From contig JAFWYP010000051.1 in NCBI GenBank assembly GCA_017517665.1, positions 1 to 41,461 of the forward strand: a DNA stretch of 41,461 nucleotides. Reading direction: 5' to 3'. Positions 1-41,461 of the stretch are shown here, one piece after another. Origin of the DNA: Clostridia bacterium (lineage in GTDB: Bacteria; Bacillota; Clostridia; Oscillospirales; Acutalibacteraceae). Within the stretch, counting starts at the first letter, position 1. Every line of letters starts with the position of its first letter. The notes below the pieces were generated by a model that was not told where the DNA came from, searched no databases, and was given only the letters and a program-made list of their open reading frames with translations. A program made the translations under genes and the position numbers.

Positions 1-354
1 AAGGTTATTGAGAGATAGAATCAACGCATCGGAAATGCTTTCGGTATGCACACCTGCCGCACGGTCATCGCCTGCAAAGGAATTTTCCCAGTCAAGCGGC
101 AAATCCATACTTGTAACTTCGGCAACATATCTGTCGTGACGTTCTTTTTTAATGCGTTCTTTTTCGAGTCTTTGCGCCTCTCGCTCTTTTTTAATCTGCT
201 CCTGCCGCTTCCATTCAAGTTCTCTCTGCATCTCGCGGAGCGATTCCGCCGCAACGTCAAGATCTTCTCTCGAAAGCATATGTCCGAGTTCTCTTATGTT
301 TTTGAAAAATTCGTTGAATACATCAAAAGCTTCGTTTGTTCTTTTTTCTGCCAT
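1..354 (-). CDS. Hypothetical charged coiled-coil protein, C-terminus outside window
   Basis: An open frame runs from ATG at 354 leftward to the window edge without a stop, giving 118 visible codons. The product is very rich in Glu, Lys and Arg. Residues about 35-75 are an uninterrupted charged helix (motifs such as REMQRELEWKRQEQ and KERIKKER) likely to form a coiled coil. A less charged segment containing SMDLPLDWENSFAGDD follows. An AAAGGCGG-like ribosome site precedes the ATG. No signal peptide or membrane segment is visible. The gene lies downstream of the Xre regulator on the same strand but is separated from it by a terminator hairpin at 445-492. The family is not recognised and no function is proposed. 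The complete C-terminus would be needed to name it. Confidence 0.6.
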   Translation of the reverse strand, partial: MAEKRTNEAFDVFNEFFKNIRELGHMLSREDLDVAAESLREMQRELEWKRQEQIKKEREAQRLEKERIKKERHDRYVAEVTSMDLPLDWENSFAGDDRAAGVHTESISDALILSLNNL

Positions 355-444
355 AACACATCCGCCTTTCATAAAAAGTATATTACATCACTTGTCCCGT
401 TTTCTGTACTTTACAACCGTATTTTACAAAACATGATGAGGCAA

Positions 445-492
445 AAACAAACCATCTCATGATGTTACAGAAACTTCAGAGATGGTTTGTTT
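445..492 (-). terminator. Rho-independent terminator after the Xre regulator gene
   Basis: A 14-bp inverted repeat (445-458 with 479-492) surrounds a 20-nt loop. Read leftward, the stem runs into GGTTTGTTTTTG, a T-rich tail. The site lies between the regulator gene (stop at 557) and the next leftward gene (start 354), so those two are probably separate transcription units. Confidence 0.7.
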
Positions 493-556
493 ATTATTAA
501 TTGTTTGCTGTATTATTTTTTCTCCATTGGCGTTGTTTTTCTTCCATCTGTTCAAT

Positions 557-1330
557 CTAGACTTCAACGCTCGGAAGAGGATTGTTGTTTTTAGGGGGAA
601 GATTCTTCCCGAAGTTTGCTCTGAGCTTTTCGTGATAATCTTCTATCGGCAGCCAATGATTTCTGATTGCTTCGGCGAGTTTGAAAATATGATCGTTATC
701 TCTTCCCACAAAATATTCTGATTTACGATATCCGCTGACGGTTTCTTCATCAAGCAAGCCGAAAGCAAGTCTCATTGCGTCCAGAACGTCAATGATTTCA
801 AAACGGTAGGGAACTTTGAGATGAGGTTTTTGTTCGTCAATGCTTTCAATTAGTCCGGCAAAGTCACCATAGATTTTCGTGTAGTTTGTGATTCTCATCA
901 TTTCGCTTTCCATATGACCAAGTTTTTTCCCTATGAATGAATCTATTCTTTCAATCGTATCTTCCTGTTGCTTTTTCAGTTTGTTATATTCTTCGCTGAG
1001 GCTTGTTTCTTCATTGTTTCTGAAATATACCATCACTCGGCTTATGTCTTTTACGGTTTTATCGGGTTTATATTTGAAAATATCCTTATCATGATACCTG
1101 AAGAGAAACATTGCCTTTTCATCCAGCTGCTGTTTTTGTTCTTCTGTTATTTCACCGAAGAAGCATTCATCGATTCCGAAAAACTCTGAAAGCTGTCGGA
1201 GTCTTTTAGCGGAGATTTCTTTTCTTGAGTTTTCCCATGCACTGACTAACTGCCTTGACACATTGAGAATATCTGCGATTTCTCCGATTGTGAAATTGCA
1301 TTTTGTTCTGATAATTTTTAAACCATTCAT
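557..1330 (-). CDS. Xre-family HTH transcriptional regulator
   Basis: This is a 257-residue protein. Its N-terminal ~60 residues form a classic Cro/CI-type helix-turn-helix: IIRTKCNFTIGEIADILN, then VSRQLVSAWENSRKEIS, then LRQLSEFFGIDECFF. The remaining ~190 residues are helical and charged with no recognised enzyme motif; they may act in dimerisation or sensing. The start ATG at 1330 has an AAGGAG site. The gene diverges from the four-peptide cassette at 1619 across a 288-bp region with promoters on both strands. It is therefore a natural candidate to repress or autoregulate that region. The HTH assignment is firm; the target is inferred from position only. Confidence 0.85.
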   Translation of the reverse strand: MNGLKIIRTKCNFTIGEIADILNVSRQLVSAWENSRKEISAKRLRQLSEFFGIDECFFGEITEEQKQQLDEKAMFLFRYHDKDIFKYKPDKTVKDISRVMVYFRNNEETSLSEEYNKLKKQQEDTIERIDSFIGKKLGHMESEMMRITNYTKIYGDFAGLIESIDEQKPHLKVPYRFEIIDVLDAMRLAFGLLDEETVSGYRKSEYFVGRDNDHIFKLAEAIRNHWLPIEDYHEKLRANFGKNLPPKNNNPLPSVEV

Positions 1331-1366
1331 ATTATTTCTCCTTTATGTTTTTTGTTTGCAACCAAA

Positions 1367-1395
1367 TGATAATTTTAGTTTACATTCATCGTCAA
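1367..1395 (-). promoter_or_regulatory. Promoter of the Xre regulator gene
   Basis: Read leftward, TTGACG (1395-1390) and TATCAT (1372-1367) are separated by 17 bp and lie ~37 bp upstream of the ATG at 1330. CCAAAT and ATTTGG-like words nearby (1362-1368 and around 1411) could be an operator, but no clean dyad is visible. Confidence 0.6.
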
Positions 1396-1456
1396 GACGA
1401 AAACTTTAAACTTGGTTACATTTGTTTATTGAGCCAAATTCTGATTAAATTAACCC

Positions 1457-1600
1457 GGAAAAAATTTTTTTGAAATTCAGGTTAATTTTGTTGCAAGTTG
1501 TCCCTGATATGTATTTGGAGGCGAAAAACCTCTTGAAAAAATTTTTGGGAATTTGGTTAATTCTTTCGGAATATGTTCCCGATATACATAGTGTAGGATG
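1457..1600 (+). repeat. Two ~75-bp imperfect tandem repeats, probable duplicated promoter
   Basis: Two imperfect copies begin near 1457 and 1534. Each contains, in order, an A6T5-7 tract (1459 and 1536), GGTTAATT (1480-1487 and 1555-1562), and CCC-GATAT or CCCTGATAT (GATAT at 1506-1510 and 1581-1585). The spacing from GGTTAATT to GATAT is identical in both copies (26 bp start to start). This suggests paired -35/-10-like elements rather than random AT-richness. The array lies immediately upstream of the peptide cassette and does not match the canonical TTGACA/TATAAT promoters elsewhere in the window. Promoter function is inferred. Confidence 0.55.
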
Positions 1601-1618
1601 ATTTACGGAGGTGAGTTT

Positions 1619-1753
1619 ATGGTTTTCTGTTTTACAGCAGCTGCAGCAACGGCAGCGAAGGCAATTACCGTTGCCAAAGCGCTTTCGGGCATAGGCGCAA
1701 TTCTTATGAGCGTTCAGGCTGTTTCAGACAGTGTCAAGGCTTATAAGGGCTGA
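1619..1753 (+). CDS. Short Ala-rich hydrophobic peptide 1 (44 aa)
   Basis: ATG at 1619 follows a strong GGAGGTGA site (1607-1614), and 44 codons run to TGA at 1751-1753. The peptide begins MVFCFTAAAATAAKA and continues as an amphipathic to hydrophobic helix (ALSGIGAILMSVQAV), ending in YKG. It has one Cys and four Lys. It could be a single membrane-spanning or membrane-binding helix. It is the first of four consecutive mini-genes, each with its own near-perfect Shine-Dalgarno site. The ribosome site and clean frame support translation. No homologue is recognised and the function is unknown. Confidence 0.65.
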   Translation: MVFCFTAAAATAAKAITVAKALSGIGAILMSVQAVSDSVKAYKG

Positions 1754-1781
1754 AATTCTCTTTTTTAAGGAGGTGATTTTC

Positions 1782-1850
1782 ATGTTTTCCATTTTAGGTT
1801 CAATTCTTGTTGCAGTTGCCACAATCATTGAGGTTGTTGCAAGCAACTGA
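1782..1850 (+). CDS. Short hydrophobic peptide 2 (22 aa)
   Basis: ATG at 1782 follows an AAGGAGGTGAT site (1767-1777), and TGA ends at 1850. The 22-residue product is almost wholly hydrophobic: MFSILGSILVAVATIIEVV, then ASN. It has one acidic residue and no basic one. It is long enough to span a bilayer once. It resembles, in size and character only, small membrane-active peptides such as type I toxins or phenol-soluble modulins; no homology is claimed. The strength of the ribosome site is the main reason to accept so short a gene. Confidence 0.6.
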   Translation: MFSILGSILVAVATIIEVVASN

Positions 1851-1888
1851 GCTTCATATATTAATTAGGTTTAAGTGAGGTGATATTT

Positions 1889-1972
1889 ATGACGTCTTGT
1901 TTGCTTTTATGGGGAGTTAAAACAGCCTGTGTTCTGGGCTGTAAGGTTGCCAGAATGATGTTCCTTGCATAA
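1889..1972 (+). CDS. Short Cys-containing hydrophobic peptide 3 (27 aa)
   Basis: ATG at 1889 follows GAGGTGAT (1877-1884), and TAA ends at 1972. The 27-residue peptide starts MTSCLLLWGVKTACVLGC and ends KVARMMFLA. It has three Cys, one Trp and three basic residues, so it is a cationic hydrophobic helix candidate. It is the third member of the four-peptide cassette. Function is unknown; the evidence for reality is the ribosome site and the regular spacing from its neighbours. Confidence 0.55.
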   Translation: MTSCLLLWGVKTACVLGCKVARMMFLA

Positions 1973-2020
1973 TTCTGTGCATCCGGATATACATAATCTT
2001 TACAATCAGGAGGTGATATT

Positions 2021-2197
2021 ATGATTAAGCCCAGTACTCTGAATCTTATGCCGGTCAAGGTGTACGGTCTCAGCCCTGCCCAGACAGGCGGACCTGTTGT
2101 TAAAACGGGACCCACCGCCGGTCAGAACCGCAGCCGTAACAAAAACGGCCGCTGGCGTGCCAAACGCAGTGACGCAGGCGTGCCCCGCAGCAAGTGA
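2021..2197 (+). CDS. Short strongly basic peptide 4 (58 aa)
   Basis: ATG at 2021 follows a near-perfect AGGAGGTGAT site (2008-2017), and TGA ends at 2197. The 58-residue product is hydrophilic. It is Pro/Gly-rich in the middle (PAQTGGPVVKTGPTAGQ) and very basic at the C-terminus (NRSRNKNGRWRAKRSDAG), as in disordered nucleic-acid-binding or antimicrobial tails. Its codons are noticeably more GC-rich than those of the large operon downstream. It is the last gene before the terminator at 2277. No family is recognised. Confidence 0.65.
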   Translation: MIKPSTLNLMPVKVYGLSPAQTGGPVVKTGPTAGQNRSRNKNGRWRAKRSDAGVPRSK

Positions 2198-2276
2198 TGC
2201 TGCAATTGGATTTGTCAACCAAAGAACCGTAACCGAAATTCGTATCAGGTTTGGTTCTGAGCTTTCCTTTCTATTT

Positions 2277-2324
2277 AAAAGGCACGGATTACAGCTGAAA
2301 ACTTGCTGTAACCTGTGCCTTTTA
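2277..2324 (+). terminator. Terminator of the peptide cassette
   Basis: A long imperfect stem (2277-2295 with 2305-2322) closes on a 9-nt loop and runs into TTTTAGTTTTG. It separates the four-peptide transcript from the NTPase operon, which has its own promoter at 2347-2375. Confidence 0.75.
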
Positions 2325-2346
2325 GTTTTGAATTTAAATAAATATG

Positions 2347-2375
2347 TTGCATTAATCGAAATAATATTATATATT
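2347..2375 (+). promoter_or_regulatory. Promoter of the NTPase-HEPN-CARF operon
   Basis: TTGCAT (2347-2352) and TATATT (2370-2375) are separated by exactly 17 bp, ~30 bp upstream of the first gene. This is a normal housekeeping-type promoter, unlike the repeated elements upstream of the peptide cassette. Confidence 0.6.
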
Positions 2376-2409
2376 TAAAATATAACTTTTTAATCGGAGA
2401 TGTATGATT

Positions 2410-5400
2410 ATGAGCAGAATATCCGAAAATTTCTTTAAAAATCCGCACACCATTCTTTATATAGGAAAAAACGTTTCCAACGAAGACATAAAGAAGTATT
2501 ATGCTGTTTACAATTGGAAATGTGTTATTACCTGCAAAACAGATGCAGAATTTGACGACTGTTTTAAAAATTCTGTGTCGATTAACGATGTAGAAACATT
2601 ACCTGAATTCAGTTTCACAAGAATGCCTGTTGTCAGGTTGTTCGGGATGGGTGATAATCTTCCGTCAAAACCTACGGCGAGAATATATTTTGCGAGCATT
2701 CTAAAATTATTGCAGGCTGTGCACTCCTTGGTTGCGGTTGGTATAACAGAAGAAGAAGCGTGGATATTTAAAAGCGAATATGTTTATGAAGAACTCAAAA
2801 GAATCAACGGTAAACGCATATCGTTTTTTTGTACTGATCCTAAAATTTTTGATTTCTATCAGGATGAGGATTATGACTTTTTCAATATTGAAGATAAATT
2901 CGGCTTCCACAGCGAAAATCCTGCCAATATAATTGAAAAGAGCCGAGAAAAAGCAGAACATCTTAAAGAGGAATATCCGGAACTGAATGATTACAGCGTT
3001 GATTTTTATTATCGTGACCATAAACCCGTTCAGTTTATAGAAGAAGATTTCAGAAACTTCAAAACATTTGGCACAATTCTTACCTTTAAAACAGTTAATC
3101 AGCATATCGGTACAAGATATATAAAAGACTCATTTATAAAATTCCTTGAAAACAGTTCAACGTTTCCACAGTGGTATGGTTACCGACCTGACCTGAATTT
3201 TTATGTTGAAAGACAAATCGAAAAGGAACTTTTGGAAGCTGTAAAAAACGGTCTTGATAAAAACAATATGACTTTTGTGCTTAGAGGAGACTCGGGAAGC
3301 AGTAAAAGCGTTATTCTTGCATCAGTTGCTTACCGTATTTTTGGGGAAGAAAACAATCCCGTTGTTTATATCACAGAAAAAATAACAGACGATTTGAAGT
3401 TTGACCGGTATTCAGATTATTTGAATGAAACTGTGGAAAAACTTCAGGGTGCCGAAAATAAAAGGGTTTTGATTGTCTGGGATCATTCCGTTGCTGATAT
3501 AAAGAGCATCCAAAAAATAGAAAATTCTCTTGAAAAGGTAGGCAGACGTTTCGTTCTTCTTTGTTGCGGTTATAAGACTGTCAGTGCGGAAAACTCTTCG
3601 AGGAATCTGAAAATTTTCGATGTTGAAAGAAGCTTTTCGGTTGAAGAACGCAATAAAAGTTTTGAACTGATCAAAAAATACACAGACATAGATTTTGATG
3701 ATGTTGCAGAAGAGTTAAAAGGATGCGATGATATCTTCTTAATCTTTTATACGGTAATTAAACAAATACGCAGAAGACTCCGTATAAAAATAAGAATCGA
3801 ACACAAGTCAATTTATGATTATGTTATTGGTAAGATTACAGATCTTTCAGATAATAAAAAGGCAGTAAAAAGGCCAAATTCCGATGCGATTCTCGAGCAG
3901 TTTAAAAAACTCGGTCTTGTTGATGAAAACTGTTCTTTTTCAAAAGAAAAAGATGAGAATTCAGAAGATATGAAAGAGCAACTGGATGATTTCAACTTAG
4001 CAATCGCTATGTTCAGTCAAGCCGGTCTGGAGTTGCCTGCCGATATCGCTTACCATATCTTTTTTAAAAGCGACGATTTGAGAAAAACTATATATTCAGA
4101 CAGCAACATGGAAACATTCCGTGCATTGAGTAATATTCCTTGGTTGAGATATAATGATTCAAATGATAATCTTTCTTTCTCCTTCAGAATTCCTCTTGAG
4201 GCAGGTTTTTTTATTGAAGATTATGTTGCGAAGAATCCCAGTAATAAATGGTTCGGAAAGCGGTTTGAATTACTTGAAAAAATAATAAAGCTTTATTCGA
4301 GTCAGGCAAAAACAACGAGATTAAAAGATCTGTTTTTCACCTATAACCTACAAATGATGCTTAGAAACACAGGACCAAACTCATCCGAGTACAAGACAAA
4401 CGAAAAATTTAGAATAGAATTTCACAATAAAATAACACAAAATGTCAAAAAACTTATTCTTGTTGATGATAGTGTTTCTGAAACAACAGATAATGACGGC
4501 GGTTTTTCAGCTATTTATATTAATTTTGTCAGAGAGTATTATAAAAGCTTTGTGGACAAATACATCGGCGAAGAAGGATCAGTCAACGGTGAAACAACTA
4601 AAAAAGCCACAGATGCTCTAAATGATGCAATCGACAATGCCGTTAAAAGAATAGATAGTCTTGATAATTTGATTAGCGGTGATAATATTGATGCTCGCTC
4701 AAAAAAATACAACCTTAAGCAACGCAATACCCTTATAAACGAAGTGGCAATATGCAACAATTATCTTAAAAAACTTGGCTATGACAAGCCCTTGCCATAT
4801 GATACAGTTTGCGGATATTTACGCAAAGCCATTTCATCAAACAGATTTGACAGCTATCTTTATGGCAGTTTATTTGATACTTTTTGCACGTTCTATGATT
4901 CGTTCAAAGATGATCAGGAAAAACTTGAAAACTTTATAAAAATATTCGAAACCATCAATGAATGGAAACTTCTTAAAAACAACGATTCACAAGAAAGCAA
5001 ATCATACAAAACGGTTAATCGAAAAATTGAAGCTATTAAAGATATAACGTCGCATTTGCCTGAAATTTCAATTGACAGTATTTCTAAGGGCAAAACTGAG
5101 CCGTTCGACATGCTTTATCAAAATAGAAAGAGCGATGTTATTGTTTTGGCTTGTTATAAAGAATTGGAAAGAATTCAGGATGTTTATCATTATAGCCCCG
5201 ATACAGACAGAGCAACTATTGAAAAAGTCTATATGTTCATGTCCGAAAACTATTCGATTTTAAAAGATTCTTCAAATGCTATGAATTTGCTCATCAGAGT
5301 TGCGTGGATGTATTTCAGCGGGTATACTCTTGACAGCAAAAAAGAGCGCCAGTTAACAAAAATTTCTGTAGGCGATTGGAAAGAGTTGAAAAAATATTGC

Positions 5401-5832
5401 GAAGTTTATTCTGAATTACTTAAAGATTCTCCCGAATATAAGCAGCCTGATATTTGTCTTCTTTATGTCCTTTCAATCTGTCAGATAAATTATTTTGAAA
5501 AGAGTGAACTGCTGAATTCAGAAAAGGTAAAAGGAATTCTTCTTTCCGACGACTGGTTTGATGACCGCGGTCGAATGCGCACCCCATTTGTTCTTTGTGA
5601 TGATGACAAAGGCAAACCGTTGGAGTTCATCGGCGTGGTGGAAATGAATAAACTGACATCTGACGGCGGAAAAATGAGTGTGGAAGGCCATCCGATGAGG
5701 TTAAGGTTCAGAAACAGCAATATCGGAAGAGATGTTACTCCGAATATCGGTGATAGAATCAAAATTCATATTGGAATCGGTTATGCAGGCTTCTCCGCAT
5801 GCATATGCGAAGGGGGGAACAGGCAGTTATGA
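2410..5832 (+). CDS. SIR2-like/STAND-like P-loop NTPase, putative defence protein
   Basis: The protein has 1140 residues. The first ~150 look like a degenerate SIR2-like Rossmann fold: WKCVITCKTDAEFDD matches the W-x-x-VITTNxD strand region, MPVVRLFG matches the K-L-H-G strand but lacks the catalytic His, and SLVAVGITEEE matches the V-G-hydrophobic strand. A Walker A variant, GDSGSSKS (293-300), has Ser instead of the usual Gly before Lys299. A Walker B-like VLIVWDH ends at Asp358-His359. A long helical region follows, as in STAND ATPases, and the last ~90 residues are beta-rich. ATG 2410 is preferred over 2404 because GGAG (2396-2399) is 10 nt away rather than 4. The stop overlaps the next start (ATGA). 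NTPase function is fairly sure; the SIR2-like call is pattern-based. Confidence 0.7.
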   Translation: MSRISENFFKNPHTILYIGKNVSNEDIKKYYAVYNWKCVITCKTDAEFDDCFKNSVSINDVETLPEFSFTRMPVVRLFGMGDNLPSKPTARIYFASILKLLQAVHSLVAVGITEEEAWIFKSEYVYEELKRINGKRISFFCTDPKIFDFYQDEDYDFFNIEDKFGFHSENPANIIEKSREKAEHLKEEYPELNDYSVDFYYRDHKPVQFIEEDFRNFKTFGTILTFKTVNQHIGTRYIKDSFIKFLENSSTFPQWYGYRPDLNFYVERQIEKELLEAVKNGLDKNNMTFVLRGDSGSSKSVILASVAYRIFGEENNPVVYITEKITDDLKFDRYSDYLNETVEKLQGAENKRVLIVWDHSVADIKSIQKIENSLEKVGRRFVLLCCGYKTVSAENSSRNLKIFDVERSFSVEERNKSFELIKKYTDIDFDDVAEELKGCDDIFLIFYTVIKQIRRRLRIKIRIEHKSIYDYVIGKITDLSDNKKAVKRPNSDAILEQFKKLGLVDENCSFSKEKDENSEDMKEQLDDFNLAIAMFSQAGLELPADIAYHIFFKSDDLRKTIYSDSNMETFRALSNIPWLRYNDSNDNLSFSFRIPLEAGFFIEDYVAKNPSNKWFGKRFELLEKIIKLYSSQAKTTRLKDLFFTYNLQMMLRNTGPNSSEYKTNEKFRIEFHNKITQNVKKLILVDDSVSETTDNDGGFSAIYINFVREYYKSFVDKYIGEEGSVNGETTKKATDALNDAIDNAVKRIDSLDNLISGDNIDARSKKYNLKQRNTLINEVAICNNYLKKLGYDKPLPYDTVCGYLRKAISSNRFDSYLYGSLFDTFCTFYDSFKDDQEKLENFIKIFETINEWKLLKNNDSQESKSYKTVNRKIEAIKDITSHLPEISIDSISKGKTEPFDMLYQNRKSDVIVLACYKELERIQDVYHYSPDTDRATIEKVYMFMSENYSILKDSSNAMNLLIRVAWMYFSGYTLDSKKERQLTKISVGDWKELKKYCEVYSELLKDSPEYKQPDICLLYVLSICQINYFEKSELLNSEKVKGILLSDDWFDDRGRMRTPFVLCDDDKGKPLEFIGVVEMNKLTSDGGKMSVEGHPMRLRFRNSNIGRDVTPNIGDRIKIHIGIGYAGFSACICEGGNRQL

Positions 5833-6812
5833 GCAACAGCGAAACAGGCCCCATTATAGGTAAAGAAAAAGCTGAAGAGATCAATGAGTCTCTTCAAAAA
5901 ATGATTGACCCAAGACTTTTTTTCTTTTGCAATTATACACCGACTCCGTTTACCCCCGGGCCCGGGAACGATGAAGCCCAAATTTTGGTTGCAGTTCAGG
6001 ATTTGTATAAGTTTGCTTTTGACTCAACCTTTGTTTTTAAAAAATTTATTATTAAAGAAGCATCTCCCGATGCAAAAACAGCTCTTGATTTCATAGAAAC
6101 TCTTCGTTCAGTAATAGACCATAATCAAAGTAAGTTTAACGGATTTACTGAAAAGAACTATCTGAAAAAATACAATAATTTTTTTCCCGAAAATAATTTT
6201 GCGTCTTTGTATGAAAGGTTGAAAGAGGCGGCAGATACATTAATTATTGCGGCAAAGCACTTTATCGAAACCAAATCAGAGTGTGAAAACAAAGAAGAAT
6301 TTGTTGAAAGTTGGATAGATGAAACCATTAAGTGGTATTCCCAAACCGTTAAATCTTCAATTTTTTGGGGAGTTTTGATTGATAAGCTGGGATACTGTGA
6401 TGATTCGACGTTTCTAAACTATTTTATAGCCTCGGAATATCTAAAAACAGTTATTAAGATTGGAGATGAAGAACATAGTCTTGCTTTCGTTTTGGAAAGG
6501 ATCAAAAACTATCCCGATTTACTGGACCGTTTGGAAAACAAATTGAACGCTCACTTTAAAGCTAATAAGGCTAAAATAATCGGTGAAGTACAGAAAACTA
6601 AAAAAAGTATGGATCCCCAAAATACTGTAAGCTTTTCAAAATGCTTTTATGAAAAACTTTGGAAAGAATCTGTTAAAAAGACTATTAATAGTTTACAGGG
6701 CACTGAAACTCTTTTGCCGCAAAGTCTGTTTAACAAATATATTGATGAAGAATTTTATCCTGAAAACTATTTGATGGATTGGATAGTAAACCAAGAATGG
6801 ACTGATTTATGA
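5829..6812 (+). CDS. Predicted HEPN-like helical protein (possible RNase)
   Basis: The product has 327 residues from ATG 5829, which overlaps the preceding stop as ATGA. This start is favoured over an earlier in-frame ATG at 5799 inside the NTPase gene. The protein appears all-helical and carries TLRSVIDHNQSKFNG at 91-105: Arg93-x4-His98 followed by Asn-Gly. This fits the Rx4-6H signature of HEPN domains, which are metal-independent RNases or RNA-binding modules in toxin-antitoxin, abortive infection and Csm6-type proteins. No second domain is recognised. The next gene again overlaps by ATGA, so the two products are probably made in step. The HEPN call rests on one motif and on context, so it is moderate. 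Confidence 0.5.
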   Translation: MSNSETGPIIGKEKAEEINESLQKMIDPRLFFFCNYTPTPFTPGPGNDEAQILVAVQDLYKFAFDSTFVFKKFIIKEASPDAKTALDFIETLRSVIDHNQSKFNGFTEKNYLKKYNNFFPENNFASLYERLKEAADTLIIAAKHFIETKSECENKEEFVESWIDETIKWYSQTVKSSIFWGVLIDKLGYCDDSTFLNYFIASEYLKTVIKIGDEEHSLAFVLERIKNYPDLLDRLENKLNAHFKANKAKIIGEVQKTKKSMDPQNTVSFSKCFYEKLWKESVKKTINSLQGTETLLPQSLFNKYIDEEFYPENYLMDWIVNQEWTDL

Positions 6813-7432
6813 TGACAAACAAAGATTTTTTTGTAACAATCCCTATGCTTCCACCTGAAAAGTTGGAAGAGCTTAATTATGTCAAGGAGGGCAAACCCGA
6901 CGGTGTGAAGTCAAGAAAAGTTTCTTTTCCTTCGCTTGCAATGATTGAGTGGAATGCCCAAAAAGACGATGATATCAGAATTATTGCCGTTATGACGGAT
7001 GACGTTAACGGTTTTTCCGTTAAAAATCTTGAGAAATTCAAGCGTGAGCTTTCAGAACTTTCCGACGATATCGGTATTGAATTGAGCGTTGAGGAAATCG
7101 TTCACGTTCCTCACACCGAATCGAAAGAAAAACACAACAAGCTTTTTAAGGAGCTTTGCGCCCTGTTCAAAAATGGGCGTGATATCTATATGGAACTGAC
7201 TTACGGCACTAAAGTCACACCCATAGGTCTGTTTTCATCACTGACCTATGCCGATAAAGTCTGCGGTTGCGACATCAAAAGTATTATTTACGGGAACTAC
7301 GCTTTTAATGATTCAAAAATCGGCAGTATTTACGACATACGTTCTATGTATGATTTCAGTATGTTTATTCATTCCGCAGAGTTTCTGACCAAGGAAAACC
7401 TTGACATTGTTTTAAATAACATCTGGGGGTGA
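6809..7432 (+). CDS. TM1812/Csx-type CARF-like protein
   Basis: This 207-residue protein has the layout of the CARF/TM1812 (DxTHG) family. An N-terminal alpha/beta half carries a strand IRIIAVMTDDV, then IVHVPHTESKEKHNKLF. The signature DIYMELTYGTKVTPIGLFSS (125-144) corresponds to the DxT-H/Y-G loop and helix that line the ligand pocket. The next strand, KSIIYGNY, matches the family's I-x-x-I-Y-Y-G segment. CARF domains bind cyclic oligoadenylates or related ligands. No effector domain is fused, so effector action would come from the HEPN-like or sigma-like neighbours. Its start overlaps the upstream stop (ATGA) and its stop overlaps a GTGA at 7429. There is no CRISPR array in the window. 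Confidence 0.65.
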   Translation: MMTNKDFFVTIPMLPPEKLEELNYVKEGKPDGVKSRKVSFPSLAMIEWNAQKDDDIRIIAVMTDDVNGFSVKNLEKFKRELSELSDDIGIELSVEEIVHVPHTESKEKHNKLFKELCALFKNGRDIYMELTYGTKVTPIGLFSSLTYADKVCGCDIKSIIYGNYAFNDSKIGSIYDIRSMYDFSMFIHSAEFLTKENLDIVLNNIWG

Positions 7433-7437
7433 TTTCT

Positions 7438-8619
7438 TTGAACAAGAATTCATCCGATAATCCGGTTCTTTCCAAAAAAGAAAGAGCAGAGCGTGCTATC
7501 AATGAAGCGGCAATGAAAGCACATAATGCTAAAAATACAGATAGCTATGAAGAACTGGCGAAAGAGTTATACAAAGTTGTCAGTATCGAATATTCGAATT
7601 ATCTGGAGGAAACTGTTGCCGCGGGAGCAAAGTTTGTCTGCTTGGCGGATAAAAGAAACACCAAGGAATATGACATTTTTTCTGACAAAACGATGCTGAT
7701 GTCAGACCTGTATTTCTGCGCAGTTCGTGACATACGGTTTCTGATGAACAAAATTGAAAACTTTGAACCTGAAAAAGTTCACGACCATTCTTTTTTAACT
7801 TATTTTCATTCATCGGTAAAGAAAGCACTCGGAATAGAATCAAACAGGGAAAAAACAAAAACGCAGAATGTAGGTCTTACCCATATTTATTCTGACCAAA
7901 AACGCGATCCCCAACTGGTTAAAAGGTTTTATAACTTTATTGAAAGTGCAAATGGTTATGACGTTAATTATGGAGCAATAAAGGCTTTTTGCAAAGCAAT
8001 GTTTGAAGAAGAAAAACAAATGAATGAAGATGAAGAAAAAGCAATGAAAGAATATGAAGAAAAAGTAATCAAGGAATATGAAGAAAGAGTAAACAGAGCC
8101 TTGGTTGCCAACGCAAACGGAAAGGTTGAGTTTGTTTACACAGGAATGGAAGATGATGATGACATCTCTTATTCGCCGTTTGATTGTTATTCTTTTAAAC
8201 AGAACGAAATACAGGAAGCAGAAAATAATGCAATCAAGATTGATGCTGTTCTTTTGAAAATCAACGAAATTTTTTCAAGGGATATACTGAGTGAAAAAAG
8301 AAAAAAGATATATTCCGCATGGATCACTGCTCGCTTCATAGAGGAAATGGTCAAAGAAACAAAAAGCATAAACAAATATATTTCGCTGAGTGATACTATC
8401 GAAAATCATTTTGACGATATTAACCTGAAGGCAAAAAAGGAAATCTATGCAAGCGGAAAATATCTTTGCATTTATCCCGAAGTTTTTGATTACGTTTCAG
8501 AACATAAAAAAAGAGTTTTGCCAAAAGATATTGCGGAATTTTTTGGCTGCACGACTGCTTATATAACCAAAGTTGTCAATGAAGTAAATGATATGCTTAA
8601 TAAAGAACAGTTTCTTTAA
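7438..8619 (+). CDS. Putative sigma-factor-like or HTH regulator
   Basis: TTG 7438 is chosen because GGGGGTGA (7425-7432) lies at ideal distance; GTG 7429 is the alternative. The 393-residue protein has an N-terminal helical region (YEELAKELYKVVSIEYSN, then MLMSDLYFCAVRDIRFLMNK, then FLTYFHSSVKKALG) reminiscent of sigma-70 region 2/3 (F-x-x-Y-h). A highly charged coiled stretch with repeated Glu/Lys (EDEEKAMKEYEEKVIKEYEE) follows. A C-terminal HTH (LPKDIAEFFGCTTAYITKVV, near 355-380) could serve as region 4. No enzymatic motif is seen. As the last gene of the operon it may direct transcription of the peptide cassette. DNA binding is likely; the sigma assignment is tentative. Confidence 0.45.
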   Translation: MNKNSSDNPVLSKKERAERAINEAAMKAHNAKNTDSYEELAKELYKVVSIEYSNYLEETVAAGAKFVCLADKRNTKEYDIFSDKTMLMSDLYFCAVRDIRFLMNKIENFEPEKVHDHSFLTYFHSSVKKALGIESNREKTKTQNVGLTHIYSDQKRDPQLVKRFYNFIESANGYDVNYGAIKAFCKAMFEEEKQMNEDEEKAMKEYEEKVIKEYEERVNRALVANANGKVEFVYTGMEDDDDISYSPFDCYSFKQNEIQEAENNAIKIDAVLLKINEIFSRDILSEKRKKIYSAWITARFIEEMVKETKSINKYISLSDTIENHFDDINLKAKKEIYASGKYLCIYPEVFDYVSEHKKRVLPKDIAEFFGCTTAYITKVVNEVNDMLNKEQFL

Positions 8620-8638
8620 TCAAAAAAATTAAGCAGTC

Positions 8639-8671
8639 AGCCGCCATTTCATTTTGAAATGGCGGCTTTTA
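8639..8671 (+). terminator. Terminator of the NTPase-HEPN-CARF operon
   Basis: AGCCGCCATTTCA (8639-8651) and TGAAATGGCGGCT (8655-8667) form a perfect 13-bp stem with a 3-nt loop, followed by TTTTA. It ends the four-gene operon 20 nt after its last stop. Confidence 0.85.
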
Positions 8672-8722
8672 CAGTAAAACATTTACTTAATACGAGACTT
8701 GCGGATTTATACAAATTTTACC

Positions 8723-8751
8723 TTGACAAAATTTTTGAAAAGATATATTAT
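8723..8751 (+). promoter_or_regulatory. Consensus promoter for the leader RNA and recombinase
   Basis: TTGACA (8723-8728) and TATTAT (8746-8751) have a 17-bp spacer. This is among the best housekeeping promoters in the window. It lies ~450 nt upstream of the recombinase reading frame, so transcription yields an unusually long leader or a separate RNA. Confidence 0.75.
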
Positions 8752-8756
8752 AAAAT

Positions 8757-9190
8757 CAACCGAACAATTGTTCTGTCGATGAAACAGTAGTTTTGATTTT
8801 TATAAAAAAGCATAAGCTTCGGAGAAGCACCGCTTGAAATGATTTTGCAAAAAATATTTCAATTTGTGGGGCTTGGGGTTATCCCCAACAAGCGGCAAAA
8901 AGAGTTGTGCAAAAATTTGATTTTTTCAAATTTGGGTACCCACTTGCCCTGCTTGCTAAGTTAGTGAACGGTTGAAAATCGGAACAACTTGCAAGCGGCA
9001 TTTTGCAAGTTTGTGTTCACATTTGCCTTGCTTGCCAAATTAGTGCAAGCAATAAAATCAACGGAATATCAAGGTTTTTACAGTAGCAGCAGTGCTGTGG
9101 TGATGTGGGAAATTTATTTTCCATATTTCCACGGTTGCAAATAATTAAGTGAATCCGAAGAAGAACATATAATCAAATTTTTAGGAGGCG
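8757..9190 (+). ncRNA. Structured non-coding leader or ncRNA upstream of the recombinase
   Basis: About 430 nt follow the consensus promoter without a plausible gene. Several clean hairpins are visible: TTGGGG/CCCCAA (8873-8878, 8883-8888), AAATTTGA/TCAAATTT (8913-8920, 8926-8933), and CTTGCAA/TTGCAAG (8988-8994, 9003-9009), plus a GGTACC-centred palindrome near 8935-8942. Two imperfect ~27-nt direct repeats occur at 8941-8966 and 9018-9045, both ending TTAGTG. No known riboswitch or RNA family is recognised. It could be a regulatory leader of the recombinase, a recombination site, or an independent RNA. Base-pairing is seen; RNA function is inferred. Confidence 0.45.
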
Positions 9191-9197
9191 ATAAAAA

Positions 9198-10718
9198 ATA
9201 AACGTAGTAATCTACGCAAGATTTTCAAGTCACAGTCAGACGGAGCAATCAATCGAAGGTCAGCTGAAAGTATGCTATGAGTATGCCGCCGCCAACGGTC
9301 ATTATGTTATTGATGAGTATATTGACAGAGCGCAAAGCGGAACGTCTGATAACCGAACGGCATTTCAGCAGATGATAGCTGACAGCGACAGACGAACTTT
9401 TGAAGCGGTGCTTGTTTATCAGCTTGACAGATTTGCAAGAAACAGATATGACAGTGCAATCAACAAAGCGAAACTGAAAAAGAACGGCGTGCGTGTTATC
9501 TCCGCAAAGGAAAACATAACGGATGATGCGTCGGGAATTCTTGTTGAAGGTGTTCTCGAAAGTATGGCGGAATATTATTCGGCAGAGCTTTCGCAAAAGA
9601 TTCGCAGAGGAATGGATATCAACGCACAGAAATGTCTTTCGAACGGCAGTCTGCCCGGTTTGGGATTCAAGGTTGATGCGGACAGAAAATTCTATATTGA
9701 TCCCGAAGCAGCAGCTGTTGTCAGAGAGATTTACGAGCGTTATGCAAGCGGCGAAACTGTCGCAGAAATCAACAGAGATCTGAATGCAAGACAAATCAAA
9801 ACCGCACACGGAAAAGAGTTCAATAAAAACAGTCTGCACCGTATTCTGCGAAACAAACGATACATCGGAGTTTATCTTTACAAGGATATGGAAATCCCCG
9901 GCGGTATGCCGAGGATAATCGAAGATGAATTATTTGAAAGAGTCCAGCATATTCTCAACAAGAACAAGCAGGCTCCCGGCAGAACAAGAGGCAAAGAAGA
10001 ATATCTGCTGACAACAAAACTTTTCTGCGGATATTGCAGAGAGATGATGACGGGTTACGGCGGAACAAGCCGAAACAAAAATGCTTATCACTACTATTCC
10101 TGCAAAAATTCAAGAAAAAAGCTTTGTGATAAAAAGATAGTTCAAAAAGAAAAGATTGAGGACAGAGTTGTTTCGGTGTGCCGCAAATTGCTGACGGATG
10201 AAAACATCGAAAAGATTTCGAAGTCGGTAGCGGCGGCGTGTCAGGCGGATTATGACGGCTCAGGTGTCAAAAGAATAAAAGCCGCCATCCGGGAAACGGA
10301 AGCGGCAATAGAAAATCTGTGGATTGCCCTTGAAAAAGGACAGTCGGTTGATATGATAACCGAGCGAATCGAAAAGCGCAAAGCCGAAAAAGCCGAGCTT
10401 GAAGCACAGCTTGCAATCGAAATGAACAAGCAGGTTATTTACACAGAGCCTCAGATCAGACACTATCTGATTTCACTTCGCACAGGTGACTTGAACGACA
10501 TAAACATCCGCCGAGGATTTATAAATATCTTCGTGCGGGCGATTTATCTCTACGATGACAAGATGACGATTTATCTCAACAGCGGTGATAAAGAAACGGT
10601 CATTGATGACATATTAATAGATGAAACAGAGGAGTATTTTGACTCTCTGAATTCTGCTTTAAACGGTGGTTCTGCTGTGGTTGCATCTGTTCCACCATCA
10701 AAAAACCGAGTCTGTTAA
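9198..10718 (+). CDS. Large serine recombinase, apparent ATA start
   Basis: The full catalytic domain is encoded only if translation begins at ATA 9198: VVIYARFSSHSQTEQSIEGQ carries the invariant Y-x-R-x-S with catalytic Ser10. A TAGGAGG site (9182-9188) sits 9 nt upstream of ATA, and an in-frame stop at 9192-9194 excludes any earlier start. The first in-frame ATG is 9372, which would remove the catalytic Ser. The rest is typical: resolvase domain to ~150, recombinase domain, a zinc ribbon (CGYCREMM through YYSCKNSRKKLC), and a C-terminal coiled coil. The 506-residue length suits integrases of conjugative or defence islands. The stop lies inside the terminator stem. The gene probably mobilised the adjacent island. 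Confidence 0.85.
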   Translation: MNVVIYARFSSHSQTEQSIEGQLKVCYEYAAANGHYVIDEYIDRAQSGTSDNRTAFQQMIADSDRRTFEAVLVYQLDRFARNRYDSAINKAKLKKNGVRVISAKENITDDASGILVEGVLESMAEYYSAELSQKIRRGMDINAQKCLSNGSLPGLGFKVDADRKFYIDPEAAAVVREIYERYASGETVAEINRDLNARQIKTAHGKEFNKNSLHRILRNKRYIGVYLYKDMEIPGGMPRIIEDELFERVQHILNKNKQAPGRTRGKEEYLLTTKLFCGYCREMMTGYGGTSRNKNAYHYYSCKNSRKKLCDKKIVQKEKIEDRVVSVCRKLLTDENIEKISKSVAAACQADYDGSGVKRIKAAIRETEAAIENLWIALEKGQSVDMITERIEKRKAEKAELEAQLAIEMNKQVIYTEPQIRHYLISLRTGDLNDINIRRGFINIFVRAIYLYDDKMTIYLNSGDKETVIDDILIDETEEYFDSLNSALNGGSAVVASVPPSKNRVC

Positions 10719-10735
10719 TTCAGACTCGGTTTTTG
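10701..10735 (+). terminator. Terminator overlapping the recombinase stop
   Basis: AAAAACCGAGTCTG (10701-10714) pairs with CAGACTCGGTTTTT (10721-10734). The recombinase TAA (10716-10718) lies in the loop. It may also serve the converging leftward DUF362 gene, whose stop is at 10736. Confidence 0.85.
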
Positions 10736-11596
10736 TTATACCTCAATAAGCTTATATTCTCTTGTGCCGTAGCCGAGGTCGGCGGCGGATTCAATGGTGC
10801 GTATGCCGTTGCGGCTTTCGATTCTTTCGATAAGATGGGGTTTTCCGGGGTCGGATGATGCATAAACAAGGTCAATGCAAGCTTGGTCAATTGCAATCGG
10901 GTCATCGGAAACAAGAATGCCGATATCTGCAATGCAGGGGTCTTCCGCTTTTGCACAGCAGTCGCAGTCAACGCTCATGTTTTTCATAACGTTAACATAA
11001 ACAATGTTGCCGTTGAACCAATCAACAACGGATTTTGCGGCATCTGCCATGGAGTCGAGGAATGAATCATGGTCGGAAGTCCAGAAGTTTGCAGGGTCGC
11101 CCACTCCGTGAATATATCCCTTGCCGTATGACGAAGCAACGCCGATTGAAAGCTGCTTTATCGCACCGCCGTAGCCGCCCATGGGATGACCCTTGAAATG
11201 AGAAAGAACAAGCATAGAATCGTAATTAGCAATGTTTTTGCCTACGAAATTTTTCTTGATTTTTTTGCCTTCGGGAATTTCAAGCTCAAGGTCGGGACCT
11301 TCGGCGTCAAGAAGGTCAACGGGAAAAACATCCCAGCCATGCTCTTTAAAAAGCTCCAGATGCTTTCCGGTGGTGTTTCTTGCGCCGTCATAAGCGGTGT
11401 TGCATTCCGTGACCGTTCCGCCTACATGGTCGATAATCGGCTTCCAGAAATCGGGCTTGAGGAAATTCTGATTTCCCTTTTCGCCTGAATGAACCTTGAT
11501 TGCAACTCTGCCTTCAAGCTCCTTGCCGAGCATTTTATAAAGCTCAAGCACCTTTTCGGGTGTTATTGTTTTTGAAAAATAAACATTTGCGCTCAT
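10736..11596 (-). CDS. DUF362 domain protein
   Basis: The protein has 286 residues from ATG 11596, chosen because AGGAAGGAGAG lies just upstream; a longer frame to 11662 has no ribosome site. DUF362 features seen are an N-terminal IKVHSGEKGNQNFL, an alpha/beta core with MLVLSHFKGHPMGGYGGAIK, and a late DCDCCAKAEDPCIADIG segment rich in Cys. DUF362 proteins are often fused to or partnered with 4Fe-4S ferredoxin domains; here no separate ferredoxin motif is seen. The biochemical role of the family is not established. It diverges from the glycerophosphodiesterase gene at 11714, with promoters for both in the 118-bp gap. Confidence 0.8.
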   Translation of the reverse strand: MSANVYFSKTITPEKVLELYKMLGKELEGRVAIKVHSGEKGNQNFLKPDFWKPIIDHVGGTVTECNTAYDGARNTTGKHLELFKEHGWDVFPVDLLDAEGPDLELEIPEGKKIKKNFVGKNIANYDSMLVLSHFKGHPMGGYGGAIKQLSIGVASSYGKGYIHGVGDPANFWTSDHDSFLDSMADAAKSVVDWFNGNIVYVNVMKNMSVDCDCCAKAEDPCIADIGILVSDDPIAIDQACIDLVYASSDPGKPHLIERIESRNGIRTIESAADLGYGTREYKLIEV

Positions 11597-11621
11597 ATAA
11601 TCTCTCCTTCCTGATAATACT

Positions 11622-11650
11622 ATGCTACCATATTTTGTTTGATAATTCAA
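11622..11650 (-). promoter_or_regulatory. Promoter of the DUF362 gene
   Basis: Read leftward, TTGAAT (11650-11645) and TAGCAT (11627-11622) have a 17-bp spacer and a TG one base before the -10. They lie ~25 bp upstream of the start codon. Confidence 0.55.
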
Positions 11651-11655
11651 GATAA

Positions 11656-11684
11656 TTGACATTTATATTGCGGAGTGATAAACT
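11656..11684 (+). promoter_or_regulatory. Promoter of the glycerophosphodiesterase gene
   Basis: TTGACA (11656-11661) and TAAACT (11679-11684) are 17 bp apart, 30 bp before the ATG at 11714. This promoter is back to back with that of the DUF362 gene. Confidence 0.6.
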
Positions 11685-11713
11685 GAAAGCATAATTTTCA
11701 GGAGGATAATATT

Positions 11714-12415
11714 ATGTCAGATAAAAAAGTATGTATGATTGCTCACAGAGGCTACAGCTCAAAATATCCCGATAACACCGAAATCGCTTTTATCAAGGCG
11801 GCGGAAAACGGTTCGGGCGGTGCTGAAACCGATGTGCGTATAACTAAAGACGGAATTTTTGTTACAAACCACAACGACGAAGTAACATTCATTGACGGCA
11901 CGGAAATGCTTGTTGCTGAGCACACTTTTGCCGAGCTTACCCAAAAGCCTTTGGAAAATGACGAATCCGACGATGTTGTTTATCTCTGCACGTTTGAACG
12001 TTATCTTGAAATCATGAGAGATAACAACATGATTTGCTTCATCGAGCTTAAGGGTGAATATACCGATGAGCAGGTCAGAGCCGTTTTTGAGCTGTGCGAA
12101 AAAGTTTATGACCTCAAAAAATGCATCATGCAGTCATTTGAATTTGATAATCTTATCAAGGCTCACGAAATGTTCCCCGAACTTCCGCTCATGCTTACCT
12201 ACGGCTCATCGAAGGATGATTATAAGCGCTGCCTTGAATACGGATTTTCTCTTGATGCATATTATAAAAATACAACCGAAGAAATGATTAAGGAATTCCA
12301 TGACAAAGGTCTCGAGGTTGCTCTCTGGACAGTCAACGATAAGGTTGCTCTTGATTACTGCCTTACTCTCGGCGTTGATTATATCGAATCGGATGTTTTC
12401 GGCGGAATTGAATAA
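11714..12415 (+). CDS. Glycerophosphodiester phosphodiesterase
   Basis: This is a 233-residue GDPD-family TIM-barrel enzyme that hydrolyses glycerophosphodiesters to glycerol-3-phosphate and an alcohol. Diagnostic parts are MIAHRGYSS (catalytic His11-Arg12), the metal-binding ETDVRITKDG with Glu and Asp, and NHNDE in place of the usual x-H-D. Later strands are CFIELKGEY, IMQSFE and VALWTVND near the C-terminus. No signal peptide is present, so it is cytosolic like UgpQ. CAGGAGGA lies 8 nt before the ATG. Single-gene unit with its own promoter and terminator. The family is certain; the exact substrate is not. Confidence 0.9.
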   Translation: MSDKKVCMIAHRGYSSKYPDNTEIAFIKAAENGSGGAETDVRITKDGIFVTNHNDEVTFIDGTEMLVAEHTFAELTQKPLENDESDDVVYLCTFERYLEIMRDNNMICFIELKGEYTDEQVRAVFELCEKVYDLKKCIMQSFEFDNLIKAHEMFPELPLMLTYGSSKDDYKRCLEYGFSLDAYYKNTTEEMIKEFHDKGLEVALWTVNDKVALDYCLTLGVDYIESDVFGGIE

Positions 12416-12424
12416 AATTCTGAA

Positions 12425-12451
12425 GAGGTTGCCCAAGCAGCCTCTTTTTTT
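12425..12451 (+). terminator. Terminator after the glycerophosphodiesterase gene
   Basis: GAGGTTGC (12425-12432) pairs with GCAGCCTC (12437-12444), with one G-T wobble, followed by seven T residues. Confidence 0.8.
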
Positions 12452-12517
12452 GTGAGTGTTTTGCCGCATTTGCGCGAATAATATATGAATATTAATTTAT
12501 TCGTAATATTTTTTTAA

Positions 12518-12546
12518 TTGTTTTTTTATTTAGAAAGTGGTATAAT
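12518..12546 (+). promoter_or_regulatory. Promoter of the FAD oxidoreductase operon
   Basis: TTGTTT (12518-12523), a 17-bp spacer and TATAAT (12541-12546) preceded by TGG give an extended -10. It lies 42 bp before the ATG at 12588. Confidence 0.65.
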
Positions 12547-12587
12547 CTAAAACAGCATAAAATTACCATTTGAATGGGGGAAAATAC

Positions 12588-14153
12588 ATGAAAAAGTGTA
12601 TTATTATCGGCGGCGGTCCTGCAGGTCTTACGGCGGGATATGAACTGCTGAAAAATTCGGACGAATATGAAGTTGTTATTCTTGAACAGAGCGATGTTCT
12701 CGGCGGTATTTCGAGAACGGTCAGACACAACGGCAACAGAATGGATATCGGCGGTCACAGATTCTTTTCAAAAGATAAATCCGTAACCGATTTCTGGGCA
12801 AGCCTTATGCCTGTTCAGGGTGCGCAGTCATTTGACGATAAGCTTCTCGGAAGAGAAAAGCCTCTTGCTTCCGGCGGACCCGATCCCGAAAAAGAGGACA
12901 GGGTAATGCTTATCCGCCGCCGTATTTCGAGAATTTATTATCTTAATAAATTTTTTGATTATCCCATTACCATGAAGCCGCAGACCTTCATCAACATGGG
13001 TCTTGTCAAAACGGTAAAGGCAGGCTGCAGCTATCTCAAATCAACCGTAAGCAAGAAAGAGGAAAACTCGCTCGAGAATTTCTATATAAACCGCTTCGGC
13101 AAGGTGCTCTATTCCATGTTTTTTGAGGGTTACACCGAAAAACTCTGGGGCAGACATCCGAGCGAAATTTCCGCCGATTGGGGTGCACAGCGCGTTAAAG
13201 GTCTTTCAATTCTTGCGGTTATCAAGGATATGCTTTCAAAGCTTGTTCCGAATAAGGACAGAAAGGTTGAAACTTCTCTTATCGAAGAATTCCAGTATCC
13301 GAAATTCGGCCCCGGTCAGCTCTGGGAAACCGTCGGTGCGGAATTTGAGAAAATGGGCGGCAAAATTATTTATAACAGCAAAGTAACCGATATTGATATT
13401 GCAAACGGCAAGGTGAACAGTGTTAAATGCGAAAACGGCGAAACCTTTGACGGTGATATCTTTATTTCTTCAATGCCCGTCAAAGACCTTGTTGCAGGCA
13501 TGGGAGAAACCGTACCCGAAGCACCCGCCGAAATCGCAAAGGGCTTGCCTTACAGAGATTTCGTAACCGTTGGTCTGCTTCTTGATAAACTCAATCTCAA
13601 AAATGAAACGGGTATAAAAACACTCAATAATATTGTTCCCGATTGCTGGATTTATGTTCAGGATGTGGGAGTGAAGCTCGGCAGAATTCAGATTTTTAAC
13701 AACTGGTCGCCTTATCTTGTCAAAGACCCCGAAAACACCGTGTGGATAGGTCTTGAATATTTCTGCGACGAGGGTGATTCGTTCTGGAACATGAACGAAA
13801 AGGAATGTGTTAATTTTGCAGTAAATGAGCTTAAAAAGATGGGTGTTATCGCTTCTGATGCAAGAGTGCTGGACAGCCACCGAGAAAAGGTGCAGAAGGC
13901 ATATCCCGCATACTTCGACACTTATGACAGAATTGGCGAGCTTGTTGAATATCTTGACACATTTGAAAATCTTTACTGTGTCGGCAGAAACGGTCAGCAC
14001 AGATACAACAATATGGACCACTCAATGGTTACGTCGTTTGAAACCGTTTCCAATATCGTAAGCGGCAAGAAAACGAAGGAAAACATCTGGAGTGTCAACA
14101 CCGAAGCTGAATATCATGAGGAGTCAAATGATGAAAACGGCAAAAAGCAATAA
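12588..14153 (+). CDS. FAD-dependent oxidoreductase of the protoporphyrinogen oxidase/UGM-like type
   Basis: The protein has 521 residues. The N-terminal dinucleotide-binding motif [17 protein letters not shown] is followed by a Glu at the end of strand 2 (VVILEQSD). [27 protein letters not shown] and EGYTEKLWG are typical of a bacterial FAD/amine-oxidase-like subgroup often annotated as protoporphyrinogen oxidase or UDP-galactopyranose mutase-like. The C-terminus holds the second FAD contact, [23 protein letters not shown] 12588 follows GGGGGA; a TTG at 12570 is rejected. No heme genes are nearby. Two polytopic membrane proteins follow with overlap, so a role in envelope glycan or lipid-linked sugar modification is more likely than heme synthesis; that is inference from context. 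Confidence 0.75.
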
Positions 14154-16170
14154 ATTATTTGTTGCCGTCATAGGTGTTATCGGTATTTTTTTCCTTGAAA
14201 TTTTGCTTTCCAATTTTGTGTGGTTTGCTTATGCGGCAGGCAAAACGGATGCTGTTGATGTCAAAGCCGCCGAGGGCGAAGTTTTTACAGTCAGTCCCGA
14301 ATCGCCATTTGTCGATGTTGAATGCGAGAGCATAACGCTCAATTCAATAGTCTTCACAATAAATGCAACAGAGGAGCTTTATTCCGATATCCTTGCAACC
14401 GTGAATTTTTATGTGTTTGACGAAAACAATATCACGAGCGCAACAATGATAAGAAGCGAAAAAATCACTGTTGGCAATATTCCGAGGAAATACAGATTTT
14501 ATCTCAATTCCCGAGGCGACATGAGTGGCTTCAGCGTTGAGATTAAGGATATTGATACGGAGTGTGCGGTTTCGGATATAGTTATAAATCCGCAATACGA
14601 ATTCTCGTTCAACGCTCTGAGATTTTCCGTTATGCTTTTGGCAGCGGCACTTGTTTTTCTTGCAAAATCACCTAACGGCAAGCGTCTGCGCGATGAAATG
14701 ACTTTTGCTCATGCGGGAGTTATTTCCTGCGCTGTTTGCTGCGGTGCGGCAATTCTCATGTGGTCGTTTGCGGCGTCAGGTGAGTCAGGCTCATATATTT
14801 CGTATCCGCTTGACGGAGAAATCAAATATTATTCTCCCTACATACAGCAGCTCGATGCATTCATAAAGGGACAGATACACCTCGATATTCAGCCGTCTGC
14901 AGAGCTTCTTGCTCTCGGGAATCCTTATACCCCCGATAACAGAGAGGGGATAGAATTTGTTTATGACAGGGCATTTTTCGGCGGCAGGTATTATTCATAT
15001 TTCGGAATAGCTCCGATACTTGTATTCTATTATCCGTACTATCTTATAACGGGAAATATTCCCGCAGACAGCTCTGTTATGGGATTTTTCTCGCTGATAA
15101 CGGCATTGTTTTTGCCTCTTTCCGTTGTTGAATGGTGCAAATTCAGAAAATCGGGTATGCGCCCGTGGCTTTCGTGCGTTGTTGCCGCAGGTGCATATTT
15201 TGCAAGCGGTGCTCTGATTATTCAGAGGGGCAGGGCGGCATTTTATTATGTTGCAAGTCTTGCGGCAATGGCTTTTGCGTCGGCATATCTTTTCTGGCTT
15301 ATAAAAGCACTCGGGTCAAAGAAAATCAAGCGTGCGGTTTCTATGCTTTTGGCGGGAAGCTGTTTTTCACTCGGATTTCTTTCAAGAATCAACACCGTTT
15401 TACCTCTTGCAATCGTGACGGCGGTGTTTATAGTTATCTATTTGATTAACGCAATAAAAGAAAAGAAATTTGCCGCTTTTGTCGGTGATATGCTTCCTCT
15501 CGGAATTCCCGTTGCGGCATCTCTTGTTTTTTCACTTTATTATAACTACATCCGTTTCGGCGAGATTTTTCAATTCGGAACGGACTATCAGCTTACTCTT
15601 GCGAATGCATCGCTCTATGATGCAGGTGCAAACGGTATAATTCCTGCATTATTCCATTATTTTCTTCAGCCCTTCAGCGTTTCAAACGAATTTCCTTATC
15701 TTACATTCTCTTATCTTGCCCTGAGGGATTACGGTAAGCAGGTTTATATCGACAGCAATTTCGGTGTTTTTGCCATGCCGTTTATGCTGTCGCTTCTTCT
15801 GAGCGTTGTTCTTTTCAAAAGCAAAAAAATATCCCGCAGCGGCAAAATAATGCTTGCTTCTTCGCTTATTGCATTGTTTGTAACGGCATATCTCAATTTT
15901 TGCTACGGCGGAGTTATTTTCAGATATACGGCAGACCTTACCGTGCTTGCGGCATTTACCGCGGCGGCGGTCATCTCCGAAATCTGCCTTATTCTCCAAA
16001 GGAATTATCATGCTTATGTTTCGTGTGCGGCAAAGAAGAGCGTGTGCGGACTGACGGCATCAACGGCGGCTGTTTCCGTTCTTGCTTCGGTTATGCTTAA
16101 CGGAAACCTTGTTTCGTTTTATCCTGCTGTGCACACCGCAATAAGAGATTTCTTTGTTTTCTGGAATTGA
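14131..16170 (+). CDS. Large polytopic membrane protein, probable GT-C-like glycosyltransferase
   Basis: The protein has 679 residues. ATG 14131 lies 7 nt after GAGGAG (14118-14123) and overlaps the oxidoreductase gene by 23 nt. A first membrane helix (residues ~10-35) is followed by a ~130-residue extracytoplasmic beta-rich domain, then roughly ten membrane helices from ~165 to the end. A loop region has [14 protein letters not shown] and [17 protein letters not shown]. Such Asp and aromatic-rich first-loop segments are common in GT-C fold lipid-linked sugar transferases. No family is certain. Its position between the FAD enzyme and a second polytopic protein supports an envelope glycan role. 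Confidence 0.6.
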
Positions 16171-16179
16171 GGGTGAATT

Positions 16180-17793
16180 ATGACAGATAAAATTCAAAAA
16201 TATCTCAATAAAATATGGCTTGTGTTGACAGCTTTGTTTGCCTTATGTGCATTTGTGACGGTTATATATTATATTGTATATCCCTCGGCGGAGTTTTTTC
16301 ATTCGGACTGTACCGACACAATTCTCTGGGCGCAGGCAAGCTATGACGGCAGCGCGCTTTTCAATCCCGATTTCGGATATGCGGCAATGCTTCCGTTCGG
16401 AGGCACAATGCTGATGCTTCCGTTTATCGGCATTTTCGGAGTGTCCATGACAACTCATTGCATCGGCATGGTGCTGTTTGCTCTTCTTTTCTTTGCTTCG
16501 GCATGGCTTCTCTGCAGAAGTCTTGAATTCAGCCTGCCCATGTCTTTTTCGGCAGTCGGCGTGCTTGCGCTGGTTCTTTGTTCTTCGGCAAAGCTCCGCG
16601 AAATTTTCTATGAGCACGTGATTTATTACAGCATTGCGACGGCAATTATTTTCGTTCTGTTATCGCTTCTTATCCGCTTCAGAAAATGTGTAACGGAATC
16701 TCTTCCGACCAAAAACCTGATAATCGTCGTTTTTTCAACTGTGATTTTTTCGGCTTTATCTGCACTTGACGGTATGCAGGTTATCGTGACGGGAATTTTC
16801 CCCGTGCTGTTTGCGGCAGTTGCGGAAATTTTCCTTGAAAAGGACAGAAAGCTTCTTGACAAAGAAAACAGAAATTCTGTTTATTACTGTTTGATTTGCG
16901 GCGCTGCAACCGTTATAGGTATGTTTCTTCTGAACGTTCTGAGCAACGGGGTTACGGCGGGCTATGCGGGCGCTTTTTCGCAGTATGCCAACATGAACGA
17001 ATGGCTTTCCAACCTCGGTAAATTCCCTGAGCATTGGTTTTCTCTTTTCGGGGTTGATGTAGCTTACGGCATGGGCATATTCTCAATCGAATCAATCATC
17101 AACATAGTACGTATCGGTGCGGCAGCAATAATTGCTATTGTTCCTGTTATTGCATTGATTTTCTATAAAAAGTTTGACTATGCTTCCAGGGTGCTTATTC
17201 TCTCGCATTACGGCGTAAGCGGTGTTATCATGTTCGGATATATCTTCGGAATTCTTTCTGCGGCAAACTGGCGTCTGAGTCCGATGATATGCACGGGAAT
17301 AATGGTTTGCTTTGCGGCGTTCAGAGCGGCAAAGCCTCATGTTGTTGCGGTGAGATTTTCTGCTCTTGCAGCTTGCGTTCTTGTTCTCATGAGCGCAATT
17401 TCGGTTAAAACAATTGCAGAAATGGATAAAAACGGAATTGATAACAACGAGAAATATCAGCTTGCAAGGGTGCTTGAGGCAAACGGTCTTGAATACGGCT
17501 TTGCAACCTTCTGGAATTCGCAGGCAATAACCGTGCTTTCCGATTCAAGGGTCAGGGTTGCAAATACCGATATCAATGAAAACGGAATAACCCCCTGCGC
17601 TTATCAGACAAACAAAAACTGGTTTGCCGAGCAGGAGGGGATTGACAGATATTTTGTTCTTGCTTCGGATTATGAGATTTCTGTTCTTGAACAGACCGAG
17701 GACTGGTATCTTTTCAGTTCGCTCATAAAGGATGTTATTGAGATTGACGGATATAAGATATTTATTTTTGACAGTCTTTTATTCCTTGAATAA
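16180..17793 (+). CDS. Polytopic membrane protein, probable envelope glycan enzyme
   Basis: The protein has 537 residues and starts 10 nt after the previous stop. An N-terminal helix (IWLVLTALFALCAFVTVIYY) is followed by a loop with FFHSDCTDTILWAQ, whose acidic residues are placed as in GT-C catalytic loops. About ten membrane spans follow up to residue ~420, then a soluble C-terminal domain of ~110 residues (ARVLEANGLEYGFATFWNSQ onward). No named family is recognised. The same arrangement of helices plus a soluble tail occurs in dolichol-phosphate-sugar-type mannosyltransferases, but homology is not claimed. Its 3' end overlaps a convergent small gene by 32 bp. Confidence 0.55.
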   Translation: MTDKIQKYLNKIWLVLTALFALCAFVTVIYYIVYPSAEFFHSDCTDTILWAQASYDGSALFNPDFGYAAMLPFGGTMLMLPFIGIFGVSMTTHCIGMVLFALLFFASAWLLCRSLEFSLPMSFSAVGVLALVLCSSAKLREIFYEHVIYYSIATAIIFVLLSLLIRFRKCVTESLPTKNLIIVVFSTVIFSALSALDGMQVIVTGIFPVLFAAVAEIFLEKDRKLLDKENRNSVYYCLICGAATVIGMFLLNVLSNGVTAGYAGAFSQYANMNEWLSNLGKFPEHWFSLFGVDVAYGMGIFSIESIINIVRIGAAAIIAIVPVIALIFYKKFDYASRVLILSHYGVSGVIMFGYIFGILSAANWRLSPMICTGIMVCFAAFRAAKPHVVAVRFSALAACVLVLMSAISVKTIAEMDKNGIDNNEKYQLARVLEANGLEYGFATFWNSQAITVLSDSRVRVANTDINENGITPCAYQTNKNWFAEQEGIDRYFVLASDYEISVLEQTEDWYLFSSLIKDVIEIDGYKIFIFDSLLFLE

Positions 17794-18052
17794 ACCAATA
17801 AATATTGCTCACGGGCGGCGGCGCAATGCTTGCCGCCTTTTTTATTTCTTCGGCAATTTCGTTAATCAGGGGCAGGGGATTGAATGAGTTTTCGTGTGCG
17901 GTTTCCGATTGGTTTTTCATTGCGACAACGGCGTATTCCTCGCCCAGACTTATTTTTCTTGCATTTTCATCAGCGATAAATATGCAGGCAACGGTTGATG
18001 CAATGCTGATGCAGGCGATGACGGTTATGATATATGCTCTGAAAAGCTTCAA
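17762..18052 (-). CDS. Small membrane protein translationally coupled to spoIIP
   Basis: The product has 96 residues and probably starts at TTG 18052, which overlaps the spoIIP TGA (18051-18049) as TTGA. This implies coupled translation. Residues 5-28 (RAYIITVIACISIASTVACI) form a membrane helix or signal anchor. The rest is a short hydrophilic extracytoplasmic tail. Its 3' end overlaps the convergent membrane-protein gene and also encodes the terminator hairpin of that operon. No family is recognised. Linkage with spoIIP suggests a sporulation or cell-wall role, but this is inference. Confidence 0.5.
   Translation of the reverse strand: MKLFRAYIITVIACISIASTVACIFIADENARKISLGEEYAVVAMKNQSETAHENSFNPLPLINEIAEEIKKAASIAPPPVSNIYWFIQGIKDCQK
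17814..17843 (+). terminator. Terminator of the oxidoreductase/membrane-protein operon
   Basis: GGCGGC (17814-17819) pairs with GCCGCC (17832-17837), followed by six T. It lies inside the 3' part of the convergent small gene at 17762-18052, so the hairpin sequence is also coding there. Confidence 0.65.
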
Positions 18053-19131
18053 TAGGTGTATTCCTCCATTAACGATGCAAGTGCAGCGGCAAGCATTCTT
18101 CCCGAATAGCAGGCTTCCTCAAGCGTGTTTGCTTCGCTTCCCATTTCAATAAGCAGGCTGAATCGGGTCATATCCATGTTGTATTTTCTCTGCGAAAAAA
18201 GCACTGGCCGCATGAGTCCCGGGAACATCGTTTCGCATTTATTCTGCAGGTGAAGAGCAAACCGAAGATTATATTCCCAGTCGGGGAAATCTTCAACCTT
18301 TCCTTCTTCAACTCCCGTTATTATCATAAGCTGTGCCGCTTTTTTGCCTTTTATTGTATTGACAGGTTTTATTTTTTCTCCGTTATCCTGAGTTATGGCA
18401 TCTCTGTGGATATCGAGAACAATCTGTATTTCGGGATGCTCGTCAAGATGTTTTTTAACAGTTTTTCTTGATTCGGAATAAGAATCGGAATAGTTATCGT
18501 CATGAATTGTTTTGTCATGAATAACAGTATACCCCAAATCGGTCAGATAATCCGCGATTTCCGTGCCGACTCTTACAATGTTGCGGTTTTCATCGTTGCT
18601 TCTTGCGGTGTAATCGCAGGCATACCATTCCCTTTCAATCATTTCGTAGCCTTCGGAGGTGTGGCTGTGAAAAATCAGCACCGCGGGTTTTGATTTGTCA
18701 ACCGACAAATCCAATTTCTGCGATAAAATCTTTTCGATATCAAGCGGTTTGGAATCGGTGTTGTTTTTTACCCTTACATTTCCGAAAATATGAGTTGCGC
18801 CTGCCTTTTCGTATGTAACGGATTTTATATCGCCGTCTTTTTTGTCATCGGCAAAAAGCTTTGTATATTTTGTTATAAGCGACTTTATATCGGACGGAGT
18901 TTCGGTTATATCGGAGCTTTTGAAAACCTCCGTTTCCGTTGTCGGTTCGGGTTTTTCTTCATAAATCACGGTCTGCGCTTCTGTTTGGGTATTTGTTCCC
19001 GTAAAGAAAACAACAGATGCCATTGCAAGAGAAAGCCTGCCTATTCCGCCGCTTGCGACAAGGGCAGAAATCATTACCGCAGTAAAAATAAATGTGATTA
19101 TATCCATATATTTTGATTTTCCGTTTTTCAT
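18049..19131 (-). CDS. spoIIP: Stage II sporulation protein P
   Basis: SpoIIP is a peptidoglycan amidase/endopeptidase that acts with SpoIID and SpoIIM during engulfment. The protein has 360 residues. An N-terminal membrane anchor (about 9-45) is followed by a low-complexity Thr/Glu linker. The catalytic domain holds VLIFHSHTSEGYE (His155, Glu160) and IVLDIHRDA (Asp240, His242, Asp244), then MIITGVEEG and SLLIEMGSEANT near the C-terminus. ATG 19131 has AAGGAG 7 nt upstream. A longer frame to 19602 is an artefact of antisense tRNA. Its stop overlaps the start of a coupled small membrane protein. Direct TTGTAAC repeats lie in its upstream region. Confidence 0.9.
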   Translation of the reverse strand: MKNGKSKYMDIITFIFTAVMISALVASGGIGRLSLAMASVVFFTGTNTQTEAQTVIYEEKPEPTTETEVFKSSDITETPSDIKSLITKYTKLFADDKKDGDIKSVTYEKAGATHIFGNVRVKNNTDSKPLDIEKILSQKLDLSVDKSKPAVLIFHSHTSEGYEMIEREWYACDYTARSNDENRNIVRVGTEIADYLTDLGYTVIHDKTIHDDNYSDSYSESRKTVKKHLDEHPEIQIVLDIHRDAITQDNGEKIKPVNTIKGKKAAQLMIITGVEEGKVEDFPDWEYNLRFALHLQNKCETMFPGLMRPVLFSQRKYNMDMTRFSLLIEMGSEANTLEEACYSGRMLAAALASLMEEYTY

Positions 19132-19190
19132 CCTGATTCTCCTTGAAAGAATATACTTTATATAATATATGCACCGGATATTCAAAAAAT

Positions 19191-19249
19191 AGTTACAAAT
19201 TGTAACTTTTAGGGTTGATTTTGTAACCGTTTTGTAACTATATTGTAAT
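19191..19249. promoter_or_regulatory. Phased TTGTAAC direct repeats, probable activator site
   Basis: TTGTAAC occurs at 19200-19206, 19221-19227 and 19232-19238, with a TTGTAAT at 19243-19249. The spacings are 21, 11 and 11 bp, so all are on one helix face. The first copy also forms an odd-centred palindrome GTTACAA-A-TTGTAAC (19192-19206). On the other strand the array reads TTACAA repeats with 5-bp spacers, the geometry of response-regulator boxes such as PhoP's. It sits between spoIIP (leftward) and a rightward TATAAT at 19282-19287. The bound protein is unknown. Confidence 0.5.
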
Positions 19250-19377
19250 TTAATAAGGTGGTAATTTAATTTCCGATGTAATATAATATGAACATAGCAA
19301 GTGCAAAAATTCATTTGATTCAGAAACGAAGTGCAAGCGTTTACTGAATTTCCCATCCATCCTTTCAATTGTTTATT

Positions 19378-19425
19378 AAAAGAGTCGAAAAAGGGAGCTT
19401 CGCAAAAGAAGCTCCCTCGACTTTT
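19378..19425. other. Strong nested hairpin between spoIIP and the tRNAs
   Basis: GGGAGCTTC (19393-19401) pairs with GAAGCTCCC (19408-19416). An outer stem of TCGA and AAAAG/CTTTT continues the pairing. Read leftward the inner stem runs into TTTTT, so it can terminate leftward transcripts. Read rightward it would close a ~135-nt RNA starting after TATAAT at 19282-19287. No gene lies between 19132 and 19510. Confidence 0.5.
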
Positions 19426-19466
19426 GTATGGGCATGAAAAAATAAAGATAATTTCAGAAAAATCTA

Positions 19467-19495
19467 TTGACATACTCAAAATGTTATGATAGAAT
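19467..19495 (+). promoter_or_regulatory. tRNA operon promoter
   Basis: TTGACA (19467-19472), a 17-bp spacer and TAGAAT (19490-19495) lie 15 bp upstream of the first tRNA-Ser. Confidence 0.75.
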
Positions 19496-19510
19496 ATCGT
19501 AGCAACAAAC

Positions 19511-19601
19511 GGAGAGATACCGAAGTGGTCATAACGGAACGGTCTTGAAAACCGTCGTACCCTTACGGGTACCGTGGGTTCGAATCCCACTCTCTCCGCC
19601 A
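19511..19601 (+). tRNA. tRNA-Ser (anticodon UGA)
   Basis: The acceptor stem GGAGAGA (19511-19517) pairs with TCTCTCC (19591-19597), then G and encoded CCA to 19601. The anticodon stem 19539-19543/19551-19555 encloses loop CTTGAAA with anticodon TGA at 19546-19548. A long variable arm (GTACCC/GGGTAC) and the T-loop GGTTCGAATCC confirm a class II serine tRNA. Confidence 0.97.
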
Positions 19602-19636
19602 TTTTTATTAATTATATATTTTATATAGTTACCAAT

Positions 19637-19727
19637 GGAGAAGTACTCAAGTTGGTGACGAGGCGCCCCTGCTAAGGGCGTAGGTCGGGTAACCGGCGCG
19701 GGAGTTCGAGTCTCCCCTTCTCCGCCA
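19637..19727 (+). tRNA. tRNA-Ser (anticodon GCU)
   Basis: The acceptor GGAGAAG (19637-19643) pairs with CTTCTCC (19717-19723), then G and encoded CCA to 19727. The anticodon arm CGCCC-CTGCTAA-GGGCG gives anticodon GCT. The long variable arm and T-loop GTTCGAGTC fit class II serine tRNA. Its last 22 bp recur at 19915-19936. Confidence 0.97.
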
Positions 19728-19728
19728 A

Positions 19729-19764
19729 AAATAAACCAACGCTTTTGCGTTGGTTTATTTTTTT
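19729..19764 (+). terminator. Terminator of the tRNA-Ser operon
   Basis: A 14-bp stem (19729-19742 with 19747-19760) with a TTTT loop is followed by four more T. It begins immediately after the encoded CCA. Confidence 0.9.
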
Positions 19765-19765
19765 A

Positions 19766-19936
19766 CAGAGACTCAAACGAACGCGACGGGGACCGGCGTG
19801 GGGCGAACCGCCGAAGTGCCGCCGGTGGCGGAAGAAACGAGGCGGTGAGGTGAAGAAACAAGGAGCAATGCGAAGCGCTCCAAGCGAGCAGGGCGACTAT
19901 GTTTCTGAGGGGGAGAGTCTCCCCTTCTCCGCCAAA
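19766..19936. repeat. Repeat element ending in a duplicated tRNA-Ser 3' end
   Basis: The 22 bp at 19915-19936 are identical to the 3' end of tRNA-Ser(GCU) plus flank (19708-19729). The ~110 bp before it (about 19805-19912) match 37135-37246 with substitutions: shared words include GCCGCCGGTGGCGGAAGAA, GAGGTGAAGAAACA and ATGTTTCTGAGG. Internal stems are CCGCC/GGCGG, GGAGC/GCTCC and AGAAACA/TGTTTCT. The left end, GAGACTC, is the inverse of GAGTCTC at the right end. It looks like a small palindromic mobile or MITE-like element, or an integration scar, at a tRNA gene. Confidence 0.55.
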
Positions 19937-19937
19937 G

Positions 19938-19977
19938 AACAACCGTCATTCTGATACAACGGAATGACGGTTGTTTT
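19938..19977. terminator. Hairpin with T tail after the repeat element
   Basis: A 14-bp perfect stem (19938-19951 with 19962-19975) is followed by TTTT/TTTA. No gene precedes it directly. It may be a second tRNA-operon terminator carried by the duplicated sequence. Confidence 0.6.
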
Positions 19978-20058
19978 ACATCTGAAATAGAATTTTGAAA
20001 ACTTTTTGACAAAAAACACGAAATTGTGCGATTATGTCTATTTTAAATCGTTGAATTA

Positions 20059-20087
20059 TTGAAAATTAACTATGATTATGATATTCT
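20059..20087 (+). promoter_or_regulatory. Promoter of the lipoprotein gene
   Basis: TTGAAA (20059-20064) and TATTCT (20082-20087) have a 17-bp spacer. A further TTGACA at 20006-20011 has only a weak -10. Confidence 0.45.
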
Positions 20088-20116
20088 AATAACATCATAT
20101 AAATTGAGGTGATGAT

Positions 20117-20584
20117 ATGAAAAAACTTTGGTTTCTTTTATTGGCAATTATGTTGCTGTTTAGTTTGTGTGGCTGCACTTACCAAGATCCGGTGTTCGCT
20201 TCGTTGCCCGATTATAAAAATAAAGAGTTTTACACTTCCGGTGGATTTCAGGATTTTACTGATTATGCTAAATACACTTATGACACCATTACGCTTCAAG
20301 ACCTTGAATCCTCAAAATACTTCACAATAACATCCGCTGAAGATGTTGAAGAAATCCTATTACATATTGACAACTTTGAAAGGTGGGTTGAAGCGATAGG
20401 CGGAGAACTCAAGGAAAATTATGACTTTGATAAAACCGTTGTAACCGAGGGAGATTTCTTCTATATCAAAACAAAAGACGGAGAACCAATCGGTCAAGGA
20501 ACATACGATAAATTTGACAATTATTCTGTTTACTATTTTGATATTGACGCACAAATAATGTATTATTTCCATAACAATATTTGA
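20117..20584 (+). CDS. Small predicted lipoprotein
   Basis: The protein has 155 residues. It begins MKKLWFLLLAIMLLFSLCGC, a lipoprotein signal peptide with lipobox L-C-G-C and Cys20 as the probable lipidated residue. The mature part of ~135 residues is acidic and rich in aromatic residues, with no recognised domain. It would be anchored on the outer face of the cytoplasmic membrane. GAGGTGAT lies just upstream of the ATG. It stands alone between the tRNA repeat region and a terminator. Base composition is more AT-rich than in the neighbouring operons, which may indicate later arrival. Confidence 0.7.
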   Translation: MKKLWFLLLAIMLLFSLCGCTYQDPVFASLPDYKNKEFYTSGGFQDFTDYAKYTYDTITLQDLESSKYFTITSAEDVEEILLHIDNFERWVEAIGGELKENYDFDKTVVTEGDFFYIKTKDGEPIGQGTYDKFDNYSVYYFDIDAQIMYYFHNNI

Positions 20585-20623
20585 TTTTGTACTTCCTAAC
20601 TCCAAATCAGGATTCATCTTCAA

Positions 20624-20657
20624 AAAGAAAACCAATACTTGTGCATTGGTTTTCTTT
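20624..20657 (+). terminator. Terminator after the lipoprotein gene
   Basis: AAAGAAAACCAAT (20624-20636) pairs with ATTGGTTTTCTTT (20645-20657) around an 8-nt loop. Confidence 0.75.
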
Positions 20658-20677
20658 GCATAGACTCGGATAAACAT

Positions 20678-20716
20678 AAAACAAGCTGTCTTGCCGAAGC
20701 AAGACAGCTTGTTTTA
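20678..20716. terminator. Bidirectional terminator, end of the phosphoesterase operon
   Basis: A perfect 17-bp stem (20678-20694 with 20699-20715) closes on CGAA, with A/T tails on both sides. It lies 3 bp after the leftward metallophosphoesterase stop at 20719. Confidence 0.85.
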
Positions 20717-20718
20717 TT

Positions 20719-23700
20719 TTATCCGATTGTCATATTAAAAAACTGCATGATTCTTGCAACGGCAGAAATAAAGAAGTTTGTGAACTGCCATGCAAAGCTG
20801 AAATCAAAGCTTGTGAGTATGCCTTCGATTATATTGCCGAATGCGCCTGCCTTGCCGGAAAGCGATTCGTTATCGGTCTTTTCAATTGCAAAATCATCAA
20901 CTCTTACCGCCTTGCCGTCTTCAACTTCATATGCGTTGTAGTAGAGGCTGTCGCCCTCAACGGTAATTGCCGAGAACATGGAATTTTCGGTGTTCTCCGT
21001 GTTGAGTTTTTCAGCTCTGGGGAATGATTTGTCCGTTTCGGCTTCATCCTTGGTCTGATAAACCTTGACGCCCGATGTGCCGCAGATTGAATAAATCGTT
21101 CCCTTTGGATTGTGCTTCACAAAATATTCAAGTCCGTCGAATTCAGCGGTGCTTGTTGTTGAAGGAACAACCGAGTTTGCAGCCATGGCATCGGTGCGAA
21201 GATAAACATGGTCATGCCCCTGAAGAACAAGGTCAACTCCGAGATAGGGAAGAAGAGTTCCGAGCTGTTTTCTCATTCCTTCAACATCACCGTCATCAAA
21301 ATGAGAACCGTTGGAATAAAGTGCCTTGTGAAGAACAACGATTTTCCACTTTGCATCGCTTGATTTAATATCGTTTTTCAGCCATTCAAGCTGTGCATTG
21401 CCGAGCTTGTCATCCTCAATATCGTTTGTATTGAGAACGGTGAAATGAACATCGTTATAATCATATGAATAATAAACGCCGGAATCAAGATCCTGCTCGG
21501 GAACGTTGGGAAGAACAAAGTTTTCGGTTATTGCCGCTTCTTCGTCTTCATGGTTGCCCGTTGCGGTCATATACGGAAGGCTGAGAAGCTTATCGGTAGA
21601 ATTAAGCAGATAGCTCCAATGTTTTACATTCTTGCCTTCATCAACGTTGTCGCCTGCCGAAACAATGAACTTCGCATCGGGATATTCGGCAGAAGCGGTT
21701 TCTATTACCTGCGCAACTCTGTCAAAGTGGTCGGGTCTCTGTGCCTGCGGGTCGGTGAGGTAGAAGAATGTGAATCCCTCGTCACCGCCGCTTGCGGTTT
21801 CAATAACACCTGCCTCGCTCCACCAACCGCGCTCTGCATCGCCTACGCGGTAGCAGTATTTTGTACCCTTTTCAAGACCCGAAAGCCTGATTGTATGCTT
21901 TGCATAATCCTTCGTATACGGCATAAGTCCGAGAATACCGAGGTCTGCACCGAAATAGGTTTTACCAATCATTTCGCATGATGCGTTAACCTTCTTGCCT
22001 GTTGTGGGAACACCCGTGAATTTCGGGTTTTCGCTGTAGGTAACAAGCTCGATATCCGTTCCCGTAACGCTGTATTTTGTGAGCCAAGTGATATTAATCT
22101 GAGTTGAAGAATCGTCGCCGAGAGTAACCGCAATATGTGAGGGTGCGCGGTAGTTTTCTTTTGTTACCGCAACATCCTCTTTGCCGCGGTATTCTATGAC
22201 CGCTTCGCTGTCAAGTTTATCGGCAGGGTTTGAATCAAGAACAAAGCTTTCAAGCATCCATCTGATGGTGTAGCCCCATGATTCATACTGGCTCTGTGTG
22301 ATATATTCGCCCATAAGATGGTCGATTATGGCATCAACAGAGCTGTAGTTTTCGGGAACAAGAGGAATTGAAAGAACGGAATCAATGAGATTCCCGAAGC
22401 TGTTGTTGCCTCCGAGAAGTATTTCGGTGATGCCCTGAAGCACTCTGCCGAAAACATAGAAAATATTTCCTTTCGGGAAAAGCTCGCCGGGGTTGAATTC
22501 AAGAGTTGCAAGAAGCTCGCCGCGAACAAGGTCTGTTACAAGCACTTCGCGAAGAAGATTGAAAACTTCCTGTGCAAGCTCGCCGCTGTCAAAACGTTCA
22601 AGAACATCCTCAATATAAGGATAATCTGAGATATTCTCGTCACCGTTGTAGTAATAATAAAGAACAGTCTGTGCATATTCGCCGAAGGTGCATCCGTCGG
22701 CAACTTTCTGTCCGAAAACATCTGTAAGCAGGGTTGCAGGCATATCGGAAACAGGGTAATTGAGCACCTTATCAAGGATTTCTTCAACAATGCCCATTAG
22801 TTTATCAGGATTGTTGATGTAAGCTTCGTCAATCTGATTTGCAAAATCGCCTATGAAGCCCATGATATTTGAGCTGACGGTGAGAATTTCAAGGTTGCCA
22901 AGCTGAAGACCGTTTGTGCCGAGAGCATCAACAATAATTTTTTCAAGGTCGAGATTCATTGATTTGAGAAATTCAAGCAGACCGCCTGCTTCTTTGATTG
23001 CAGGGAGATATTCGTCAAGGAGTGGTTTGATTGCACCCATTGCCAGATCCTTGAGACCGTTTTCACCGAATGTACGTCCGAATGAATATGTGAGCCTGAA
23101 AGGCTTTTCATAAACCGTTCCGTCATCGCTTACAACAGGCTGATATTCGTCAACATCAAGGGTTTGCATATCCATTTCAACCTTATCGCCCGTTGCCTTG
23201 AAATCAACTATCTTGTAGTAGTTGGGGAAACCCGAAAGCGTGGGGGTAAGGATGTCATAAACCGCTTCACCGCTGTCGGAAATGTGTTTTGCAACGTCGT
23301 TTGCATGAAGATGCCCTGTAAACACATAGTGCATTCCGGCATCGGCATATGCATCCGCAACCTTAAGCCAGTCGTTTGTTACAAAAGCAAAAAGAGTTGC
23401 TTCTTCAATGGAGGTGTGAGGCACGATATTGTGATGCTGCATACCGATAACGGTAAGACCGTTTTCTTCTGCCTTTGCACATTCTTCTTCTACCCATTCA
23501 AGAACACCGTCTGCAAGCTGACCGGAGGTTTCATGCTCATTGTCCTCTGCGCCGTTGTCGTTGCTGTAAATACAGCTGTCAATGGCGATTAGTCTGTAGT
23601 TTCCGAGAGTTACGGCATATGAAAGCATACCGCCCTTCCTGCTTTCTTCGGGAACAAAAAAGCTGTCTGCAAGGTCATAGCCAAAATCGTCATAGATTTC

Positions 23701-24183
23701 TCTGAACTGCTCGGGAGAGGTTTTTTCGGCAGGTTCTTTTGTGCCGTTTTCAAATGTTGCAGCATTGCTGTTGTTGATGTCGTGGTTGCCGGGTATTACA
23801 AGAACCTGAATGCCTGTTTCTTTCTCAAAAGCTCCGAACTTTTCTGCAAGAGCCTTGTGGCTTTCGAGTTCGCCGTCTTTTGTGAGGTCACCGGGAATCA
23901 GAACATAGTTTTCACCGCCTTCGACGGCATTCCTGAGAACACCGTCGAGTGCATTATCAAGCAAAGAATCAAGGTCATTATACTCCTTGTGTTTGTTATA
24001 AACGAATTCCTGCCATTCGGGGCTGTCGCCGCCCTTAAGAGAGGGAGCAAGATAATGGATATCCGAAATAACCCCGAAACGTATTTCCGATGAATTCGCG
24101 CTTACCGATAAAGGTATGCATGCCGCGATAAGCGCAACAGTGAGAACTACGCTTAATATTTTTAAAATTAAACTCTTTTTCAT
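20719..24183 (-). CDS. Secreted protein with two metallophosphoesterase domains
   Basis: The protein has 1154 residues from ATG 24183 (GGAGAAAG upstream). The N-terminal signal sequence ends near VSANS; an IAAC at 19-22 could alternatively be a lipobox. The first calcineurin-like domain has FGVISDIHYLAP, VLIPGDLTKDGE and VIPGNHDINNSN, with GHLH-type metal ligands (FTGHLHAND). A ~350-residue helical linker follows. A purple-acid-phosphatase-like half comes next: fibronectin-like domain (PSHIAVTLGDDSSTQINITW), then FFYLTDPQAQ, IVSAGDNVDEG, TATGNHEDE and LQGHDHVY. The C-terminus is hydrophobic. It is cotranscribed behind the GH3 glucosidase (16-bp gap). It is probably an extracellular phosphatase; the substrate is unknown. 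Confidence 0.8.
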   Translation of the reverse strand: MKKSLILKILSVVLTVALIAACIPLSVSANSSEIRFGVISDIHYLAPSLKGGDSPEWQEFVYNKHKEYNDLDSLLDNALDGVLRNAVEGGENYVLIPGDLTKDGELESHKALAEKFGAFEKETGIQVLVIPGNHDINNSNAATFENGTKEPAEKTSPEQFREIYDDFGYDLADSFFVPEESRKGGMLSYAVTLGNYRLIAIDSCIYSNDNGAEDNEHETSGQLADGVLEWVEEECAKAEENGLTVIGMQHHNIVPHTSIEEATLFAFVTNDWLKVADAYADAGMHYVFTGHLHANDVAKHISDSGEAVYDILTPTLSGFPNYYKIVDFKATGDKVEMDMQTLDVDEYQPVVSDDGTVYEKPFRLTYSFGRTFGENGLKDLAMGAIKPLLDEYLPAIKEAGGLLEFLKSMNLDLEKIIVDALGTNGLQLGNLEILTVSSNIMGFIGDFANQIDEAYINNPDKLMGIVEEILDKVLNYPVSDMPATLLTDVFGQKVADGCTFGEYAQTVLYYYYNGDENISDYPYIEDVLERFDSGELAQEVFNLLREVLVTDLVRGELLATLEFNPGELFPKGNIFYVFGRVLQGITEILLGGNNSFGNLIDSVLSIPLVPENYSSVDAIIDHLMGEYITQSQYESWGYTIRWMLESFVLDSNPADKLDSEAVIEYRGKEDVAVTKENYRAPSHIAVTLGDDSSTQINITWLTKYSVTGTDIELVTYSENPKFTGVPTTGKKVNASCEMIGKTYFGADLGILGLMPYTKDYAKHTIRLSGLEKGTKYCYRVGDAERGWWSEAGVIETASGGDEGFTFFYLTDPQAQRPDHFDRVAQVIETASAEYPDAKFIVSAGDNVDEGKNVKHWSYLLNSTDKLLSLPYMTATGNHEDEEAAITENFVLPNVPEQDLDSGVYYSYDYNDVHFTVLNTNDIEDDKLGNAQLEWLKNDIKSSDAKWKIVVLHKALYSNGSHFDDGDVEGMRKQLGTLLPYLGVDLVLQGHDHVYLRTDAMAANSVVPSTTSTAEFDGLEYFVKHNPKGTIYSICGTSGVKVYQTKDEAETDKSFPRAEKLNTENTENSMFSAITVEGDSLYYNAYEVEDGKAVRVDDFAIEKTDNESLSGKAGAFGNIIEGILTSFDFSFAWQFTNFFISAVARIMQFFNMTIG

Positions 24184-24199
24184 TTTTCTTTCTCCGAAA

Positions 24200-26617
24200 T
24201 CAGATATTCTTAAGAAGAGGACCGATGCCCTTGATAGCAGCGGGAATACCCTTGAGAATCTTACGGATACCGCCCTTTTCGCCGCTGATCCACATAACAA
24301 GACCGTTTGCCATATCTTCGCTCATTACACCGCCGCTCATGCTGATGAAATCACGGAAGGGTGTCTGGAGAGCGATTGCCTGAGCAAAGCCTGCCGGAAT
24401 AAGGGTTGAAAGAAGCTTATAGAACTTCTTGCCGTTCTTTGCGTGGCGGCAGCTTTCAAATGTATCCTGAATGCTGAGTCTTCTGTTCGGATCATAGTCT
24501 GCGGGGGGAAGCTCTCTTCCGAGAACGGCAACAAACTGTTCTTCGGGAACGGACTGAACATCACCTGTATAGTAGAGAGGAGCAAGCTGCGAATAATCGG
24601 GGATTGAAACCTCAGGTGCGCTTACGTTAACTGTTGCCGAAAGTCTGATATCAACGCTTGATGCACCGACAAGAATATCAAAATCACCGCTTTCAACGCA
24701 CCAATCATTGATGTTTACATTGTAGAACGCAAAAGCTCTCTTATTGAGTGAAAGAGTGATTTCCTTTGTTTCACCGGGATTGAGCCATACTTTCTTGAAT
24801 GCCTTGAGTTCCTTGACAGGTCTGTAGATTGTGCTTTCCTTATCGGAAACATAAAGCTGTGCGATTTCATAACCCGAAACGCTGCCTGTGTTCTTTACTT
24901 TGAACGAAACATTAAGAATGTCGTTTTCGGTCATGGCTGTCTTATCGAGCTTTATGTCGGAATATTCAAATGTTGTGTATGAAAGACCGTAGCCGAAGGG
25001 ATAACGTACAGACTTGTTTGCCTTTTCATAGTATCTGTAGCCGATATAGATGCTTTCACGGTATTCAACGGAAGCGGGATTGCCGGGGAAGTTGTTTTTG
25101 GCAGGAGTATCCGAATATGTAACGGGATAAGTTTCGGAAAGCTTACCGCAGGGGTTGACTGCACCTGAGATGATATCTGCAACCGCACCTGCGCCTGCCT
25201 GACCGCCGAGATATGAATGAAGAATTGCCGCAACTCCGTCGTTCCAGGGCATTTCAACGGGTGAACCGCCTGCAAGAACGATAACAACATTCTTGTTAAC
25301 CTTGAGAACTTCTTCTACAAGTCTGTCGTGCGATGCAGGAAGAGCCATGTGAGTTCTGTCAAAGCCTTCTGCTTCGTAATCGTCGGTAAGACCGATGAAG
25401 AGAACTACGGTTTCGCATCTTCTTGCGGTTTCGATTGCCTGCTGAAGATGTTCTGCGTTTTTCTTTTCTTTTTTCTGCTTGAGTTCATATCCCTGAGCAA
25501 ATTCAACGTTATAGCCGATTTTTGAAAGCTCATCAAGAGCGTTATCAAGCTGAGTGGGATTGATATGTGATGAACCTGCACCCTGATATCTGGGAGTTCT
25601 TGCAAGTTCGCCGATAACAGCTACCTTACCGTTTTTCTTAAGAGGAAGAATTCCGTTATTCTTAAGAAGAACCATTGACTGTGCGGCAACCTTTCTTGCA
25701 AAAGGCTGGTCATCAGCATCATTATATGCATAGTTTGCCTTTGAACCGTCGGCAGCTTTCTTTATGAGATTGAGGATATTGAGTGCTCTTTCGTTAACAA
25801 CAGCTTCGTCGAGTGCACCGCTTCTTACTGCGTCAACAATTCTCTGTGTGCCTGTGCCCGATGATGAGGGCATTTCGAGGTCATTGCCGTTCTTAAGACC
25901 GAGAACTCTGTCGTTAACTGCACCCCAGTCACTGACAACAACACCGTCATAGCCCCATTCGTCGCGGAGAATTTCAATCTGTGTATGCTTGTTTTCGGAA
26001 CCGTGCATGCCGTTGATTTTGTTGTATGAGTTCATAACAGTCCAGGGCTTTGCCTTCTTAACAGCAATTTCAAATGCTGTGAGATAGATTTCGCGGAGTG
26101 CTCTTTCGTCAACAACTGAATCGCAGGTCATTCTGCGTGTTTCCTGGCTGTTTGCGCAGAAATGCTTGAGTGAAGTGCCAACGCCCATCGACTGAACACC
26201 GTTGATAAAGCCTGCGGCAAGCTCACCTGCAAGAATGGGATCTTCCGAAAAATATTCAAAGTTTCTGCCGCAGAGGGGAGAACGCTTCATGTTGATACCG
26301 GGTCCGAGAAGAACGCCGACTTCTTCTTTCAGGCACTTCTTGCCGAGAGCAACACCCATTTCATAGAGAAGCTCGGGGTCCCATGAGCAAGCTGTTGTAG
26401 CTGCTGTGGGATAGCTGATTGCGGGAACGCTGTTTGAAAGGCTGTCGCCCTTCTTGCTGTAGTCCTTTTTGCGGAGTCCGTGAGGGCCGTCGCAGACCAT
26501 GATGCAGGGAATATCATATTTTTCCATGCCTTTCATGTGCCAGAAATCTGCACCGTCACAGAGAGATGCCTTTTCTTCAAGAGTCATCTGAGCAAGAATT
26601 TCTTTGGGATCTTTCAT
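24200..26617 (-). CDS. Glycoside hydrolase family 3 beta-glucosidase
   Basis: The protein has 805 residues. It removes non-reducing terminal beta-linked glucose or a related sugar. The N-terminal (beta/alpha)8 domain holds VCDGPHGLR, GPGINMKRSPLCGRNFEY, KHF (151-153), and the nucleophile motif VVVSDWGAV with Asp230. The alpha/beta sandwich domain includes VVLFIGLTDDYEAEGFDR. The fibronectin-like C-terminal domain has YPFGYGLSYTTFEYSD and NTGSVSGYEIAQLYV. No signal peptide is present, so it is cytosolic. ATG 26617 follows AAGGAGG. It lies 13 bp downstream of rmuC and just upstream of the phosphoesterase gene. The C-terminal ~80 residues beyond the usual GH3 end are amphipathic and unassigned. 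Confidence 0.93.
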   Translation of the reverse strand: MKDPKEILAQMTLEEKASLCDGADFWHMKGMEKYDIPCIMVCDGPHGLRKKDYSKKGDSLSNSVPAISYPTAATTACSWDPELLYEMGVALGKKCLKEEVGVLLGPGINMKRSPLCGRNFEYFSEDPILAGELAAGFINGVQSMGVGTSLKHFCANSQETRRMTCDSVVDERALREIYLTAFEIAVKKAKPWTVMNSYNKINGMHGSENKHTQIEILRDEWGYDGVVVSDWGAVNDRVLGLKNGNDLEMPSSSGTGTQRIVDAVRSGALDEAVVNERALNILNLIKKAADGSKANYAYNDADDQPFARKVAAQSMVLLKNNGILPLKKNGKVAVIGELARTPRYQGAGSSHINPTQLDNALDELSKIGYNVEFAQGYELKQKKEKKNAEHLQQAIETARRCETVVLFIGLTDDYEAEGFDRTHMALPASHDRLVEEVLKVNKNVVIVLAGGSPVEMPWNDGVAAILHSYLGGQAGAGAVADIISGAVNPCGKLSETYPVTYSDTPAKNNFPGNPASVEYRESIYIGYRYYEKANKSVRYPFGYGLSYTTFEYSDIKLDKTAMTENDILNVSFKVKNTGSVSGYEIAQLYVSDKESTIYRPVKELKAFKKVWLNPGETKEITLSLNKRAFAFYNVNINDWCVESGDFDILVGASSVDIRLSATVNVSAPEVSIPDYSQLAPLYYTGDVQSVPEEQFVAVLGRELPPADYDPNRRLSIQDTFESCRHAKNGKKFYKLLSTLIPAGFAQAIALQTPFRDFISMSGGVMSEDMANGLVMWISGEKGGIRKILKGIPAAIKGIGPLLKNI

Positions 26618-26630
26618 TGTTGTTTCCTCC

Positions 26631-27952
26631 TTATATATCTGAACTGTCATTGATTCCTAATATTTCTTCGGCGTCGCCGCCGTCGATTGCTTCAACATTT
26701 TTGAGCTTTTTGCGTATGATTTCGTTTCGTTTGCCTGCTTCATCAAGCGATTTGCCTGCTTCGTCAATCTTCTGTCTTGCCTTCTGAAGCACAACTCCGA
26801 ATTTATCGTACTGTACCTTTGCGGCGGCAAGAAGAACTCTGACTTCGTTTGCTTTTTCATTTATCGCAACAGCTCTGAATCCGAGCGAGAGCGAATTGAG
26901 AAGTGCGGTTATGGTTGAAGGTCCTGCAATCATAACATTGAATTCACTCTGTATTTTTTCCGCAATTCCCGAACGGGAAGATGTTATTTCGGCGTAAAGA
27001 CCTTCAGTCGCAAGATACATGATTGCAAAGGGTGTTGTAAGCGGAACATTGATATATTTCGTGATTGTTTTTGCTTCACCGAGAACTCTTGCTTCGAGAG
27101 CTTTTCTCGCGGCTTCAAGTGCGGCGGGGTCTGCGGAATCGGCAGCATTGCAAAGACGAACATAGTCCTCCATGGGGAATTTTGAGTCGATGGGAAGATA
27201 TGTCATTTCGCCGCCGTCGCTTGACGGAATGTGAACGGCAAATTCAACTCTGTCCTTTGAGCCGGGAACGCAGACAAAGTTGGTTTCGTACATACCGGGA
27301 ATTGTCTGGTCGAGGATTGCACCAAGCTGTACTTCCGCCCACGTGCCTCTTGCTTTTACATTAGTAAGAACACGGTTGAGTGAGGTGACGTTTGCGGTAA
27401 CTCCGTTTGAAAGCTCCTTCATTTCGCCGAGTGATTTATAAACGTTTTCGAGTCTGTCGGAAACAGTTTTGAATGAGGTATCAAGTCTCTGAGTGAGAGT
27501 TTCATTGAGCTTTTCATCAACCGTAAGACGCATCTGTTCAAGCTTCTTTTCGTTGCTTTCGCGCATTTTGTCAACAGCTTCGGTCAGTGCTCTGCTCTGC
27601 TTTTCGTTCTGCTCGATGTTGTTGAGTCTTATCGTGTTGAGCGATTCCGAAAGTGCCTTTTCCGTTCTGCCCTGATACTCTGTATTGTCAAGCCTGAGCT
27701 TCTCGATTTTTTCGTTCATATCGCTGAGCGATTTTGCGGTTTCGGTTCGCATATTATACTGACCCGACTGCATTTCACGGCGGCTGCGTTCAAACTCCGT
27801 TCCGATTGTCTGCGACAGACCTGCGGTTTTTTCTGCTATGCCGTCGATTTTATGTTCAAGCTCGGGATTTTGCTTTTTCCCTGTCTTGCAAGAAGAACAA
27901 TCATCAAAACAATAACCGCCGCAAGCAAAGCGATAATTATATATGATTCCAA
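26631..27952 (-). CDS. rmuC: DNA recombination protein RmuC, apparent -1 frameshift near the 5' end
   Basis: The main frame (26631-27773 and its upstream open part) encodes a long coiled coil (about 30-140) and the RmuC nuclease-like core: ARGTWAEVQLGAILDQ, TYLPIDSKFPMEDY, and VPLTTPFAIMYLATEGLYAE. The expected N-terminal membrane helix (SYIIIALLAAVIVLMIVLLA) is present, but in another frame. It starts at TTG 27952 after GGAGG (an in-frame ATG at 27967 lacks a ribosome site). The two frames join by -1 slippage at G-GGA-AAA, giving ARQGK then KQNPELEHKIDG. This is either programmed frameshifting, a real indel, or a sequence error. First gene of the rmuC-GH3-phosphoesterase operon. RmuC limits recombination between inverted repeats. 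Confidence 0.8.
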
Positions 27953-27986
27953 AGCACTATCCTCCATTTTAATCTATATATGGTAT

Positions 27987-28015
27987 ATAATAACATGAAT
28001 AAAAAATAATATCAA
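27987..28015 (-). promoter_or_regulatory. Promoter of the rmuC-GH3-phosphoesterase operon
   Basis: Read leftward, TTGATA (28015-28010) and TATTAT (27992-27987) are 17 bp apart, ~35 bp before the TTG start at 27952. Confidence 0.6.
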
Positions 28016-28108
28016 TACCATACAGCACTGTTTTAATAAATATCTATGTTGAAAAACATTATTTTTTATGGTAAAATACCATTTAATATCAGAAAACGAG
28101 GTGCTTTT

Positions 28109-28798
28109 ATGGTCGGAATTATCGGTGCGATGCACATTGAAGTTGAAACAATAAAGTCCATTATGGAAAACAAAACAGTCGAAAAAATCAGCGGTGTTGA
28201 ATATGTAAAAGGCACTCTCCAAGGCAAGGAAATTGTTATTGCGGTCTGCGGAATAGGCAAGGTTGCGGCGGCAATGTGTGCCCAGACGATGATACTGAAA
28301 TATTCCCCCGAATGCATCATCAACACAGGTGTAGGCGGCAGTCTTTCAACAAAGCTTGCAATCGGTGATATTGCCGTTGCGGAAAGCCTTGTTCAGCATG
28401 ACATGGACACCTCTCCTCTGGGTGACCCCATCGGTTTGATTTCAGGCATAAATATCGTTAATATTCCTGCCGATAACGAGGTTGTGAATCTCCTTTCCGA
28501 AGGCATTGAAACCCTTGAAAACGTTAAGGGTTTAAGGGGTATTATCGCTTCGGGCGACCAGTTTATTGCAAGCGAAGAAAAAAAGAAATTTATCACCGGT
28601 AATTTCGGTGCAATCGTATGTGAAATGGAGGGTGCAAGCATCGCTCAGGTGTGCTTCACAAACGGCGTTCCGTTCGGCGTTGTGAGGGCTGTTTCCGACT
28701 GCGCTGACGGTTCATCCCATATGGATTACGGCGAATTTTTGCCCATAGCTGCGGCAAATGCGGCAAAGCTTATCGAATACTTCGTAAAAAACAGATAA
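28109..28798 (+). CDS. mtnN: 5'-methylthioadenosine/S-adenosylhomocysteine nucleosidase
   Basis: The enzyme cleaves adenine from MTA and SAH; from SAH it makes S-ribosylhomocysteine, the substrate of LuxS (encoded at 35279). The protein has 229 residues from ATG 28109 (GAGGTG upstream; a longer frame from 28046 has no ribosome site). Family marks are VGIIGAMHIEVE (Glu11 aligns with the catalytic Glu12 of the E. coli enzyme), NTGVGGSL, VCEMEGASIAQVC with the ribose-binding Met-Glu, and VRAVSDCADG with the catalytic Asp. It is a single-gene unit with its own terminator. Confidence 0.95.
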   Translation: MVGIIGAMHIEVETIKSIMENKTVEKISGVEYVKGTLQGKEIVIAVCGIGKVAAAMCAQTMILKYSPECIINTGVGGSLSTKLAIGDIAVAESLVQHDMDTSPLGDPIGLISGINIVNIPADNEVVNLLSEGIETLENVKGLRGIIASGDQFIASEEKKKFITGNFGAIVCEMEGASIAQVCFTNGVPFGVVRAVSDCADGSSHMDYGEFLPIAAANAAKLIEYFVKNR

Positions 28799-28804
28799 TC
28801 GGAA

Positions 28805-28837
28805 AACGGCGGCATACAAAACCGCCGTTCTTTTTTT
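28805..28837 (+). terminator. Terminator of mtnN
   Basis: AACGGCGG (28805-28812) pairs with CCGCCGTT (28822-28829), followed by C and seven T. Confidence 0.9.
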
Positions 28838-28879
28838 GTGAAAACTGCACAACAATTAAAAATAAAATTTTCTTATTTG

Positions 28880-28908
28880 TTGACAACATATATTATATTT
28901 GTTAAAAT
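28880..28908 (+). promoter_or_regulatory. Promoter of the SCP2/aminotransferase/transketolase operon
   Basis: TTGACA (28880-28885) and TAAAAT (28903-28908) have a 17-bp spacer, ~60 bp before the first start codon at 28969. Confidence 0.75.
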
Positions 28909-28968
28909 AAATTGACTATATTTTAATATGCAGAGTTCTATCCGTGTATTAAAAAGGAGGAAATCAGA

Positions 28969-29727
28969 ATGATTGATCAAAGAACGCTCGCGTACATCAA
29001 TTTGTACGGCGTGCTGGGTACTCTCGAGAACCTCTGCGAACTTGCACCCGAAGCAGAGAGCATTCTCACCAACAAAAAGCCTATCTCAATCGGATTTGAG
29101 GTTAAAGGCGGCCCCAGCGCAACAATTACCTTTTACAAGGGCAGATGCAGAATGGAGCAGGGCTGCACAAAGTGCGATGTTAAGCTTCCTTTCAGCTCAT
29201 GCGAAAAATTCAACGGTCTTATCGACGGCACAGTTACTCCCATTCCCTCAAAGGGCTTCCATCACATCGGTTTCTTGCTTAAGGATTTCACAAAGCTTAC
29301 CGATTTGCTTAATAAGTATATGCGTCCCGACCCCGCTGACCTTGAAGATGAAGATTTCTTCAGAATCAGCACAACTCTTATGATGTACACAATTTCTGTT
29401 GCAATCGCACAGATTGGCAACAACGACGAAATCGGCAAGTTCTCCGCAAGCAACATGGTTGACGGTGAAATTGCATTCAGCATCAAAGACGGTCCTGCCG
29501 CAACAATCAGAGTAAAGAATCACAGACTTCTTGCAGTCAAGAAGCCCAGTGAATCACCCAGAGCCGTTATGGAATTTGCAAATATCAAGCTCGCAAGAGA
29601 TTTGTTTGACGGCAACGTTAATGCCATTGCCTGCATCGGTACCGGTGATATCGTTATGAAGGGCATGATTTCAATGCTCGACAATCTTAACAGAATTCTT
29701 GACAGAGTTGCTCTGTATCTTGCATAA
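28969..29727 (+). CDS. SCP2-like protein 1
   Basis: The protein has 252 residues with two repeats of an SCP2 (sterol carrier protein 2)-like pattern. The first is IGFEVKGGPSATITFYKGRC with FSSCEKFNGLIDG. The second is GEIAFSIKDGPAATIRVKNHR, then VMEFANIKLARDLFDGNVNA and CIGTGDIVMKGMISML. SCP2 folds bind hydrophobic or acyl ligands. No signal peptide is seen. AAGGAGG precedes the ATG, and the aminotransferase starts 13 bp after the stop. A second, diverged SCP2-like gene closes the same operon at 33020. The fold assignment is by pattern; ligand and role are unknown. Confidence 0.6.
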   Translation: MIDQRTLAYINLYGVLGTLENLCELAPEAESILTNKKPISIGFEVKGGPSATITFYKGRCRMEQGCTKCDVKLPFSSCEKFNGLIDGTVTPIPSKGFHHIGFLLKDFTKLTDLLNKYMRPDPADLEDEDFFRISTTLMMYTISVAIAQIGNNDEIGKFSASNMVDGEIAFSIKDGPAATIRVKNHRLLAVKKPSESPRAVMEFANIKLARDLFDGNVNAIACIGTGDIVMKGMISMLDNLNRILDRVALYLA

Positions 29728-29740
29728 GGAGGTTTCTGAA

Positions 29741-31003
29741 ATGAGTATGAAAATCAATACACACGCTAAAAGTGCAGAGCTCTTTCAGAGAGCCGCAAAA
29801 GTAATTCCCTCAGGTCTTTACGGCCATCAGGGTCCCGCAGAAGGCTGCTGCATCCCCGTATCTGCTTATCCTCTTTTCAGCCAGAAGGCTCAGGGTACAT
29901 ATTTCTGGGATGTTGACGGCAATAAATACATCGACTATATGTGCGCATACGGTCCCAACGTTCTCGGTTATAATGACCCCGACGTTGATGCGGCTGTTAT
30001 GGAGCAGATGAAGATTGAAAACTGCGTTACCGCTCCCTCAACAAAAATCATTGACTTTGCAGAGCTTATGGTTGACACGGTTGCATCCGCAGACTGGGCA
30101 TTCTTTGCAAAGAACGGCGGTGACACAACAACCGCAGCTATCATGACCGCAAGAGCAGCAACCCACAGAAAGAAGATTATCTTCGTAAAGGGTTATTACC
30201 ATGGCGTTGCTCCCTGGTGCCAGAAGGTTGACTATCCCGGCGTTATCCCCGAGGATGTTTCCAATAACCTTTATGTTGACTGGAACGATTTTGAAGCTCT
30301 TGAAAGACTCGTTGCAGAAAACGAAGGTGAGATTGCCTCTTTCATTTCAACACCCTATATGCACGGCAACTTCATTGATAACGTACTTCCCGCAGAAGGC
30401 TATTGGCAGAAGGTACGCAAGCTCTGCACAGACAAGGGCATCGTTCTTATCGTGGACGACGTTCGCTGCGGCTTCAGACTTGACCTTGCAGGCTCTGACC
30501 ATCACTACGGCTTTGAAGCAGACCTTATCTGCTTCTGTAAAGCACTTGCAAACGGCTGGAACGTTTCCGCACTCTGCGGTAAGGATTGGCTCAAAAGCTC
30601 AATCAGCGGTCTTTCATACACAGGCAGCTATTGGATGAGCGCAGTTCCCTTTGCGGCGGCTATCGCTTGTATCGAAAAGATGAAGAAGATTGACCTTCCC
30701 AAGATTTGTCTTGAAAAGGGCACAATGCTCACAGACGGTCTTAAGGCTGCAGCTGCAAACAACGGCTTCAATCTCAAGGTTTCGGGCGAACCCGCACTCT
30801 TCTATCTCATGCTCAAAGACGACGATTCACTCATGCTTCATCAGGAATGGATTGCAGAGGTTGTCAAGAGAGGCGTTTATATGACCAACCACCACAACCA
30901 CTTCATTAACGCTTCACTTTCCGACGAAGACATCAAGTTCACAATCGAAGTTGCTGAAGACGCATTCAAAGCAGTAAGAAAGAATCATCCTGAACTCGGC
31001 TGA
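29741..31003 (+). CDS. Class III PLP-dependent aminotransferase
   Basis: The protein has 420 residues from ATG 29741 (AAGGAGG at 29726-29732; an earlier in-frame ATG at 29699 lies inside the previous gene). It is related to glutamate-1-semialdehyde aminomutase and omega-aminotransferases: YFWDVDGNKYIDYMCAYGPN at the N-terminus, FFAKNGGDTTTAAIMTAR for phosphate binding, VLIVDDVRCGFR with the pyridine-N Asp, and CFCKALANGW with the Schiff-base Lys267. It is not hemL by context, since no heme genes are near. The two transketolase subunit genes follow at once, so its amino donor or acceptor may be a ketose or a transketolase product. That pairing is inference. Confidence 0.85.
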   Translation: MSMKINTHAKSAELFQRAAKVIPSGLYGHQGPAEGCCIPVSAYPLFSQKAQGTYFWDVDGNKYIDYMCAYGPNVLGYNDPDVDAAVMEQMKIENCVTAPSTKIIDFAELMVDTVASADWAFFAKNGGDTTTAAIMTARAATHRKKIIFVKGYYHGVAPWCQKVDYPGVIPEDVSNNLYVDWNDFEALERLVAENEGEIASFISTPYMHGNFIDNVLPAEGYWQKVRKLCTDKGIVLIVDDVRCGFRLDLAGSDHHYGFEADLICFCKALANGWNVSALCGKDWLKSSISGLSYTGSYWMSAVPFAAAIACIEKMKKIDLPKICLEKGTMLTDGLKAAAANNGFNLKVSGEPALFYLMLKDDDSLMLHQEWIAEVVKRGVYMTNHHNHFINASLSDEDIKFTIEVAEDAFKAVRKNHPELG

Positions 31004-31030
31004 TTCACTATATAAAAGGAGGAATTCACT

Positions 31031-31900
31031 ATGGCATTAACCAAGCAGGAATGGCTCGAGCTTGAAAAACAGGCTTATGAGCTTCGTAAGCTTTGCCTCG
31101 ACACAACCTTCTGGGCAGGCTCAGCTCACATCGGCGGCGGTATGAGCGTTATGGATATGCTCGCCATTCTCTATTACAAGTACATGAAGTATGATGTTAC
31201 AAATCCCCAGTGGGAAGACAGAGACCGCTTTATTCTCAGTAAGGGTCATGCAGGCGTTGCTCTTGCAAGCCTTGTTTGCCACCTCGGCTTTGACGATAAG
31301 GAAAAGCTCAAGACATTCAATCTTTCAAACTCAACAATGGGTATCCATCTTGACTCCAACAAGGTTAAGGGTGTTGACGCTTCAACAGGTTCACTCGGCC
31401 ACGGTCTTTCAATCGCTCTCGGTACAGCTCTTGCAGCAAAGGTTCTCGGCAAAGACTATAAGACCTTCTGCATCCTCGGCGACGGCGAATGCGACGAAGG
31501 TTCAAACTGGGAAGCAGGTATGGCTGCCGCACACTTCAAGGCAGACAACCTCATTTCTTTCGTTGACCGCAACAAGTGCATGATCGACGGCCCCACAGAA
31601 GAGGTTATGAAGCTTGAACCCCTTGCAGACAAGTGGCGTTCATTCGGCTTTGAAGTTATTGAAGTTGACGGTCACAACATGAGCGCTCTTGCAGACGCTA
31701 TCGACACAGCTCTTGCAACAAAGGGCAAGCCCTGCATGATTATCGCTGACACAATCAAGGGCTGCGGCGTTGACTACATGGAAGGCGACTACAAGTGGCA
31801 CTACGGCGCACTTAACGACGAAAAATATGAGCTTGCAAAGGCAAGCCTTGAAAAACACTATGCACAGCGTGTTGCTCGTGCAGAAAAGGAGGGCATCTGA
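31031..31900 (+). CDS. Transketolase, N-terminal (TPP-binding) subunit
   Basis: The protein has 289 residues and forms the pyrophosphate-binding half of a split transketolase. It contains SAHIGGGMSVMDMLAILYY, RDRFILSKGHAGVALAS, STGSLGHGLSIALGTALA, and the TPP motif GDGECDEGSNWEAGMAAAHF followed by DRNKCMIDG. The start follows AAAGGAGG. Only 2 nt separate its stop from the C-subunit start. Split transketolases are common in anaerobes. They move two-carbon ketol units between sugar phosphates. In this operon the partner is an aminotransferase, so a specialised substrate is possible. Confidence 0.93.
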   Translation: MALTKQEWLELEKQAYELRKLCLDTTFWAGSAHIGGGMSVMDMLAILYYKYMKYDVTNPQWEDRDRFILSKGHAGVALASLVCHLGFDDKEKLKTFNLSNSTMGIHLDSNKVKGVDASTGSLGHGLSIALGTALAAKVLGKDYKTFCILGDGECDEGSNWEAGMAAAHFKADNLISFVDRNKCMIDGPTEEVMKLEPLADKWRSFGFEVIEVDGHNMSALADAIDTALATKGKPCMIIADTIKGCGVDYMEGDYKWHYGALNDEKYELAKASLEKHYAQRVARAEKEGI

Positions 31901-31902
31901 TC

Positions 31903-32913
31903 ATGGCAGGAGGACTTACATATACCGCTACCGAATCAACAGCTTTCTCAACAGCTGAAATTTACGGTAAGGCTCTTTGCGAGCTCGGCGAAAAGCATCC
32001 TGAGGTTGTTGCTCTCACAGCTGACCTCGGCAAATCAACAAAAATCGGTATGTTCGGCGAAAAATTCCCCGACAGATATTTCAACGTAGGTATTGCAGAA
32101 CAAAATATGTTCGGTATGGCTGCAGGTATGGCAAGAGCAGGTCTTGTTCCTTTCCTTTCAACCTTCTCGGTTTTCGCTTCTCTCAGAAGTGCCGACCAGC
32201 TTCACACCGACATCTGCTATCAGAACGTTAACGCAAAGATTATCGCAACTCACGCAGGCACATCCTTCGGTCAGGCAGGCTCAACACACCATGCTATATG
32301 CGATATGGCTGTTGCACGTTCAATCCCCAACCTCACCGTTATATGCCCCGCAGACGGTATTGAAACCTACAATGCAGTTCACGCTGCATACGATAACTTC
32401 GGACCTTATTATATCCGTATCAACAGAGGCTTTGACCGCGTTCTCTATGAAAACAGCGATTACGGTTTCGAGGTCGGCAAGGCTGTAACAATCAACGAAG
32501 GTTCGGATATCACAATCATTGCTTGCGGTTCATGCGTATTCCAGGCATATCAGGCTGCAAAGTTCCTTGAAACAAACGACGGTCTTAAGGTAAGAGTTCT
32601 CAATATGCACACCATCAAGCCCATCGACAAGGAAGCTATCGTTAAGGCAGTTATGGAAACCCGCCGCATCATCACCGCTGAAGACCACAATATCGTCGGC
32701 GGTCTCGGTTCTGCGGTTGCAGAGGTTATCGTTGAAGCAGGTAAGGGCTGCGCATTCAAGCAGCTCGGTATCCCCGACAAGTTTGCACCCATCGGTCTCC
32801 ACGAAGACATCATGTCAACACTCGGCATTGACCAGAACGGTATCATTGCCGCTGTCCGTGAAGTTATGGGTAAGGACTTTGAACTCGACGACGACTGGGA
32901 CGACGAAGCTTAA
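31903..32913 (+). CDS. Transketolase, C-terminal subunit
   Basis: The protein has 336 residues and forms the pyrimidine-binding and C-terminal halves of split transketolase. It contains LTADLGKSTKIGMFGEKFPD, YFNVGIAEQNMFGMAAGMA (with the catalytic Glu that contacts TPP), ICYQNVNAKIIATHAGTSFG, and HTIKPIDKEAI in the C-terminal domain. The acidic tail ELDDDWDDEA is unusual. It is translationally linked to the N subunit (GGAGG within that gene's end, 2-nt gap). A long nested hairpin follows before the second SCP2-like gene. Confidence 0.93.
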   Translation: MAGGLTYTATESTAFSTAEIYGKALCELGEKHPEVVALTADLGKSTKIGMFGEKFPDRYFNVGIAEQNMFGMAAGMARAGLVPFLSTFSVFASLRSADQLHTDICYQNVNAKIIATHAGTSFGQAGSTHHAICDMAVARSIPNLTVICPADGIETYNAVHAAYDNFGPYYIRINRGFDRVLYENSDYGFEVGKAVTINEGSDITIIACGSCVFQAYQAAKFLETNDGLKVRVLNMHTIKPIDKEAIVKAVMETRRIITAEDHNIVGGLGSAVAEVIVEAGKGCAFKQLGIPDKFAPIGLHEDIMSTLGIDQNGIIAAVREVMGKDFELDDDWDDEA

Positions 32914-32997
32914 GTTGAGTTCTTTTCGCTTTCTCGTTCGGTCGTGTATAAAAGATACACTTCCCTCACTGCGAAAGCAAAAATAATCTCAACTTAA
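32910..32997. repeat. Nested inverted repeat within the operon
   Basis: TTAAGTTGAG (32910-32919) pairs with CTCAACTTAA (32988-32997), GCTTTC (32928-32933) with GAAAGC (32973-32978), and GTGTAT (32944-32949) with ATACAC (32955-32960). Most of the 106-bp gap is thus one long imperfect palindrome, starting at the transketolase stop. There is no T-run, so it is not a standard terminator. It may be a small palindromic repeat element or an RNA processing/stability hairpin. Confidence 0.6.
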
Positions 32998-33019
32998 CTA
33001 ACAGAAAGGAATGATTTAT

Positions 33020-33826
33020 ATGGCTTCGAGAGAAGATATACTCACTAATAAAATTTTCCTTTGTGCGGTTCTTCCCCTTATTAAAACGATTGCCATGGAC
33101 GACCCCAAGCTTGCAAAGAAATTTGAGCATGCTCACGCCGTTATCCAGGTAAGTGCAAAAGACCCCGAGGCTCCCGAAGGCAAGGTTGCAACTCATTTTG
33201 TTGTTAACTGCGGTGAATGGGACTGCCACACAAATAAGGTAACGGACAATGCTCACATTGAACTTGAATTCAAGAGCATTGAAACAATGAACGCATTTTT
33301 CAAAGGAAAAATCGGCCCCTCAACCCTTCCTGCAATGAAGGGCGTTGCAAAGAAGCCTGCCGTTTTCATGGCATTCATGATGACTCTCCTCAAGATGTCG
33401 TCGCTTCTTACCGCAACAGAAGCACCCGAGGAAGAAGAAGCAAAGAAACTCCTCGTTAAGTGCTATTTCTATCTGCTTTCAAGCGGCATCAGCACACTCA
33501 ACAAGCAGGGTCACGAGCAGATTCACAACTGGACTCTCAAGAGCCCCGACAGAGTTTATGCATGGGCTGTTAACGATTATCCCGATATTTCGGCATATAT
33601 CCGTATCAAGGCAGGTAAGTCAAAGGCAGGCAGAGGCGTTTACAAGCGCGCTCTTCCCTTCTTCACCATGAGATTTGACAGCCTTGACAGCGCACTCGGT
33701 ATTCTTATGGGTACCGCAGATATGCTTGAGTTTACAAAGACAGGTAAGCTTATCATGGACGGTGCACCCGAATTCGGTGCGGAAATCGGTAACTACATGA
33801 TGATGGTCGGCGATTATGCCCGCTAA
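33020..33826 (+). CDS. SCP2-like protein 2
   Basis: The protein has 268 residues. ATG 33020 is chosen because AAAGGA ends at 33010, directly abutting the alternative ATG 33011 but well spaced from 33020. It has an SCP2-like layout: HFVVNCGEWDCHTNKVTDNA and LEFKSIETMNAFFKGKIG in the first half, then AYIRIKAGKSKAGRGVYKRA, FTMRFDSLDSALGILMGTAD and GKLIMDGAPEFGAEIGNYMM in the second. It is diverged from the first SCP2-like protein but shares the overall pattern. It is the last gene of the operon before a strong terminator. Ligand unknown. Confidence 0.55.
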   Translation: MASREDILTNKIFLCAVLPLIKTIAMDDPKLAKKFEHAHAVIQVSAKDPEAPEGKVATHFVVNCGEWDCHTNKVTDNAHIELEFKSIETMNAFFKGKIGPSTLPAMKGVAKKPAVFMAFMMTLLKMSSLLTATEAPEEEEAKKLLVKCYFYLLSSGISTLNKQGHEQIHNWTLKSPDRVYAWAVNDYPDISAYIRIKAGKSKAGRGVYKRALPFFTMRFDSLDSALGILMGTADMLEFTKTGKLIMDGAPEFGAEIGNYMMMVGDYAR

Positions 33827-33843
33827 TTGAAAACAAACAAGAA

Positions 33844-33877
33844 CACCCTGAAAACAATCGTTTTCAGGGTGCTTTTT
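33844..33877. terminator. Bidirectional terminator between convergent operons
   Basis: CACCCTGAAAAC (33844-33855) pairs with GTTTTCAGGGTG (33860-33871), followed by CTTTTT on the plus strand. It separates the SCP2-like gene from the leftward transporter gene. Confidence 0.85.
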
Positions 33878-33883
33878 CATGTC

Positions 33884-35266
33884 TTATTTATTGCTTACGG
33901 CTTCAAGAACTTCCTGCTTGAAGTCGCCGTAAATCTTGTATTTCTTTGAGAAAATGATGAGTGAGCTTATCATCATTGCAGGGGGAACGATGAACATAAG
34001 GAACGAAATTGCGCTTTGTGCCTGCGCAGTCTGAACGGCCGCCTCGCCGTCATAACCCGTAACGGTGAAGGTTGCATACATAATAATTGCCTGAATTGTG
34101 TATGCCATTTTCTGAAGAAATCCCTTCATAGAGAAAGTGAGGCTCTGATTTCTCTTACCTGTTTTGTATTCGCCGTAGTCAACGCAGTCTGCAAGCATAA
34201 CAGTCTGATTAACGAACATACTGCCCGTGCCGAGAGAGGTGAGAATGTAACAGATTCCGAGAAGAGTGACGTTGCCGGGAATGAGATATCCGACAATTGC
34301 CATTCCGATATAACCTGCTGCTGCCATGCCGAGTGAAAGCTTGTAAATTGAACGGTTATTCATGAATTTTGAGCAAACGGGAACAACGAGAATTGCAAGC
34401 ACCGAGCCGACTGTACCCATAAGATTGAATTTTGACTGGAGAGTGAGGTCGCCGAGAACGGATGTGAAATAATAACTGCTGATGCCCGATGTCATATAGA
34501 AGCCTGCATTTGAAATCATTGCAAAAAGCATAAAAATAAGAAGCTGGTCATTCTGTTTTATAACATTAATCGCTGCTTTGAACGAGAACTTATCGTTATT
34601 GACGACAATCCGTCTTTCCTTTGTTGAAAGAACGCTGATTGCCGCAAAGAAGATAAGACCTGCAGCTGTGATTATTGACCATTTTCCGAAGCCCTTGCTG
34701 AGTGTATCGGATGTCATTGAGTCGAGCTTACTGCCTGCAACTCCGCCGAGATATGCAACTGCAATCGGGGTGAAAATTGAGATTATTCCCTGACCGAGAC
34801 CCGAGAATGCTCTTGCGATTGTTGAAACGAGATTTCGGTCCTTTTCTTCGCTTGCGAACGAAGGAACCATTGACCAGAAGGGGATATCGGCAAGGGTGTT
34901 TGTCATGCCCCAGAGAACATAAAGAACGGCTGCATAAACATAAAGACCGACCGAACCCGACGCAAAACCGGGGTTGTTGAAAAGCAGGCAAAGCACAACC
35001 GCATTGATTGTTGCGCCCGTTATAATCCACGGACGGTATTTGCCCATTTTGGTTTTGGTACGGTCAACTATCATGCCCATCATCGGGTCGTTGATGCCGT
35101 CCCAGAGTCTTGCAAGGGGAGTGATAATGAGAAGAAAAGCGGGACTGATGCCGAGCGCATTTGTGAGGTAAATCGAGAGATAGGAATAGAACATTCCGTA
35201 GCTCAGGTCAAGACCTATCGCACCCACGCCGTAGCCGAGCTTTTCTCTGAGAGAAATTTTGTTCAT
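33884..35266 (-). CDS. GPH-family sugar:cation symporter (MFS)
   Basis: The protein has 460 residues with twelve predicted membrane helices. The N-terminus KISLREKLGYGVGAIGLDLS and the loop DGINDPMMGMIVDRTKTKMG, followed by KYRPWI, are signatures of the glycoside-pentoside-hexuronide:cation symporters (MelB/UidB group). These import glycosides with Na+ or H+. The start follows GGAGG (ATG 35266), 13 bp after the luxS stop, so it is probably the last gene of the nhaC-luxS-transporter operon. The specific sugar cannot be read from sequence. Confidence 0.88.
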   Translation of the reverse strand: MNKISLREKLGYGVGAIGLDLSYGMFYSYLSIYLTNALGISPAFLLIITPLARLWDGINDPMMGMIVDRTKTKMGKYRPWIITGATINAVVLCLLFNNPGFASGSVGLYVYAAVLYVLWGMTNTLADIPFWSMVPSFASEEKDRNLVSTIARAFSGLGQGIISIFTPIAVAYLGGVAGSKLDSMTSDTLSKGFGKWSIITAAGLIFFAAISVLSTKERRIVVNNDKFSFKAAINVIKQNDQLLIFMLFAMISNAGFYMTSGISSYYFTSVLGDLTLQSKFNLMGTVGSVLAILVVPVCSKFMNNRSIYKLSLGMAAAGYIGMAIVGYLIPGNVTLLGICYILTSLGTGSMFVNQTVMLADCVDYGEYKTGKRNQSLTFSMKGFLQKMAYTIQAIIMYATFTVTGYDGEAAVQTAQAQSAISFLMFIVPPAMMISSLIIFSKKYKIYGDFKQEVLEAVSNK

Positions 35267-35278
35267 GATATTCCTCCG

Positions 35279-35731
35279 TTATGATTTGTATTCAAATGTC
35301 TGCGGTGCTTCAAGTGCCTTGAGATATCTGCGGCATTCTTCCTTTGCTTTTTCCAAATCGAGGTCGAGATAATTTCCGCACTCTTTCTTTGTGTTGCCGA
35401 AAACTTCGCCCTCATATGCAATGATATCGGCAAGAATTTTCTTTGTTATTTCAAGGATTTTTGCGTTATCCGCATTTCTGACGAGCAGATAAAATCCCGT
35501 TCTGCATCCCATAGGTCCGAAATAGATAACATCGTCTTTGATTTCGGAATTTCTGACGAAGGTTGCAAACATATGCTCGAGCGTGTGTGCTGTCGTAGTG
35601 TCCATGAAATCGCCGCCGTTGGGGATTCTTGTGCGCATATCATAAGTGGTGATATCGCCGTCAATGCGTGAAACATAGATACCTTCCGTGAGGAGGTCAT
35701 GGTCAACTGTGAAGCTTGTTATTCTGTTCAT
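35279..35731 (-). CDS. luxS: S-ribosylhomocysteine lyase (LuxS)
   Basis: The protein has 150 residues, normal for LuxS. It splits S-ribosylhomocysteine into homocysteine and DPD, the precursor of AI-2. Metal ligands are His49 and His53 in HTLEH and Cys118 in ECGNY. The catalytic Cys76 lies in GPMGCRTGFYL. Its start overlaps the end of the Na+/H+ antiporter gene by 29 bp, so the two are probably cotranscribed. The enzyme that supplies its substrate is encoded at 28109-28798 on the other strand. Confidence 0.97.
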   Translation of the reverse strand: MNRITSFTVDHDLLTEGIYVSRIDGDITTYDMRTRIPNGGDFMDTTTAHTLEHMFATFVRNSEIKDDVIYFGPMGCRTGFYLLVRNADNAKILEITKKILADIIAYEGEVFGNTKKECGNYLDLDLEKAKEECRRYLKALEAPQTFEYKS

Positions 35732-37034
35732 TTTTCTTTTCCTTTCTGCGTTTAATCAGCATAACTATAAATGTAAATATCGGTAAAATATATAAATAAC
35801 CTGCAAGGAGAAGTGATGCCGTCGGTGCGCCTGCCGAAGCAAGAGGAACTGCGCCTGCAATCGACCACGGCACAAGAGGGGAGATAACAACTGCCGAGTT
35901 TTCGAGGTCAATCGCCGCATTGTCCGAATTTTTCTCATTGCCTTCGCAAAGCTGATGCGTGAGAATAATTGCAAGAGTCTGATTGCATGAGATGAGCGAA
36001 GTGAAAATTGATGTTATCATCGTTGCGCCGAAAGGCGTTATTTTTTTGCTCAGAAGCTCTGTTTTTTCTTTGAGAGAATGGAGAAGACCCGTTGCGGAGA
36101 ATATGCCCGAATATGCAGACGAAAGACAGACTATTGCCGCCGATTTGAGCATTGAAACAAGTCCGCCGCCGTCAATCATATGCTTGATTTCAGCGGTTTC
36201 TGCCTCAAATCCGAGTATCATTATCTTAAGAAACTCAAGAATTTCAACACCCTGCACGGTAAGCCCCACAACGAGTGCGGAAGCAATACTTGCAAGCATT
36301 GCATAACGCACTTTTACTCGCAGAAGCGACAGAACGAGTATCACAACTGCAGGGATAACCGAAGCCCAATGCAGGTTGAATTCCGAAGAAAACATCGTTG
36401 ATAAATCGGGGAGTTCGCCGCCGTTGCCTGCGGAAAATCCGAGAGTTATATACATTATGCAAGTCAGTATGAACGGCACGAATGCGGTGCGGAACATGTT
36501 TTTTATGTTGGTAAAAATATCGGTTTTTGTAAGCTCCGAAACAAGCAATGCACTTGTTGAAACAGGGGAGCAGCGGTCACCGAAAAGAACGCCCGAAAGC
36601 ATTGCACCGCCTGCAATAACGGGATTTATGTTCATGGAATATGCCATCGTCATGCAGATAACGCCGATTGTTGCGGCAGAACCGAAGGATGTTCCCATAA
36701 GGAACGAAACACCGCAGCAGAGCAGAAATGTCATCAGCACAAAAATGTTGGGGTTGATGAGCTTAACCGCCGATGAAATGATGAACGGAATTGTTCCGCT
36801 TGCACGCCATGAAGCGGTGAGCATTCCGACGATGAGGAAAACAATCAGAACGTTTTTTGATGTTTTCATTCCGTCATAAATCATTTTTAATATTGACTTG
36901 AAGGTGTGTTTTTTGATTAATGCATAAGCAGAGAAGATGACCAACCCTGCTCCGAGCGCATAAAGCACGGATGCATCAAATATAACGCAGATTAATAAAA
37001 CGGCACAAAACAGCGCCAAAGTAAGAATTTCCAT
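35703..37034 (-). CDS. NhaC-family Na+/H+ antiporter
   Basis: The protein has 443 residues from ATG 37034. A longer frame to 37256 reads into repeat sequence and is rejected. About 11 to 12 membrane helices are visible. Family marks are FLMGTSFGSAATIGVICMTM, GGAMLSGVLFGDRCSPVSTS and ITSIFTSLISCNQTLAII. It would exchange Na+ (or organic cation/amino acid) for H+ at the membrane. The ribosome site before 37034 is weak, which leaves the start less certain. It heads an operon with luxS and a sugar symporter. Confidence 0.85.
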   Translation of the reverse strand: MEILTLALFCAVLLICVIFDASVLYALGAGLVIFSAYALIKKHTFKSILKMIYDGMKTSKNVLIVFLIVGMLTASWRASGTIPFIISSAVKLINPNIFVLMTFLLCCGVSFLMGTSFGSAATIGVICMTMAYSMNINPVIAGGAMLSGVLFGDRCSPVSTSALLVSELTKTDIFTNIKNMFRTAFVPFILTCIMYITLGFSAGNGGELPDLSTMFSSEFNLHWASVIPAVVILVLSLLRVKVRYAMLASIASALVVGLTVQGVEILEFLKIMILGFEAETAEIKHMIDGGGLVSMLKSAAIVCLSSAYSGIFSATGLLHSLKEKTELLSKKITPFGATMITSIFTSLISCNQTLAIILTHQLCEGNEKNSDNAAIDLENSAVVISPLVPWSIAGAVPLASAGAPTASLLLAGYLYILPIFTFIVMLIKRRKEKKNEQNNKLHS

Positions 37035-37079
37035 AAAACACGACCGTATATCTTTTGGTGAATTTGAAGTAATAGCAGT

Positions 37080-37331
37080 TCTATGCCTCCCTATGACGAG
37101 GGAGGTGGATTTTGCGAAGCAAAAGACGGAGGGAGAGGCAAAGCACCGAAACGCCGCCGGTGGCGGAAGAAGTGAGGTGCTGAGGTGAAGAAACAGGGAG
37201 AATTGCCGACGCTCCAAGGAAGGCAAGTCGACCATGTTTCTGAGGTCAAACAACATCCAGCTTAACCGTTTTACGCAAAATCATCTCTCCTTCAGTCCTA
37301 CGGACAGCTTCCTCATCAGAGGAAGCCCATG
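37080..37331. repeat. Composite intergenic palindromic repeat tract
   Basis: The 383-bp gap between the nhaC and first MerR gene holds no plausible gene. It contains CCTCCC/GGGAGG (about 37086-37105), TTTTGC-GA-GCAAAA (37112-37125), a ~110-bp segment (37135-37246) homologous to 19805-19912 near the tRNA genes, and GCTTCCTC/GAGGAAGC (about 37308-37326). These look like short dispersed palindromic elements rather than regulatory sites. Confidence 0.6.
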
Positions 37332-37354
37332 GAGAAAGCAACCGTTTAAAATAA

Positions 37355-37383
37355 AATCGGTGCGGAATAATTCCACACCGATT
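37355..37383 (-). terminator. Terminator of the first MerR gene
   Basis: A 13-bp stem with one mismatch (37355-37367 with 37371-37383) and a TAA loop is followed, read leftward, by TTTTATTTT. Confidence 0.75.
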
Positions 37384-37417
37384 ATATATCATGTTATCGT
37401 TTTTTTCAAGAGCGATA

Positions 37418-38611
37418 TTACCAATCAAGTGTCTGATAATAAGGATATCCCGAACGCGAACCCATTGTGATTTCTGCTATATATCTCACTTTTCTTTGTT
37501 TATCGTTATATGCAAAGATATAATTATCAGCATAATAATCGGAATCCTCGCGGTAATAAACAAGAATCCAATCACCTTTTTGTTCCGTGTATTTCATGTT
37601 TTTCATAGCCTTTTCTTTGGCTTTTTCGTATTCCTGAATATGCAATTCCCATTCCGCAACAATATCTGCGTATTCGTCGAAATCGTAGGACTGTTTGTAG
37701 TAATATCTTGTTGTGAACGGTATGCTTGCATACATCTTATCTGATGATTCAAGTGCATCTTCCGGCACTTCTTCAGGGAAGAAAGCACGTATTTCTTCAC
37801 CGTAGGAATCTTCCACCCAGTGGTCAAGAACCAGATAATCTCTGATGTCTGTTGTGAGAGAGTAAAACGGTGACAGCAACGAAGACAACAGTGAGATGTA
37901 AAAACCCACTACTCCTGCAAATAATGACAGCACGGTTAAAATTACGGAAATGACCCTGCGTAACTTTTTCTTTCTGCTTTCGGATTTGTCACGGTTTAAT
38001 AAAATAAGCATAATGCAAAGAGCATCAAGGGTCAGCCATCCCGAAAAGCATATTAATACCCATGAGTACCAATCTTCTGCAAGAGCGAGATGTTTTGATT
38101 GACCGAGCCACATTAAAAACGTCAGAATATAAACAACACCCGTAAAAACCAAGCCGAAGATACCTGCAAATTTATAGGGATTGTTTTCTGCTTTTTTCCA
38201 GAAAAGCGATTTCAAATCCTCTTTCGGAACATCCTTTTCCTCAACCGTTTCGGAAAGTGAAGTGCAGATTTTTTCGAGTGTCACTTCTTCATCAAAAGAA
38301 ATTCCTTTGAGCTTTTCAACTATTTCGGTTTCGTGAGCGATATTGCTTTCGGTCTGTTCAATGAATTTTTCTATGATATTTTTGGCTGTTGAATTATCAT
38401 CAACCATGCTTTTTATATCCGCAATGGAAAATCCCGCTTTTCGCAGAAGTGCAACGTTTTTCAGCCTTTCAACATCACTTTCGGAAAAATCAATGCTCTT
38501 TCTTCCGCTGTATGATTCCTCGATATTCGGCAGGGCAAGTCCTTCGTCTATGTAAAGCCTCACGGCTCTGTCGGTCAGTCCCGTTTTTTCGGTTACTTCC
38601 TTCATTTTCAT
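37418..38611 (-). CDS. Membrane-anchored MerR-family regulator, paralogue A
   Basis: The protein has 397 residues. An N-terminal MerR HTH (MKEVTEKTGLTDRAVRLYID, then ESDVERLKNVALLRKAGFSI) is followed by a helical linker to ~130, then four predicted membrane helices (about 150-260). A C-terminal soluble domain of ~130 residues is rich in Tyr and acidic residues and ends YQTLDW. MerR proteins with membrane sensor domains are uncommon. ATG 38611 is preferred (GGAGG 9 nt upstream; TTG 38614 is an alternative). The first ~110 residues are nearly identical to the adjacent paralogue, while the membrane and sensor parts differ. Confidence 0.8.
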   Translation of the reverse strand: MKMKEVTEKTGLTDRAVRLYIDEGLALPNIEESYSGRKSIDFSESDVERLKNVALLRKAGFSIADIKSMVDDNSTAKNIIEKFIEQTESNIAHETEIVEKLKGISFDEEVTLEKICTSLSETVEEKDVPKEDLKSLFWKKAENNPYKFAGIFGLVFTGVVYILTFLMWLGQSKHLALAEDWYSWVLICFSGWLTLDALCIMLILLNRDKSESRKKKLRRVISVILTVLSLFAGVVGFYISLLSSLLSPFYSLTTDIRDYLVLDHWVEDSYGEEIRAFFPEEVPEDALESSDKMYASIPFTTRYYYKQSYDFDEYADIVAEWELHIQEYEKAKEKAMKNMKYTEQKGDWILVYYREDSDYYADNYIFAYNDKQRKVRYIAEITMGSRSGYPYYQTLDW

Positions 38612-38665
38612 CAAAACCGACCTCCTTTCACGGGTAATCTGATTTTTTAATGGTGTTAAGTGTAG

Positions 38666-38687
38666 GGCGGGATACCCTCATCCCGCC
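38666..38687. other. Palindrome between the MerR paralogues
   Basis: GGCGGGAT (38666-38673) and ATCCCGCC (38680-38687) form a perfect 8-bp stem with a 6-nt loop. No T-run follows on the leftward strand, so it is not a clear terminator. It may attenuate or process the transcript running from the upstream paralogue. Confidence 0.5.
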
Positions 38688-38696
38688 GTTACAGCA

Positions 38697-40121
38697 TTAC
38701 CAATCAAGCGAGAGGTAATATGGTCCGCCTTTTCTGTTTTCGAAGCCGTCGCTTGAAGATGCGATATATCTTACCTTTTGCTCTTTGTCGTTATAAGCGC
38801 AAATCAGAAAATCATATTCTGTATCATAATCCGAATCGGTGTTGCGCATATCCCAGTTTTCTATCCCGAACTCGTCTTTTGTTTCGTCGTATTTCAGTTC
38901 GTCTTTGCACCTGTCGGGTTTAACGCTGACATCACCGGCATAATTAAAATCCACCTTGCCGTAGCCTTCGTAATAAATCAGAGTCCAATCGCCCTTTTGA
39001 ACAATATTATAACCGCTGTTTTCTGCAACCAATTCAGCAAGATAATCAAGTTTATACTTGGTTGAATCCATATGCTGAATCTGAATCATGCTGTTTTCAA
39101 GAATAAAATCGCCCTGCAGATTCTTCTTGAAAATATCATATTGAACATCATTCAGCATCCATTCCGCAAAGATGTCGTAAGTGTTGTAACCGCCGTCCCA
39201 GTTGGGGGTATATTCATAAAAATATTTTATTGATTCGGGATAATCTTTCTTCGTTTCGTTAGGTATTTTTCTGGGAAAGATTTTATAAACATGGGCGAGA
39301 ATATCCCATCTTTCATCTTCTGATATCAATGCATTGTCAAGTTTCAGATAATTATCGGGGTCTGTCGTCTGAGAGTAAAACGGAGTGACTGTGCACCAAA
39401 GCAGAAAGAATGTTATAACAAGCATAACGATGCTCCCTATTGCAGAAACAATAAGCATTGCCAAAGATGAACCTTTTGTTTTGCGGTTGAAGCGTTTGCC
39501 TGTGTTTTTGAAAATGACGGCTATCAGAAGCAGTGCAATAAAAATCCATCCGAGATAGAAAAATGAGAGCGTGATATTTATCGGGTCTTCTGAAAGCTTT
39601 AAATATTGAACATCAAAAATTCCGATACAGCATTCAACAATGAACCACACAGCATGAGCAAGCAAGGTAGAGGAAAAAAGTATGATAGCGATTTTTAATA
39701 CCTTTTCTTTTGCGGTCAGTTTTATATCTTCGCTCGGAATTTCTTTTTCTTCAACCGTTTCGGAAAGTGAACTGCAGATTTTTTCAAGTGTTATTTCTTC
39801 ATCAAACGAAATACCCTTAAGTTTTTCAACGATTTCCGTTTTGTGTGCGATATTGTTTTCAGTCTGTTCAATGAATTTTTCTATGATATTCTTGGCTGTT
39901 GAATTATCGTCAACCATGCTTTTTATGTCTGCAATCGAAAATCCCGCTTTGCGAAGAAGTGCAACATTTTTCAGCCGTTCAACATCGCTTTCTGAAAAAT
40001 CAATGCTCTTTCTTCCGCTGTATGATTCCTCGATATTCGGCACGGCAAGTCCCTCGTCTATGTAAAGTCTCACGGCTCTGTCGGTCAGTCCCGTTTTTTC
40101 GGTTACTTCCTTCATTTTCAT
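38697..40121 (-). CDS. Membrane-anchored MerR-family regulator, paralogue B
   Basis: The protein has 474 residues. The N-terminal MerR HTH and linker (about 1-120) match paralogue A almost residue for residue. Four membrane helices follow (about 140-265: LKIAIILFSSTLLAHAVWFI; LSFFYLGWIFIALLLIAVIF; LAMLIVSAIGSIVMLVITFF). A longer extracytoplasmic domain ends YYLSLDW, like the YQTLDW of paralogue A. Start ATG 40121 has GGAGG 9 nt upstream. A promoter with a 15-bp perfect dyad lies directly upstream, so autoregulation is likely. It is probably cotranscribed with paralogue A. The signal sensed is unknown. Confidence 0.8.
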   Translation of the reverse strand: MKMKEVTEKTGLTDRAVRLYIDEGLAVPNIEESYSGRKSIDFSESDVERLKNVALLRKAGFSIADIKSMVDDNSTAKNIIEKFIEQTENNIAHKTEIVEKLKGISFDEEITLEKICSSLSETVEEKEIPSEDIKLTAKEKVLKIAIILFSSTLLAHAVWFIVECCIGIFDVQYLKLSEDPINITLSFFYLGWIFIALLLIAVIFKNTGKRFNRKTKGSSLAMLIVSAIGSIVMLVITFFLLWCTVTPFYSQTTDPDNYLKLDNALISEDERWDILAHVYKIFPRKIPNETKKDYPESIKYFYEYTPNWDGGYNTYDIFAEWMLNDVQYDIFKKNLQGDFILENSMIQIQHMDSTKYKLDYLAELVAENSGYNIVQKGDWTLIYYEGYGKVDFNYAGDVSVKPDRCKDELKYDETKDEFGIENWDMRNTDSDYDTEYDFLICAYNDKEQKVRYIASSSDGFENRKGGPYYLSLDW

Positions 40122-40145
40122 CAAAACCGACCTCCTTTCGGGATT

Positions 40146-40176
40146 ATCTTAATATTTTACCCAGGGTAAATGTCAA
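40146..40176 (-). promoter_or_regulatory. MerR-type promoter with perfect dyad operator
   Basis: Read leftward, TTGACA (40176-40171) abuts the perfect palindrome TTTACCC-T-GGGTAAA (40170-40156). The -10 could be TATTAA (16-bp spacer) or TAAGAT (40151-40146; 19-bp spacer). A dyad between -35 and -10 with a 19-bp spacer is the hallmark of MerR-activated promoters. No such dyad precedes paralogue A. Confidence 0.65.
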
Positions 40177-40231
40177 GAAAAATGTGAAAATTTTTATGTT
40201 TTCTGCTTTTGCGAAGCAATTATAATCGGTC

Positions 40232-40322
40232 ATAGGCGCAGCCTATCCTTAACTTTTCACTCTTCACTATTCATTATTCACTTAAAATGCGTCGCAGATC
40301 ATCAATTCTGAATTACGCATTT
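40232..40322. repeat. Short palindromic repeats in the MerR-ppdK gap
   Basis: ATAGGC/GCCTAT (around 40232-40246) and AAATGCGT/ACGCATTT (40285-40292, 40315-40322) are inverted repeats. A stretch of TTCACT/TTCATT repeats lies between them (40255-40282). The 443-bp gap (40122-40564) otherwise holds the MerR promoter and the ppdK promoter. No gene is seen. Confidence 0.5.
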
Positions 40323-40479
40323 CAAATTTCTAATTGATTATACACCAATTTTGCATACCGTTTCAATATATTCCGTATAAATCCGCATTTTCCGACCCAA
40401 TATGTATATAGTTACTAAAAATTATTGGTAAAAATTTATATATTTTCTTACAAAAGATATGGAAATTTGTTTTTCTATC

Positions 40480-40488
40480 TGTTATAAT
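40480..40488 (+). promoter_or_regulatory. Extended -10 promoter of ppdK
   Basis: TGTTATAAT (40480-40488) is an extended -10. The -35 position (TGGAAA, 40460-40465) is weak. The transcript would have a ~70-nt AT-rich leader before the GGAGG-preceded ATG at 40565. Confidence 0.65.
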
Positions 40489-40564
40489 TTGTAATGGTTA
40501 ATTCCGTAATTGCGTGATTGACCGTATTAAATATGTTTATTATTTTATATGGAGGTAGATTCCA

Positions 40565-41461
40565 ATGGCTTACAAGTATGTTTATTTGTTCTCCGAAGGC
40601 GATGCTACAATGCGTAACACCCTCGGCGGCAAAGGCGCAAACCTTGCAGAAATGACAAAGATCGGTCTTCCCGTTCCTCAGGGCTTCACAATTTCAACTG
40701 AAGCTTGCACAAAGTACTATGAAGACGGCAAGAAGATCAACGATGAAATCCAGGCTCAGATCATGGAATACATCGTTAAGATGGAAGAAATCACAGGCAA
40801 AAAGTTCGGCGATAAGGAAAATCCCCTTCTCGTTTCAGTTCGTTCAGGTGCCCGTGCATCAATGCCCGGCATGATGGACACAATCCTTAACCTCGGTCTC
40901 AATGAAGAAGTTGTTGAAGCAATTTCAGCAAAGAGCGGCAATCCCCGTTGGGCTTGGGACTGCTACAGAAGATTCATTCAGATGTATTCCGACGTTGTTA
41001 TGGAAGTTGGTAAGAAGTACTTTGAAGAGCTCATCGACGAGATGAAGGAAGCAAAGGGCGTTACTCAGGACGTTGACCTCACAGCTGAAGACCTCAAGAC
41101 TCTTGCTGGCCAGTTCAAGGCTGAATATAAGAACAAGATCGGTTCAGATTTCCCCACAGATCCCAAAGAACAGCTTATGGGCGCTGTTGAAGCTGTTTTC
41201 CGTTCATGGGACAACCCCCGTGCTAACGTTTACCGCCGTGACAACGATATTCCCTATTCATGGGGTACAGCTGTTAACGTTCAGATGATGGCTTTCGGTA
41301 ACATGGGTGACAACTGCGGTACAGGTGTTGCATTTACTCGTGACCCCGCAACAGGCGAAAAGGGTCTTATGGGTGAATTCCTCACAAACGCACAGGGCGA
41401 AGACGTTGTTGCAGGCGTTCGTACTCCCATGCCCATCGCTGAAATGGCTGAAAAGTTCCCC
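40565..41461 (+). CDS. ppdK: Pyruvate, phosphate dikinase, N-terminal part
   Basis: There are 299 codons from ATG 40565 (GGAGG upstream) to the window edge. PpdK interconverts pyruvate, ATP and phosphate with PEP, AMP and PPi, central to glycolysis and gluconeogenesis in anaerobes. Diagnostic parts are LFSEGDATMRNTLGGKGANL, LPVPQGFTISTEAC, LLVSVRSGARASMPGMMDTI, the helical insertion up to ~200, then SWDNPRANVYRRDNDIP and GTGVAFTRDPATGEKGLMGE of the nucleotide-binding domain. The phosphohistidine and PEP domains lie beyond the window. Strong codon bias (AAG, GTT, CTT) suggests high expression. Confidence 0.97.
   Translation, partial: MAYKYVYLFSEGDATMRNTLGGKGANLAEMTKIGLPVPQGFTISTEACTKYYEDGKKINDEIQAQIMEYIVKMEEITGKKFGDKENPLLVSVRSGARASMPGMMDTILNLGLNEEVVEAISAKSGNPRWAWDCYRRFIQMYSDVVMEVGKKYFEELIDEMKEAKGVTQDVDLTAEDLKTLAGQFKAEYKNKIGSDFPTDPKEQLMGAVEAVFRSWDNPRANVYRRDNDIPYSWGTAVNVQMMAFGNMGDNCGTGVAFTRDPATGEKGLMGEFLTNAQGEDVVAGVRTPMPIAEMAEKFP

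Follow-up and report, generated by a model that had tools for sequence, protein, structure and literature searches.

A recurrent CARF and sigma-70-like gene pair within a predicted STAND-based conflict operon of an Acutalibacteraceae bacterium

A CARF gene followed by a gene for a divergent sigma-70-like protein is a recurrent pair. Across 13 distinct CARF loci, one sigma-like family lies directly downstream on the same strand in eight, three have a different family whose similarity to sigma factors is weak, and two (L022 and L027) have neither. Full-length matches to the first family were found in 5 of 394 genomes, and all five lie directly behind a CARF gene. We describe this pair as genes C and D of a four-gene operon, A to D, in a 41,461-nucleotide stretch of DNA from a Clostridia bacterium (contig JAFWYP010000051.1; the window). 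The C–D pair is what is conserved; an earlier note on this DNA took C and D as two separate genes. At the level of sequence, the window locus has a STAND ATPase, a CARF protein, a sigma-70-like protein and overlapping gene junctions, and the CARF-sigma pair recurs beside unrelated conflict machines. In the window the pair lies beside the STAND ATPase; elsewhere it is followed by vWA, PP2C and kinase genes (L016), adjoins PP2C and kinase genes (L018) or an AAA+/M41 peptidase (L019), or is found ≈3–7 kb from bpMoxR and vWA genes (L014). Conserved co-occurrence of the operon genes extends to C and D; the full A–D set was found at this locus only.

The four genes (2404–8619, forward strand, as are all features below unless stated) lie 3′ of a peptide cassette and a hairpin and 5′ of a serine recombinase. 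They overlap as tightly as the earlier note had read them, with ATGA junctions at 5829 (A/B) and 6809 (B/C) and a GTGA junction at 7429 (C/D). A 12-bp inverted repeat followed by TTTT (8640–8666), read by eye 3′ of D, is terminator-like and was not listed by the consensus scan for terminators. Gene A (2404–5832) encodes 1142 residues, with a STAND NTPase domain at residues 265–389 between N- and C-terminal parts. The large P-loop NTPase that had been proposed is borne out by a match to Pfam nSTAND_NTPase5 (PF25199; E = 2e-10, 41.1 bits versus a cut-off of 34), within which lies the P-loop GDSGSSKS (residues 295–302), a Walker A motif in which serine replaces the second glycine of GxxxxGKS. The degenerate SIR2-like N-terminus also proposed for A was not recovered: Pfam gave no SIR2 match at E ≤ 1 and no solved relative was found. 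Gene A was found in none of the 393 other genomes of the order Oscillospirales.

Gene B (5829–6812) encodes a predicted all-helical protein of 327 residues, or 337 if started at an earlier ATG at 5799. Of the suggestion that it is HEPN-like with an Rx4H motif, the motif is confirmed: there is a single R-x4-H (RSVIDH), weak evidence in that one arises in 6.0% of 10,000 shuffles of B, and no HEPN profile in Pfam or PADLOC matched. All Pfam matches of B were below cut-off, the best being DUF6327, and its structure model, at pLDDT 42, is too low in confidence to interpret. Gene B was found in none of the 299 other genomes of the family Acutalibacteraceae.

The identity of C and D rests on profile comparisons. 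Gene C (6809–7432; 207 residues) encodes a standalone CARF protein of the CARF2/TM1812 group, as had been suspected; it matches PADLOC model PDLC01820 with E = 3.5e-40, and our CARF profile (A1) matches the CRISPR-associated protein 8y75_A (E = 8.5e-8). Because its score against TIGR02221 (cas_TM1812; E = 9e-8) is 32.3 bits, below the curated cut-off of 76.25, C is a relative and not an equivalog. Gene D (7429–8619; 396 residues), the partner of C, joins its family by profile comparison (E = 2.9e-6). The family without D aligns with SigA regions 2–3 (E = 8.6e-5), and the family including D aligns with RpoD (E = 1.2e-4), in agreement with the sigma-like label given to D before. Pfam Sigma70_r3 is present in three of seven family members (best E = 0.0024) and Sigma70_r4 in two of seven (best E = 0.052); D itself has neither. 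The C-terminal helix-turn-helix that had been claimed for D is visible by alignment and in the structure model, but not to Pfam on D itself. In a Foldseek search with the D model, the first 33 rows were sigma-factor or RNA polymerase entries, none of them significant.

We consider A–D probably a new variant of CARF-regulated conflict systems, with a predicted antiphage role. The fuller reading, of a STAND-based conflict operon (most likely antiphage) that is low in G+C, lies beside a serine recombinase and has a built-in transcriptional switch, stands in our judgement at about an even chance. In such a system, C would bind a nucleotide ligand produced or set free in the course of infection, and its contact with D would let D guide RNA polymerase to the operon promoters and perhaps also to those of the cassette. 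Transcription driven by D would increase the amounts of A, the ATPase sensor, and of B, its partner. A might itself recognize a product of the invader and act together with B to stop either the cell or the invader. On this course of events C–D would therefore be a plug-in induction module and not an effector. Many CARF proteins of known job have an effector domain of their own. Such proteins are also described in the portions of PMC4012209 and PMC3710099 consulted. Were standalone CARF and sigma-like genes to form a portable pair, with a STAND ATPase, a protease, Cas6, MoxR-vWA or a kinase triad as its neighbour, bacteria would be using second messengers for the induction of whole immune operons. 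A more far-reaching and rather improbable version is an immune-induction circuit in which CARF, as the small-molecule sensor, gates a dedicated sigma factor. This factor would switch on the operon of the STAND immune receptor together with a set of micro-peptides that act on membranes, and the same two-gene gate would serve unrelated immune machines of many kinds, in the way that interferon signalling induces effectors with no relation to one another.

The peptide cassette looks like a module separate from A–D. The four peptide genes previously noted are present as short ORFs at 1619–2197, each with a strong Shine-Dalgarno sequence 7–8 bases (from GAGG) before its start codon. Peptides 1 (1619–1753; 44 residues; Shine-Dalgarno GGAGGTGA), 2 (1782–1850; 22 residues; AAGGAGGTGA) and 3 (1889–1972; 27 residues, three cysteines; GAGGTGA) are hydrophobic, with mean hydropathies of 1.03, 1.91 and 1.36. 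No peptide had a profile match over cut-off, including to leaderless bacteriocins: peptide 1 matched nothing in Pfam or NCBIfam, peptide 2 had a sub-threshold resemblance to PSM-delta (E = 0.2) and peptide 3 matched no family in profile searches. Peptide 4 (2021–2197; 58 residues) is basic and belongs to an unnamed micro-protein family with a consensus of about GPTxGQNRSRNxNGxWRxKRSDAG (alignment A5). Upstream of the cassette is a tandem direct repeat (1461–1510 and 1536–1585; 70% over 50 nt, spacing 75) of the form GGTTAATT-N15-CCNGATAT, which may serve the cassette as promoter or operator. The repeat lies largely inside a 43-codon TTG ORF (1470–1601). On the reverse strand, a divergent HTH_3/Xre-type regulator (557–1330; Pfam HTH_3, E = 4e-11; phage-repressor-like PHROGs) is, from its position, a candidate repressor of the cassette. 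Between the cassette and A lies a terminator-like inverted repeat (2276–2324, arms 2276–2295 and 2305–2324), absent from the consensus scan list; the region spanning it (2195–2345) folds at −43.8 kcal/mol (z = −5.0). Given this hairpin and a G+C content of 46.5% in the cassette versus 34–39% in A–D, the two need not form a single unit.

The same two features fit a reading that we think rather likely, and which is compatible with our main explanation of A–D: the cassette would be a mobile module of its own, with bacteriocin-like or toxin-like micro-peptides, and would owe its place beside the STAND operon to chance. Homologues of peptide 4 occur on plasmids of Psychrobacter, Arthrobacter and Staphylococcus (58–81% identity by tblastn), which represent three bacterial phyla, and as gp196 of Bacillus phage G (72% to peptide 4). 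All three of the 394 genomes of the order with peptide 4, our own included, have one or more Shine-Dalgarno-led hydrophobic peptides just upstream, of 18–19 residues in the two others. Against this reading, those two are the only further cases in the order, and in the five plasmid and phage loci no such peptide was found right before the peptide-4 gene (466 bases upstream examined in L032). That this family is found on plasmids of three phyla and on a jumbo phage is a question apart from the A–D operon. Alternatively, C–D could control the cassette, ligand-bound CARF freeing the sigma-like protein to read the repeat as a promoter, with the hydrophobic, membrane-active peptides as effectors. 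The repeat pair directly 5′ of the cassette has its pattern nowhere else in its own genome (two occurrences, both at 1461–1585; none in the reversed control), and the hydropathy, strong ribosome sites and separate hairpin of the cassette agree with such a role. We nevertheless regard it as unlikely: control by the divergent HTH regulator would be simpler, and a near form of the repeat was missing from 40 of 45 fetched loci and found in none except copies of the window. Moreover, G652 and G271, which are not among the genomes with CARF matches, carry a hydrophobic-plus-basic peptide cassette with neither A–D nor a CARF-sigma pair in the stretch read. Conservation accordingly gives no support to the distinct four-gene-plus-peptide system of the earlier note, neither A nor B having been found in a further genome.

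For A–D itself, one alternative is an orphan accessory whose CARF ligand is supplied by a type III CRISPR or CBASS system elsewhere in the genome. CARF-plus-partner pairs do lie in type III-like neighbourhoods (L021 and L023, by eye), with Cas6 beside the pair in L021, and matches of C extend to Csx1 models of type III (PDLC01345, E = 4.8e-19). Its three best PADLOC matches, however, are standalone CARF models, and a search of its own genome (88.67% complete) for Csm1-type Cas10 with TIGR02578 gave no match; we consider this explanation doubtful. We also consider it unlikely that A–D serves regulation or maintenance of the integrated element carrying the recombinase, not defence. The serine recombinase (9198–10718), confirmed by Pfam Resolvase, Recombinase and Zn_ribbon_recom domains all over cut-off, starts 0.6 kb downstream, and A–D differs in G+C from the right flank (0.34–0.39 versus 0.44). 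Against this, the recombinase G+C of 0.433 is like that of the flank and unlike that of A–D, and its frame opens at ATA behind a strong Shine-Dalgarno, with no standard start codon before the first ATG at 9372. A STAND plus CARF architecture is, furthermore, typical of conflict systems.

Large proteins with a STAND ATPase, like A, are known as antiphage sensors in AVAST and other systems; A differs in matching no PADLOC model at E ≤ 1. A pair of CARF and an "RNA polymerase"-labelled protein has been described which, like C–D and by description only, joins CARF to a transcription-labelled partner; unlike A–D, it is placed near type III CRISPR loci, with no STAND ATPase noted in the part of the description consulted. 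CalpL-CalpT-CalpS (PMC11229360, in part) shares with the proposed C–D switch a cyclic-nucleotide sensor that controls a sigma factor, but relies on SAVED together with a Lon protease and an anti-sigma factor, none of them matched among A–D. As here, CARF genes accompany non-CRISPR conflict operons in accounts of TerY-P (vWA-PP2C-kinase) triads and of CARF at TerY and CoCoNuT loci (portions of PMC3710099 and PMC11090510). The likeness to the TerY-P type sits in the relatives L016 and L018, Pfam detecting no vWA, PP2C or kinase among A–D, and the CARF proteins in those accounts are nuclease- or RtcR-like, unlike C. RtcR, a CARF-ATPase-HTH activator of sigma-54 in the portions consulted of PMC4012209 and PMC11090510, couples CARF input to transcriptional output, as proposed for C–D, but does so in a single protein via sigma-54, whereas here CARF and a sigma-70-like protein are separate.

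Four genes with overlapping ends occupy positions 2404–8619 of the window, which is contig C54 of a draft genome of 2.77 Mb in 68 contigs. They comprise A, a STAND ATPase gene (2404–5832); B (5829–6812), which lies between A and C; C, a CARF gene (6809–7432); and D, a sigma-like gene (7429–8619), with overlap junctions of ATGA (A/B), ATGA (B/C), and GTGA (C/D). Upstream lies a cassette of four short peptide genes (1619–2197), each preceded by a strong Shine-Dalgarno (SD) sequence, and a terminator-like hairpin follows at 2276–2324 (20-nt arms, 90% complementary; region folding z −5.0; absent from the listing of a simple consensus terminator scan). A second terminator-like inverted repeat, read from the sequence, is located 3' of D, and a serine recombinase gene identified by Pfam match ends at 10718. 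A to D have a G+C content of 34–39%, compared with 46.5% for the cassette, 43% for the recombinase gene, and 44% for the right flank, where 8 of 10 scanned proteins match Pfam families at E ≤ 1e-5, all of them ordinary metabolic, transport, regulatory, or DUF proteins. In the recombinase frame (9198–9372), the opening codon is ATA, nine bases 3' of AGGAGG, and ATG, GTG, and TTG are all missing before 9372; the gene either uses a rare start codon or has been silenced.

The CARF gene and its downstream partner recur as a pair. C is a strong match to standalone CARF models (PDLC01820, E 3.5e-40) and a weaker one to Csx1 models (E 4.8e-19), and its match to TIGR02221 falls below that model's cut-off. 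A profile search with the CARF model returned 10 matches in 9 of the 394 genomes of the order, our own included (control, 2 of 14 named genomes). With further relatives from a Treponema plasmid, a faecal phage contig, and two more genome contigs, and with two duplicates (L025, L026) and the partial L013 excluded, we compared 13 distinct CARF loci. At eight of these (the window, L014–L019, and L024), members of one family of 291–396 residues lie directly downstream on the same strand; six of the eight are linked by pairwise similarity, and the L024 partner resembles that of L017 by eye. D by itself has no telling Pfam match and no pairwise match to the family partners at other CARF loci; it joins them by profile, a single hhalign comparison giving E 2.9e-6 at 88% probability and aligning 92 columns in the C-terminal part. 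At L020, L021, and L023, the downstream gene belongs to a second family of mutually similar members that is weakly sigma-like: L021 matches Sigma70_r2 (E 0.0032) and L023 matches Sigma70_r3 (E 0.23), both below cut-off, L020 has no sigma Pfam match, and the family profile reaches SigI1 at E 0.031. Neither family is found downstream at L022 and L027. At L027 (9989–11635), the CARF relative is followed by a gene that is GGDEF-domain-like by eye, in place of a sigma-like gene.

Behind the pair, Pfam identifies vWA, PP2C, and protein kinase at L016, PP2C and protein kinase at L018 (a vWA-like protein is also seen by eye), and an AAA+/M41 peptidase protein at L019; at L014, Pfam places bpMoxR and a vWA protein ≈3–7 kb beyond the pair, with other genes intervening. 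By eye, triad-like proteins lie near the pair at L015, RAMP-like genes occur at L021 and L023, and the pair stands directly behind a cinA-like gene at L017 and L024 (the latter record titled uncultured Ruminococcus), with no evident conflict gene beside it. Cas6 is present at L021. For the window's own pair, the associated genes are those of the STAND ATPase A and of B.

Residues 265–389 of A match Pfam nSTAND_NTPase5 above cut-off (E 2e-10), with the P-loop at residues 295–302. The earlier note had read the N-terminus as SIR2-like; because residues 3–259 have no telling match among solved chains (best E 0.53; whole A likewise) and match no Pfam SIR2 model, this label is not established. For B, profile scans gave no family match above cut-off; the protein carries a single R-x4-H that 6.0% of shuffled B sequences also show, and it yields an uninterpretable, all-helix single-sequence structure model (mean pLDDT 42). 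Conserved co-occurrence of all four operon genes, which the same note proposed to look for, was not found elsewhere. A was found in no other genome among 394 of the order or 45 of the genus, nor in plasmids, phages, viral contigs, or genome contigs (contig scans reach only close relatives). Searches for B in 300 genomes of the family found it in no genome but ours, and plasmids and viral contigs gave no match either, so the full set of genes has been seen only once to date.

The cassette appears to be a separate module, because relatives of peptide 4 and upstream hydrophobic peptides occur at other loci. Peptide 4 has relatives of 58–81% identity over 37–48 residues in four plasmid records (Psychrobacter, Arthrobacter, and two Staphylococcus species) and is 72% identical over 32 residues to gp196 of phage G (two records). 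A five-row alignment search found it in 3 of 394 genomes of the order, our own included. Within the genus, 1 of 45 genomes matched, our own; no scanned family member has a Pfam or NCBIfam match. In the other two genomes of the order (loci L044 and L045), peptide 4 is preceded, at a distance of 32 and 89 bases, by a hydrophobic peptide 18 or 19 residues long with its own SD sequence, paralleling peptides 1–3 of the window. By the same criterion, no such neighbor was found at the five plasmid and phage loci (only 466 bases upstream were covered at L032); L031 has one SD-led hydrophobic 16-residue frame 280 bases upstream. L045 also lies near genes that by eye resemble a type I restriction subunit and an AbiE-type pair. 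The peptide-4 family (window 2021–2197; L030–L034, L044, L045) is unnamed, strongly conserved, basic, and ≈50 residues long; its members come from plasmids spanning three phyla, from phage G, and, within the order, from two genomes besides ours. A basic motif of the same kind but shorter, approximately KGPxxRKxPRKRxKxGxWRKKRSDxGKKR, opens small genes in three viral contigs (L040, L042, L043); by eye, these genes sit between portal-like and capsid-like genes.

Upstream of the cassette is a 50-nt direct repeat with 70% identity and a spacing of 75 nt. The pattern GGTTAATT-N13-16-CCNGATAT occurs twice in our genome, both times at this repeat, and the reversed control gave 0. The repeat may serve as promoter or operator, or it may belong to a short peptide frame that is itself repeated. 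Since a 43-codon frame with a TTG start (1470–1601) holds it in frame, with an LIL..VPD-like segment appearing twice, the repeat could be coding instead of regulatory. With at most one mismatch, CCNGATATNNATA occurs 7 times in the window versus 1.85 expected; three of the seven sites (1503–1515, 1578–1590, and 1983–1995) fall within or just 5' of the cassette.

On our best reading, A to D would constitute a STAND-based conflict operon carrying a CARF-gated, sigma-like induction module; the sequence identities hold at the strength given for each gene, and all steps of the mechanism are inferred. No Csm1-type Cas10 is found in our genome, which is 88.67% complete. A CARF–sigma pair is not mentioned in excerpts of PMC12839542, PMC7159879, and PMC7824862. 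Among known systems, CARF genes are reported within CoCoNuT and TerY-type loci (PMC11090510, PMC3710099), RtcR and other CARF regulators are treated in PMC4012209, and CalpL-CalpT-CalpS is described in PMC11229360.
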